Shown here piece by piece: positions 1 through 64,000 of a stretch of 64,000 bases of DNA. A program made the translations under genes and the position numbers. The DNA comes from Termitomyces sp. T153 (Eukaryota; Basidiomycota; Agaricomycetes; Agaricales; Lyophyllaceae). Location of the stretch: contig JACKQL020000117.1 in NCBI GenBank assembly GCA_018296165.2, forward strand, positions 62,001 to 126,000, written 5' to 3'. Within the stretch, counting starts at the first letter, position 1. Every line of letters begins with the position of its first letter. Under the pieces are notes generated by a model. The model searched no databases. It was not told the DNA's origin and saw nothing but the letters and a program-made list of their open reading frames with translations.

Positions 1-1858
1 CCATAAGTCAACCTCCATCTGGGCCTTCACCATTTCCAGGACCTCCACACGCCCAGGCAGTACTTCTCCTACATCTGCCACCACCTCCCACCATGATCCT
101 GGAGCTACCACATTGCAATGCTAGTGCCCTGCCAACAACTACCCTAGCTGCAACACTCCCTGCCCCAACTCTGGAGAGTGATCTCCAGGCACCTGCACTA
201 CTCCATCCTGAATTGATGCAAATGCCACTGAAGCCCCATCTAGGAGAACCCAGTGCTCCTGAATTCAGCCTACCCAGACCATATTAGAAGAGTCAGGGAC
301 AAAGGGAGAAACACTCATGTAATACACCTGCATGCTCCAAGGCGGCCTTGTTTGCCAGCCATTCCTCCCATTGCCTTGCAGCCTCTGCCTCTGCCTGAGA
401 TAAACCCCACTCCTCCAAACTCTGCTGTTTCTCTGCCTTCTCTGCAGACTGTGCCTCCAACTGTGCCAGGCACTCCCATAAACCCCACACCTCAATGCTC
501 TCATCATGGTCATCTGTACTGCCATATTGTAATCCCACTGCAGCATGTCTCTCTTCCTCTGTGTCATGCCTCAGTCCTCCCCTGCCCTCCAAAGCTTCCT
601 CTCTTGCATTGTCAGAATTCTCAATAAACCCTCCACCTGGCAACAAAGGTCTCAGTGATCAAAGGCATGGGCTCAGGCAAGCTTAATGGATGCACTATCA
701 GTGCCCCTGAGCTGGGAGAATACACATGGGGCCCAGGGGGGCCCACCATCAACTTCTGATCCTGTGACCACTTACTAGGTTCTGCCTCTGGCAGTGGGGA
801 GGCCCTTGGCTTACCCTTGTTGCATGGCACTTTGTCCCCCTCCCTCCACCCACTCCACAGAAGTCCCACTTTCTCTGCTAGCCACTCCACACTTCCCTCA
901 CCCTCTAAACCTGATCTCTGACCCAATGCTCTGGCCTTCTAGCTCTTGCCCAACTGCCCCCTCACCCAGCTCTCCTCCCACTCCTGCTCTGCAGTAATGC
1001 AGGCCATATGCCATTTCAGCAAAACCAAGCATTTTTTGTGCCTTGCATGGCATGGGAGGCAAACTGAAGTATTGCAGTAGAACTCCACAGAAGGTTCATC
1101 AAACTCATATAATTCTCTCTACTAGGCACAGAGGGTGCACTAGAACAACTAATCAGCAAACACTGCAAAATAAGCTAAGGACTCACTGGAGCCTTGTTCT
1201 GGCACCACTCCAGGATCAGAGGACCTTGTGCCTGCCCCAGCACCCCCACAAATATCTCCAGTGTTACTTGTGCTTGTGGGATCCTCTGCACCTCTAGAAC
1301 AACATGGATGACCCCTGCCCCCAGACTGGGTCTTGTGGAATGACCCAGAGCAGCTGGGATTGAATGGCCAGCAGGCCCCAACCCTCTCATATAAGAGTGA
1401 CTCCTAGAAGAGCCCACCACTGCCAAGGACAACTTTAAAGCTCAATCAGCAACTCTGGAGCAAGAAGAACACCACACTCACAATGGCTGTGCAATGACTC
1501 CACCTTCCTATGGTCCCACTGCTAGTCAAACTCCCTTTGCCAATGCTTGCATTCTGCCCACATGGCCATATGGTTGTCATCAGAGAGGAGTGTGGTTGGT
1601 GAGGGAGACAATGACAAAGGTGCTGCAGAAGACATGAGAAGGAATGAAGAACACCAGAGTATGTTCCACCTCTCTTTAATTTCCTAGAAAGAGCTTCTTT
1701 ATGGACAACAATCACACTTTGACTTTATTTTCCATGCTGCTGCTACTCACTGCAGTTTGATAAATATTGCCCAGACTCTGATTCCCACACCCCTGCCCAT
1801 CCCTGACTCATGCTCCATGTCTCAAGAGTCTTAATGCTGAAGAGGGGGAGGGGAGTGA
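1..1858. other. CpG-poor repeat DNA, probably interior of the element ending in the LTR at 1859
   Basis: No protein family is recognised here. CpG is nearly absent, as in the other transposon tracts of the window. The last bases before 1859 form a purine run (about 1840-1856) like a polypurine tract, so this stretch may be the 3' interior of an LTR element whose 3' LTR follows. The minus strand holds two open stretches with charged, protein-like composition (about 926-621 and 646-293, the latter rich in Glu, Ala and Trp), which could be gag-like or captured coding DNA. Neither shows a zinc knuckle, reverse transcriptase or integrase motif. The assignment to an LTR element is an inference from the purine run and the adjacent LTR. 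Confidence 0.4.
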
Positions 1859-2652
1859 TGTTATGACCTGTTTCCAGAACTCCAGATCTTGTTCCCAGCC
1901 ACCTTGCTCCCTCAGAGTTACCCCCCAACTCTCCCTTTGACTCCCCCACCTTTGTTTACCTACAGCACCCACTCTGAATAACTCTGACACCTCTTTAACA
2001 AACTCTGATGGCTTCCTAGCTAACTCCAATGCCTTCCCTGCAGCCTTTGACACTTCCCCTGCCTCTTCCAAGCCCCTGGAACCCTCCTCCACTGTTCCTG
2101 ATGCTGGCATGCATTACTAGTTTGTCATCCTGACTTACTTGACCAGCTCTGGAGCATCATGACAACTCCAGAACAGTCTACATCCTCAACTGATCCCATC
2201 ATGATCCCATCAGTATATCACCATGGCCCACTCCTTGATCACAACCAACACCTGTCAGCTCCACGTAACCCCAACAAGCCCCACTGCCAGACCCACTATC
2301 CCTGGAGCTGTCCCAGTAATCAGTATATAAGTCATAGAGTAGCATCTCATACTCTAGTCCTGATATTACCTGCCTTACCTGATGTGTTTCTGATTGTCTG
2401 TCTCTTGTGCTTCATGTTTCTTGTTATGTTTTCTCTTATCTCAGTCTCCCAGTCTTGTCTCATCTCCATTTCCATTATTGGACTTCCCCGGACCACCCCA
2501 GACTTGTTTGGACTGCTCCCCCTTGCTTATTCTCACAAGTATCTGAAGTCCAGGCCATCTCCAAATGCTAGGTTATCAGTGCAGGACATTATGTCTGCCT
2601 AGTAAAGACTCTCCCAGTGTAGCTGAGCCTCCATGGACAGCAGAACCTGACA
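1859..2652 (+). repeat. LTR (794 bp), probably a 3' LTR
   Basis: It begins TGTTATGACC and ends CAGAACCTGACA, giving TG...CA ends, and is preceded by a purine run. A copy of the same family, in opposite orientation, lies at 57421-58606: both share the ending CAGCAGAACCTGACA and an internal stretch around 2325-2350. The immediate flanks (AGTGA and CCTTA) do not match, so it is not a solo LTR with a visible target duplication. It is more likely the 3' LTR of an element reaching beyond the left edge of the window. Confidence 0.7.
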
Positions 2653-2674
2653 CCTTACATCTGGCTAATTATCA

Positions 2675-3020
2675 ATACAACTATTTGTATATGTTTGTCC
2701 ATTGTACTCTCCACCTCAATGGGTTTCTTATGGTTTATATAATCATTCTTGTTATCTTATCTTATTCTTTTCACTTATCTGCTTATTTCTTATCTTATAT
2801 CTGAATCTGAATAAGTGTTGATACAACTATTTGTATATGTTTGTCCATTGTACTCTCCACCTCAATGGGTTTCTTATGGTTTATATAATCATTCTTGTTA
2901 TCTTATCTTATTCTTTTCACTTATCTGCTTATTTCTTATCTTATATCTGAATCTGAATAAGTGTTGATACAACCATTTGTATATGTTTGTCCACTCAATG
3001 GGGTTTCCTATGGTTTATGT
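2675..3020. repeat. Tandem repeat, 146-bp unit, two full copies and one partial
   Basis: The unit starting ATACAACTATTTGTATATG at 2675 recurs at 2821 and, with changes, at 2967, so the period is exactly 146 bp. Copies one and two look nearly identical. The third is truncated and diverged. The repeat is AT-rich and has no open reading frame of note. It starts 23 bp after the LTR end at 2652. Confidence 0.85.
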
Positions 3021-3299
3021 AATTATGAACCCATACTTTTCATAATCAAATAATCACACCATTGGAGGGAATTTCCTCTGTTTATATAATGTGACATCTG
3101 TGTAAGTAACTCTTTTTTCATCTCAATACACTTAACTCATGCAAATCAAGATGAATCCCTACTCATCTGTCTCCATGGTCCCAAATTCATGTTGGTCCCT
3201 CATTGGTATATCCTGTAATCTTTCTCTTCAGTGTGATCTGTTTTGTTTTGCTCCTTGACTTTGCTCTCTTATTAAATGATTATTATTTATCTTTGCTTT

Positions 3300-3705
3300 T
3301 GTTCACACAACTCACCATTTTGAATGAACCATCTAAGAGGGTGAGTGACCTCATGATAATGGGCATCTTGCATGTGTCTCTCTTGAGTGGTACCACCACA
3401 AAAGATACTTCTGCTTCAACAATATCACCAATTATGAATGCTTTGGGCTGCATTGGTCCTTATTTATGTTATAAGTCTTTGTTTCACTTGTTAAACTATG
3501 TGATAAAGTACTTATGCATTGCTTTGATCTGTTGATTCAGTCTGTTCATATAGTTCATGATGTTATCCTCTGTTTGGATGTATCCTACTTTTGCCATGGC
3601 TTCAAGAACTCCTCTTGGGTCTGTGAACTTGTCAAACAGTATGTGTTTCTCTCCTGTCAGTGTATCTTCTATTGATGTAAAATATTGGTTTGCTATGTCA
3701 ATCAT
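3300..3705 (-). pseudogene. Coding remnant of unknown repeat-associated protein
   Basis: On the minus strand a 69-codon open stretch (3705-3496) reads like real protein, with the segment FTDPRGVLEAMAKVGYIQTE. About 70 bases later the minus strand resumes with a hydrophobic protein-like segment containing IGDIVEAEVSFVVVPLK (about 3440-3390), ending near 3320. A stop and a frame break separate the two, so the gene is broken or an intron lies between. I do not recognise the family with certainty. It lies head to head with the ubiquitin-protease-like remnant that starts at about 3685 on the other strand, so both may have belonged to one transposon. Confidence 0.4.
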
Positions 3706-4340
3706 ATCCTCCTTGTTGTTTGGACACTTCCATTCTTCCAGTTCACCATCTCCAAAGCATCTGTCAAATATTTTGTTGATGGCTTATCTGAGAGCATCTA
3801 CAAACAAGATTGTTTCTTAAAATATCTAGCTCTGTTTCCAGAGAGTGAGTACACCAGTGTGCACTGTCTTATTGGCCATGCATTGAATTCTAAGTATGTT
3901 GTCTTAGAATCTTGTTTGAAGTGTCCCAGACAACATACAGTGATGTGGATAGTAATGCAATCAAAGCACTGTCAAACAGTATCTGTGAAACAGGATGTAC
4001 ATTCCACACAAGCACATGTTGATGGTTTCACTTTGCCTACAGAAACAATAGGTACTTCTTGTGGATGTCACTTGATCAGAATGTTTTCCTATGTAAGAGC
4101 TCCTCCTTTGATTGTATCTGATATTTCTTCAGTCAATTCTATAATTCCACCTATATTATCCCTTAAAATCAAGGATGGGACCACTGTTGAATATTGGTTA
4201 GAAGGTGATTTACTATGCTGATGGTCACTTCACTTCCAGGGTTGTCACAGGTAATGGATCCCAAGTATGGTTCTATGATGAGCTTGCTTCCAGTCACTAG
4301 ATGATACTTGAACAAGGTACTGTACACACACTTAACCTGT
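3685..4340 (+). pseudogene. Ubiquitin-protease (USP)-like C-terminal remnant
   Basis: An open frame of 178 codons (3685-4221) ends in a stop. About 10 bases on, in a shifted frame, comes YYADGHFTSRVV followed by QVWFYDELAS (about 4215-4290). This has the pattern of the histidine box near the end of USP/C19 peptidases (G-x-H-[FY]-x-[SA]-R ... W-x-x-[YF]-D). The same pattern occurs at 60119-60412 in this window. Upstream there is a Cys/His-containing part (CLKCPRQH, about 3920). The frame break and missing N-terminal catalytic cysteine region make it a non-functional fragment. The family call rests on the box alone. Confidence 0.45.
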
Positions 4341-4384
4341 CTATCAGGGGCAATGGGACTACAACTTTGGTTATGTACACACAT

Positions 4385-5278
4385 TATATGTGATTAGATA
4401 AACCATTGGGAATCTATACTGCTTGCCATATAAATGGACATTATAAACTTATTTTAATGATGTCCTCAGTCAAAGTACAATGGCTGCCCTTTAGTACACC
4501 TGTCAAAAATCTTTGCAACTGCCCTTAATGCACATCCTTTGAGGAATTTAGCTGTTATGAAATCTATATAGGCATACATCTACAAGTGGACCTGCAGATC
4601 TTATTAGTTGTTCCAATGTTTTCATAAGAAACTGTAATTCTTAGCCATTGTGAGGGGTACACTCTTAATTTACATTGATTTGATGAATGACAAAAAGTTA
4701 CATATAAATAATTCTCTTGTGCATCTTAATCTATCAAAGACAAATGTATTATGCACATATATAATTTGTTACTACCAACACCCTAGATCTTGGACATGCC
4801 ATGCACAGCAGCAGCCCATACTAGCTCATAGACTTAGTGATATGCTTAGCCACTCTTGCAGCTAAACGCTGTTGTGTTGAGGCCTTAGTGACCTCAACCT
4901 GGCTTTGCCAGAACACCAGCACTCTTCAACAGAGGATGTCCTCTGGGATGGCTTCACCATCCATACCAGAGGTGTCACCAACATTCTATGAGATTGTTAA
5001 ATGCAGATGGTCCAGCTCCCTGTGTGGTTCAGGAAGGACCCAATTCATAATTTCACAGGGCCCCTTGCCCTGTGAGTCTCTCCATCACTACTCCTTATTG
5101 GAGTAGTCAGTAAGGGAGACTCCTGGCATTTTCCCATGGCCACTGGGAAGGATCTGAGACCTTCCACTTGCAATGCTGTGAGTGCATATGAAGAGTTGAT
5201 CCCTTTGCTTGCCATCACAGCTGACCCTTCTAGTTCTACCTTTGGGTATAATCTGACAGAGGGCACTCAAGTGCCTTC
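4385..5278. other. Repeat-derived DNA, no gene recognised
   Basis: The stretch is CpG-poor and AT-rich to about 4760, then more balanced. No recognisable protein domain or repeat was found on either strand. It is the sequence into which the Ty3 element at 5279 inserted. It continues at 11349 after that element and its CCTTC target duplication are removed. Confidence 0.5.
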
Positions 5279-5648
5279 TGTCAGAGGACTTCCATTTCCA
5301 ACCTCAGTGACTGGTTCCAGCACCTATGCAGCTTGTTCAATATCTCTGGAGCTCTTTCCAGAACCCCAGAGATCTCCAGAGTTCTCCAGAGTTCTCTATA
5401 TTACCTCAGCAACCATTGCCCTAGGATTAGGAGTAACTCCAGTCACCTGTACAGTAGTTTGCATGCCTCTGCCACTCACTGATGTGCCACACCAAGCAGC
5501 AGGAATCCTTAGACTTGTTCTCTTTGGATTTCCCTCTGCTAGGTGATTAGTTACTGATTTGTATCATTGTCTACTCTGCTAATATACTTCAGATTTCCCT
5601 CTGCTAGCTGTGTGACTCTGATCTGCTGCTCCAGAAGTCGCCCTTACA
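5279..5648 (+). repeat. 5' LTR of the Ty3 element
   Basis: 370 bp, starting TGTCAGAGGACTTCC and ending CGCCCTTACA. It matches 10979-11348 over its whole length with scattered substitutions, many of them transitions. An 11-base stretch inside it (5511-5521) is the exact reverse complement of 5651-5661, just after the LTR, as discussed under the primer-binding site. Confidence 0.95.
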
Positions 5649-5650
5649 GC

Positions 5651-5661
5651 AGAACAAGTCT
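5651..5661 (+). promoter_or_regulatory. Candidate self-priming primer-binding site
   Basis: The bases AGAACAAGTCT start 2 bases after the 5' LTR. Their exact reverse complement, AGACTTGTTCT, lies inside the same LTR at 5511-5521. In Tf1/sushi-type elements the first bases of the transcript fold back onto a site just after the LTR and prime reverse transcription. The match here has the right length and place if transcription begins near 5511. In the 3' LTR the counterpart (about 11211-11221) carries one mismatch. No obvious tRNA 3'-end complement was seen at this position. Confidence 0.55.
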
Positions 5662-5753
5662 CTTAAAACTGGCCTAGAAGCCCCACATAGCCACAAGGAA
5701 CCTCCAAGCTGCTACTGTCACTTCTCTGCCAGGATTAAGCACCACAGAGTTCT

Positions 5754-6976
5754 ATGTCTCAGCTTGCCAACTCAGACACACCCTTGGAGGCCCCAGCCCC
5801 ACAGAACAAAGCCTGGACTTGCCTGCTCCACCTAGAGACCTAGGTGCAATTAATGCAATCATCTCTCACCCACTATATGACTGAACTCTCTACTCTCTGT
5901 CAGACAACAGATCTTATCTTCCAATCCCTCCAGGTGCTGCTAGAATGCCTAAGCCCTAACTCTGCCTCTCTTGCAATGGCAGAACCAGCTCTGCCTGCCA
6001 CAGCACCTACTCCAGTAGCTCCAGTGACTCTATGGCCATGGATCCCTCATCCAGTGCTGCCAGATGCATATGATGGTGCCCAATCTGGCAGGAAGCAGTT
6101 TCTACAGTCCTGCCTCACCTACATCCACCTCAGCAGGGATGCTTTTGACTCCAACACGTTGAAAATAGCTTAGGCGCTGTCATACATGAAAACTGGACAT
6201 GCCTCCACCTACATGCTATGAGTTTTCTGCCATCCCAGAGGTGTGGGAAGCTTCCCAGACTGGGCCACCTTTGAGAAGGACTTTCATGCAGAGTTTTTCC
6301 TGTTAGACCCTGCCAAGATGACGGCACTGATGCTGCATAACAGAGAGCAGTACAGACAAGGAAAGTGTATATTGGATGAGTACATTGACTTGTTCCAAGC
6401 TCTGGTCGAACAGGCCACCTACCCCAACAGCCTCCAACTATGCCTCACCTTTCAGAATGGCTTGCACCCTGCCTTGGTGGAATGCATTAACAACCTAGTG
6501 AAGGGTTGCCCCGATGATGAAAAGATTGCATCATGGTATGAGGTGGCTTGAGACCAATGGCAACTCATGGAGATACAGAGGGAGCTCTGCTGCCCCCATT
6601 CTATGCTGCACCCCACTCCAGTCAGCAACCTCCGCCATCCCATACCTACTCACCCAGTGCCGGCCCTCACTCTAGCCACTCTACAGCATGTCCTCTACCA
6701 CTGAGGATCCCCATGGATGTGGATGCAGCCCAACAACTCTGTGCTGCCCCACTGTTGTGCTGGAGATGCAAGAAGCCCAGGCACTTTGCATGGCACTGTC
6801 CCCTAGGCCTGGAGGTATGCTACCTCTCCATGGCAGAGCAGGAGGAACTTCTCCTACAGCTCTTGGCAGCAAAAGATGCTGCCAGAGCTCTGTCACTGGA
6901 TGAGCCCATGCTGGAGTTGACCCCAGAGGAAACCAGCATGTGCACCTCACCTCTGGAGCAGGAGGAGGATTTTTAG
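5754..6976 (+). pseudogene. Ty3 gag (capsid and nucleocapsid), broken
   Basis: The frame starts at ATG 5754. It is broken by stops near 5839, 6171, 6220 and 6549 and by frame changes. The middle part (6243-6551) has the retrotransposon capsid pattern, with FPDWATFEKDFHAEF and later LFQALVEQA. The C-terminal part (6548-6976) carries a CCHC zinc knuckle, CWRCKKPRHFAWHC, spaced C-x2-C-x4-H-x4-C, near 6760-6800. This protein would have formed the virus-like particle and bound element RNA. It cannot be made intact from this copy. Confidence 0.85.
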
Positions 6977-7199
6977 TTGAGCGACAGATGAGGTGTATGC
7001 CTCCGTCACTAGGTGTTAACAGGTTCTCTTGTCTGTCAATAGAAAATGAAAATGCCTTTTCCAATCCCCTTCATTCTGAGACAGAAGAACCTTGAAGCCC
7101 CCCTCTAGACATACAAATACTAACTCCAGAGCCCCCACCAAGCCCTCTGACACTTCCAAAGGTCCAATAGCATGGCCCCACTTGGGCACGTCAAATGCC

Positions 7200-10100
7200 C
7201 CAACAATATGTGATGGCCTCTAGCTCATGCACCCATTCTCTGCACCTCAATGTGGAGATTGAGATGACAGACACCCAGCAAAACTGCAGAGTCATGGCTC
7301 TCCTAGACAGTGGAGCAATAGGACTTTTCCTGGACTCAGGTTCATCAAATGCTACAGCCTAACCATGCAGCCCCTTCCCAAGCCCATTCCTGTCTACAAC
7401 ATTGATGGAATACCCAACAAAGCCAGTGCAATTAGCTCCATGGTCGACTTGGTTCTCTGTTATTGGAATCATGTGGAGTGTGCCATATCCACTGTCACCA
7501 GCTTAGGAAGGCAAGACATGATCCCTGGATTCATGTGGCTTTGAGAGCATAATCCCAAGGTTGATTGGACCAAAGGAGAGGTAACCATGAGTAGATGCCC
7601 CAGGAAGTGCTCCACCTGTGCTGTGGAGGACAGAGTGGAGCATTGGACTCAAGTCTGAGAGCATGCAGCCATCTGAGCATGTTGCACCAGCCCTCTCTTC
7701 TTCACCAATCTAGACCCCCTGGACCCCCCACCTCTAGCATTCCCTTGTAAAGAGGCCCTCTATAAGGATGATTGGAGCAATGGCAGAGCCCTAGAGGAGG
7801 AGCATGGAGGGGAGTTTGGTAGTATACATGAGCCAGAGCTCCTGGATGAAGCAATAGAGGCAGGGGATTGAATTTATGTTACCACTGTCCACCTGCCACC
7901 CTCCATTGTGGAGATCAGGGCTAGCCAGACTATGTCCCAGAGGCTGGCCCAGGCCTTTGCTGCCAATGCCATGCCTTAAGAGTTCCAGAACATGGTACCC
8001 CCTTACCTGCATGCATTTGAAGATGTGTTCTCCAAAGCCTCCTTTGACTCACTTCCAGAGCACAAGAGGTGGGACCATGCCATTGAACTTCTGCCTGACT
8101 CCGCACTCTCCAGCTATAAGGTCTACTCCCTTGCACCCAAGGAGCAGGACAAGCTCAATGCATTCCTACAGAAGAACTTGAACTCTGGTCATATCCATCC
8201 ATCCAAGTCCCCAATGGCTTCTCAGGATGGCTTGCTCCAACTGATACAGGACTACTGGGTACTCAATGCCATGACAGTGAAGAACTGTTACCCACTCCCC
8301 CTCATCTCTGAGCTCATCAACAACCTCCAGGGCACACAATACTTCACTAAACTGGACGTCCAGTGGGGTTACAACAATGTGCGCATTCAGGAAGGAGATG
8401 AGTGGAAGGTGGCCTTCCAGACCAACTGAGAATTGTTCAAGCCACTCATCATGTTCTTTGGTCTCAGCAACAGCCCAGCCACCTTCCAGACCATGATGAA
8501 CAACATCTTCTGGGACCTCATTGTAGAGGGTGTAGTGTGTGTGTACCTTGATGACATCCTCATCTACACCAAAACACTGGAGGAACACCATTAGATCACT
8601 CATCTTGTCCTGGAATGCCTCCACTAGCACCAGCTCTACCTCAAGCCAGAGAAGTGCAAGTTTGAACAAACCCAGATTGAGTACCTCAGCCTGATCATCT
8701 CCCACAGAGCAGCAGAGATGGACCTGGTGAAGGTAGCAGGTGTGGTGCAGTGGCCAGAGCCCCGGAACAAGAAGGAGGTGCAGGTGTTCCTTGGTTTTGC
8801 AAACTTCTACTAGAGATTCAACCAGGACTTCTCACACCACACCTGCCTGCTGTTTGACCTCACAGGAAAGGATATTACATGGAGCTGGGGACCTTCAGAG
8901 TAGATGGCCTTTGACACTCTCAAGCATGCTGTGACCTCTGGACCTGTTCTCCTATTCCTGGACAACAATTCTTCCTTCTGCATAGAGGCTGACAGCTCCA
9001 ACTTTGCCACTGGAGTGGTGCTCTCACAGCAATTTCCAGAGGATGGGAAGTAGCATCCAGTGGCCTTTTACTCCAAAAGCCTGGATGCAGTGGAATGGAA
9101 CTATGAGATCCATGACAAGGAGATGCTGGCCATCATCCAGTTGCTTAAGAAGTGGCAGCACTTCCTGGAAGGTGCACAGCACAAGTTTAAAGTCTGGACA
9201 GATCATAAGAACCTTGAATACTTCCAGATGGCCAAGAAGCTCAATCACCAGCAGGCCTGATGGTCCCTCTACCTTGCCAACTTCAACTTCTTCTTGCACC
9301 ACAAACCTGGCTGGAGCATGGGAAAACCAGATGCCCTGTCTTGAAGGGCAGACCACAGAACAGAGGAAGGGGATAACAGTAACATTGTGCTTCTCTGCTC
9401 CAAATTGTTTACAATCTGAGCCATGGAGGGCCTTGCCATTGACAGAGCAGAGGCAGACATTCTCCAGGACATACAACAGGGTAATAGGAATGGTCAACAG
9501 GAGGAGCTTGTGGCACAGGCCACTCAACAGTCTGTGCTGATGAATGGGCCCTCCAAGATGGAATCCTGACCTTTTGAGACTGTATCTACGTCCCCAACAT
9601 TCCGGAGCTCCATCAGAGGATTGTAGAGCAACACCATGACTCCCACATTGTAGGGCACCCTGAGCAGTAAAAGACACTGGAGTTAGTATCATGAAACTAC
9701 TGGTGGCCCCAGATGTCCTGGTACATTGGCTAGTACCTGCAATCTCTGCCTCTGGACCAAGCCTCAGTGCCGACTCCCCTATAGACAGTTACACCTGCTA
9801 CCAGTGCCCATGGAACAGTGGAGCATAGCATTCATAGACTTCATTGTAGAGCTCCTCAATGCCCACGGTTACAATGCGATTATGGTGGTGGTGGACCTGT
9901 ATGGCAAGAGAGTGCACTTCATTCTGACTCACACTACCTGCTCTGTCATGGGTGCCACAAACCTGTACTGGAGGAACGTCTGGAAGCTCCATGGCCTCTC
10001 TGATGCCTATGTTTTGGATCAGGGACCACAATCTGTGGCACAGTTCACCTGGGAGCTCTACCAACTGCTCAGAGTAAAGCTCCACACCACTACTGCCTAC

Positions 10101-10330
10101 TACCCACAGTCTGACAGCCAGATGGAGCATGTAAACCAGGAGCTGGAACAGTATCTTTGCCTCTTTTGCAATAAGTGCCAAGATGACTAGGACAAACTCC
10201 TCCCCAATGCCAAATTCTAGTACAACAATCATATTCATGCATCCACCCAGTTTTCCCCATTCTTCCTTGACACCGGATGGTACCCATACATGGGTTTTGA
10301 ACCCTGGGCCTGACCCTCAGAAAATGAGGC
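7200..10330 (+). pseudogene. Ty3 pol: protease, reverse transcriptase, RNase H, integrase (broken)
   Basis: Domains in order: aspartic protease with ALLDSGA (about 7293-7313); reverse transcriptase from about 7992, with FTKLDVQWGYNNVRI (8343-8388) and the catalytic YLDDILIYTK (8546-8575) intact; RNase H with CIEADSSNFATG (about 8980-9015) and TDHKNLEYF (9200-9226); integrase from about 9726 with IDFIVELL, DLYGKRVHF and a DQGPQSVAQF motif near 10015. Stops interrupt it repeatedly. TGA stands for the expected arginine after FQTN (8427-8429), after HQQA (9258-9260) and after DALS (about 9342). The enzymes copied element RNA and inserted the DNA. This copy is dead. Confidence 0.9.
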
Positions 10331-10689
10331 AGTAAACAAATTTGTGGACCAGATAAAGAGGTCACAGGAGGAGGCCTGAGCTGCACTGGCAAAAGCAAAA
10401 GACAACATGGCATGATACTACAACTGCAGGAGGACCCCAGAGCACAGATATCAGCCCAGAGATTGAGTCTACCTGAATGCCTCTGACATTATAACTACCC
10501 GACCCTCAAAAAAGCTGTCACACTGCCAATTAGAGCTGTTCACAGTGGAACAACAGGTGGAACCCCTGGCCTATCAACTCCAACTCCCCATGGGGATGCA
10601 CCAGCTTCATCCAGTGTTCAATGTGGTCAAACTAATCCCAGCCCCTAAAGATCCTATTCTGGAGTGACGTCCACCACCTCCACTGCCCC

Positions 10690-10863
10690 CCATAGTGGTC
10701 AATGACAATGAGGAGTATGAAGTGGAGGAAATCCTGGATAGCCATTTATTCCAGAGACAACTACAATACAAGGTGAAGTGGAAAGGCTATGGAATTGAGA
10801 ATATCTCCTGGGAGCTGCAGGAGAACATACATGCCTCCAGACTTGTCAAGGAGTTCCACTAGA
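10690..10863 (+). pseudogene. Chromodomain at the end of the Ty3 integrase
   Basis: The sequence reads YEVEEILDSHLFQRQLQYKV, then KWKGYGIENISWE and a final NIHASRLVKEFH before a TAG. The order E-x-I-L-D ... Y-x-V-K-W-K-G-Y ... S-W-E is that of a chromodomain. In chromoviruses it targets integration to histone-marked chromatin. The aromatic positions Y (of YEVEE), W (of KWKGY) and W (of SWE) are all present, although the following codons run into a stop. Confidence 0.9.
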
Positions 10864-10965
10864 GACATCCAGATGCCCCACATGCCATATGAATCTACCC
10901 TATCTTGCCAGCGGACCAAGCAATCAGGGACTTCTTCTACCCCGCATGTTGAGATGCTGCATGCT

Positions 10966-10975
10966 AGAGGGGGGG
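10966..10975 (+). promoter_or_regulatory. Polypurine tract of the Ty3 element
   Basis: A run of ten purines, AGAGGGGGGG, sits 3 bases before the 3' LTR. It is the expected primer site for second-strand DNA synthesis. Confidence 0.85.
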
Positions 10976-10978
10976 TGA

Positions 10979-11348
10979 TGTCAGGGGACTTCCATTTCCA
11001 ACCTCCATGACTGGTTCCAGCACTGCTGCAGCTTGTTTGATGTCTCCAGGGCTCTTTCCAGAACCCTGGAAATCTCTGGAGTTCTCCAGAGTCCTCTGTA
11101 ATACCTCAGCAACCATTGCCCTAGGATTAGGAGTAACTCCAGTCACCTGTACAGTAGTTCCCATGCCTCCGCTGCCCACTGATGCACTGTGCCAAGCAGC
11201 AGGGATCCTTATACTTGTTCTCTTTGAATTTCCCTCTGCTAGGTGATTAGTTACTGATTTGTATCATCGTCTACTCTGCTAATATACTTTGGATTTCCCT
11301 CTGCTAGCTGCATGACTCTGATCTGCTGCCTCAGAGGTCACCCTTACA
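10979..11348 (+). repeat. 3' LTR of the Ty3 element
   Basis: 370 bp, starting TGTCAGGGGACTTCC and ending TCACCCTTACA. It is the same length as the 5' LTR and is followed directly by the target duplication CCTTC. Differences from the 5' LTR are mainly transitions. Confidence 0.95.
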
Positions 11349-11875
11349 CCTTCAGTGGCAATGCCTCCAAGATCAGCTACAGCTGGTTGGAGTGGCTGCT
11401 GGCAGCCCTCCTGGCATCATACCACTCTCTCTCCTCATGCCATGAGATGATGTGGCAAGATCCAATGTTTTATGTGGAGTGCTCCATCAAACTCTGGTTC
11501 AGTATTAGGCCTGAACACCTGAACTTCCATAGTCATGATGGTGCCCATTGAGAAAGGTGAACATTAAAATGTCTAATGTTCTGATCATAACTTGTGGCAG
11601 TGAACTTCTTTTTGGAAGTTTGGTGCTGTTTCACAAACAAGTCAATGCTTGTTCACCTTAAAAAAATGTAACATTTCCATTATGGGTTGTGCAGCTTACA
11701 GTTCACACTTTGTCAGTCAAAACCAGTCATGATTCTGTCTACAAAATATGAAGTAAGGTACTGCCTTACATAAGTAAAGTAAGTACAGTTTTGAGGGTAG
11801 AATCATGTGATGCTACCAGATTAATACAAATATAATAAATAAAGATATGTATCTACTTTTAAGTTGAGAGGGTAA
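11349..11875. other. Repeat DNA, no gene recognised
   Basis: This continues the CpG-poor sequence interrupted by the Ty3 element. From about 11560 it becomes AT-rich. A minus-strand stretch (about 11551-11350) is protein-like but not assignable. A short purine run (GAGAGGG, 11866-11872) precedes the candidate LTR at 11876. Confidence 0.5.
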
Positions 11876-12145
11876 TGTCAGGTCTGCTGGACACTGTTAC
11901 ATTTGGCAACAAATGGGGTTTGGAACATTGCAGAGACTGGATGAAAGGATTAAGAGGATCAAAGAATCAAAGGTGAAGGAATCAGATGGAAGCAGAAGTG
12001 AGGTGGGAATTGAAAGGAAAGAATCTGAATGGGAAAGGTAGTTCTAATGATAAGTGGGATTAGCAGTGGGGATAAAGTGGGTAGTTTTGGTGTCCCTATT
12101 AATATTCTAGAACACAATTTAGATGGGGTGGCATGACATGGCATG

Positions 12146-12176
<31 letters not shown>

Positions 12177-12179
12177 ACA
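11876..12179 (+). repeat. Candidate LTR (304 bp) ending in a TTG microsatellite
   Basis: It begins TGTCAGGTCTGCTGG just after a purine run and ends TTGACA, giving TG...CA ends like other LTRs in the window. No second copy is present and the flanks (GGTAA and TTAGA) do not match, so this is a tentative call. A (TTG)n run of about ten units occupies 12146-12176. The right end coincides with the switch from CpG-poor to CpG-normal DNA. Confidence 0.35.
12146..12176. repeat. (TTG)n microsatellite
   Basis: About ten TTG units in a row, directly before the CpG-content boundary at 12180. Confidence 0.9.
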
Positions 12180-13414
12180 TTAGATCTCATTCCCAATTTG
12201 GAATAGTCCAGCTTACATCATGGTGGCCGCGTGTAATGGCAGACTTTGGTCTAACCTTGATTTTAAACTCTGAAGAGACACAAAAAGTGTCAAAGGGGAA
12301 AACTTGTAAGTATGATTTGGCACAAAACACAGTACTACAGAAAACATGCATCATCAGAGCATGATTTTTGTGATGTACAAGGAATGGGCAAAATTATAGG
12401 TAAAGATCGAAGGTCTGGGCATTGGAGTGATTGTTGAGGTCTGCACGGAGAGTCACCATGAATATAATGAATCTGTGGCAGCGCCATGTATCATATAAAC
12501 TTGCTGCAACATTTCAACGTTCAATAAATAAGACTCTTCAGCATGGCCATGGAAATCCTGGCCAAGAGATCATCAGTATTCCTTCGGCCAGCATTCACTA
12601 CCAAGATGGATGGCATTCCCGTAAATCCAAGTTTACACTTCTGACTTCAGTGATGTGGACTGAGAGCGGATGGTAATATCATCCTTTCCGTTCTTGATGT
12701 ATTGAAGACATCAAGTACAGAAGGTTTCGATCTCCGTTCAGGTCAACTTTCTCAAGAGTAAGATCATGATTAGACAAGAATAGATTATGAATACAACTGT
12801 GAGATGGTAGACTATGCACAGTGTCAGCAGTCCATGATGATAGGCTAATCTCACGTGAAGAGTGGATAACCGCGTTTGTATCGTGTTGGGGTTATTTTTC
12901 GGGATGCCGTGAAGTGCCGGCCATCGAATGCTGGTCATGCCGTCACCTACATACAACAATAATGACCTTATTTGGGGGGTGTACGTCATATCAATAGTGT
13001 CCATCCAATTAACCGATCCCACCTCTTGCCCATGGTTGTGATTGATTATGGCACACATGGAGAGTTTGGGCAACAAGGTCTTAGGATCTATCCACCGCGT
13101 GAACTTAACTGGCCAGAAGATCTCACTTTCTTCCCGAAAAGGAAACAAATTGCGCATGTGACTGACACTAGGATGATCGTCATGTGTCCGTGCCGTAACT
13201 AAAAGTGTTGCTGCTCACATACGTTTGAAGCGATGTATTTTGGCTTCTTCGATCTTTTGGGTCATATTGTCCCAGCAAACAGGAACTACATATTCTTATA
13301 ACACTTTCTACGGCGGCTGCCGTACCCCACTACCCCACTGTGAGTCTGTGACACTTACCAAGTTCTGGCAGTTATAACAAAATCAGAAACCGCATCTCAT
13401 TCTTTCACACCTGA
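12180..13414. other. Intergenic DNA upstream of the MFS gene
   Basis: CpG content returns to normal at 12180. A minus-strand open frame (13157-12738, 139 codons) and a plus-strand one (12972-13202) overlap. Neither resembles a known domain or has clear splice signals, so I do not call a gene. The last 100 bases or so contain AC/CT-rich sequence leading to the start codon at 13415. Confidence 0.5.
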
Positions 13415-15936
13415 ATGACTACACGTCTCTCCCCAAAGCCCGATACAAAGAAGGAGAGCATAATCGTCGATGTCGAGGAGAACACACGTGCCAGTGACCT
13501 TGATAATCTCGGCTTGCCTGTATCGGGTACTCCGGAGAGGCTAAAAGCAGAACGCAAACTCGTTCGAAAGCTCGACTCGAGGTTGTTGCCGACAGTTTTT
13601 GTCATATTCATTATGAATTATATTGATGTAGGTATCCATGACCATGTATGTAGAACATGCTCATTTGAGTAAACAGCGCAATGGCATCACAACTGCTAGA
13701 CTGAAAGGCATGCAGCAGGATCTGGGCATCTCGGGCCAGTATAGTCTCTTCAGATGATTTCCAGTTTCGGCTGAAATCTGTATAGATATTCAATACGCTA
13801 CAGTGATTGCAGTTCTTTATGCTTCGTACTGCCCAGCTCAAATACCTTCAAATATGGTATGTTAGTGTTTTCACTCTGTAAAATCTTGGGAGGTTTTGAC
13901 GTACCCACTACTATCTGAACAGCTTCTTAATTATCTTCCACGGTCACCAAACTTAATACTCATGCTTATATGACTTGTTTGATCTGACTAAGTCATAGAC
14001 CGTCCTTATACATCGGCCTCTGCGTAATTCTTTGGGGACTTACTAGCGCGCTCACAGGTGTTCGTCAATCCATTCTTGCGGGCCATTGATGATTTTCATA
14101 ATAGTGAAAGGTGACGAAAAACTTTGCTGGGATCCTAGCATGTCGCATGTTTATTGGCCTGCCTGAGTCGGCATTTTATCCTGGGGCGTCGTATCTCTTG
14201 TCACGATGGTACACAAAGAAGGTGATTACTATTTGATTCAAGAATTAATATACTTATAGAATTATACAGGAGTTGGCCTTTAGGCTTGCCATCCTGTATT
14301 CAGGGCTGCTGATTTCAAATGCGTTTGGATCTGTGAGCTGATCCATGTCTTCAATGATATTGAACTGAGAAAGACACTCTTTTTCAAGCTCATGGCTGCT
14401 GGCATCCTTGCAAATATGGAAGGAAAGCGCGGCATTCGAGCCTGGCGATGGTATGGAAATATATCATTGTATCAAATCCTATTTATTACCCTCCGCTGAC
14501 TTTGCCTGGAGGCTATTTTTCATTGAGGTAGCACAAGAATCCAAAACTGTAACCGTCCGCACCTCTGATGTTTTTATAGGGATCGATTACAATCCTCATC
14601 GGGTTTGCTAGCATGTGAAGTGTCCCTTGTCGTGCTTTTTGACCATCCTTATACAACTCCATAGGTGGCTTCTCCCGGACTACGTAAGGTATCTACTCTC
14701 AGTCGCAGTCGCTTTTTCAATTCAATCCTACCAGCCACATAATACATCTTGGATATCTCCTAATGAGCGACGTCTCGCTCTAGCCCGAATATCCGAAGAC
14801 GCAGGAGAAGCAGATCAAGATAACGCAGAAGATTCGTGTGTTCGGTTTCTTCTTGGCATTAGACTGATGGTTATTATGATTCTTCGGATATTGTAGTCCC
14901 CTGAAGGGTCTCAGGATGGCCATCAGTGATCCGCTTGTCCTAATCTTTACTATCCAAACGGTTTCGCAGCTTTTAGGTCTCAGCTTTGTAAATTTCTTCC
15001 CAACGTATGTACAACTAATTCATTTGAACTATCGATTTGGGTTTATTCCTCCTAAAGCCTAACCCAGACACTCGGCTTCTCGACGACAATTAGCTTATTG
15101 CTGGCTGCGTATGGGAGTACCATAATTCTCCATTTCCTCATTACTTATTAACATTTTTAGGCCTCCTTGGGTGTTTGCAAGCATTGCCTGTTGTCTCAGC
15201 GCGTGGCATGCGGACAGGACTGGCGAAAGATTTTTCCACATCGCTGGCTGGTGGTGGGGAGTCATAGTTGGCTTTATAATAGGTCTTTCGACCATGAAGA
15301 TTCCCGGTAGATATGTTGCGATGTTCCTCATGGCTTCCGGATATGCTGGTAAGTCTATTTAAAGCACCATCATCCACCCAGTTGGAATTCTTATGTCTAT
15401 CAGGTTTCGCAATGACTCTTGTATGGGTGTCTAACGCAATTCCACGGCCACCAGCGTACGAGTCTTATCACTTTGCCAAGGAGTTCGCTGAACCTTGCCG
15501 TATTGACAGAAAGCGTGCTGCAGCAATGGGAATAGTCAACGGTATTGGAAACTTAGGAAATCTGTTTGTCGCGGTTCTTGACCTGCTTTTCTTTGCACTG
15601 AAGGGCCTTCGCCATGCAGAATTGGATCATACACGTGGAAGACAGAATGGGGCCCCGAATATCACCAATCTATGGCTATTTCTCTCGCTGCTCTAGTATT
15701 CAGCACGATTCTTGCATGGGGTATGTCTCATCTGACACAAGCCCTGCCCAGCAAGTTGATATTCCTTGAAAGTGACAAGACAGATGCTTATAAAGAAGAA
15801 CAACCAGTTGGATGCAGATGAAAATGCCGCTTTGAAAGATGCAGACAGGGCCAGGGTTGAAGAGGCAGCTCGTCTGGAAGGCCTTACCTTTCAGCAAGCA
15901 ATGGAAAGGCGGAAGGGTTATCGATATCTTTACTAA
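13415..15936 (+). CDS. MFS transporter of the anion:cation symporter (Dal5/Tna1-like) type
   Basis: This is a membrane transporter with about 12 helices. The family imports organic anions such as allantoate, nicotinate or related vitamins; the substrate is not predictable here. Conserved blocks are joined by roughly 14 short introns: LLPTVFVIFIMNYID then RNGITTARLKGMQQDLG; VLYASYCPAQIPSNM; FIGLPESAFYPGASYLLSRW; GILANMEGKRGIRAW; ERRLALARISEDAGEAD; WVSNAIPRPPAKRAAAMGIV; a final basic tail ending RKGYRYLY and TAA (15934-15936). Intron 1 is 13627-13672. Intron 2 is best read as a GC-AG intron (13735-13785), which restores the frame to ISDIQYATVIAV. An intron starting GTACGAG interrupts PPA/KRAA near 15447. 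I found no break that splicing cannot explain, so the gene appears intact. It sits alone between repeat tracts. Confidence 0.88.
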
Positions 15937-16243
15937 ATTTACCCCATGCATACTGTGTCTTGATTTCTGGGATCGCACTTGTCACCTTCATGTACTTTGA
16001 CACAACTTTGGTTGTCTGTATGTAGTGATGTGCTAGGGGGTACTCGGTCTGCCCACATTATTACTCATCCTTTCATAACTTTAGACCTCTTTGAGTTGCC
16101 CTTGTTTAGTTGATTGGTTGATGGCCACACTGGCCAGGACATGTTGATAAATGCATATTGTCATGAACTCCTCGTGCTCACCAATTGTTTTGTTATTCAT
16201 ACTAGACTTACCCTGAGTCTCCGTTTCTTCATATTGCAGTTTT
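15937..16243. other. 3' flank of the MFS gene
   Basis: No gene or repeat recognised. The Ty3 LTR at 16244 begins about 300 bases after the stop codon. Confidence 0.5.
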
Positions 16244-16436
16244 TGTAATCTCGATTACTACTTACTGGATTCGGACATACATGTTTGGACTGAACCTTAT
16301 TTCCCTCTCCACATATATGCGTCGCCCACATCCTTTCGTGCTTGCTTCTCGCTTTTCCTTCTCGATATCTACTTGTACTCGTGTTACGTAGCCTAAAGAC
16401 ATAGCGTGGTCCCGTTCCGTCGTCTGAACCCCTACA
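16244..16436 (+). repeat. 5' LTR (193 bp) retaining CpG
   Basis: It aligns with 19590-19770. By eye it holds 13 CpG dinucleotides, while the partner LTR holds none. At most of these sites the partner has TG or CA. The right copy also has a short extra segment after GGACAGACAGC. Confidence 0.85.
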
Positions 16437-16925
16437 AGTGGAGACATATGTCTTACACTTTTTTTGAACAACAGATCCACGCAACCCTTAGGAACTCGGC
16501 GTTCAATGCCAGGGACAACCGCTGTAGAAACTCTGTCTGGCTAGCCTTGTTGATCGTACTAGTTTCTCTTGAGATTGGAAGAGGGTGTACTAGGCGGGAA
16601 GTCTATGTGCTCTTAGATTCTTTAGATTGTTCAGACTACTCTCGAGCTCATGACATGTGAGTAAACCATTGCCAAACTGCCTTGTCTTCCTTCAATTTCT
16701 ACACCCTTAACAACCAGGAGCCAGGCACTACAAAATGCTGTCTAGTCCTTGCTATTGCAGGTGCTAAGTGAATCAACCCCTGATCCAGTTCTGTGTCAAG
16801 GATCCTATCTGTACTCAGTTCCTGAACATGATCCTTGGCATAGATCAAAGAGTACCTGTTAGACTTTGTCATCAGAATATTCCGCTGTATCACCACACAT
16901 ATACCCAACCGTATATCCCACCACC

Positions 16926-17865
16926 ATGACACCAAAACTAGCAATCTGTGAGGAACACAGCTCAAAACCACCGTTGGTCACTGAGGGTGATTTGACACCT
17001 GAGGTTCTTCAACAATATGCCAATTACTGTGTCAATTATTTCCAGGCAAAACAGATCTCAGAACCCAAAATGGTTTGGCAGGTTGACACATCCTTCAAGG
17101 ATCATTGTATCCATGATTGGATTGCTGCTAAGCAGGCACATATTGAAATTTTCCTTGAAGGCTTTTGTGCAGGAGATCAAAGAGAAGTATCTCCCTCCAG
17201 ACTGGCATGACAATCTATGTTACTAAATCCTATCCTCTGTCTTTACTCCCTTGAAAGGGACTTTCTGGGATTTTGTGTGCCACTTACAGAAACTCAATTT
17301 CCTCTTGGTTGGGATGTCTGCTCACATGGACATTGACACCCTTCACATCTAGATTGAAGCCAAGATGGATGCACCTTTACATCATGTGTATAAGAAGGAG
17401 GGGCTGAAGGATGAGAAGGAGTTCCAGAAATGGCTTGAAGGCAACCAAGTTCATGATAATGCCCACCACTATGTTGAGAGATGTCAAAGGGAAATTACTA
17501 ATGAGGCAGTGCATGCTTCAAAGAAACCCTTACTCTCATCCACAAAACATAACACTGCAAATACTGTCTCTGTTCTTACTAGCTCCTTGTCCCACCATTC
17601 TGCTGGGAAACTACTGCCCCTGACTGCCAAAGAATGTAAACTGTTGATGCTGAATGAGCGGTGCTTCAAGTGCTGCTACCCATTTGCTGGTCACCTTGCC
17701 AAAGATTGCAAGAATGGTTTCCTGGATCTGTCCATCTACCAGATGATCACCCAGTCTGTGATCAATGCAAAGAAGGCTTTGTGCACACATATGTCAAAGC
17801 CTGCCAGTGTTAAAGCCTCAGGTGCCCCACTGGCTGCCATCTCTGCAGCTGCCACATCAAGCTAG
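16926..17865 (+). pseudogene. Ty3 gag remnant
   Basis: It starts at ATG 16926 (MTPKLAICEE). The frame breaks near 17205 and resumes at 17365-17865 after a stretch with stops. The latter half carries a zinc knuckle, CFKCCYPFAGHLAKDC (about 17665-17712), spaced C-x2-C-x6-H-x4-C. Many codons ending or starting at former CpGs appear changed. It would have been the capsid/nucleocapsid protein. Confidence 0.75.
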
Positions 17866-18320
17866 TCTCTCAAACTGAGTGCATCCACTCAGTCAGTGGC
17901 TGCTGTACTACCTCAATTGCCCTGTGCAATTGTCTATGCTGAGGGTCCTGATTCATCCAATGATTTTGTCCAGTTGAACACCTTAGTGTCTGTGTCTGCC
18001 ACTTGCACAAACCATTTCAGATTGATGTTGCCTCGAAAGATGGTTCAAGGAAAGCTATGGTACTACTGGACTATTATAAAATTTGTGTAATGTCTCTAGA
18101 CCAGTCTTGGTCTTGCACCTTTTATTGCACCTAGTCTTTGTTTGCCTCTGATCCTTAGTCTCCCTTTTATGAAATCAAATCACATTGTTGTTGATGTTGA
18201 AGCTAGTACTGTTATAGACAAACAAAGTAATAGAATCCTGAGCCTGTTGTTGCATTACTTCCAAAGACCTTTGTCTCTCTGCAAAAAAAATTCAAACAGA
18301 CTCAGAGGGACTAGAAAGAG

Positions 18321-19440
18321 ATGATCAGGGAATTGAAATTTGTCTGCATGAAATGTCTGAGACATATGGAGCACCTCAGTTTGTTCAGAATTGTCATAGA
18401 AGTAGACCTTGTCAGCACTGTCCAAGCATGTGTTGAGCAATTGGCAACAGTACAAACACTGGCTGGGTTGGACCCCTGTTTGAAAACAGAGTTTCATGAT
18501 GTGTTTGAGCCTATTGGTCATGTCTGTGACCTGCCCCAGGACATTTTGGCAGAACTTTGTTTGAAAAAGGAAAACCAAGCGATCAAGTCTCACTCCACAA
18601 AAATATTGTAAAGTGTGGAAGTTGCTGATTGATGCACATCTGGCTGCAGGCCATATTGGTCTCTCATCCTCTGTTTTTGCTTCTCCCACCTTCATCATAC
18701 CAAAGGCAGACCCTGTTGCAGCACCATGGTGGGTTAATGATTTTCATGAGTTGAATGCAAACACTGTACCCAATGACCATCCCCTCCCACAGGTCAAAGA
18801 TATCTTGAATGATTGTTTGAAGGGGAAGTTTTTTGCCATCATTGACCTTATTGATGCTTTTTTCCAGACACCAATGCACCCTGACCACATACATCTCACT
18901 GCTGTGTCCACCCCTTTCAGCCTTTATGAGTGGTTGGTCATACCCATGGAATTGCGCAACACACCTGCTATACATCAGTGCAGAGCCATTGTGGCATTGC
19001 ATGATTACATTGGCAAATTCTGCCACATTCACCTGGACAATGTTGTTATCTGGTCAGATTTAATAGAGGAACATGAACAGAATGTCTGAAAGATCCTTCA
19101 AGCATTGTGAGATGCTCACTTGTTTGTCAATCTCAAGAAGTGTCACTTGTCCTGCCTGACCATTGATTTTTTGGGTCACCACATCTCGGCTGCAGGTATT
19201 GAGGCAGATGAGGGTAAGGTGAAATGTATATTGTGCTGGCCAAAGCCTGAGTGTGCAAAGGATGCATGGTCATTTTTGGGGCTGGTGTGATACATTGCCA
19301 TTTTTCTGCTGCACTTAGCAAATCACACTGCAGTATTGAAAAAATTGACAACACATGAGTGCAATTTGACATTTTCAAAGTGGATGTCCAGGCATCAACA
19401 TGCTGTCAACACTATAAAGGAAATTGTTCTTTGCTGTGAT
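18321..19440 (+). pseudogene. Ty3 reverse transcriptase remnant with altered catalytic motif
   Basis: The region 18321-18611 reads as the pre-RT part. The RT proper (18613-19089 and on) includes ASPTFIIPKAD, FAIIDLIDAFFQTPMHPDH and YEWLVIPMELRN. The catalytic motif reads HLDNVVIWSD (19030-19059) where the family has [YF]-[ILV]-D-D. The second aspartate is asparagine. A GACGAT to GACAAT change at a CpG explains this. Stops follow at about 19087 and 19108. RNase H is only partly recognisable (to about 19440) and integrase is absent. Confidence 0.8.
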
Positions 19441-19589
19441 GTGCAGTCTTCTTTTCACCATTCTTACTGCTGGTAGCTTTTCCCACAGGGTTTTTAATGC
19501 ACCTGTGCAAGCAGTTTGTTTGGCTACTTCTCTGACTCCTCTCTCATTTTTGTCTTCTTACCCAGCAAATTTTTTACATTGGAGAGGGG

Positions 19590-19770
19590 TGTAATCCCAA
19601 TTACTACTTACTGGATTTGGACAGACAGCTACATTATACATGTTTGGACTGAACCTTATTTCCCTCTCCACATATATGTGTTGCCCACATCCTTTCTTGC
19701 TTGCTTCTCACTTTTCCTTCCCAATATCTACTTGTACTTGTGCTATGTAGTCTAAAGACATAGTGTGGTC
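19590..19770 (+). repeat. 3' LTR, truncated, CpG-free
   Basis: It begins TGTAATCCC right after a polypurine run. It matches 16244-16414 and then breaks off at CCTGTTC, where sequence of a different element begins. No CpG remains in it. Confidence 0.85.
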
Positions 19771-19774
19771 CTGT

Positions 19775-20261
19775 TCAAACAGACCTAGTCATAAACTGGA
19801 TTTCAAGAAATTTGGCCCATTCCAAGTTTTGCAGAAGATATTCAACACTGTTTACCAAGTGGAGCTGGCAGACAGGTGATCAATCCACAATGTGTCCCAC
19901 ATCTCCTGTCTGGTGCCAGCACATGAGGACACCATCCTGGGCCATAGGCAAGAACCCCCACACCATTCCAGATGGAGATCAGAGACAAAGTTAAGATAGA
20001 GCAAATTTTGCATGAGAGGAGGATGAGAGGAGGAGTCAGAGATTTCCTAGTGCACTGGAAAGGTTATAATGAAATTGAGGACAAGTGGCTCAGGGAATAC
20101 AACATGCCACACAAGCTGGAAGCAATACAAGAGTTCAGGGAGAACAAGCATACACAAGAAAAACAATGCCATGGCAGAACCCATCATTAGCACCCAAATA
20201 CATAGGTGCCCAGGACAGTGGCTTTTTTCCCCTTTCTCTATCTTACAAGTTGGGGGCAGGT
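19775..20261 (+). pseudogene. Integrase C-terminus and chromodomain of another Ty3 element
   Basis: The text KLDFKKFGPFQVLQKI then NVSHISCLVPAHED is the typical integrase tail of chromoviruses. It is followed by a chromodomain, KIEQILHERRMRGGVRDFLV then HWKGYNEIEDKWL (about 19990-20095). Stop codons and a frame change interrupt it. The left edge is abrupt, directly at the truncated LTR end (about 19770). A purine run (GGGGGCAGG, about 20252-20260) and an LTR start follow. This is therefore the 3' end of an element whose front was replaced or deleted. Confidence 0.75.
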
Positions 20262-20494
20262 GTCATGGTAAACACATGACTGTGCCCTATACATTGTAGT
20301 CAACCTCTGAGTAGAACTCCTTATGTTGATTCATATGGCACACACATGACTGTGCCTATACATTGTAGTCAACCCCTCAGTAGAACTCCTTATGTCAACT
20401 CATTCTGTCTATAGGTATGTAAAAGCTTGTACTACACAAACACACCAATACATTTCTGCCTATAGCACTCTTGTTTGCACTGTGTTGCAACTTG
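20262..20494 (+). repeat. LTR of the second Ty3 element, with internal duplication
   Basis: It starts TGTCATGG after a polypurine run and probably ends near CAACTTGTCA. Inside, a block of about 68 bp (CACATGACTGTGCC...AACTCCTTATGT) occurs twice in tandem (about 20272-20335 and 20342-20402) with small differences. The right end is uncertain because no partner LTR is in the window. Confidence 0.55.
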
Positions 20495-20499
20495 TCAAA

Positions 20500-20885
20500 A
20501 AGAGCCTTACATAGTGTCAGCCAAGCATTCCACATCAATGGGGACAGTTTTTTGGCCCTCTATTAAAAGTCTAACCAATACTTGGTATGTCCTTCTTTGA
20601 CTCTGATAACTGCCTGATTCCTTCTTAGAATGCTTTCTAACAGCTTCTGGTATGTTTCTAGAAGGATATGCTTTCATTCCTCTACCACTCTCTTCCATAA
20701 CTTGTGTACTCCCATTGGTAGTGTAGAATGATCATTCACTTCTTCTTCAAGTAACCCACAGATGTTCAATAGATTGATGTTTGGGGTTGGGCATGCAAGG
20801 AGAGCACTTATGATGTTGTCTTCAAACTACCAAGATGCCTTCTTGGAAGTGTGTTTTGGGTCATTGTCCTGCCAGAAAATTTGTC
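20500..20885 (-). pseudogene. Tc1-like transposase C-terminal remnant
   Basis: Read on the minus strand from 20885, the sequence gives WQDNDPKHTSKKASW, then a degraded LLNICGLLEEE block where the family has a P-x-L-N-P-I-E-x-x-W motif, and near the end VIRVKEGHTKYW (about 20560). These match the order of a Tc1/mariner DDE transposase. The middle aspartate of the triad (in QDNDPKH) is visible. Stops and AT-rich decay follow. No terminal inverted repeats were found. Confidence 0.8.
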
Positions 20886-22508
20886 AAATGAGTTTTAAAT
20901 TGAGAAGAACATTTGAAAATTATTTGAAGGCCTTATATTTGAAAATCACTTAACAAAGATCTATATGGATGATCAATACTCTTTCCCTTTAATCAAAGTA
21001 GCTTGTCATACATGAAAGTTTTCTTTCAATAGGCTGATCTTAAAAATCAAACCAAAATCTTGAGAAACTTTTGAACCAAGCATTATAGTTTCTTCATTTA
21101 ATTTAATTTAAATATTATTACATAGGCTACCAAAATACCATTGGAAATAAATTCATGGTGGCTATTGTCCAAAACCACTTGAAGAGAATTTCAAATTTGA
21201 TTAACCTATTCCTATCATATTCTTAAAGTCTTCTAGCTCAAGATATTGTTTCCTACACACAGTGAATGAAGGCATGTAGGCTTACATATATGGTTGCTTG
21301 CACTCAAGAACACATGTATAGGTTCACTTAACAGTTGAATGTTGTTGTGAAAACAAATAAATCTCAATATTAGCAACACTATGAGAGTCGACACTGGAAG
21401 ATCGTTACAGGTACCTAGCTAAGAAAAAAAAAACACCGAGAAATCAGAGTACAACTGCTTCAAGTAACTAGAGTTGATTTCTGGGATTCATCAGTGACCA
21501 TCCCCTGGCCAAACTTGAGCTATACAATGTCTACTCGGACGCATGCGACAAAATTTATGTCAATAAAGCGCTCAGAAGTTTGACCGTCCAGCAAAAACAA
21601 GAGAAAGCAGAACGGTGTATGTATTTCCGTTTGGAACATCAAACACAGCCACAATAAGTCTAGGCCGCGATATGTAAGGATTGTGCCCTGCCGCTCACTA
21701 GAGTTTACAGCTTGTCTTTTTGCCCATTTTCGTCTGCTCGACAATCACTGCCCAACCTCTACGTACCCAGCCGATTGGTGTCTCGGTTGAATTTTCTCAA
21801 GTCTTCCGTTTCCGTGACTCTAATTCCTTCGGTTCTATCCGACTCCAATGTCCAATTTATTGACAATTCAACCTCAGACCGCTCAAGGATAGATCTGCGT
21901 CGATAGAGGTTGAGATAGACTTGGGAAGAGTATCATCAAGAATATGTTTACTTCGAGCAGTACGTTGCGTTCAGGAGAAGCACTAACTCTACATCTCATG
22001 GATTTCATTTGCCAGCCTGAGTTCGCGGACCGCCCCGGGAATACTCAGGGTACAGTCTGTAACGATTATTCAGGAGCTTCAACAACGCTGCCGGGGGTCA
22101 TAACTGGCATGTGCATTACTACGCTACGCCAATATGGTCTAACGGGCTCCAAGGAGAATCTATAGGATCCTATGATAATGTAGCAAAACCTTCGGATCAT
22201 GTTACTCCACCATTTCAATACTGTGACGTCATAATTCCCATCTTAATATTCCATCTATAAGGTAACTCCTTTGACTTATGATGTCTTACATATAGACGAG
22301 GACAGTGAGTCATTAATCATTCTCCATACTGTCAAAATTTACAGGTGGGTTAGTCTAGTTCTTGTTTTGTGATGACAGGCTCATATTCCAATTTAGCCTA
22401 AACCGAACATATCTGCAGCTGTCAGTCACAGTCAGTGGTCACTAGCATTCGCCTTGAGATAAAGGGGTGACGCGTGATGCTTAGAAGCTTGCTTCGAAAG
22501 CATTTAAC
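20886..22508. other. AT-rich repeat decay (to about 21380), then CpG-normal intergenic DNA
   Basis: From 20886 to about 21380 the DNA is AT-rich and CpG-free, with nothing recognisable. From about 21389 CpG becomes normal. Several small open frames (for example 21712-21906 and 21944-22165) have no recognised domain and no supporting splice structure. The last few hundred bases probably hold the promoter of the YTH gene. Confidence 0.5.
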
Positions 22509-25343
22509 ATGACCGAACCGTTGCTCGACGATCATGATAATGTTCTCAGAGATGATTCCCTCGCGTCCACCGTTCGCGAGATTTCTGGCCTCGATGCTGA
22601 AAAAGGCAAGTCAATATCATCTCACGTCAATGAGGACACGTGAGCCTCCTTCATTTCGTTCGATTTATCGTTCCAAAAGTTCCTAGACATGTTCTTTTTG
22701 ACTTATACACTCTGATTCCGTCCATCGGCAATGCTGACTTCTATACCTGTCAATTTTTAAGAGCGCTCCCACGGCGTCACATCTTCCACTTCGACAAGCT
22801 TTCCTCGTGGCCTTATGGTCTGCGCCAGAGAAGGTCACCCAGATAACCCACGTCTTGCTCAAGATCCAGCTATGTCTGGTCTCGGACACTCTCTTCCTTC
22901 CGATCCCTCTCTGTATTCTAGACCTGTGACGACACGCCACATGCAATCTTCGCCTTCGTCGAATTCAGCATTTACTAATGCGCAAAATCCAAGATATCCA
23001 GTCATTTCCTCTTCGTCACTTCACGACCAGCGTTCCGACTTTAGGCAATTTCTTCAGCAACCCATAAACATAAACGTAGAGCATCTCCCATCATTTACCT
23101 ACCCTCATTCATATCATCTTCCTGATATACCGGATAGTAATACTATGGGCCGCAATGTTCACGCTCACTATCAGACGACTGTACAGCCCCCACAAACTTT
23201 TCATTTCAACCGACACCCCCATGAGGGTCCACCGGGTGCCCCTCATCCTTTCGTCAATGCAGGGACGTACTCACATGCGCGTTCACCTCCCCACCAGTCC
23301 TCATTGCCACACTTACCTGGCGGATATGTATTTCGTTCTGCGAATTACTCGCCTTCTAACTCTGTCCCACCCTATGGTTACCCGCCTCCACAAGGATATT
23401 CGCCTCCGATGTATTCACCATATTCTGTCTCTCCGTATAATCAGTCCCGGTCTCCCGAGGTTGGTAGACACCGAGCATGGTGTTATAGCCTCCATCATCC
23501 AGCCGTGCAATTCGATGATACTGTTGGATATCAGAACAATGTTTCTGGCTCGCGTCCGATACATTCTCATATCAACCCTTATTATACCTCCGCTTCTTCA
23601 CCGCATATGAGCCTTCCGGTTTCACCGATATCAACACGTCTATCATCGCCCGAGCAACGCCTCAATCAAGGCACTGATTCTACGCCTGGATCCGGAGTTA
23701 GAGGTGGCAACAAGCCGCTGGTCCGCCGCCCTTACCATCCCAACCCTCCCGTGCATCGTTCGGAATGGGTGATGTGGGCCGGAAACGTACCCTCGGACGC
23801 AACACACGACATGTTGTGGCGCTTCTTTACGAAGTTTCCTGAAGGTACCCCAGACGTTCCCGCGAAGAGTGGCGTTCTGTCAATTTTTCTGATCTCACGT
23901 TCAAGTTGCGCGTTTGTCAATTATGAGGAAGAACACTATTTGAACGCTGCTATCAAACATTTCAATGGGCGCCCTCTGCGTCCAGGAGATCCACGATGCC
24001 CAAAACTCGTTTGTCGAATACGGAAGAAGGACGACGATTTGAGAGCTGGAGTTGGTGGGCAGAGAGGAATAGGCATGCACATACGTTGGATCAAGGAACA
24101 GAAGGCGAGAGCTGCAGAGAAAAGAGTATCGCCGACGACAGAGCCGCTTGACCTTGATGACATGTCCACGGATGTATTGCCAGAAATATCATCACTTTCC
24201 ATCTCCAGTGACGACGACCCAGGGGCCCGGCGCAGACCACAATCACTGGCAAGCTCAAGCTCATTTGCATCATCCAACTCAGGCTTCTTGTCGCGCTTTT
24301 TCCCTCAACGCTACTTCATCCTTAAGTCATTGACTCAGGTGATTCCAATCTTTCATCTACCCAGAATATTATCTAACCACTCTTACACCCAGTCTGATCT
24401 GGACCTCAGCAAAGACAGGGGCTTATGGGCGACACAGAAGCACAATGAAGGCATTCTTGACCAGGCCTTTCGCACCAGCCAGGATGTTTATCTGATATTT
24501 AGTGTTAACAAGAGCGGAGAATTTTACGGATATGCCAGGTAGAACATCTTCGAAGTCTACTACTGTGGAAGCTAAAACCGCCATAGAATGGCAGGTCCGA
24601 TTCGGCGTGGTGGTCACAAAGTTTCGTGGGCGTTGCGAGGTTCTGAGTCTGTCTCATCTGGGCCATCACTGTCACCTTCTACTAGGCGTGGGGATGACAA
24701 AGGGATTAGCCCCGACGCTCCGACCAAAAACAGTCAAGGTAATCTTTTCTTTTCGCCAGATGCAAATCGTCTAGTAGACGAGTCACCACTTTTCATGACT
24801 GGAGATGATCTGAAGCAAGAGGCAGGACTGACACGTTTTGCCCTTCCCACCGAAGACGTGCAGTCAGCTCCTGCAGAACTTGGAGTTGTTCACCAAAAAA
24901 TGACCATGCAGAATCCATCTGCGAGACTTAGCCTTGATCACATGGTTGTTCCGTCGATTCGCGATGTACCTGAGAAATTTGAATTGGATCCTTTGGCCCC
25001 GGTGCGAGCTATCCGGTCAGGACCAGGGGATAGCCACGCATCGACACTTGAAGTTGTGGCGGAGGAAATGGAAAAAGGTGGCGATGATGTCATGTCAGAC
25101 GCCCAGGAGGGGGCTGAAGGTAAGGGCAGCACAAAGAAAGGCGAGGAACGTGATGGCTGGGGTGAGCCGTTCAAAATAGAATGGCTCTCCACGGAAAGGA
25201 TTTCCTTCCAGAAAACTAGGCAGATACGCAATCCGTGGAATCATGACAGGGAAGTGAAGGTTTCGAGGGATGGCACGGAGTTAGAACCGGGTGTTGGACG
25301 TAAGCTCATAGAGGACTGGGCCCTGTTGGCAGGAAAACAGTGA
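22509..25343 (+). CDS. RRM-YTH domain protein (probable m6A RNA reader), 847 aa
   Basis: Exons: 22509-22639, 22829-24338, 24393-24538, 24587-25343; all introns are GT-AG and the sum is 2,544 nt. The N-terminal 350 residues are low-complexity, rich in Pro, Ser and Tyr. An RRM follows at about 355-445 (EWVMWAGNVPSD ... SSCAFVNYEEEH). The YTH domain starts at about 538 (RYFILKSL), with GLWATQKHN (557-565) holding one expected aromatic-cage Trp, and VYLIFSVNKSGEFYGYARM. It is then split: the closing part, WGEPFKIEWLSTERISF, comes at about 788, roughly 165 residues later than usual. YTH domains bind N6-methyladenosine in RNA; with the RRM this suggests control of mRNA fate. The start at 22509 was chosen because its splice to 22829 keeps the frame. 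Confidence 0.9.
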
Positions 25344-26800
25344 CTCACACAATTTGCTGCTGAGTGCCGAGTTTTCGTCGAAGTGTGGTTTGGAATTGAT
25401 CCCAAGCTCACACGAGTTTAGAGTTCACATAGAGTTAACATTAATGTTGTCTTGAGTCTGCGTTCCCTATCACACTTGAGTTTAAAATATACAATAATTT
25501 GACATTGATTTGGGGGACAGACATGTGATACCACAGAATTGGGATTTTCAAGCGCATTGTTGAATCCATTGAGAATGCATGACTTGTCAACAGGCACTTC
25601 AATAGGATTAGCCAAGGTCTCGCTGTCGGAAAGGCAGGAATGTTTCGCACTTGAAGTCCTCCACAAATCGGTTCATTTGAATCGTACGCCAGGCGAGCAA
25701 CATCACCATGGCACAAATTATGAAAAGTATGTCACAGACAAATGGAAATGGCCCTAAGCCTATGCCTTCCACAGTTGCGAGGGTGATGTCAGTGATCTAG
25801 ATATTTGATGAAACACACCGCCAAAGCGAGGGACAAGCGTGATCAGCTCACGGTCGATGATAACAATGCGTTATCGGTGAAAGAAAGTACTAGTATGCCA
25901 TAGAAAAGATTCTGTGGTTGTGCTCAGAAAAAAGGTCGTGTCAAGCCACCGTAAGATTTATCTACGCCAAGGTCACCGCAATATGATGTATACAGTAAAT
26001 AATCAGATTTTTCTTTGGTTGCTCTGAACCATGACAGATTATAAGTTGTGTCGAGATGATCCTGAAAGTCCGGACTTGTGTGTGACCTAGCAGAAAGTCT
26101 GATGGTGAAGAATGCGCCATATCTTCTTTTCAATCGAATTTTTTCTTGCAATCACGATACGATACGATGCGCTTTAAGCTTTGGTGATAATGCAGCATCA
26201 TCTCCGAACGTTGTTGGGGGCAAGAACCAATCGTCTGTCATCAGGCTCTGTGAGTGTAGCCATTGTACTTAACACTGGCACTTTGTGTGAAGGTCCGAAT
26301 ACAATAGGGGACACGCAAATACAAGTCAATTTTTAAAGTGTGTCATCTCTTTCGTACCAGGCAGATATTATTGTTATAGAGATTGCCACCAACATCCAGA
26401 TGGTGTTTGAGACGCCGGAATCTGTATCCTCGATGGTTGTTAAATCCGCTACCGTGATTCATACTTCCCAGAGTTTCAAATAGAGTCGGAATATATCCAA
26501 GTAAGACGGAGAAGCCGTAATGAGTTTCGTAAAGATACCGTTCCATTCCCGTGAAACGCTTTAAAGGTTGTCATCATAAATTCATGAACATGTTGAACTT
26601 CTTCATCACATCACCTTCGGAAAAGACATAGGGAGACGCGTCACTTCTAGAATGTATGAAAAAAACTTCCATTGCATGGTCCGTTCGAAACAAAAACCCC
26701 GCGGCTGGCCACAACTCGAAATTTGAAACTCCGGGGTTTAATTATGATCCGATTGCTCCGATCCATAACTGGTCTGTTTTCAGGAGTAAGTAGTCTTTAA
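25344..26800. other. Intergenic DNA between the YTH and F-box genes
   Basis: 1.46 kb with normal CpG. No gene, repeat or RNA was recognised. Small open frames here lack recognisable domains. Confidence 0.5.
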
Positions 26801-28359
26801 ATGACAGGTCTAATAGCACTTCCAAGCGAGGTCCTTGAGCATATCCTTCTACGCCTGGACCCTATTGATGTGGCGCAAATATCTCAATGCTGTCACCTAC
26901 TCCGGCTCATGCTTTACAACCCTCAAGATAAGCTCCTCTGGCGAAAACTATATCTCACACTACCACTGGACGACCCCAGAAACTGTGTATCCACGCAAGG
27001 TGTCAGGAGACACGACATTGATTGGATGGCGATTCTACAGCGTTTCATCAGAGCCAGGACGGTATTATATAACCCCAGCTTATCACGTCCTGGGGAGAGA
27101 TTGACGATATTACATACGTTGCTGGAGCTAGTAGCATGGGTGCCACCCCTCGTGGACATGGAAGATCTCGAACATATATCTCTGAATCTCGCTTGGGTTG
27201 TTGCCACGCTTCAAGGAACCTCTTTCTTTGAGGATATAGAGCTCAGTGGATTAGTGACTGAGGAGGAAAGGCAGATATGTGCGCGCCTGCACACTTATTT
27301 TGGGCTCACAGTTAAAGATATCACTCGGACGGGGAGAGTGCGGTCCCGTGCATACGTGTATGATATGCGGAACTATAGTCGGGACAATCTGTATGGCCCG
27401 CTCAATATGACCGGAGGCGTTAATTGGGTGCATGTGCAAGCGATTCATCACGTTGTGTCGATGCATATCGTTGATTTCCAACAAGAGGAGGATGCAAGCT
27501 TTCGATTCGCTATCTTCCCGATGAGTATACAAACGACTCAGATCGTGCTCCCGCCAGGGACGAATCTTGATGATGATGAGGACTGGGCGGGGGTGTCGGG
27601 GTCATGGAAAGTTTCATTTTGCTTCTGTGATCATCGAGAGCTTCTCAGTATGTGCATTGCTCTTGTGAATGTTCAGATATTTTAACTTGGGGGACAGGAT
27701 ATAACGAGGTGATGGCTAATGGATTAGACCTGTATCTTATCGGCTGAAGACTGTTTCTGATATTCACAGCCAGACACAGATGGGAACCTCGATACATCGA
27801 TTTTCGAGGAAGCAGATTTTGGAGAAGTTTATCGGACATTCAATGTGATATTGGAGAAGGTGTCCTGTAGTTTTGACCCAAAGAACCCGAAAAGGCCTGT
27901 CATAGATTTCAAGGGGGAAATGCCTGATACCACGTCTACCATGACCGGCACTGTACGAATGACTACAGATGCTCAAGTGCAATGGAAATTCGTACGGCCT
28001 TCCTCATCTTGGAGTTGGAACCATCGTTCTTATTCTTATGCATGTAGTTTTCTGGCGAACAGGAACAATCGATCTGGCAGTGAGTCCTTCATGGCTTCTT
28101 GACAATTGTTCGTGTATAAGATATATCAGCTCTGTTGGAATCCAGATAGGTGGGTTACGTTCGGCGTTTGGCGTACTAGGGTCCTGGACCACTGTATTTC
28201 ATGAGTCGGACGATCCAGTGGGTGAGTATATGTACATACAAAACACAAGGAGACCGATTTGACGAAATTTTCCTTCTAGGACCGTTCTGGTTGAGGAAGG
28301 ACTCGGCCGCCCCCAGCCTTCCGATGGATCACGTCTCCTTAAATGCTGCTCATGCTTAA
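26801..28359 (+). CDS. F-box protein, 422 aa
   Basis: Proposed exons: 26801-27647, 27774-27991, 28048-28079, 28130-28221, 28280-28359; the sum is 1,269 nt. The N-terminus carries an F-box (LPSEVLEHILLRLDPIDV, residues about 7-24, then ISQCCHLLR), which would bind Skp1 in an SCF ubiquitin ligase. The rest is a conserved basidiomycete substrate-side domain. Its end is diagnostic, with GGLRSAFGVLGSWTTVFHE then DDPVGPFWLRK spread over the last exons. The substrate is unknown. The first intron (27648-27773) is the least certain, since two AG acceptors lie close together. The gene ends with TAA at 28357. Confidence 0.82.
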
Positions 28360-28591
28360 TCACTAAGTCGAACGTCCTAAGACACGTTCAAGATGAAGGA
28401 TATATGGCTCGTGTCATTGGATCGCTTAATATGTATGCGAAAAATTGAAGTTAAGATGTACCCAACACCTATCAGAATTATAAATGCGCGTGAGAAACTT
28501 GTATTGGCGCGTAAGTAGTAAGCACTACTGGCCGCCTTTCCCCAGAAGACATCTTTTCTCTTAACCACCATCATCTCTTGGTCTGCGCTTC
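28360..28591 (+). promoter_or_regulatory. Promoter region of the BBC1-like gene
   Basis: Only 232 bases separate the F-box stop from the next start codon, so the 3' end of one gene and the promoter of the next must share it. A pyrimidine-rich stretch (about 28534-28570) precedes the ATG, as is common in fungal promoters. No specific factor site is claimed. Confidence 0.4.
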
Positions 28592-31500
28592 ATGTCTGAC
28601 CAGCCACTGCTGTCCAAGCCTAAGCCAGGCTCACTGCGCGACAGGATCGCTGCATTCGAGAAGTCTGCGGGCGGCGCAACACCTGCGCCAACACCAGTGC
28701 CTCGTCCCAAACCCGGTGGAATCTCGTGGAAGCCCAAATCACCATCCCCGCCAACGTCTCCATCGGCAGCCGATGTGTTATCTGACAAGAAGACAGGAAA
28801 CACGCCCGCTTCTGATGCAAAGGAGAGCATCAAGTCGGGCGGGACTTTGAAAGAGCGTATGGCTGCGCTTCAGAATCGTGGAGGATTTGGGGCACCGCCG
28901 CCTGTGGTACCCAAGCCGCCCATGGAGAAACCTAAATGGAAGCCACCACCTGCTATCGTGGCCCTGGACAAAGATGATGATGAACCATTGCGCGATGTCG
29001 ACTCAACCAAAGTTATTCCGCTTGTGACGAAGTCTTCATCCGAGGAGAAGTCTGCAGATGAGAAATATGGGGAACAACCCATGAACTTTGGTCAGGCTGA
29101 AGGCGAGGAAGCAGCCACGGTTGACTCTGAGGAGGAAGAGAGGCAGCGCCGTGCCGTCATCGCTGCACGTATGGCGCGTTTGGGAGGTGCAAGGGTCGGA
29201 ATGGCACCCATGTTTGGCCTACCTGCTTCTATGAAGAAGTCTGAGCATGTAGATGAGCCAACTACGCCAACCAAACTGGAGACATCGGCAGAGAAGACTA
29301 CCGATAAGGACATATCTCAGAAGGATAGTGCTACTCCACCACTATCCACCGATGGTAACAGTGTATCTGCAGCCCAATTACCTTTCATTTCTTACGTTTC
29401 GCGCAGAACCTTCGACTGCGATTACTTCTACCTCGGATGAAGAACCTACCGTAACTTCAGATACGGTTGGTGAGTATAATGATTTCGTATAGTTCACACA
29501 TCTGATTCATGATCTCGTCAGCACCCCCCTCTGTACCCAAAAGCAAGGACTTTGGTTCCTCTCCTTCACTCTCTACAGAAGCTGAAACCCAGGGAACTCG
29601 TCCGCCTATTTCCATGCCAGTTCCTTCTGCTCCTCGACGTGCAGCTCCTCCCAGGAGGAAAGCACCCAAGACTCCCGAGACGCCACATTCTAATTTAAGC
29701 AAACAAGTTGTCAGTGGCCTAGACGGCGTTCCGGTTTTGGGCGCACAAGACATTGATACTGCTCCTGCGATCAACGAGAGCACAATGAAGGAGCATGCTG
29801 GAGACGTCCAGGAGGAACTTGACGAAATTGACAAAGTGGCGATCGAACAAGAGCATTCCGCCTCCGTTGTCACTCAGGGAGCTGAGGACATGCCCCCGAT
29901 CATCGCCAGAGATCTTATCGTAAAAATCGAGGCCAACGACGTTGAATCGAATGATGCTATCAAAACACCAGTAGAAGAAACAACATCCGAAGTTGTTGAG
30001 CCTTCCCAAGTTGTCGCCTTTCCTCAGTCACCAGAGCATCCTGCTAAACGTGCTGACGAGGAGGACGTTGTTGAAGTCCTTGATGACGATGGACGAGAGC
30101 CCACCGACAAGAAATTGCCGCCACGGAACAATAATGCGAACGAAGAGACACAGTCCCATGTTGAGAAGGAACATGATGAAGAGCAGGAGGACGCTGGAGA
30201 GAGACATGTCGAATCTCAGCCCATGATTGAGAAGGAGGGAGAACCCGTGGTACAAACCGAAGGAGAGGTTGAGGAAGATGAAGAAGTCGCTCGCCGTAAG
30301 CGTATTGCTGAGAAGCTTGCGAAGATGGGCGGAGTCAATCCGTTTTCTTTTCCTCAGCATCAAACATCAGAAGATATTGAGACCTCTCCCACTCTTACGA
30401 AACGTTCTAGCATTCCAGGGGGGAGCGTGGGTTCGCCGCCGCCGCCTCCCCCACCACAACGAAAGCAGTCTTCACTTGCTTCTGTCGTTCAACCGTTGCA
30501 TGTAGTTGAACCGAGCAAGGTTCTTGAGAGCGAGCTTGTTGCGGATTCTCCGGCCTCACCGCAGATTACGACCGAGTACACAGATGAGCCCGTTACGTTG
30601 AACAAGCGAAGAATCGAACCAGAGTATGGTAAATAGTTCTCTTACTTTTTGCTCTTCTCCACATTTACAAAGAATGTACCATTGATTACATCTTTCTTTT
30701 CTATCATTCATAGACACGCGGCAAATCAATCAGGATGCAAAGACAGATGTAGCTCTCATGCACACTTCCAAAGATGATATCGATGCACGTGAAGGATATA
30801 AGACAGATTCTGAGTGGGTGATAGATCCAATTCACGACACGGATGGAGGCCTTCCCAACGAAACATTAAGCGATTCGTTGACGCGCTCCATTAGTATTCC
30901 GCTTATCGACTCAGCAGTACCCATTGACCCGGTTTCGCGTCAAGATACCACTCTGGCTCCAAGCTCTTCTCGACGGTCATTACCCCCTCCCCTTCGACTT
31001 GTCTCCGAGCCTCTAGGATCAGAAGAGGATCTAGCTTGCGGACTTCCGAGCGAATCATCGCCTCTAGCTCCCTTGTCTCCTTTGTCCCAACAGCCTTCTG
31101 AAGATGAAGAACCCCCTCGTCGTTTACCTCCCCGTCATTGTGGAGAGTCGACTGACGATGATACGCCTCCGCTTCCAGTTCTCAATCGTCGGTCCATGCA
31201 ATGCGACGATTTCATTCCTCCAAGCGGGGAAAGGCTCTCCGCACGCCCATCCAGGCCGATTCCTCTCCTTCCCACAGTGTCCGCACCTGTCTCGGACGCG
31301 GAAGATTCTGATTTCGGGGAGGTGTTGCCTACACCTCCGCGTCGCAGGCCAGCCACACCAGCCACACCGCCTGCACCACCGAATGAGATTCCGTTGATTG
31401 TTCCGCCTCCTGTGTCAGATGAACCGGTGAGAAGGGTTGAGCCTTCACCCTTGTGGCAAAGTTCGCATCCTGAGACTGGTGAGCAGATTGATCATGTGTC

Positions 31501-33398
31501 TCCCTCGCATGCGGGTTCTGGGGGGTTGTCTTCGACTCTTTTGTTACCTCTCGTTCACTCGCTATCCAGTCATGGAACCAATCAGGAAGTCCTTGACGAA
31601 GAGGAAGGCGGTCAGTACACTCGTACTTGTTGAATCGCGGATATTGACTGATCTTGTGATAGATCCCATTGACCCTTCGTTTCATAGTCCAAGCAGGAGG
31701 ACGTCTTTTATCGATGTTCCGCCTGCTATCAGCCATCTTTCCCCGGAGCAGGCCATTACGCCTGAAGAGGATGAGCAGGCTGCTCGCCGTAAGACAATCG
31801 CTGAACGGATGGCGAAGCTTGGTGGGATTAAGTTTGGCGCGGCACCTCTTTTACCTCATGTAGCCCGCTCTCCTCCTCCTGTCCCTGAAGCAGAAGAAGC
31901 AGATCCTCCCGAGCAACCATCCGGAGTGTATGAAGAGGAGGAACAAGCGCGCAAAGAGCGGATTGCAGCCAAGCTTGTCATGATGGGTGGGATGCGCATC
32001 GGCTTGATGCCTTCAGGGGCTGGAGCTGTTCAATCCCAGGCCCCTCAGACAGACGAACGACCTCCAGCGTTACCTTCTCGCGTACCCCCGGCTCGACCAC
32101 CACCAACACCCCAGACTCAAGATATTGACGAGCAGGAAGGCGGACTTTCATCTCAGTATAATAATACGTCTGCAACGTCCGACGAGGGTAGCAATGTTGA
32201 GATTGAAGATAGCGAGCTTGAAGAAGTCAGCCACGCTGATGTGCAAGAGATGGAAGAGGAACCGGAGGAAGTTCCACCTCCAGTTCCAGCGCGGGGTCCA
32301 CGAAGGCGTGAGCCTGCCTCAGAAAGCGAACAATCAGGTATAAGCCATCTGCCTCGGTCCCCTGCCCCTACCTCGTTCCCTACTTGCGCGAGTATCCAGA
32401 GTGCCTCGTCGATAATCAGACAGTCCTCTGTTGACTCTGCTCAGAGTGTACAGAAAGCCTCAACGTACAAACTTCAATCGGAGTACGTCATGGTCGAAGA
32501 ACCGTCTAACTTCGTACCTGAGGAAGAGGAAGAGATCCCACCGCCGCCCCCTGCCCGGCCCTCGTACCGACCCCCACCTCGAGTAGCGCCTCCACCTCCA
32601 CCTCCCACTGAGCCTTCAATCCCCATTTTGGACAGCATATCTTCGCGGTGGGAGATGCCCTCCATGCACAGTGGATCCATTGAATTCAGTACACCAGCTG
32701 ATATCTCTTTGTCATGGCCTGAAGACTCTTCTACATCGTCGTCGCGGTCTCCTCGACCCTCCCAGCCCTCTCAGTCCGCCGCAGATGCAGATGTACCTCT
32801 CTCGGCTGATGATCTTATGACTGTATGGGGCCGGGTTGGTGTGCAAATTTGTGAGGTTGCCACAACATTGTTCGAGAAGTCGAAGAAGTCACTCATTGGA
32901 GACGGTACCTATGACGGATTCATCCGCGCCGTGCTCAGCGAGGTCCCAAACGCGGCTATGCCGATCTCGAGCGCGTTGTACGGCCACCTCATATATGCGC
33001 AGACCGGCAACACATTACAGAAGAGAGAAAGCGAGATCCTGCCTGGTGATATCATGATGTTGCAGGATGCCAAGTTGAAGGGTCATAAGGGGTTGCAGCC
33101 GTACCATCAGAACGTTGGGATCGGGGAGCCGCTTGTAGGAGTAGTTAGCGAGTTTGAACCGAAGAAGTTGAAGGTGCGATTGTTCCAAGCAAATCAGCAC
33201 GTTGGCCAACAGGTTGGTCTTTCCAAGTGTACACGAAGATTCTACGCTCATGATACTCTGTATAGACTGTAGAAGCCGTCAGCTATCGCCTAGAAGATCT
33301 CAAAAGCGGGACCGCCCAGGTAATGTGACTTAATCAGTCCCACTCAAATCATCCCACTGACAATAAAAACACAGATCTTTCGCGTTCTTGAAAATTAA
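28592..33398 (+). CDS. BBC1-like actin-patch protein, 1,487 aa
   Basis: Exons: 28592-29360, 29407-29469, 29522-30628, 30714-31610, 31663-33212, 33266-33319, 33375-33398; the sum is 4,464 nt and all introns are GT-AG. Most of the protein is disordered, Pro/Glu/Ser-rich, with polyproline runs that could bind SH3 or profilin. Four copies of a basic helix motif recur: RRAVIAARMARLGG (about 185), RRKRIAEKLAKMGG (535), RRKTIAERMAKLGG (986), RKERIAAKLVMMGG (1042). The C-terminal 160 residues (from LSADDLMTVWGRVG, about 1325) are the conserved BBC1/AIM3-type folded domain, with DGTYDGFIRAVL and YAQTGNTLQKRESEI, ending TAQIFRVLEN. In yeast, Bbc1 regulates myosin-I and Arp2/3 actin at endocytic patches. 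The N-terminal SH3 of yeast Bbc1 is not present. Actin-patch function is inferred from the C-terminal domain. Confidence 0.88.
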
Positions 33399-33748
33399 AA
33401 CATCTACATTCTAAAAAGGAATACATATATCGGAATTCTTATTATACTCGCAATTTGTCGCCAAAAACCTATGCATCTTTTGGAACGGGATTCTGGTTAA
33501 ACTATCATGCCTCTCCTACATGTTCAAAGCCATCTATTCATCCTAGTATTAGACATTCCGAATCAGAAGCTGCTGCAGGCAGTTAAAACACAACGCGAGA
33601 TTGAAAGTTGAACATTCATTCAACTGGCAGTAATGCTAGCTTGAGCTGGGAAGATCAATGCTTGTCCAAGAAAAAATGAGGCGAAAAATGAAGAAACGAC
33701 TCACTCTTCGTTCGGAATTCGAAAACGTAAAGGTGAAGCGAATATCAT
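33399..33748. other. Short spacer between convergent genes
   Basis: The BBC1-like gene (plus) and the TRIR-like gene (minus) end toward each other 350 bases apart. Nothing else is recognised. The AT-rich part at 33400-33470 probably holds 3' end signals. Confidence 0.4.
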
Positions 33749-34430
33749 TTATCTGACGAGAGGACGTACACCAATGCCTGTGTCTTTCATTCCCTGACGA
33801 TTTTCAAACGTTCTGAGCTGTTTTCCGTATTCCGCTTCAGCTAAATGAATTAAGCGTTTAGGCAGAGAAGCGCTGTGAGGGTAGATACTTACTAGAATTA
33901 TTGTCAAACCTGGCTTTCTTGACCGGATGATCTTTCGAATCTGGCTTCGACGGGTCTACATCTTTTGCAGCGGGTTCTGGGTGCCGTCGTTTCCCCCTCT
34001 TTCTCTGTAGATGATTGGGTATATCGGTATGCTTGGAGGTAAATGCCGCAACACTCACAAAATGATTTTCAAAATTCTTTTTTCTGTAGATGTATAACGG
34101 TGAATGATAAATTGAGCAATTAGAATACAGGATGAGGTACATTTCCAAGGCCTCGAATTCCTTGCGCTTCTGTTCCTCCTCCATTCCTCAAAATCAATCA
34201 TACTGACCGTGGACCGGGCGAAAGATATAGTGTACCCTTTTAGACCGCTGGATCCGCTCCAAAAACGAACCGTCATTAGTGAAAACATTGACAGGTTTCG
34301 GTGTGTTTCTCGATGAACCTGGCTTTGAGCCCGGGGGCGGAGTGGGTCTAGCAGAAACGGGAGACGCGCTGCCAGAATAAGGGCTCGATATATATCCAGC
34401 TGTGGAATAAGGGCTTGGTGCGTTTGACAT
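33749..34430 (-). CDS. Small TRIR/C19orf43-like protein, 153 aa
   Basis: Minus-strand exons: 34430-34236, 34178-34141, 34083-34059, 34004-33893, 33840-33749; the sum is 462 nt. The N-terminal 50 residues are Ser/Pro/Gly-rich. They are followed by VNVFTNDGSFLERIQRSKR and a charged EEQKRKEFEALE stretch, then a basic, nuclear-signal-like RKRGKRRHPEP and PVKKARF. The protein ends AEYGKQLRTFE...GVRPLVR. The pair formed by the N[VL]F-x-NDGSFLE core and a terminal RPLV[KR] is the pattern of animal TRIR (C19orf43), reported as a telomerase-RNA-interacting RNase. I recognise the pattern from memory of the family; function in fungi is unknown. The second exon's acceptor is the least certain site. It shares a promoter with the divergent gene at 34579. 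Confidence 0.72.
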
Positions 34431-34578
34431 CGTGGATGGCAGGGTAGTGGTAATTACAAAAAGAGAAATTTGGCGTTGTTGTGCGAGGCAAGTTGTCACC
34501 AACGCTGACGTCCATCACGGGAGAAACACCTTTCTACTTACGTCTGACCGATGGAAAGTTCTTTGCTTCTCCACAACC
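34431..34578. promoter_or_regulatory. Shared divergent promoter, 148 bp
   Basis: Start codons of the TRIR-like gene (34430, minus) and the FAD oxidoreductase (34579, plus) are only 148 bases apart. The region must therefore hold both promoters and both 5' leaders, so the two genes are probably expressed together. No TATA box is evident. Confidence 0.6.
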
Positions 34579-36471
34579 ATGAGGGTCGCCATAGTTGGCT
34601 CGGGTGCCTCGGGACTTGCTGCGACTTGGTTGCTCAACGAGCACAGCGACCACACTGTGGATCTCTTCGAAGCAGACTCTCGTCCAGGCGGGCATGCTAA
34701 TACCGTGACATTCACCCCTCCAGGAGAAGACAGAGAAAGCGTTGATGTTGACACTGGATTCATCGTTTTTAATCCAACGACATACCCGAACTTCCTGCGT
34801 TTTCTACGATTGCACAAAGACACCCGCGAAGTTATTCTACCGACGGAGATGACGTTCAGTGTGTCACGAGATGGTGGCGCGTTTGAATGGGCTGGCAAGA
34901 ATTTGTTCACTGTTTTCTGCCAGCCAAAGAATCTGCTCGATCCTGCAATGTGGAGACTTCTCTGGGATGTCGCCAGATTTAACGCGACGGCTGGGAGAAT
35001 TCTGCTCCAAGAAGATGAAGACAACCTATCTATAGGCGAATATCTAGATCGGGAAGGCTACTCAGCGTCCTTCAAGGACAATTATCTCATTGTAGGTCTC
35101 TTTAGTCAACCTCTCATGCACGCTTAGATGATGCATTTAAAGCCCATGACCGCCGCTATCTGGAGCACCTCACCTGATCGATGTACCATGGACTTCCCGG
35201 CAACGACTCTGGTATGTTCTTTCCCTTAAATCTGTTCGCTGTGCTAATGATAGATCCCACTCTAGATCCAATTTCTACACAATCACCACCTTTTGCAGAT
35301 CACTGGGAAGCCTTCTTGGCTGACGCTCAATGGTGGAAGGTACATGGTCCAAAGGTTCAACTTGTGGCTTGTTTCAAACATGTTTACCGCTTGACAGTAA
35401 AGTCTACGTCAAACAGATCCTCTCGAAGCTTGAAAGATCGCGTCTACATCTTTCCAGCCCCGTTGAATCCATCACGCGCCTCAGCAATTCCAAAATTCTA
35501 CTCAAGACAACAACAGGCATATCCGAAACCTATGAGCACGTCATTCTAGCGTGCCATTCTGACGACGCGGTACGAATTCTTCGCAACGGAGAAGGGATTG
35601 AAGGTGGTCAGGGTATTACTCCTGCCGAGGAGAAGATACTGAGCGCATTCCAGTGGAATAAGAATGAGGTTGTCTTGCATTCTGATGTCAGAGTAGGTGT
35701 TTGTCTTGACCGAGTCTGAAGTGAATGCTAGAATGCTTTAGTTGATGCCGAGGAGTCGGGCAGCGTGGTCATGTTGGAATTATCTCATTGAGTCATCAGG
35801 AACCAATAATCTTGGTGGGGTGAAAGCCGACTTTAAGGAAGTATCTTTGTATGTCGATCGAATTACCCTCACATTTTGGACGATTAACAATCTTTATTTC
35901 AGGACATGTATGCAGCTCACCACCTCTCGCTTGACCTGGTGTGATACTAGGCTCTCATACAGATGGAATGAATGACCTTCAACACATTCCCGAGTCGAAA
36001 TATGGTCCCGTCCTCGTAACTCTCAATGCCCCCTTCGAACCACACCAACATCTCATTGCAGGACGATGGAAATATGGTCACCCTGTCCTTGACCACAATG
36101 TCCGTTTTTGCCTTCTCCCCCTTCTTATCTCTTTTAGCCAAAGCTAACAATCAACCCAGGCTGTCAAAGCTCAGCAACAAATGATTTCAATCCAAGGGAC
36201 TGCTGGCATTTCCTTTGCTGGTGCGTACCTACGCTACGGCTTCCACGAAGATGGGTTTACATCCGGGCTTATGGCTGCCGCTTCCCTTTCTTCCAACACC
36301 GTGCGTCCGCCGTTCAAGATTGAGTATGCAGCGAAAGATGTGAGCCGTTCGTTTGGTATCGAGGCTGTTGCAGGAGTTTTTGATTGCGTGGAAGCATCGG
36401 GTGTGAGAGAGTGGGTTGGTTTTGTGGGAGGTTTGTTCTTGGGTCTGTTGAGATTGATTTTGGTGATATGA
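34579..36471 (+). CDS. FAD-dependent amine-oxidase-like protein, 508 aa
   Basis: Exons: 34579-35091, 35128-35211, 35266-35339, 35398-35692, 35742-35848, 35903-35907, 35963-36099, 36160-36471; the sum is 1,527 nt. It opens with a dinucleotide-binding motif, VAIVGSGASGLAA (residues 3-15), then RPGGHANTV and DVDTGFIVFNPTTYPNFLRF. Later come KPMTAAIWSTSP, LMPRSRAAWSCWNY and IAGRWKYGHPVLDHN, then FAGAYLRYGFHEDGF. This is the NAD/FAD oxidoreductase group often linked to fatty-acid cyclopropanation or desaturation (COG2907-like); the substrate is unknown. The last 20 residues form a hydrophobic segment (WVGFVGGLFLGLLRLILVI) that may anchor it in a membrane. Exon 6 is only 5 nt long; without it the frame is lost. 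Intron 1 is unusually short (36 nt). Confidence 0.87.
35903..35907 (+). other. 5-nt microexon of the FAD oxidoreductase
   Basis: Introns 35849-35902 (GTATGT...TTTCAG) and 35908-35962 (GTATGC...TACAG) leave the 5-base exon GACAT. Joining gives VSLTYGMNDLQHIPES, which matches the family pattern. Skipping it shifts the frame into a stop (TGG AAT GAA TGA). Confidence 0.75.
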
Positions 36472-36613
36472 GTCTCAGGAAAGACTGGGACTCGTGAGTC
36501 ACTGCTAGTATCTGGTCGCCTTCTGGTAATCCCTTCTTCCATAGCATTTAACGTAAACGACGCCGGATTAGTGGTGCTTGATCTGTTCAATACCGGTCAC
36601 TGGGTCTGTCTGC
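36472..36613. other. 3' flank of the oxidoreductase up to the LINE target site
   Basis: 142 bases of CpG-normal DNA with nothing recognised. The LINE's left target duplication starts at 36614. Confidence 0.5.
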
Positions 36614-36629
36614 GTTTGGGTTCCTGAAT
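36614..36629. repeat. Left target-site duplication of the LINE (16 bp)
   Basis: GTTTGGGTTCCTGAAT here is repeated exactly at 63664-63679, 27 kb away. On the left it runs into a (TGAA)n tract, which is the LINE's simple-repeat 3' tail read in reverse. Confidence 0.85.
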
Positions 36630-37205
36630 GAATGAATGAATGAACTCTGTTTATACCGCCGGCAAGCCACTATACAGGGCTAAGAGGCGGGGGTATAAGT
36701 AACGTAGTGACTCTACACCAATGATATGTACTGGTGCACAGTGTAAGTTAACGGTGTTTATGAATTGATTGGCATTAGAACTCTCCTCGCAGAGTCTCTT
36801 GTGGTTGTTTTTTGGCGTGGTCACATCGCAAGTATCCTAGACAGAACATGGGGAGTAGGTTGTTGATTCAGAAGAGGAAAGGGTTGGTGGCCTGTGTCCA
36901 GGCCTTCGATGTGATTTGTTCTGCCTCAAGCCTTCATGTACGCGGGTTTTCTTGACCTCCCGTGGTGTGTGAGTCCGCTCCTCACCTTCTTTTCGTCTCC
37001 CGTCTTACTCTTCTTGTTCCTTCTGTTGTTTCCTTATCCCTCCCTTTCTCTTTCATATCCTTCACCCCACTACGTTCTCCTCCTCTCTCCCATACTTTCC
37101 ATCCTCTCCCACCACCTCCCCTCCTCCTCCTCATTTTCCTCATGCTCTTCCTTTGGTTCTTCAAGCGGCTTTCTTGGGCTCCCTGTTTTGGTGAATTCCC
37201 CTGTC
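36630..37205 (-). pseudogene. LINE ORF2 end and 3' UTR
   Basis: Minus-strand reading from 37205 gives GEFTKTGSPRKPLEEPKEE, an acidic tail typical of these LINE ORF2 proteins, in a frame shifted relative to the part beyond the copia insertion. The 3' UTR runs to a (TTCA)n tail at 36630-36644. CpG is retained here, unlike in most of the element. The pyrimidine-rich run at 36975-37150 on the plus strand is the complement of this acidic/basic tail. Confidence 0.7.
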
Positions 37206-37496
37206 TGTTAGAAGTAGTAACCTAAGATACACGGAGGTTATTCCTCAGTCTCCGTACACAGTGACTGAGGTTTCGCATACCTAAGATACACGGAGGTTAT
37301 TCTAAGGTATGCGTAAGTATATTTGTCCATAATTTACTAGGTAAGTAATGCACTCACCCTCAGTCTCCGTACACAGTGACTGAGGGTGGTTGTTGTTGCC
37401 GTCTGCGTGATATACCCTCATATTTTCTCTATGACCCTGAGTGCATCCCTGATCACATCAGTGCGCACAGTGCTCGCGACGCATGAGACCTCAACA
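37206..37496 (-). repeat. Copia 3' LTR with paired hairpins
   Basis: 291 bp. It holds two copies of a 26-base hairpin, CTCAGTC...GACTGAG (37244-37269 and 37359-37384), two copies of CCTAAGATACACGGAGGTTA, and an inverted pair CGCATACCT/AGGTATGCG. Confidence 0.9.
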
Positions 37497-37537
37497 CTCC
37501 TCCTCACCGTGAGCACTGGTAGTTAGGCAACTCCTCC

Positions 37538-38254
37538 TCACGTGGAATGCTGGGTCATCCCTAGAATATCATGTAGTCTAACAAACTGTGGTGCAGCCAA
37601 TGCTTTCGTGAAGATGTCCGCGACATTGTCCTTTGTATTGATGTAACAAACAGTAATTTCTTGTGATGCGACTCGTTTCTGTAAGAAGTGATACTTTATG
37701 TCAATGTGTTTGACTCGTTGGTGTAACATGGGGTCTTCCGATAAGTTTATTGCCGAGTTGTTATTGCAAAGCATCGTAGTTGCCTCTCGAGGTTCATGTC
37801 CAATTGCCCCGAGGGGTGAGCACAACCATATGCATTCCTGGGCAGCTTTGTAGGCTGCCATGTATTCAGCCTTGCAAGATGAGGCTGCTACTGTCTTTTC
37901 TTTTTGTGTCGCCCAGGAAACCACTCCAGAACCTAAAGTCCATGCATAACCACCGACACTTCTCCTCATGTCGAGGCAGTTTGCCCAATCTGAGTCCATA
38001 AACCCAACAAGCTGTATTGGGTTACTACCTCCCAGAGATATTCCTAAGGTCCTCGTTCCTTTCAGGTATTGTAACATCCTCATGGCAGCATTCCAATGTG
38101 TGTATGTGAAACAGTCAAGGTACTGTGAGAGCTGCTGTACAGCGTACTGAATATCTGGGTGTGTGGAGACTGCCAGCCATAGGAGACCTCCTACCAACTG
38201 CCTATATGGTAGACGGGCCACTTTTTCATGTTCTGCATCTGACAACGTAGTCAA
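37538..38254 (-). pseudogene. Copia RNase H and end of reverse transcriptase
   Basis: The open frame includes PYRQLVGGLLWLAVSTHPDI, LVGFMDSDWANCLDMRRS, SCKAEYMA and the closing HIDIKYHFLQKRV and DIFTKAL. These are the copia RNase H landmarks in order. The aspartates of DSDWA and the glutamate of KAEYMA are present. The upstream RT end (about 38460-38260) is broken by stops. It follows directly before the polypurine tract (GAGGAGGAG on the minus strand, 37497-37505). Confidence 0.9.
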
Positions 38255-38458
38255 GTCAACCCGTCAAAGTTTTGTCCCTGGTTCCATTGGAGTAGAGAGT
38301 GGTGTAGCGTCAGTTTGTCCAAATTGTTGAATAAGTCTGTCAATAAGGGCCGTCTGTGATAGGTGAACACGCTTTTCCTCTTGTTCCCAGTTTATCGTGA
38401 TACCTAGTATGTGCTTTGGCATACCTAAGTCCACAATAGTCCAGGTGCTTGACAGTTC

Positions 38459-39349
38459 TCATTTGAAACATTTGCCCACTTTCTTAGTGCTGGATATTGC
38501 CAAGAAGTTGTCTACATGTACCCCCACTATCACTGTCCCATCTTCCATTGTCCTATGATACACACAGGCCTCACACGCAAGTCGCATGAATCCCCAGTTG
38601 CACATCTGTTTGTCCAAGGTCTTATTCCATATTTGTCCCGCTTGCTTCATACCATATAAGCCCTTGACAAGCCTGCAAACCCATGCTTCTTTTCCTTTCT
38701 CTTTGAAACCCCTTGGCTGTTCCATATATACCCTCTCCTCCTCAGGTAATATCCCATTTAAGAAAGCAGTCTTCACATCAATCTGACTGGTCTCCCACCC
38801 TAAAGATGCTGCCAAGTGTAACATTATTCTCCAGGATTCTGCGCATGCTGTTGGTGAGGTTGTTCATGTGTAATCTTTTCCATACACCTGGTTGAAGCCC
38901 TGAACAACATGCCGTGTTTTAAATCTCGTGATCTTCCCCTTCTCATCTCGCTTTATAGTGAGTATTGGCTGCCCCTTCAGTACTTGGTGCCTGTATGGTA
39001 TGTCCTCATGTGGAACTAGCATCCATACTCCCATCTCCTTAAGGGACTTGAGCTCTTCTTTGTAGGACTCAATCCATCTCTCTCTGTCTGCACAGTTCTG
39101 CGCTTCGTCCCATGTCCTCAGTGCGTCGAGATCTGCTCTGGGCATGATGTATGGTGTGTCTATACCTGTGTTTATTGCTGAGAGTAACTGCTCAACATTC
39201 CATTCGTGTTCAGCCTCGTCTAACTGTGGATCCTGTTGCAGCTCATTCACAGCTGCCCTGTGATCAGCCCTACTCTGTCCGATATGCTCAGCAGCTTCTC
39301 TAGACTCTCTCACTGCCTTCTCCATGCAAGATTCACAATTTTGGTTCAC
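38459..39349 (-). pseudogene. Copia reverse transcriptase with D to N change in the catalytic motif
   Basis: Two frames (39349-38864 and 38824-38459) carry YKEELKSLKEMGVWMLV, KTRHVVQGFNQVYGKDYT, QIDVKTAFLNGILPEEE and LVKGLYGMKQAGQIW. The catalytic box reads VGVHVDNFLAIS, where the family has D-D. The second aspartate codon became AAC, explained by a CpG to CpA change in GACGAC. A TGA stop breaks the frame just after GKDYT. The enzyme would be inactive. Confidence 0.88.
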
Positions 39350-39828
39350 GTCTACCTTCTCAATGGGTGTAGATATCCTTGTTGATTGTCATTGAAGTGG
39401 TTGATTGACTGGTTCCTCTACCTGCTGCCATTCAGCTATTGGCTCCTCATGTGCTATGGGAAGGTCCTCTTCAGGTGGGTTGAATATAGGACCATGTATC
39501 CTTGGCATCTCATTGTCAACTCTGTCGTCAATGATTGTGTCAGTGTACTCACTGCTTGTTTAGCTATTGAAGGCATGTCTGGGAAATCAGTATCTGCATG
39601 GTCATCATTTGTCGCCACGTCATTTTCATGTATTGGAGGCATAGTGTTGTTGTGACTTTCAATGAATTGGACATGTTATGTACTGTAGACTTTTCTTATA
39701 GCATGGTCATAGCACCTGTAAGCTTTGGAGTTAGCATTGTAGCCAACCAGAACACATTCAATTGAACGTTTGAATATTTTGGAGTTGTGTCGATTTAGGA
39801 TAAGGACAAATGCTCAGCATCCAATCTC

Positions 39829-40686
39829 TCAAATGTGTGAGTATGAAGGTTTCTTCCCATACCATAACTCATTTGGGGTTACTTTGCATATTGTAGAGGT
39901 TTTCGTCTTGCCATGGAGATAAGCAGCAGTCAGGTAAAATTTGTCCCACAGGAAAGGTGGGCATCTTGCAGTAAGTCTCATTGCACATGCCTTCCCTCCT
40001 AGCGTACGGTGCATTCTCTCTACTCTCCCCATATGCGCTGAGGTGTAGGGTGCCCCAATCTGTAAGATGATTCCTTTCTGACAATACCATTCCTTGTGTC
40101 TTTCCCCATTGAGCTCACCGTCGCAACCCGTTCTCAATATCTTCATGTGTGATCCTGTCTTGTTTTTGCGTGCAAGGATCCAAGCTTTGAGTTCGTCGAA
40201 GCTGTCATCTTTTGACTTCAATGGGATCAACCACAGTTTATTCATGTAATCATTGACAATGTTCATGATATAATTATTACCCATGTGAGATGATACTGCT
40301 GCTGGTCCCGTTAGGTCCACCCATACTTTCTCTAACCTTGACATTGCCCTATGCCCCTCCCCTTCCTCATGCTCCTTTGGTACTGGTGTCCTGGTCTGTT
40401 TTCCAAGGATACACTGGTCACATTTTGGGGGTTTGGAAGGGAATGTATGGGGCATACCTTTGATCATGCCTGCATGTGCCATCTGAAGGATGGATTGATA
40501 ATTTGGGTGTCCTAAACAAAGGTGCCATGACTGTATGTTGGGCGGATCATGAACTGCAAATGCATGATCGGTTATGACATCGAGAGTGTAAAGGCCACGA
40601 TTATAGACTAGGGTTCTGGTGGCCATTGGTCTTCCACTAATTTTCTTTGTTAGGGAGACTCTGGTATCATCAAATGTCACAGACAT
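39829..40686 (-). pseudogene. Copia integrase
   Basis: It contains the zinc-binding part (WHLCLGHPNY ... CDQCILGK) and the catalytic core with VWVDLTGP, ILRTGCDGELNG and GAPYTSAHMGRVERMHRTL. That is the D, D, E order of retroviral-type integrases. This frame of 285 codons is open, but it is separated from gag/protease upstream and from the RT downstream by stops. It would have joined element DNA to the genome. Confidence 0.9.
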
Positions 40687-40871
40687 TCCATGGTCACGAG
40701 CTATTCTGCTGATTGACAGAAGGTGGACAGTAGACTTTGGTATATAGAGTGCATTTTCAAGTTCAATATACGTTCCTCCTAATATGTATACCCATATAGT
40801 TCCTATGCCAATTGCAGCAGTAGATGTGCCTCCTACTCCATGTATCTGTCTTGTGGGAATCGAGTCTAGCT

Positions 40872-42245
40872 TTATGAAATCGCCTTGGTTTGGGGAGATA
40901 TGGGTGGTTGCACCGGAGTCAAGGTAGAATAGAATGGCTCTAGTGTTTGGTTTTGACTCAATAAGATCAATTTGTGATCTTCTTCAGACACGTTATTGGC
41001 CTTGTACCAGTCCCTATCCATTTCAGGCCCTATTCTGCACTGTGAACCATGCTCCTCCTCAAGGGTAATCCACATGTCAAACTCCAAACTCTCTGCATCA
41101 GCCAGAAACTCTGCAGCAGGCAGTGTGTCGTACCCAAGGCCAGCGAACTCTGCCTTTGTGGCATTGGTCATGGCCGTCTTTGGCACCTGCATGGCCAGAT
41201 ATGCTGCAATTGTCACTGGGTTGCCCTCTAAGGTAAACATGCTGCTGCCTGCTGGAGTAAACGTGATCTTTGAGACTGCCTTGTCTCTCTTCTCCCTCTC
41301 TTTCTGCTTGCTGTCATAGAATGCTAGGCACACCTTTTTCAACTCCTCGATTGACTTCCCTGCCATTCCGCCACCCTCCAGGATGCACCAGGGTACTGTA
41401 TGGCTGGTATAGATGTGGGCAGAATGCTGGCAAGCCTTGCACGCTGTGCATGTGATGTCCTTTGACCAAGATGCCTTGCCAGGGGCAGCGGCTAGAGCAG
41501 AGTCTATGGGTACAGAGGGAGACTTGTCCACTTCAAGAAGCATCTGCTCCCCTTCCAGAAACAGCCTAATCTCAGTGGGACCATACTTGGATATGTTGCT
41601 AGCCTGTCCTAGGTCTTGAGATATGATAGACCATATATGTGCAAAAGATTTGTCTGACAGCACGGACAACATGGCTATTGACTTCAGCAAGTCTTTTGTC
41701 ACCTCTCCCACATCAAACACGCAGTCAATCTTTTCAAAAATGACATCAACCATCTTTGTCAGCAGCTCAGAAAGGCTGCACTTAGCAGTGAGTGCTTCCT
41801 GGAGCAGTCGGACCTGTTTAATGGGAACTGCCCCACCATGGCGGTCCTTCAGGTATACCCTCAGGGCCTCAGGATCCTCCTCCTCAGCGCATAATTTTTG
41901 TTCGGATGAGGACAGTGCATGTTTCAGAAATGAGCACGCAAGACGGTGATTTGAGGTCCACAAACAATATGCCCATGGTTCATATGTGGCATCTGGTGAT
42001 GGCATAGGGTCAAAAACATAATCCCACAGCTGTGCTAACGACAACTTGAGTTTCATTGCATAGGCCCACTCTGTGTATTTTCCATTGTCCTTCTCAAGCA
42101 CATGTCCAGTCCAGGAGGATGTTATCTTCCCAACAGGGAGGACTGTTGGATTGGCTGAGTTTTCAACAGCTCGCATTTCAGCAATCCACGTAGTCGAGGG
42201 GGTCTCAGGAATAATCAGGGGATCCATAGTAGACAGGGACCTCAA
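40872..42245 (-). pseudogene. Copia gag with start of pol
   Basis: An open frame of 457 codons starts at ATG 42245. The capsid part includes WAYAMKLKLSLAQLWDYVFD and AYCLWTSNHRLA. A Cys/His region, CTACKACQHSAHIYTSHTVP then WCILEGGGMAG, is the gag zinc-binding segment seen in agaric copia elements. The frame runs into the protease-proximal part and ends in a TAG before LDSIPTRQIHG. It is the best-preserved gene of the element. Confidence 0.85.
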
Positions 42246-42359
42246 GTTAATAGGGATTCCTCAAGTTAATGTAATGGACAGTCGGTCCAATATTCAATGA
42301 GCTCAGCAGTGGCTCATGGTCTGTTCAAGGTTGTGATGTCACTTCTAAAGGGCAATGCA

Positions 42360-42375
42360 GCACAAGCCCATAACC
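42360..42375 (-). promoter_or_regulatory. Copia primer-binding site complementary to initiator-tRNA interior
   Basis: Reading minus strand out of the 5' LTR, the next bases are GGTTATGGGCTTGTGC. GGTTATGGGC is complementary to GCCCATAACC, the anticodon-loop side of initiator methionine tRNA (CAT anticodon). This is the half-tRNA type of primer known from Drosophila copia. Confidence 0.65.
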
Positions 42376-42666
42376 TGTTAGAAGTAATAACCTAAGATAC
42401 ACGGAGATATTCCTCAGTCTCTGTACACAGTGACTGAGGTTTCGCATACCTAAGATACACGGAGGTTATTCTAAGGTATGCGTAAGTATATTTGTCCATA
42501 ATTTACTAGGTAAGTAATGCACTCACCCTCAGTATCCGTACACAGTGACTGAGAGTGGTTGTTGTTGCCGTCTGCGTGATATACCCTCATATTTTCTCTA
42601 TGACCCTGAGTGCATCCCTGATCACATCAGTGCACATGGTGCCTTGCAGCGTGCGAGACCTCAACA
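42376..42666 (-). repeat. Copia 5' LTR
   Basis: 291 bp, same ends and hairpins as 37206-37496. Differences cluster in the 25 bases before GAGACCTCAACA. Confidence 0.9.
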
Positions 42667-42671
42667 CTGTC

Positions 42672-43923
42672 CTTCAATGAATTTTACCATTGCTTGCAGT
42701 CCCTTCTTCATACCCAGCAGCACTCCCATTTTCAGTTGTTTGTCCGCTTCCCTTAGTATTTCTCAATGTTCTTCGTACTTTGAGCATTCTCGTCTATGTG
42801 CTCCCTTGTTTGGAACCTCTCACCACATGTGCAAGCTATGCTTTCATTAGGTACGAAATTTGCATAGTACTCACCTATGAATGCATGTTTCATCCTACAA
42901 TGCATGAGCCTTCAGAATGTTCCCTTGGGGTTGTATCATGTGTTCCTCTTGGTTTCCACCTTGGTTTCAGGTCATTCGCAATCACAAAACCTCTGTCTGT
43001 GGTGCCTTTTGCCATTCTTTGACCCACCTCTCTAGTGCGCTGCCTTTTGCTCTCCTCTTGGTGTTCGTGTAAGTCATGTGGTCTGGCATCAACTTTTCTG
43101 CTCCCACTTTTGCCTCTTCATCTGCCCTCTCATTGGCCTTGACATCTTTGTGTCCAGGACACTACTCAATGCTCACTGTTCTGTCATCTCCCTCCCCCAT
43201 GAATTTGTCCACTGTGTGGGTGATACTTACCATGTGTGTCTGGCCTGGTTTTTGTTTTGGCTCACATGCTGCTGTAACTGCCGCTGTATTGTCAGCAAAT
43301 GTGAATGTGCTTTACTTGCCTATGCTCCCTTGCAAAGCTTACAGTGGCATTGGTTGCCTTTGTTATTCCCACCAGTTTGGTGTCATATACCTCTGCCTTA
43401 CTGCCAATTCCACCTCTCTCTGCAAATTCTTCCTGACCCCTGTAGAATCCAACTATTCCTCATCCTACCATCTTGGGTTTGGTGTGGTTTTGAACACTCC
43501 TGCCATGTGTCTCAGTGCAGTGATCTGTACTCTTGTTAGTTTATCAGCATGTATTCTCTTCCTTGTTCACCATACTGGACTCATGTACATCATGATTGGT
43601 ACTATGCAAGCCCTGTACATCATGCATAGTTCCATCTGGCTTACTCCCCATATTGTGTTTGCCAGAATATGCAATCCTACTACTGTGTTTTTGGCCTTCT
43701 GGGTTGCTTTACTTACATGTTGATTAAACACTAGTTGCCTGTCAATGTGTAGGCCTAGGATCCTTATTGTTTCTCCTGCCTGAATTACTGTCTCTGATCC
43801 ATCCAGCATTGGTAGTCTGATCAGTGGTGAGTGTCCTCTATCCTGTCTCCATGAGTGGTGCATCAACTCAGTTTTCTCCAGGGCCATCAATAATCACACC
43901 CTGGTCAGCCAATTGTTCACAAA
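42672..43923 (-). pseudogene. LINE ORF2: end of reverse transcriptase and zinc-binding C-terminus
   Basis: Minus strand from 43923: ALEKTELMHHSWRQDRG, then IRILGLHIDRQLVFNQHVSK and MYRACIVPIMMYMSPVW, the RT thumb/connection of these LINEs. After a stretch with many stops it ends in HAFIGEYYANFVP and a Cys/His box, CTCGERFQTREHI (about 42830-42790). Joining 43923 to 56739 across the TIR element keeps the frame (EDFI/FVNNWLTRV). Confidence 0.85.
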
Positions 43924-44259
43924 TACAGTCAAACCTCTCATAACTGATGGCCCCTCTGTGGAAGCTAAAAAATATCAGTTATTAGGGAACCCAGTTTTAA
44001 CAGGGGTGGTTGTAGAGTCCCTTTTAATGCTTCTTTTTAGTATAAGTAGACATTATATACATCACTGCTAATGACTACTTGAATTTTTAGTGAAATATTC
44101 ATTGAGAGTAGTAGGCTGAAGAGACCAGAATTCCTCAAGGCATGTTTGGCACCCAAAACTTGCAAGAATACCTTCTAACTGGTGCATGTATTGCTGATCC
44201 ATATCAGACATGTACCTTAAGATAGTTGAAGCCACATTGAGTGCTTTCTGACATGATGG

Positions 44260-44510
44260 TATTATGATGGCACTTACCTTCTACAAAGAAGGAAAGGCTG
44301 TAAATACAGAGAAAAGTACTTACCTTAAAATACATACACCATTGTGCTGAAAACTGTAAGCATAATTAAGCCGAAAACTGTAGGCTTAAAAGGAAGTACT
44401 TACCATAGGCAAATATCAACAAAATCCCCAATGAACGGATGCCAGCAGCATTGAGTGAAGAAGAGATCAAGGAGGCCTCGACACATCAATGATCAAAATT
44501 GATCATTATT
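44260..44510 (+). repeat. 5' LTR of the Ty3 element, first part
   Basis: It matches 55400-55650 and ends GATCATTATT, where a 2-kb insertion begins. CpG sites in the ancestor are resolved in opposite ways in the two LTRs (TG here, CA there, or the reverse). Confidence 0.9.
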
Positions 44511-44867
44511 CCCGCTACTATGTAGTGGGTTTCTTGTAGCTCTATCAAAAAAAATCTCAAAGGTTGATTCAGATAAAAAGTCATGCTTTCTGGACCATTG
44601 ATCCGCCCGGCCCATTTCTTCCTGTGTGCTCATTGTTTTCCTTCAGTTTTCTTTTTGTCATTTCTATAATGCCCATTAGTCCGTGCTGTTTCTTGACCTG
44701 CAATGCACTGTTCAATAATTGCGCCTGTCTATCTTGTCAATTCCCTGTTTTGATCTCCTTATATGTTATGTCTTCTGTCTTGTCTGAGTATCACATGTGA
44801 TTTTATCTGTTGTTTCATATGCCCCTTTTCCCATGCGCATCTCCTTTGACTCAATTTTCTACTGCAA

Positions 44868-45660
44868 CAATGTCCATCTTTCCCCTACCTGCATGCTATT
44901 ATCCTTTGGCCTCAGAACCAATGTTATCCGATGTCCATTCTGTTTCTTTTTCTGATGGGAATCTGGTTTTGTTGGTTGGCAATTCAATATTCCGTATTCA
45001 CGCTTCTGTTTTTACCAGGCTATCTCCAGTCTTCAAGGACATGTGGCGTTCACGTCCCTTGCATGGAAATTGACGGACTCATAGCATCTGTATAATGAGC
45101 GAGGATCCTGTTGATTTTTATAATCTTATCAGGGCTATTTATTATCTCGATTCGTACATTCTTATTGTGTCTAGTGTTGTACATACATTGACTACTCTAG
45201 ATCTTTCTTGAGCTGCCAGCTGTTGCATGCAGATATCATCCATTCCTTGTTACACATGGGGGACAAATTTTCAATATCTGGGGTCTACACCACCATTGCT
45301 GGACACATTCATCATTGTTTCCTTTCCTTTCTACATAGTTTCGATTTATCCTATAATGAAATCGATACCACTCTAGCAGCCAATCCTGGTTTGGAGATCA
45401 ATCTCTTTGCACCCTGTTGTTTGTTTGGTCTTCAATCCTGTGTACCCGCACTGTTGTACCATATCTGTAAACATTATTTGTTGGTTTGTAACATTCAGTT
45501 TTCCTTTTTCAACCATCTTTTGATTCAGTCCAAGCATGAAATTCAGTCTGGCATCACCCGGGCAGATGGTTCAGTAGCACGTATGAACCCAGTTGACATC
45601 ATCCGAGTGTGTGTCGGCAGGCAGTGGTTATTGTCAGCCCAGACAGAGCATACATGGTCC
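44868..45660 (+). pseudogene. BTB/POZ domain protein fragment
   Basis: It starts at ATG 44868. The first exon gives SDGNLVLLVGNSIFRIHASV then FTRLSPVFKDMW, the opening of a BTB domain. After a frame change come EDPVDFYNLIRAIYYLD, IIHSLLHMGDKFSISGVYTT and later CVPALLYHICKHYL, matching the continuation of basidiomycete BTB proteins. Breaks may be introns or decay; stops within the later part suggest decay. In the family the domain mediates protein-protein contacts. It lies inside the LTR insertion, in the same orientation as the Ty3 element. Confidence 0.7.
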
Positions 45661-45781
45661 TGGCTGTTTAATTGGACTCCTGGCAGTCGTTGTTTACACC
45701 CTACCTCTTGTCTTGCTGCTCAAGATAAAATCGATTGCTCATATGTTTGGCTCCAGCTTTGCTCTATCACCTAAGGATTGA

Positions 45782-46583
45782 AAGTCAATGTTGATTCAGG
45801 ACTTCTTCGAGTCCGGACAAGTACACAATGTACTAATCATCTCCAGGTTTGTGATTGAATATGGCTACAAGTTCCTATAGAATTTTATTTGTCAATAAAG
45901 GTATAAGAATTCAAATGGAAGAAGGCTAACCCTACTGGCTGGTTGTACTCCAGTTGGCATGGTCTGGGTGACTTCAACAGGCACCCATTGCATACCATTC
46001 ATGACATTGTTTGAAATAGTATAACTAAGATGATTGGGTAGATCGAAAGGATCAGCTTTGTCCTTTTGACCAGTTTACTGAACTGACCTGGCTGGAACTG
46101 GTGTGAAGTAGTGTCAGCATGAATCGCTGGAATAATCAGCATGATTGAAAACATACTTGAATATATGGTATAAAACCTGTCCTTTCCCAGCCGATGTCAT
46201 ATAAGTGAGGGATCCATCAGTAGGAACTTGTCCAATAGGAGTCTGCCAATGATAGTCTCAGTGTTGGTTCATTAGCAGTTGGTAATACGGTGAGGTAGGT
46301 TAGTAGGGTGATGCAGCTCATTGCATGGTTAGATTTCTACTGGGATGATCTAGGAAGAGGAAGTGGTATGCAATGGGCTCGAACCTTTTACAGCCCTTGA
46401 CCCAGGGGGAGAACAAGAAACATTGAAGCACAAGGACCTCATAAGATCACTGTTCACAGAAGGATGCAGAGGTCTAAATATAAAGTGAAGCAGGGATCAG
46501 AGCAACATTTAACTACATTGTCTTGATTAATTCTGTAGTAGCAGGCTGTGCAGCCAATGAGGGTGCCCTTCACAGTTGAAATT
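45782..46583. other. Rest of the LTR insertion, no gene recognised
   Basis: 0.8 kb of mixed sequence with a few CpGs, following the BTB fragment. No coding or repeat signature was identified. Confidence 0.45.
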
Positions 46584-47225
46584 GACAGACAAGGATTGCT
46601 TGATGGGTGGCAGTGTCAGCTTGGGCCAGTTACTGCTTAAACCAATGCCAAGCTGGTCACACTGCTCTTCCTGCTCGACAAATGCCCCTACCTCCCTCAA
46701 ACATGCACATGAACAACCATTGATGGGTTCTACAGGAAGGAAGGAGGTTAGTGAAGAAACAGAGCAGGATAAAAGATGGAAAATGAGTGGGGAAATGGGG
46801 GCCACATCGGTGCCAAGCATGTAGAACTGAGAAAATTGTCAGCGTTGGGCACTGAACAGCTGGAATGATGACAGAGACATGCATGGGGCACTGTGGTCTG
46901 TGTGCATGAGGGCAGTATAAAGGGGAGGGGGGATTTTGAGAATGACAAGCAATGTTTGGCATGCAGCTCAGAATCCCCAGGGAGAGGATTACTTAGGCTC
47001 ATAATGTGAACTAGCTTCAATTAAGGTTTTGTTTGATAATTGAACCTCATTTGTTTGAACTTTTGTTTGAACTTATACTTAAATCAATTTAAATCAATAT
47101 ATTCTTACTACAATATAAAAGTTGTGTGATTCTGAGTGAATCTCAAGCCCTTGAACTTGTAAAGTTGTGGTTGTTTGGTTCAGTCTCTAAAGACAAACAA
47201 AACCAGATACTTCAATTTTGCATCA
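46584..47225 (+). repeat. 5' LTR of the Ty3 element, second part
   Basis: It matches 55651-56293. It ends ...TTTTGCATCA, directly followed by the primer-binding site TCTGGAGCCCACTGC. Confidence 0.9.
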
Positions 47226-47558
47226 TCTGGAGCCCACTGCAAGGGGTTCAATTACACTTTGAATACACACTTTTGGATCTCCTTTCTTGGAGTCCATTTC
47301 AGAGACTATATCATTAGTTTTGCTCCACCAGGCTCTTGGCCAGGTTCACCTAAGGTTATTACACCAAAGGTTAAAAACTTGAGAGTTTCTCCAGCAAGGA
47401 AACAAAACACTTGTGCTAATAGCAAGGGTGCAGAGTCTCATTTGCCTGATCCAGAAGCTCTACTACAAAAACAAAAGTTTTGTCTTCAGAAGGTAGAACA
47501 ATGTTCACAACCTTCAAACCAAAGCCCTATATCAGCACCTACTTTACCTGTTGTCACC

Positions 47559-48842
47559 AAAATGAGTGAAACTGTGAAGCAAAAGATGCCACTGTCTACA
47601 AGCAGTCATGCTCCAAAATTTGTGCATACACAGCCAAGTGAAGTCTTGTGCTTCCTGCAGAAAATGGAGACTCTGTTTGAACATGCTGGGATCACCTCTG
47701 CTAAAGAAAAGAAAAAGAGGATTGTGGAGTAGGTGGATGCAGTTACAGAAAAAGAGTGGAGGGGTTTTGATTTCTTTGAAGATGGCAAGTCTTGGGAAGA
47801 CTTTGTTAAAGAAATCAAGGATCTATACCCTGAAGCTGTAGACAATGTTGGGCAGGTTTCCTATCTTGATAGAATTTGCAGGGAACATGCAAGACTAAGT
47901 TGAAGCAATGTGGCTGAAATTCACTCCCTCATCAGGAAGTTCAAAGGAGAGGCAAAACTGCTGTCTAAGGTGCTCCATAATAGTACCCTAGTAACCAAAT
48001 TCATGCAGTGCTTTACCCCTACTTTTGCAGATGTCATTGAGGACAAACTTCTAAGCAAGTATGGCCATTTCAAAGATGCTGCTAGGAACAGACATGAGGA
48101 TGACCAATATGACCTCTCTGAAGTAATAGCAGTAGTGACAGCCCTGGTAGGCAGAAAGTCTTTGCATTCGGACAGAATAATCAGTGGGGACACAGAGACT
48201 GTGGGTACAAAAGAAAGGATTAAAGAAGAGGAATCAGAGGAAAAATTGGCCCACCTTCAAGATTCTATCTTGGAAATTGGTAAACAAGTCCAAGCAGTAC
48301 AATCAGGACAGGCAGAGTTGAAAACGGCCTTTCTGACTGCAAGGAATAATGTTAGAGTAGATGGGGCAGCTCCTGCTCTCCATTCCACTCTTGCTACATC
48401 CACTACAGGAGCAAACTGCTTTTACTGTTGGAAACCAGGACATAGGATTGCTGAGTGTGAACACTTGAAGTCACATATTCTAAAGGGATGGGTCATATTA
48501 ATAGAAGGGAGGCCTTGTCTCCCTAACAGGATGCCTGTGCCCAGAGACCCTTCCAACAAGTCTCCCTGTGAAAGAATCAATGCTCTCAATGACCAAGCCA
48601 TGAACTTGCTTTTTGGTTGAACAGAGGAAGAGCCTGCAGACAATCAAGTCTTTTCTACTTATGTGAATGCAGCTCATGATACCAGGGATGACTTGTTAGA
48701 AAAGATCAGTCAAAATGAGTCAGACAGGCTGGCTGAGGTAGAGAGGAGCCTAGCAAAAATGGGAGAGCTGATGTCAGTGTTAATAAACACTAGAAACACA
48801 GCAAACCCAACTGAAGGGCAACAGCCCAGCTCTAAGGATTTT
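47559..48842 (+). pseudogene. Ty3 gag
   Basis: It reads from MSETVKQK (47562) through EVLCFLQKMETLFEHAGI to a TAG at 47730. It continues with EKEWRGFDFFEDGKSWEDF and 47910-48620, and a zinc knuckle, CFYCWKPGHRIAEC (48418-48459, C-x2-C-x4-H-x4-C). A further frame (48663-48842) adds a coiled-coil-like ERSLAKMGELMSVL. Stops at about 47730, 47900 and 48620 break the frame. Confidence 0.8.
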
Positions 48843-48859
48843 TAGAGGGCTCAAGGAAG

Positions 48860-50118
48860 GTGCCAGGAAGAGAGACTACTTTACCAAGGGTACTTAAGGC
48901 ACCTGAGAGACCAGCTGAAAACTCTTGGAGAACAAAATCAACTCTGCCAGGGCAGAATGATGTTGAACCAAAATTTGGCTTACCTTTTGAAAAGGTACCA
49001 GCCCTCAATAGGGACAGGAGAAATCCAGTGCAGGCCACAGGAAAAGACCTTCCCCTTGTGAATAGAAAAGAGATAGAAAAGGCAATAGATAAAATATGGG
49101 GGACTGCTGTTCCACTAACAGCTGGGGAATTATGGGAGGTGGCACCTGACCTGAGAAATGCAATGGTACATAAGTTAACTAACAAGCAGACCTCAGGGTC
49201 TAAGCTTGCCAACTTTGGAGTACCTAGGGTAGCTGTCCAGGAACAGGTAGTCATGACAGAAGAGGAACCAAGTCATGTCAATGTTAATGACTTGCCAATG
49301 GCAGCTTATTTCATTGCTGATGGAACTCAACTAGGGTTGCCCCCAGGGGCAGTGGTGCATGAGGATTGTATTGCTACCTACTTGGAAAGTATTCCTCCAG
49401 ATAAGAAGCCAGTTGTAGTCTATGTAGCCAGAGACCTACAAGTTCTAAGATCCTTGAATCCTGTGGTTAACCACAAAGGAAGGGTGGAGACAATTTTAGA
49501 TAGTGGATCTCAAATAGTCTGCATGGCTTTAGCTGAAGCTTTGAGAGTAGGTTTGACTTGAGATCCTGATATAAGGCTGTGCATGAAGAGTGCAAATAAA
49601 CAGGTGAATGAGTCAGTGGGTTTGGCTCACAATGTGCCCTTCACCTTTGCAGAAGGATTTACTGTGTATCTGCAAGTTCATATCTTTGAGAAGCCTGCTT
49701 ATACTGTATTACTGGGCAGACCATTTGATATCTTGACAGAAAGCAATATCCAGAATCTGCAGGATGGTAGTGCTATCATTACCATTAGGGACCCAAACAC
49801 TGGAAGAAGGACAGCTTTGCCCACTATGGAGAGGGGGAAAGTGTCAAGGGAAAAGCCTAGTGGAGAAGAGGAGACAAAATTTTAAGTCTCAAGGATCTGG
49901 TCAATGATCAGGGAGAGATAGCAGTGAGTTTTGAAGAGACAGAGAATGGGGAAATAGTGCTTACTAGTTACACTGTTCAAAACAGTGGATTTAGTAAGCC
50001 TGAGTTAAGGAATGCATACTTGCAGGCCTTTGCTACTAGCAAAAGATGTGAAGGGAAGGATGAGAAAACACTGTCTGCTTATTTAAATGGACAGTTGGCA
50101 GAAATTCCTAGGGAGTAG
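48860..50118 (+). pseudogene. Ty3 protease region
   Basis: Frames 48860-49561, 49583-49885 and 49924-50118 continue one another. The aspartic protease active site is VETILDSGSQIV (49486-49521). The flap and end region read HIFEKPAYTVLLGRPFDILT, a retropepsin signature. The stop at 49559 is TGA followed by DPDIRL, where arginine (CGA) is likely. The protease would cut the Gag-Pol polyprotein. Confidence 0.78.
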
Positions 50119-50145
50119 GAGGGTTTCCTGCAGCAACAGGAGAAG

Positions 50146-51760
50146 TTGAGGTTAGAAGCAGGTGTGGGGGAGGCAGCCCAAGTATTTGGTAAATACAAAC
50201 CAGTAGCCAGAAAGGTGAAGCCAGTCTTGGGAACCTCTCCTGAGGAGTTTAGAATAGAGAGACATATTATTGGAGATCCTCTAGCAGATTTGCCAAAGTT
50301 GAGTACCAACCCACCAGAGTTTACACCAACTGGTAGATACACTGCAGAGAGTAAGGAAATCATTGATCAGGCTCATGATGATGATTTTCTATGGCCAGAA
50401 GAAAAGAAGTTAGTACATCATTTGATGATGTTGCAGAATGAGGCTTTTACATGGGATGATTCACAAAGAGGAAGACTCAAAGAAGAGTATTTTCCACCAG
50501 TGGTCATGCCTGTAATTCCACATACACCATGGGTATTAAAGAATATTCCAATTGCTCCAGGGCTCTGTGATAAAATCTGTAAAATGATAAAGCAGAAAAT
50601 TGAAGCAGGGGTCTATGAGCCATCAAATTCTTCATATCATTCTCAACGGTTCACTGTGCTAAAGAAAGATGGGGAAAGTCTTTGCATAGTACACAGTCTA
50701 GAACCTTTGAACAAAGTGACAATTGCTCACTCAGGTTTGCCACCAGCAACTGAGGAGTTGGCTAGTCATTTTGCTGGTTGTGCTTGTGGTGGGATCTTTG
50801 ATCTCTATGTTGGATATGATGAGAGGGTTCTGGATGTAAAATCTAGAGATTATACTACATTCCAGACTCCTTTTGGTGCTTTAAGATTGGTCACACTCCC
50901 TATGGGATGGACTAACTCTGTACCTATCTTTCATGATGATATTACATTCATTTTGAAGGATGAGATCCCCCATGTTTTTTGGCCATATATTGATGATGTG
51001 CCAATTAGGGGACCTCCAACTCGGTATGAGTTGCCAGATGGTGGATATGAAGTGATACCTGAAAATCCTGGTATTAGAAGATTTGTATGGGAACATATGC
51101 AGAATGTCAATCATGTACTCCAATAAATCAAACATGCAGGAGGTACCTTTTCAGGAAAGAAGGCAGTAGTTTGTGCAGATGAGATAGTGGTAGTTGGTCA
51201 TAGGTGTTCCTATCAAGGACAGAAACCAGAGACCAAGAGGTTGGCAATTGTGATGGGCTGGGGAGATTGTAGGGATAAGTCAGAGGTTAGATCATTCTTA
51301 GGTACTTGTGGTACTTTTAGGATGTTCATCAAAGACTATGCTAAGATAGCAGCCCCCATCAATTGTTTAACTCAGAACAATGTGCCTTTTGTATGGGGAG
51401 AAGAGCAGCATGCTGCTATGGCAAGTATGAAGAAGTTATTGGCTGAGAGTGCTCCCTTGAAACCCCTAGATTATGAGTCAGAAGGAGCAGTGGTGTTGTC
51501 AGTGGACACATCTTGGATGGCTATAGGATTTGGGATTTTCCAAGAGCATCCTACCAATCCAAAACAATGCACTTGTGCCAAGTTAGGCTCAATCACCTTG
51601 AATGAGCAAGAAGCAAGGTTCTCACAACCAAAATGAGAGTTGTATGGTTTAATGAGGGCATTGCAAGCTAACAAATATTGGCTGGTTGGCTGCAGAAAGT
51701 TGGTAGTGGAAACTGATGCCAAGTATTTGAAAGGGATGTTAAGTAAACAGGAGTAGGACC
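50146..51760 (+). pseudogene. Ty3 reverse transcriptase and RNase H
   Basis: RT: VVMPVIPHTPWVLKNIPIAP, KKDGESLCIVHSLEPLNKVT, LYVGYDERVLDVKSRDYTTF, LRLVTLPMGWTNSV and the intact catalytic WPYIDDVPIRG (50983-51015). Then come the thumb and RNase H, with LGTCGTFRMFIKDYA, VVLSVDTSWMAIGFGIFQ and LVVETDAKYLKGML. Stops fall at 51124-51126, 51634 and 51754. This is a Ty3 lineage distinct from the chromovirus at 5279, since the motifs differ strongly. Confidence 0.88.
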
Positions 51761-51773
51761 CAATGCTACTATC

Positions 51774-53778
51774 ATGAGGTGGATAGAAGATGTGTTGCTT
51801 TATCATTTTACCTTGAGGCATGTTCCTGAAAAGACTTTCAGTGTAGATGGTCTATCCAGAAGGATAAAACAGCCAGGGGATGAAGAGTATCAATTAGTCA
51901 ATCCAGAATTAATGGATGAACCAAAATCCATGAAGTTTGAGTACCCTGATAGAGATAATGGTGTTCCAGGATGGCAAAAGGAGGAGCCTTTAGAGCTTCA
52001 AGAGTTTGAGACTGAGATTGACACTAGAGGAGGGTACTTATGTGGAGTAGCTCAAGAAGTGTCAGATTTCACCCAGGAAGTGCACCAAGCACATTTGCAG
52101 GAACAAACCCTTAGGGAGGCTATAATAGGAAAGCTACAAGCTGACAAGCTGGATCCAGTAGCAGTCTTGTCTCTGGCCATGCCTTTGTTGCCTGCAGAAA
52201 GTCAAGAAGAGAGTAGGGAAGACACACAGACATATATGACACATTGAAAGGGGAGTGAGGGAGAAGACTGGGATAATTTGTTACCATTTGTTAAAACTTG
52301 GCTATGAAGTCGTGGGACTGAACCTATCAACCTGCCAGGATGTGAGCCAGAAAAGTCCAAGAAGTTTGCTAGGCAATTCTTCTTTGGCCAGGAAGGATGG
52401 TTGTATAAGCATAGCAATGGGGCAAAGCATAGGCTAGTAGTCAATATAGACTGTCATATGTTTATGCTCAAATCTGCACATGATGCTTTAGGACATTGAG
52501 GTGCTTATGCAACCAAGATGTTGATTCAGGAAAGATTTGGGTGGCCTGGATTGGATAGTGATGTACAATGGTATGTGGGGACTTGTCATAATTGTCAAAT
52601 TCATCAGAAGGCAGTGGTGAACAGGGAACCTACAGTCACCTATACACCTTCCATATTCTAAACCATTCATATTGATACAATGCACATGACACCAGCCTCA
52701 AATGGATGTAAATACATAGTTCATGAGTGATGTGCTTTGTCTTCATGGATGGAAGGGAGGCCTTTGAGAAAGGAGAATCATAAAACCATTGGACAATGGT
52801 TGTTTGAAGATGTAATCTGTTGTTGGGGATGTATTGCAGAAATTATCACAGATAATGCAGGACAATTCAAACAAGTTACAGCTTGGTTAGAAAAGAAGTA
52901 TGGGATCAGATGCATAACCATTTCACCTTACAAGTCTCCAGCTAATGGAAGAATTGAAAGACCACACTGGGTTGTCTGGCAAGCCCTATTCAAGGCCTGT
53001 GAAGATCGCACCAAGTGGTTTTGGTTCTTCTTCCATGTAATGTGGAGTGACTGCATTACTATACGCAAACAATTTGGGTGTTCACCATACTTCATGGTTA
53101 CAGGGGCCCATCCCATCATACCATTGGATTTAGCAGAGGCCACCTGGTTAGTAGAACTTCCAGAAGGCCCTCTATCTACAGAGGAATTGATTGGCTATCA
53201 GGCTTGGGCTCTGGCAAAACATTCTCAGCATGTAGAGGAAATGCAAGAATGAGTAGGAAAGGACAAGCTCAAATGGGCACTGAAGTTTGCAGAGGAACAT
53301 AAGTACTCTATCAAAGACTTCAAATTTAAACCATTAGATTTGGTCCTAGTAAAGAATATGGTAACTGAGAATTCACTTAGTGCAAAGATGCTCCCATGGC
53401 TTCATGGACCTATGGTAGTCCTTACAAGGACACAGGGAGGGAACTATGTGGTGGCAGAAATGGATGATATGGTTTGGCAGGAAAGAGTTGCAGCTTTTAG
53501 GGTTGTACCCTATTATGCTAGAAAGCAACTCAGTCTACCAGGAGGAATTGAAGAATGGATTGATATTGCACCTGCTAAACTAAAAGAATTACAGAAGGAA
53601 CAATGGAAGACAACTGAACTAAAGGACTAGGATATAATCTTTGGTTCAGTAAGACTTCATGAACCTTTGAATTTGGAGTTGGGGATAATGTCAGAAGAAG
53701 AATCAGAACAGGAAGAACCCCAGCTGGCAAAAAGAGTTAAGAAGCCAAGCTGGAAGGTTAGGGAAATGAACAAATCTT
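51774..53778 (+). pseudogene. Ty3 integrase and C-terminal part
   Basis: After a spacer (DVLLYHFTLRHVPEKTFSVD, then an acidic linker), the zinc-binding part reads SAHDALGH (52477-52500) and later CHNC (52589-52600). The catalytic core has HIDTMHM, EIITDNAGQF and SPANGRIERPHW, the D, D, E order. The end (53340-53640) resembles the GPY/F tail, with GPMVVLTRTQGGNYVVAE. No chromodomain is seen. The stop in YIVHE*CALSSW fits a lost arginine (CGA). Confidence 0.85.
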
Positions 53779-53942
53779 GAGATGGAACTTTAAAAAGTTA
53801 TAAATAAAATAAACTTAGAGTTCACACAAAAAAATTTGGGCAAAGGACATTATATTGGGGTACATGACAGTAAAGGAAAGGGGATTTTATATATATCTAC
53901 CACATACAGAGGCAACAAAAGTGCCTACAGTGGGGGGGTCTT

Positions 53943-55293
53943 TTATATGGAGACAGCAGTGCTACTGGGAACATCCTGGGGGGGATCTGAGAGCTCAATA
54001 TCAGAATCAGAGTCCGCTGCCTCAGGTTCTAGTCAGGGAAGGATGAAAATAGCAAGAAGCATGATTGGATGTACCTCAGGAGAAACCTGAAGCTCAGTGA
54101 AGAGATTGCCAGTCTGGTCCACTTTGGAAGGGCCCAAGACTCTGTCAAGACATTGAAGACAAGCTGAAATAAGCTTGAATGTCTGAAGCAAAAGGTCAAG
54201 GGCATAAAGCCATTGCTGGGTGGCCAGATTGACAGCATCACAATGCTTTTGTAAGTTGGTGTGAGAAACAGAGGTGTCATCCTCAGTGAGGACCATGGCA
54301 TCAAGGGCTGCGTCAACTTGGGAAAGCAAAGCCAATGCAGCTTTGCTACCCACCTTGTAACTTGCTAAAGTAAAAAGAATAAACAAAAGTTTAATGAAGG
54401 AAGGTTTGAGAAGAACATACTGGCTGAAGGGAGTACCTTAATCTTCTTGGCATGAGGCTTGCCCTCAGAATCAGCCTGGATGGGGGTATGAGAAACGGTT
54501 AAGTTGTCTAGATGACAAGCCAGTAGATCAAGTTTAGAAGCTGCAACTTACATTAGCTTGGCACTTGTAAGTATGAGGGGCCGATGGACCTATCATCTTG
54601 ATGTCAGTATCCTTGGCACAATGGCAAAGCTATCAAAAGCCCAGCAGACATAAACAAAGTGAAAAGGGAGAAAAGAAAGAAGCTTACTTCTTGGAGCTCC
54701 TTTTGGTGAGCATCATGACAATGGCCTTCAATGGTGATGATGGCATCAGCAAAAGTAAAGAATGATTTAGTGGGGGCAGAATTTTTGCCAACAGACCAAT
54801 CCAGAATATTTGACTTGATGAGAGCAGAAAGGGTGTCGAACAAGCCCTGCTGCTCAGCAATCTGGGGGAAGTCCACCTAGTCAGCAAAAGTCTGAGAAAA
54901 AGTAAGCAAGTGCAAGGATGAAAGAGAAAGAAAGAAAGAAGGCTCACCAGGTTTACTGCGCTAATGAAGCATGTACGGTCAGCCACGCCAAGTGGGAGAG
55001 CTTTGGTGGCAGAAATACAGCCCATAAGAGCACTGGCAAGAGCAGGATAGTGAAGTACTGCCACTATAATGTCACTGGCAGAGCGCTTGACCAAGTGATT
55101 GAACAATGTGACATGGTCAGGAGGCTCTGAAGGTGCAGTCAGTGAAACAGCAGCTGCATGAGGTACGGTGGGTGTTTTGTGGAAAGGAGAAGTGGGAGGC
55201 ATGAGGATGGGGAAGGAAAACAAGAGAATGGTCTTATAAGACCAGAGAGGCAAGATCAAAGTCAAAATTTGTGAGGCAGAGCAGCTGAGACAT
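53943..55293 (-). pseudogene. Antisense spliced gene of unknown function within the Ty3 element
   Basis: I do not recognise the protein. On the minus strand five or more coding segments join through canonical GT-AG introns in one frame. A first exon ends at 54948 (...VADRTCFISAVNL); intron 54947-54877; exon 54876-54688 (VDFPQIAEQQGLFDTLSALI ... KELQE); intron 54687-54630; exon from 54629 (LCHCAKDTDIKMIG ... YKCQAN); a short exon, ADSEGKPHAKKIK; and a last exon with VDAALDAMVLTEDDTSVSH and an acidic Ser/Asp tail. One stop in the last exon (TGA, FILP*LEPEAAD) fits CGA to TGA. The start may be 55293 or 55265. It lies between the pol end and the polypurine tract. Apart from that stop it is far less broken than pol. 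Confidence 0.6.
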
Positions 55294-55399
55294 GAAAAAA
55301 AAAATTTTTTTCCAAATGTATGCTCTGGGGTGAAAAAGTTTTTGATTGAACTATGCTAAGACATGCTGACTGAGGGCAGTCAGTAAAGTGTGGGGGAGG

Positions 55400-56293
55400 T
55401 ATTATGATGGCACTTACCTTCTACAAAGAAGGAAAGGCCATAAATACAGAGAAAAGTACTTACCTTAAAATACATACACCATTGTGCTGAAAACTGTAAG
55501 CATAATTAAGCCGAAAACTGTAGGCTTAAAAGGAAGTACCTACCGTAGGCAAATATCAACAAAATCCCCAACAAATGGATGCCAGCAGCATCAAGCAAAG
55601 AAGAGATCAAGGAGGCCTCGACATGTTAATGATCAAAATTGATCATTATTGACAGCTGAGGATTGCTTGATGGGTGGCAGTGTCAACTCAGGCCAGTTAC
55701 TGCTTAAACCAATGCCAAGCTGGTCACACTGCCCTTCCCACTCAACAAATGCCCCTACCTCCCTCAAACATGCACATGAACAACCATTGATGGGTTCTAC
55801 AGGAAGGAAGGAGGTTAGTGAAGAAACAGAGCAGGATAAAAGATGGAAAATGAGTGGGGAAATGGGGGCCACATCGGTGCCAAGCATGTAGAACTGAGAA
55901 AATTGTCAGCGTTGGGCACTGAACAGCTGGAATGATGACAGAGACATGCATGGGGCACTGTGGTCTGTGTGCATGAGGGCAGTATAAAGGGGAGGGGGGA
56001 TTTTGAGAATGACAAGCAATGTTTGGCATGCAGCTCAGAATCCCCAGGGAGAGGATTACTTAGGCTCATAATGTGAACTAGCTTCAATTAAGGTTTTGTT
56101 TGATAATTGAACCTCATTTGTTTGAACTTTTGTTTGAACTTATACTTAAATCAATTTAAATCAATATATTCTTACTACAATATAAAAGTTGTGTGATTCT
56201 GAGTGAATCTCAAGCCCTTGAACTTGTAAAGTTGTGGTTGTTTGGTTCAGTCTCTAAAGACAAACAAAAACCAAATACTTCAATTTCACATCA
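55400..56293 (+). repeat. 3' LTR of the Ty3 element (894 bp)
   Basis: Intact copy, starting TATTATGATGGC right after a purine run and ending TTTCACATCA. It lacks the usual TG start. The flank ATGG follows. Confidence 0.85.
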
Positions 56294-56738
56294 ATGGCTT
56301 CACACAAGAGAATACGTCTGAGGATTCCAACTGCAAATTTACAGAAATGAACCATGGGAAATATGATGTTGGGCTCTGTGCATGTGCAGAATCTGACATC
56401 AGCATCATAGCCATTATCAAAGTCACATAACCTTAAACAGGAAATCCATCATTGTATCTTTTTTTTCTGAATTTGCCATTAAAATTACAACAGTATATCA
56501 ATAATACAATGATTCTTCCATCATATACCATATACTTAAGAGAAACTGATTAATTATAATGAAAATCTTTACTTTTTGGGCAAATTATTGGTTATGACCC
56601 TTCCTGGGACCCATTACATATCAGGTATTGGAAGGTTATCAAATTTCCCTGCAAACCAAGTTAGTAGATGCCAAAAACCCATTGGATTGAAGGGATTATT
56701 GGTTACAAGGGCCATTGGTTATGAGAGGTTTGACTGTA

Positions 56739-57420
56739 TAAAGTCTTCCCTTAGGATTTTGATGTTGGTGTCTAGTGATCCTGATGACACCCTGAGTGTG
56801 CCATCATCTACATACATGTTCATCATCATGTTTGTTGGGTCATTTTTCCCCAGTCTATTCCTGGCCAGTGTGTTCTTCCTCCTCTTCATTTGTTCCAGGA
56901 TCTCACTCTATATATTATTGAAAAAATCAGGGATACTGGCAAACCTTGTGGTATTCTGTTCCTCACTGGTTTCATCTCTCCTCTGATTCCATCCAGGATA
57001 CTGCTGCATATCTCTCTCTCAGAAATAGCTCTGTCCACTTTACCAGCTTTAGGGGTATCCTCTTTTGTCTCATCTCCTGAAGAAGCCTTGCATGGTTGAC
57101 ATTGTTGAAAAACCCTGATATGTCAAAGGTGAGTACTGTTGTCACTTTTCCATGGTTTTAGGCTGCTTGTATATCTTCTATGTGTGTCAGTAGTGCATCA
57201 TTGGTCAAGCTACTTGGTTGTCCCCCAAACTGTGTCAGGGGGACCAGGTCTTTACTCCCAACCAAGGAGCTGAGTCTCCTTGTGACTATGCCTTTCAGAA
57301 CCTTGCCCATGCACTCTAGGAGTTGGATCAACCTGTACACCCTTGGTTCTGAGTAGTCAGGTTTGTTGGGTTTCCTTAGTGCCACCATGACTGCTCTGCA
57401 CCATGGCCTTGGATGATATC
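56739..57420 (-). pseudogene. LINE ORF2: reverse transcriptase core
   Basis: Minus strand: VALRKPNKPDYSEPRVYRLI, QLLECMGKVLKGIV, LVPLTQFGGQPSSLTNDALL, LTFDISGFFNNVNHARLL and IPQGLPVSLIFSIIY, then the catalytic MYVDDGTLRVSS (about 56815-56780). These are the standard RT blocks of agaric LINEs in order. The coding text continues across the TA site at 56737 into 43923. Confidence 0.88.
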
Positions 57421-57556
57421 TGTCAGGTTCTGCTGACCATGGGGGCTCAGCTTAACTGGGTGAGTCCTTACTAGGTGGATGTGATGTCTTGTGCTTATAA
57501 CCTAGCATTCCAGGGTGGTCCAGACTCCAGATACTTGTGAGGATAAGGGGAGAGAA

Positions 57557-57655
57557 GTGGTCCAAGCAAGTTTGGAGTGGTCCAAGCAAGTCTGGAGTGG
57601 TCCAAGCAAGTCTGGAGTGGTCCAAGCAAGTCTGGAGTGGTCCAAGCAAGTCTAA
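57557..57655. repeat. 20-bp tandem repeat, five copies
   Basis: The unit GGTCCAAGCAAGTCTGGAGT is repeated about five times inside the solo LTR; the last copy diverges. Confidence 0.9.
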
Positions 57656-58373
57656 GACCAGGTACAGTAAAGTTTGAGTTTAGAGGTGTGTCAGGTACAA
57701 GTCTGTAAGCAAATGTATAGGTGGTGAGGCAAGTGGAGGCTTTGTGAGTGATGGGGGTGGAGCCAGAGTTTGATGAGGGATCAATTAAGAGTGATGGGTC
57801 TTGGGACTAAGCATAGGGCAAGGTCTGGAGTTAGCTTATAAATGTTTAGAGAGTTGTAATGTATGTGCAGAGTTTGTAATGATGTTAGAGTTGAAAGGAA
57901 CTTATTAACAATAAAGGAAATAGGGATAGACAAGGCAAGATAGAACTGAGAAAAGAGATAGATTCAAGACTAGAGGCTGAAATAAAAAGAAGACTAGGAA
58001 ATGTAACAGAAAGGAAACATGAGACATAGGTAACCAAGTAAAGCAATATCAAGACTAGGGTAATGGATGCTACTCTATGACTTATATACTGACTACTGGA
58101 CACCTCTAGGGATTGGGGTTGCAATGGCAGGACTCATCAGAGCCATGCAGGGCTGATGGGTGTTGGCTCTGATCAGAGGGTTGGCCATGTTGATGTTCTG
58201 ATGGGAACTGATGGGAACACAGTCTGTTCCATAGTTGTCAGGAAGCTCCAGATGGGTTGAGTGGGTTGTGGGGATGGGCTAGCAATGTGTGTCTGAGTTA
58301 GGGGAGAGATTGGAGATGCTCAGGGGCCTTGTGGGGCAGAGGGGAAGCTGAGGAGGCCTGCAGGAGTTGTGCC

Positions 58374-58475
58374 AGGGTTTGCCAGAAGGTCATTGGGATT
58401 TGCCAGAAGGTCATTGGGGTTTGCCAGAAGGTCATTGGGGTTTGCCAGAAGGTCATTGGGGTTTGCTGGGGAAGT
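58374..58475. repeat. 21-bp tandem repeat, about five copies
   Basis: The unit GTTTGCCAGAAGGTCATTGGG is repeated with very few changes inside the solo LTR. Confidence 0.9.
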
Positions 58476-58611
58476 GTCAGAGATAGCCAGGGCAGGTGCC
58501 TTAGGTAAACAAGGATTGGGGTGAGTCAAGGGGATGTTGGGGGGGAGCTCTGGAAAAGTGGGGTGGCTTGGGAGGAGGTCTGGAGGTCTGGGAGTGGGTC
58601 ATGACAATATC

Positions 58612-59364
58612 TGGTTTTGATGCACTAGTACATCAACAAGCAATCATGTCTCCCCTGGTCTCCCAAGCCCATCTTACCATCTGGAAGGGTTGCTGGCTGA
58701 CCCCTGGTGGCTTTCTTCATGCTGTCTTGGTATATTGCCTCTCTGACTTCCATTCTCATCAGTTTTGTATGTGGGATATCCTGTGGGTGTTCCTGTGGGT
58801 GTTCTCTTGTCAGGTTCAGATTTATGTTGTTTTCCAGTACTGGCAGCAATTTGAATAGGGCTTCACACAGTGCATCACATTTATCTTCATGTGATATTGC
58901 TGTGTTGGTGTCCTCCCTTTGAATGGCAAGTGATGGGTAGCTTCTCATGTCTTTGGACCTGCCCATCAGTCCTCACATTGTCATCAGGGTTGCTTTCTCT
59001 AGAGTCTCTATGAACCATTGTGACTTTGAGCATTTGTAGAGCCTTCTGAAGTAATTAGTGGTCTTACATATTTCTTTGTTTATCTCTATGCTTTGTTCTC
59101 CTCATTGCTCTTTGTAGGCCTGCTGGTTCTCCCTCAGCACCATCTGCCTGTTGTTTGTCTTGCTGAGTATGGTATTCCACCATGGTCTTGCCCTGTCTGA
59201 TGGTTTTCTCTCCTTCACAGTTTGAGTTGTTGCTGTTGTCATTGCTTTCATGATCAGCTCTACATCTCTGTCTAGCTCTTCTGGTGCATGGTCAGTCTCT
59301 AATGAATGTAGCAATTTCCACCTTTCTTTGTGTTTGACCATCTTATGCTCAAACACATCCATAC
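58612..59364 (-). pseudogene. LINE ORF2: region between endonuclease and reverse transcriptase
   Basis: Minus strand: MDVFEHKMVKHKERWKLLHS, TVKERKPSDRARPWWN (about 59225-59170) and, after stops, DKCDALCEALFKLLP and MRMEVREAIYQDSM. These match the linker and RT start of these LINEs. A TGA and other stops interrupt it. Confidence 0.82.
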
Positions 59365-59599
59365 ACTTGTTCTGAGGTCTATGAAGTAAATGAGGTTTTT
59401 CTACTTGATTATGTGCTGAAAAATGTCTGCAATTTTTGTTCCCACATGATCAATATACCACATGATATCTACCTGCTACCCACTTGTCCACACTTTTTGC
59501 TCCCTTCCAGCTATCTTTTCCGGCTAATGTTGTTGTCCACACTTTTTGCTCCCTTCCAGCTATCTTTTCTGGCTAACATTGTTGCCTGCACTTTTTGCT

Positions 59600-59765
59600 C
59601 CCTTTCAGCTTTGTTTTCCCTCTTTTTATGTTTTTCCTTTTTTTCTTTTCTTCTTCTTCTTTTTTTATTTTTATTTATTATCTTATTTTATTTTATTTTA
59701 TTCTTTTTTTTTTCTTTTTTTCTTTTTGTTTTTTATATCTTTTCTTTTCATATATTTTATATTTG
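59600..59765. repeat. Low-complexity T/C-rich tract
   Basis: About 165 bases of mostly T with some C, inside the TIR element. Open frames read through it are composition artefacts. Confidence 0.85.
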
Positions 59766-60118
59766 CATTTTTTGACATGACTTAATATTCTTCTATCTAT
59801 TGCACTATATATGTTCACTGATTTGTGTTTAATGATTTGGAGGGTATGGCTGGATTTGAGGTCTATCTTATTGTCTGTATGGCTTTTGTCGATCTGTATC
59901 TATGTTGTGGAACAATTTTGTTCCAACATCTAACTGCATAATATTCTCATGTGCTAATCATGGGCATGTGATTGAACTTTTATGACTCTCCTACTCATAG
60001 TCAATATTACTATATTAATAGTTTGATGTCTATCTATGCTAAATGGAAGCTGAGATCACATCCACATATACACAATAAAATATATATGTTGTGTAACAAT
60101 CTTTGCTCCAACAACTGA

Positions 60119-60412
60119 TTGCATAATCTACCACCTTTGCTATATTTTGATGTATCATCTGTCAATGTTCATATCAATGATAGCATATGTATATCCACTG
60201 TTGACACATTGAAAACATATGTGTATAAGTTAAAGGGTGTGGTGTATTACAGTGATAACCACTTCACAAGCAGGTATATAGATAAGAACAATGATGTATG
60301 GTACTATGATGGACTGGCAGGATACCAAATGATCAAATATAATAGACCATTAGATATGTCTGTATCTGGATATAAGATAGCTCCCTTGGCTATATATGTA
60401 TGTTTGGACTGA
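60119..60412 (+). pseudogene. Ubiquitin-protease (USP)-like C-terminal fragment
   Basis: Open frame of 97 codons. It reads LPPLLYFDVSS near the start, then YKLKGVVYYSDNHFTSRYID and VWYYDGLAG, and ends LAIYVCLD. The order P-x-x-L-x-F, Y-x-L-x-G-[VI]-[VI]-Y, N-H-F-[TS]-x-R, W-x-Y-D-G is that of the last third of USP/C19 peptidases, including the catalytic His. The Cys-box half is missing. It occupies the right half of the TIR element, suggesting capture of a gene end or a remnant of the element's own cargo gene. Confidence 0.6.
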
Positions 60413-60449
60413 ATATATTGTATTTTCCCAATTAGACCTCAGACTTGCT

Positions 60450-61440
60450 GTGCACTGCAATGGCCCATACTCAATGGTCTGGCTTTGTTTGTTTAAAATT
60501 AAACCTGCTCTCCATTGGGCCTTGGATCTCCACTGACCTGTGATCTATTGTCCATCTCAGTGCAAAATGGTGTAATCTGCAGGCTAAGCTTGGGTCTATG
60601 GTCCACTCCTTGGTTGCATCTAGTTTGATAGCTTCCACATTTGCCCATGTCATGTCTAGCACTGATATTGCCCCTCTCCTCCAATGCTCATGGTATGTAC
60701 ACTCCCCCTTTTTGTTCACTAGTGCAAAGTTGTGTTCTTGCATCCAGTCCACATGTCTCTGTGCTCTCTCTGTCAGTTGGTTGTCCTCCTTGCTCCACAT
60801 TGGATGATGTTGGTTCCAATCACCACTGATTATCACTGGCTCCCTGACCTGGAATTTGATCAACTGTATTCTTTCCATTGCTTTTCTATATATGTTTCCT
60901 TGTTCTGTCCCTCTTGGTTGGCTATAAACATTAGCTATTACTACTGTTTGGTAGTTAGCCCATGAAATTTCCAGGATCTGGATGTCTAAATTCTTTGCTA
61001 GGTCCAATCACAGTATTACTGCAAAGTTGTGCCTCCTCTTCACATAGGCCATTACTCTTGGTCTTTTGTCTGTTGGTATGTTAGCTATAGGTAGAATTGG
61101 GGTCCATGCCCCCAAGTTTGCCAGTCCCCTCTGCCCAGCACCTATTTTGCCCCACCATTGTTCTGTTACCATGAGTTTGTCTATAAATGTATTTAGCATT
61201 GTGTGGCATACTGTATTGCATCTGTTGGTGTCAAGTTGTGCAATTCAGATTGGTTTCATTCACATAGTAAGTTTATGTTACCAGGGTTATGTGAGCCAGT
61301 GTTGTTTCTCTCTTCCACGTCAATGTCTGCCCATCTGCCTCCTTTGTGTTTGTTCAGCAGATTTTTGAGCACCATATATCTGTTCATCTTGTTTGCTGTG
61401 TCTGTCATCTTCTTGTTCTTTGTTTGAGTATTGGTTTCAT
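60450..61440 (-). pseudogene. LINE ORF2: endonuclease domain
   Basis: Minus strand: PRVMAYVKRRHNFAVIL, a TGA, then LDLAKNLDIQILEI, NVYSQPRGTEQGNIYRKAME, VIISGDWNQHHPMWS and VLDMTWANVEAI. These are the signatures of apurinic-type (EEP) endonucleases of LINEs; GDWNQHHP holds the catalytic Asp and His. The TGA after FAVIL fits a lost arginine (CGA). The enzyme nicked target DNA to prime copying. Confidence 0.85.
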
Positions 61441-61679
61441 TCCTGCTATTTCCTTTCCCTCCTCTTTCCTCCATCCTGTCTCTGCTCTGTACTCAGTCCT
61501 GCCCCTCAATGTTCTCCTACCCTTCCATTGTCTTCTTCTTTGCCCCCTTCTTCCTCCTCTTTTTCATCTTGACTCCTCCCTCTACCTCTCCTCTGTCCCT
61601 CTCCCTTTCTATCATCTGGTGCCTTTTCCTCTTGGGGCAATTTCTCTCTGTGGCCAGGTGGTTGCCTTTGCAGTTTGTG

Positions 61680-63571
61680 CATTTTAGTCTGTCTTCAGGT
61701 TCTTTGGGTCCTTCCCCCTCTCATTGTGCTCTACATTTTCCATGATCTGCCTTGTTGTGCTCCCCAGCACATATCCTGCATTTCATGGAGTTCTTGCATT
61801 TAGAGATGTGGTGGCCAAGTGTCCAGCATTTGCTGCACTGCAGCATGGTTGGTCTATCTGTGTAATAAACTACTTTGCAGAAGTTCATATACATGGCTAT
61901 ATACCATGCTGCTAGTACTATTTTTGCATTGTCTTCCTTGGCAAACTCCAGTACTATTCACAAGTATTCCTTTTGTTGTAGATCTGACTCCATGCATATC
62001 CATCTGGTTGATGTGCTCCTATGCTGCCTAGCTGCCATGCAGGAAACCAGAAGAAAGACCTAAACACTGGCAACTAGATAGGGTAGCTGGCAATAGGAAG
62101 TTAATGGGAGCAAGTCAGTAACTGTCCCAGAAAGTGAGAGCTAATTGGTGTAGGTTTGTAAGCCAGACAAGAAAAATGATAAGTAAGAAATCACATGGCT
62201 TTCAATATATCTGTTTTTGAAAGGAGGTCTTATTGTTGCCAGGTATTGTCACTAGCAATTGTCACTAAAGAAAGTCTCAGCCTTATTGTTCTAGACCCAA
62301 GGGACAGACTCCATGTGATGAACTCATAATCCAGAAGTCTCATGGTTGCTAAAATCTTGTGCAAAGGCTATGTTTTTCCAGACCTTGGGGCTAGACCCCA
62401 CATGACAAGTGTCATGACTTGTGCATGGTCATGTGCAATATAGTCAGATGCTGTCCAATCACAAATGCCAAAAACAGTGCTCAGCAACAATTGGGTCTTA
62501 TTACTAGGTTTGCCCATCAAGTTGATCTTTGCAATGATTGGATTGAACCTTCAAATCTCCTCCAGTAAGTTGTCTGGTGTGTTGATGTAGCCATGGCCAT
62601 CTCTCCCCATCCATACCCCATTTACCCTGACATTGTATTGTCAGTTGTCCATGAGTATATCAATGGTGTGGGCTGTCACCCCAAATATGTCAATGAATTC
62701 ATCCACATGCTGGTTTAACTCCTCACCTTTCTGGTCTTCCTGCAGCATTATGACTAGGATTTGGTTATGGTTGCATTGTGCTGAGGCTATGCATAGGCTT
62801 TTTGCAGTTGGCAACTGGGACAGGTGATTGTTAATCATGTTTACTAGTCTATGTGGGTTGTGTCAAACTTCTCTCCCCACGGAACAAAGATGAGTCATGC
62901 TGGGTGGTACTGGTCTCTCAGTGAATGGGGCTGTCTCTGTTGGCATTGTGTGTTCTTGTTGGTTTTTGTGGGTCTATACATTGGGCCTATTGCTATTACT
63001 GTCTTCACACCTTGTACTTCTTTTGGGTCACATTCATTCACCCTTTCTGTGTTGGCCTTCCTTCTTGGCTTTTTACCAGGATGTCTACTGTCTTTGCCAG
63101 GTCTTTAACAGCAGAACAAAGCTCAGCAGTTTCCTGGAGTGTGTGCATGGAATCAGCATTGCTAGTTTTGCTTTGTTTCTCACCTTGTGCTGTGAGTCCT
63201 GGTAAGATTTTCCCCACTATCTCATAAGCCAACTTATCTGTCTTTGGATCCCATACATAGTGGTCTGAGTATCATCTGTGTTATCTCTTCAGGTTTTTGA
63301 GTTGGTTGATTACTATCACCTCATTTTCTGATGCTGTCCTTGCTTCTGTCTCCAAGTCCTGTTCTACTTCTGTGCCTGTGAGCTCTCTTGGGTTGCATTT
63401 TGGCCTGGTTGGCATCCTAGGTTCCTGTTCACCCTGCTGACCAAATACATCAATGTCTCTATATTTGTGTCATCCCAAGGTGGGTCTCATGCGTGAAGTG
63501 ATCATGTATCCTCCTGCATTTCCTCCAGGTGGTTTCTCTTGTTCTCCTCTCACTCTTTTTTTAACATTTTC
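61680..63571 (-). pseudogene. LINE ORF1 (RNA-binding, three zinc knuckles)
   Basis: It reads on the minus strand from about MYSENVKKR (63571), through IVGKILPGLTAQGEKQ, VKDLAKTVDILVK and EFIDIFGVTAHTIDILMDN, to RWICMESDLQQKEYL and EFAKEDNAKIVLAAWYIA. Three zinc knuckles follow: CSKCWTLGHHISKC, CRICAGEHNKADHGKC and CTNCKGNHLATERNC (about 61845-61650). The 472-bp insertion at 62032-62503 interrupts it; removing that joins LMGKP to RQHRSTSTRW. Several stops are present. Confidence 0.8.
62032..62503. mobile_element. 472-bp insertion in LINE ORF1
   Basis: It is flanked by CTAG on both sides (62028-62031 and 62504-62507). Removing it with one CTAG restores the ORF1 reading frame. It has no TIRs or TG...CA ends that I can see and no coding capacity. 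It may be a short non-autonomous element. Confidence 0.65.
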
Positions 63572-63663
63572 ACTGTACATCTGTGCTACAGAGGTTGTTC
63601 CCCTCCCTAGTCTGACTGTGGGAAAATTACAGTCAGATGGTGGTACTGGATCAAGAGTGTTTT

Positions 63664-63679
63664 GTTTGGGTTCCTGAAT
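63664..63679. repeat. Right target-site duplication of the LINE (16 bp)
   Basis: Exact copy of 36614-36629. CpG-normal sequence starts just after it, marking the return to host DNA. Confidence 0.85.
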
Positions 63680-64000
63680 TGTTCTAAATTACATCGACTG
63701 TCGTGTGTCGGGAGATGAAATTTTTAGCCAATTTTTGTAGCTCTGTCCCCTGGGCACATAGCCTTCAAACCTCTGGGAAATCTATTTTTACTTATCATCT
63801 AGTAGGTGGTGATAGGTAGTGATTTTGTTTAGGGAGATTTATACCATGTGAGAGATGTCGGCCCATGACACGACCAAAAATCCGGGAAGTGAAAAATTGT
63901 CGTCACACCCGGGTCACAGGTCAAGTTCTGGCTCCGCTTGGAAGGAATCCTCACTTCAAACAATGCTCATCGTGATGTAATCGCTGCTCGCATGGTGGTA
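63680..64000. other. Host DNA to the right of the LINE
   Basis: 321 bases with normal CpG. Before LINE insertion this sequence directly followed the 3' flank of the oxidoreductase gene. No gene is recognised in it. Confidence 0.6.

What the first reader, a model, noticed from the sequence alone, without database searches (positions are those of the whole stretch)
53943..55293. A spliced antisense gene between pol and the 3' LTR of a Ty3 element
On the strand opposite to gag-pol, at least five exon-like segments connect through canonical GT-AG introns in one frame. The resulting protein has no family I know, ends in an acidic tail, and is far less broken than pol in the same element (one in-frame stop, explained by CGA to TGA). 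It lies between the end of pol and the polypurine tract, the place where some plant Ty3 elements carry extra or antisense genes. I know of no well-described fungal case. It could be an element-encoded accessory gene or a captured host gene.
Basis: partly seen in the sequence, partly recalled or inferred. Interest (0 to 1): 0.8.

Follow-up and report, generated by a model that had tools for sequence, protein, structure and literature searches.

The report
Spliced antisense gene in mushroom retrotransposons
Retrotransposons in the genome of a termite-farmed mushroom carry an extra gene, cut by five introns and written backwards near one end, whose fast-changing protein is kept in many copies but has been lost from some young families that still spread.

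Summary
The window lies in a Termitomyces-like genome. On the strand opposite gag-pol, between the pol stop and the polypurine tract, is a six-exon gene (53943-55202) with GT-AG introns of 54-76 nt.

Eleven near-full copies of the segment show codon-position constraint: columns with a transversion are 13%, 8% and 28% at positions 1, 2 and 3, and 42% in introns. Relatives with only 44% and 29% protein identity keep the same six exons and phases, including a 55-nt exon 4. Of 113 exon-5 loci, 96 face an integrase, all convergently; 17 have none in the capped lists. All named homologues are from Termitomyces.

A distant Ty3 clade holds an unrelated spliced antisense gene in the same slot (19 of 19 loci). 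Two different deletions of the gene body have amplified, some beside full-length open pol frames, so the gene is dispensable in cis.

Best reading: an element-encoded, trans-acting nuclear accessory protein, comparable to maize Grande gene23. A fungal precedent exists (Botrytis Boty brtn), so this is a new variant of a known kind. RNA evidence is missing.

The parts
44260..47225 (+). 5' LTR of the Ty3 element, interrupted by an insertion of about 2.07 kb (about 44511-46580)
   Evidence: direct repeats with 3' LTR; LTR pieces 94.5% and 97.8% identical; ends read from the sequence
47301..53780 (+). gag-pol, decayed: a path of 13 open pieces with at least 12 interruptions; YIDD at 50986-50997 (motif recalled), RNase H-like stretch, integrase
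   Evidence: integrase identity through relative L030
53848..53895 (-). candidate 3'-end signals of the antisense transcript (AATATAATG; TATATATAAAAT), in a conserved stretch downstream of the stop; signal type recalled
   Evidence: transversion rate of the 3' stretch 4.2%
53943..54020 (-). exon 6: acidic tail AADSDSDIELSDPP..., stop TAA
   Evidence: similar tails in proteins
54021..54074 (-). intron 5 (54 nt)
   Evidence: GT-AG in 9 of 12 copies
54075..54364 (-). exon 5 (290 nt)
   Evidence: 290 nt in L030, 281 nt in L031
54365..54420 (-). intron 4 (56 nt)
   Evidence: GT-AG in 11 of 12 copies
54421..54475 (-). exon 4 (55 nt; phase 1 exit), basic KPHAKKIKV; in model B it extends to 54540 (120 nt)
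   Evidence: exactly 55 nt also in L030 and L031
54476..54551 (-). intron 3, model A (76 nt; GT-AG in 5 of 13 copies); model B is 54541-54589 (49 nt; donor GT 13 of 13, acceptor AG 12 of 13)
54552..54629 (-). exon 3 (model A 78 nt; model B 54590-54629, 40 nt)
54630..54687 (-). intron 2 (58 nt)
   Evidence: GT-AG in 13 of 14 copies
54688..54891 (-). exon 2 (204 nt); in-frame TAG at 54879-54877; alternative acceptor 15 nt downstream
54892..54947 (-). intron 1 (56 nt)
   Evidence: GT-AG in 14 of 15 copies
54948..55202 (-). exon 1 (255 nt), ATG at 55202
55230..55243 (-). TATA-like element (GGTCTTATAAGACC) about 30-40 nt before the ATG; TATAA at a like distance in L029 and L030 (read by eye)
55367..55382 (.). 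palindrome between antisense promoter region and polypurine tract, shared with a Ty3 clade whose antisense protein is unrelated
   Evidence: 256 in the genome, 0 for the reversed control; positions
55390..55399 (+). polypurine tract
   Evidence: read from the sequence
55400..56293 (+). 3' LTR
   Evidence: ends read from the sequence

Best explanation
A Ty3 lineage of Termitomyces carries, between pol and the polypurine tract and on the opposite strand, its own accessory gene. Shown: six exons, conserved phases, coding constraint, a fixed place and orientation in about a hundred loci, and loss of the gene body in subfamilies that still amplified. Inferred: (1) transcription starts at the TATA element just inside the 3' LTR, so the mRNA is made from integrated DNA only; (2) the introns persist because genomic RNA is sense and cannot be spliced at antisense sites; (3) the protein of about 320 aa (helical N-terminal domain, basic stretch such as KRKAN...KKVKV, acidic tail) enters the nucleus; (4) it acts in trans on transcription or chromatin of the family, so deleted copies can use protein from complete copies. 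The direction (activator or anti-silencer, or a brake on copy number) is open; I lean to an anti-silencing or activating factor, because the gene is held by selection across subfamilies while its protein differs about twice as much as integrase does.
For: Codon-position constraint. Same six-exon architecture in the window, L030 and L031, with protein identities of 44% (E 3e-74) and 29% (E 2.7e-28) against 73% and 65% for the integrase C-terminus. L030 is free of stops in all six exons. 96 of 113 exon-5 loci are convergent with integrase, none in another orientation, and 17 have no integrase in the capped lists. Of 150 integrase loci scored, 79 of the 128 with 72% or more identity have a window-type match within 6 kb downstream, all antisense; of the 12 best L031-type loci (of 22 rows) 10 are convergent with an integrase and 2 lie near contig starts. 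Five of five fetched gene-less copies of the L031 family share one junction next to the pol stop, and L046 shows it too. Three L039-type copies carry a different deletion.
Against: No RNA or protein evidence was available. No convincing Pfam match or Foldseek match gives a function. Nuclear entry rests on basic stretches only. Deletion subfamilies show that the gene is not needed in cis, which also fits a gene that does nothing useful for the element at present. 17 of 113 loci were not tied to an integrase, and 49 of the 128 integrase loci at 72% or more had no window-type match (some have L031-type genes, some are deletions, some end at contig ends, some are unresolved).
Confidence: 0.6

Rival explanations
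1. The protein is a self-limiting factor (copy-number brake), in the manner of Ty1 p22 (recalled), and losing it frees a subfamily to spread.
For: Two different deletions of the gene body have amplified; one ends within a few bases of the pol stop, and 3 of its 5 first-fetched copies (C1:39459, C44:43774, C120:15698) keep a 1262-codon open frame through integrase.
Against: Complete L031-type copies are about as numerous (7 at 92% or more of exon-5 identity) as the deletion copies found (6). A brake would not obviously be kept by selection over subfamilies.
Confidence: 0.22
2. The protein serves the particle or the pre-integration complex (nuclear import, integration site choice) rather than gene expression.
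For: Basic stretches and acidic tail recur; trans-complementation of deletion copies would also work for a particle protein.
Against: An mRNA that can arise only from integrated DNA on the antisense strand is an unusual source for a particle protein (inference); no Foldseek match supports it.
Confidence: 0.15
3. Only the antisense RNA matters (dsRNA or siRNA production); the reading frame is incidental.
For: Antisense transcription can feed silencing, as discussed for plant elements in PMC7264820; the palindrome and a TATA element are kept even in copies without the gene body.
Against: Codon-position constraint and the same six exons and phases in families with 29% protein identity.
Confidence: 0.05
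4. A recently captured host gene with its introns.
For: Intron-rich structure is host-like; 17 of 113 exon-5 loci have no integrase in the capped lists.
Against: No locus stands out as a single-copy host parent; all named hits in the protein collection are hypothetical proteins of Termitomyces.
Confidence: 0.05
5. Chance open frames in an old element.
For: The window copy is old and has a stop; 10 of 11 near-full copies carry at least one stop or frame-breaking indel.
Confidence: 0.01

Closest known systems
[quoted passage not shown] 2011; only its title and mentions in other papers seen)
   Same: Fungal LTR retrotransposon with an additional antisense gene between pol and 3' LTR (title)
   Different: Ascomycete; sequence and intron content of brtn not seen here, homology not tested
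Maize Grande gene23 / rice RIRE2 aORF-3R
   Same: Antisense, between pol and 3' LTR, present in most copies; gene23 is nuclear and has its own promoter (PMC7264820)
   Different: Plant elements; homology to their proteins not tested; introns of gene23 not mentioned in what I read
Retand antisense ORF with TRP28 domain
   Same: 97% of clusters have an antisense TRP28 ORF in the same slot (PMC11963269, passages including the abstract)
   Different: TRP28 (PF04195) is not among the families matched by the 37 homologues scanned
HTLV-1 HBZ (details recalled; named as nuclear in PMC11963269)
   Same: Antisense gene near the 3' LTR encoding a nuclear regulator; spliced form recalled
   Different: No bZIP match; here the candidate promoter is internal, not in the LTR; six exons

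Membership tests
Antisense additional gene between pol and 3' LTR (aORF-3R class) | antisense to gag-pol, between pol and 3' LTR | tested here: met
Antisense additional gene between pol and 3' LTR (aORF-3R class) | present in many copies, conserved as coding sequence | tested here: met
Antisense additional gene between pol and 3' LTR (aORF-3R class) | transcribed from its own promoter | not testable with these tools
   TATA element seen only
Antisense additional gene between pol and 3' LTR (aORF-3R class) | nuclear protein (as Grande gene23) | not testable with these tools
   basic stretches only
Retand TRP28 proteins | Pfam PF04195 domain | tested here: not met
   not among the 17 families matched by the 37 members of A3 at E up to 10
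Boty brtn | homologous protein sequence | not tested
   brtn sequence not at hand
HBZ-type antisense factors | bZIP domain | tested here: not met
   no bZIP family matched
HBZ-type antisense factors | antisense promoter in the 3' LTR | tested here: inconclusive
   a TATA element lies between the 3' LTR and the ATG; transcription start unknown
Ty3 retrotransposons (Metaviridae) | RNase H before integrase in pol, LTRs, polypurine tract | tested here: met
   RNase H-like at 51394-51621, 21.8 bits, below the Pfam cut-off of 29.8; window integrase pieces had no Pfam match themselves, integrase H2C2 and PFV integrase similarity in relative L030, which is 87% identical to the window piece; LTRs

The most novel reading that the evidence does not exclude
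The antisense slot next to the 3' LTR of agaric Ty3 elements is a long-lived site for fast-evolving nuclear factors under conflict with the host. It was filled by at least two unrelated spliced genes, both near a shared palindrome, and the window's gene makes two proteins by mutually exclusive splicing at exon 3/4. The factors act in trans, so deletion subfamilies repeatedly arise as cheats.
Probability: 0.3. Interest if true: 0.85.

Novelty: new variant of a known kind. Interest (0 to 1): 0.62.

Why it matters
Antisense extra genes of LTR retrotransposons have been described for several plant elements and for an ascomycete element, with unknown function. Here an intron-rich form is conserved across many subfamilies of one genome. 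It comes with complete young copies and with natural deletion subfamilies that serve as ready-made controls, so the question whether such a gene drives, protects or restrains its element becomes directly testable. Many public 'hypothetical proteins' of Termitomyces are probably this gene or its CxxC counterpart and should be re-annotated as belonging to retrotransposons.

Tried and rejected
Single exon 3/4 model: both placements of intron 3 were kept. Model A has GT-AG in 5 of 13 copies; model B has GT in 13 and AG in 12 of 13; public models use both. Protein-level similarity of the model B segment between divergent families is weak (shuffle p 0.0045, 0.32 and 0.066) and of the model A segment mixed (0 of 2000, 0.107, 0.0155); at DNA level intron 3 is not clearly more alike than the other introns (z 2.0, 0.8, -0.3). 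Alternative splicing is therefore a lead, not a result.

'Far less broken than pol': rejected. L042 and L044: no gene match and no palindrome, unresolved. L045 may be a further deletion (palindrome close to the pol end, no gene match). L032, L043 and L047 end at contig ends.

Literature: the listings showed no title or abstract start that reports such a gene in a basidiomycete Ty3 element. Only open-licence papers are held, and all but three papers were seen as listings only.

Full report
WHERE IT IS. The window is C117:62001-126000 of an unnamed 72.4 Mb genome. All named homologues are from Termitomyces (18 of 18, 46 of 46, 62 of 62; candidate lists were capped). One J132 protein matches the 569-codon gene of L033 at 100% over 71% of its length. 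The host is therefore Termitomyces or very close to it (inference). The element has a 5' LTR at 44260-47225, split by an insertion of about 2.07 kb, a decayed gag-pol, a polypurine tract at 55390-55399 and a 3' LTR at 55400-56293. The LTR pieces are 94.5% and 97.8% identical. Pol has an RNase H-like stretch before the integrase region (below the Pfam cut-off); the integrase is confirmed through relative L030.

THE GENE. On the minus strand, six exons join through GT-AG introns of 54-76 nt into 319 codons with one TAG. A TATA-like element lies about 30-40 nt before the ATG, and 3'-end-like motifs follow the stop. The TAG sits near the start of exon 2 and is skipped if a second AG 15 nt downstream is used, as some public models do (P0003, P0006, P0010).

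IS IT CODING? The DNA search found 38 matches in the genome. Sixteen copies of the segment, the window's own (L009) among them, were aligned; four of the 20 fetched loci were left out of the alignment: L013, L017 and L022, whose matches are split, and L024, which is short. Over all pairs of 14 of the 16 (L025 and L027 dropped), transversions are 4.3%, 2.1% and 10.3% at codon positions 1, 2 and 3, 10.0% in introns and 11.2% upstream. With alignment columns as units and 11 near-full copies (L020 and L025-L028 dropped), 42, 27 and 88 of 320 columns vary by transversion at positions 1, 2 and 3, against 79 of 188 columns of introns 1, 2, 4 and 5 (p = 1.5e-10 and 5.7e-20). Six divergent copies alone give 37, 24 and 83 of 320. 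Exon 1 differs by 0 or 3 nt in 13 of 13 copies. Against this, older copies carry frame-breaking indels in exon 2 (2 of 14), exon 4 (2 of 13), exon 5 (5 of 12) and exon 6 (3 of 12), and 10 of 11 near-full copies have at least one stop or such indel, as dead copies should.

HOW FAR IT REACHES. A tblastn with exons 1-2 gave 143 matches and with exon 5 gave 113. Of the 113, 96 have an integrase within 6 kb facing them, 0 have another orientation to the nearest one, and 17 have none. For this I used all 150 listed rows (150 of 420 candidates scored) and 15 of the 150 rows (150 of 518 scored). Seen from integrase, 64 of 88 loci at 79% identity or more, 15 of 40 at 72-78%, 0 of 3 at 60-70% and 0 of 19 at 45-46% have a window-type match within 6 kb downstream (with the exon-5 rows and a selection of the exon 1-2 rows). 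One pair had another arrangement; ties that locus to a nearer integrase. L030 (integrase 87%) has six exons without a stop (339 codons with the final stop in model A, 348 in model B). L031, from a family with a 1262-codon open frame and equal integrase scores in many copies, has the same six exons; its exon 4 is 55 nt, as in the window and in L030. The L031 copy read has one stop in exon 1; 6 of 7 copies matched at that site do not have it. Protein identity to the window is 44% for L030 and 29% for L031, while the integrase C-terminus is 73% and 65% identical: in uncorrected differences the antisense protein changes about twice as much.

THE SAME SLOT IN ANOTHER CLADE. Elements with integrase only 45-46% identical carry a different antisense gene in the same place: L033, six exons, 568 aa, a cysteine cluster (CDNCW...PCYRC), basic stretches and acidic runs. 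19 of 19 such integrase loci have its cysteine-cluster exon about 1.6 kb downstream, antisense (using 32 of the 150 rows). It shows no homology to the window's protein, and its one Pfam match is far below cut-off.

NATURAL DELETIONS. Five of five copies fetched from the L031 family without a gene match (L034-L038) share one 1.63 kb deletion that lies next to the pol stop and leaves the first 50 nt of exon 1. Three of these have a 1262-codon open frame through integrase, the other two 1071 and 1106. L046, 97.9% identical to L034, shows the same junction (read by eye). Three copies of another subfamily (L039-L041; open frames 1281, 1022 and 391) keep a TATA region, what look like the first codons, and the 3' end, but lack the gene body (the first two read by eye); L040 and L041 are 98.9% and 96.6% identical to L039. 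The gene is therefore not needed in cis. This fits a factor that acts in trans; it fits a brake, or a gene of little present use, as well.

THE PALINDROME. TGACTGYCCTCAGTCA occurs 256 times in the genome, against 0 for the reversed control. It lies between the polypurine tract and the antisense gene in L009, L030, L031 and L033, with one changed base in L029, and it is unchanged in 11 of the 12 window-family copies shown. Since it is shared by clades with unrelated antisense proteins, I read it as a host-factor site or an element of reverse transcription, not as the protein's own target (inference).

THE PROTEIN. Pfam: no family for the window protein at E up to 5; only scattered weak matches among 37 homologues. 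A predicted N-terminal helical domain is confident (blocks of 93-98 pLDDT from residue 41 to 170 of P0014), but Foldseek finds no solved or viral structure at E below 0.001. Basic stretches and an acidic C-terminus recur.

EXON 3/4. Two introns are possible. Form A ends exon 3 in a basic stretch (KRKAN in L030); form B drops it and reads a leucine-rich segment. Both stay in frame in the window, L030 and L031, and public models use both, but sequence similarity of the B segment is weak. In some families the whole stretch is read through in public models (P0030, P0033). Alternative splicing is a lead only.

COMPARISON. [quoted passage not shown] PMC11963269, passages; PMC8365987, passages). New here, as far as nine search listings show, are the basidiomycete host, five introns, two unrelated genes in one slot, and amplified deletion subfamilies.

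LIMITS. There is no RNA evidence. The copies are related, so the pairwise rates are not independent; the column test and the six-copy subset reduce but do not remove this. Counts from capped searches are lower bounds.

Noticed in passing
window 44511-46580: An insertion of about 2.07 kb splits the 5' LTR; its nature was not worked out.
   Followed up: no
L033 760-2767 (C26) and 19 of 19 integrase loci of the 45-46% clade: A second, unrelated spliced antisense gene with a cysteine cluster occupies the same slot in another Ty3 clade; 150 matches scored of 251 candidates in the genome.
   Followed up: partly
L034-L038, L046; L039-L041: Two different amplified deletions remove the antisense gene body and leave pol.
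   Followed up: partly
window 55367-55382 and 256 sites genome-wide: A 16-nt palindrome marks the stretch next to the polypurine tract of Ty3 elements from different clades.
   Followed up: partly
window 54421-54629: Two alternative, mutually exclusive introns between exons 3 and 4, both in frame in divergent families.
   Followed up: partly
alignment: Many differences between old copies are C/T or G/A changes at TG or CA dinucleotides, as expected from decay of methylated CG; judged by eye, not counted.
   Followed up: no
window 44256-44259 and 56294-56297: ATGG flanks both LTRs and may be a target-site duplication of 4 nt; read from the sequence only.
   Followed up: no
P0001-P0111: Many public Termitomyces 'hypothetical proteins' appear to be retrotransposon accessory genes.
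   Followed up: partly
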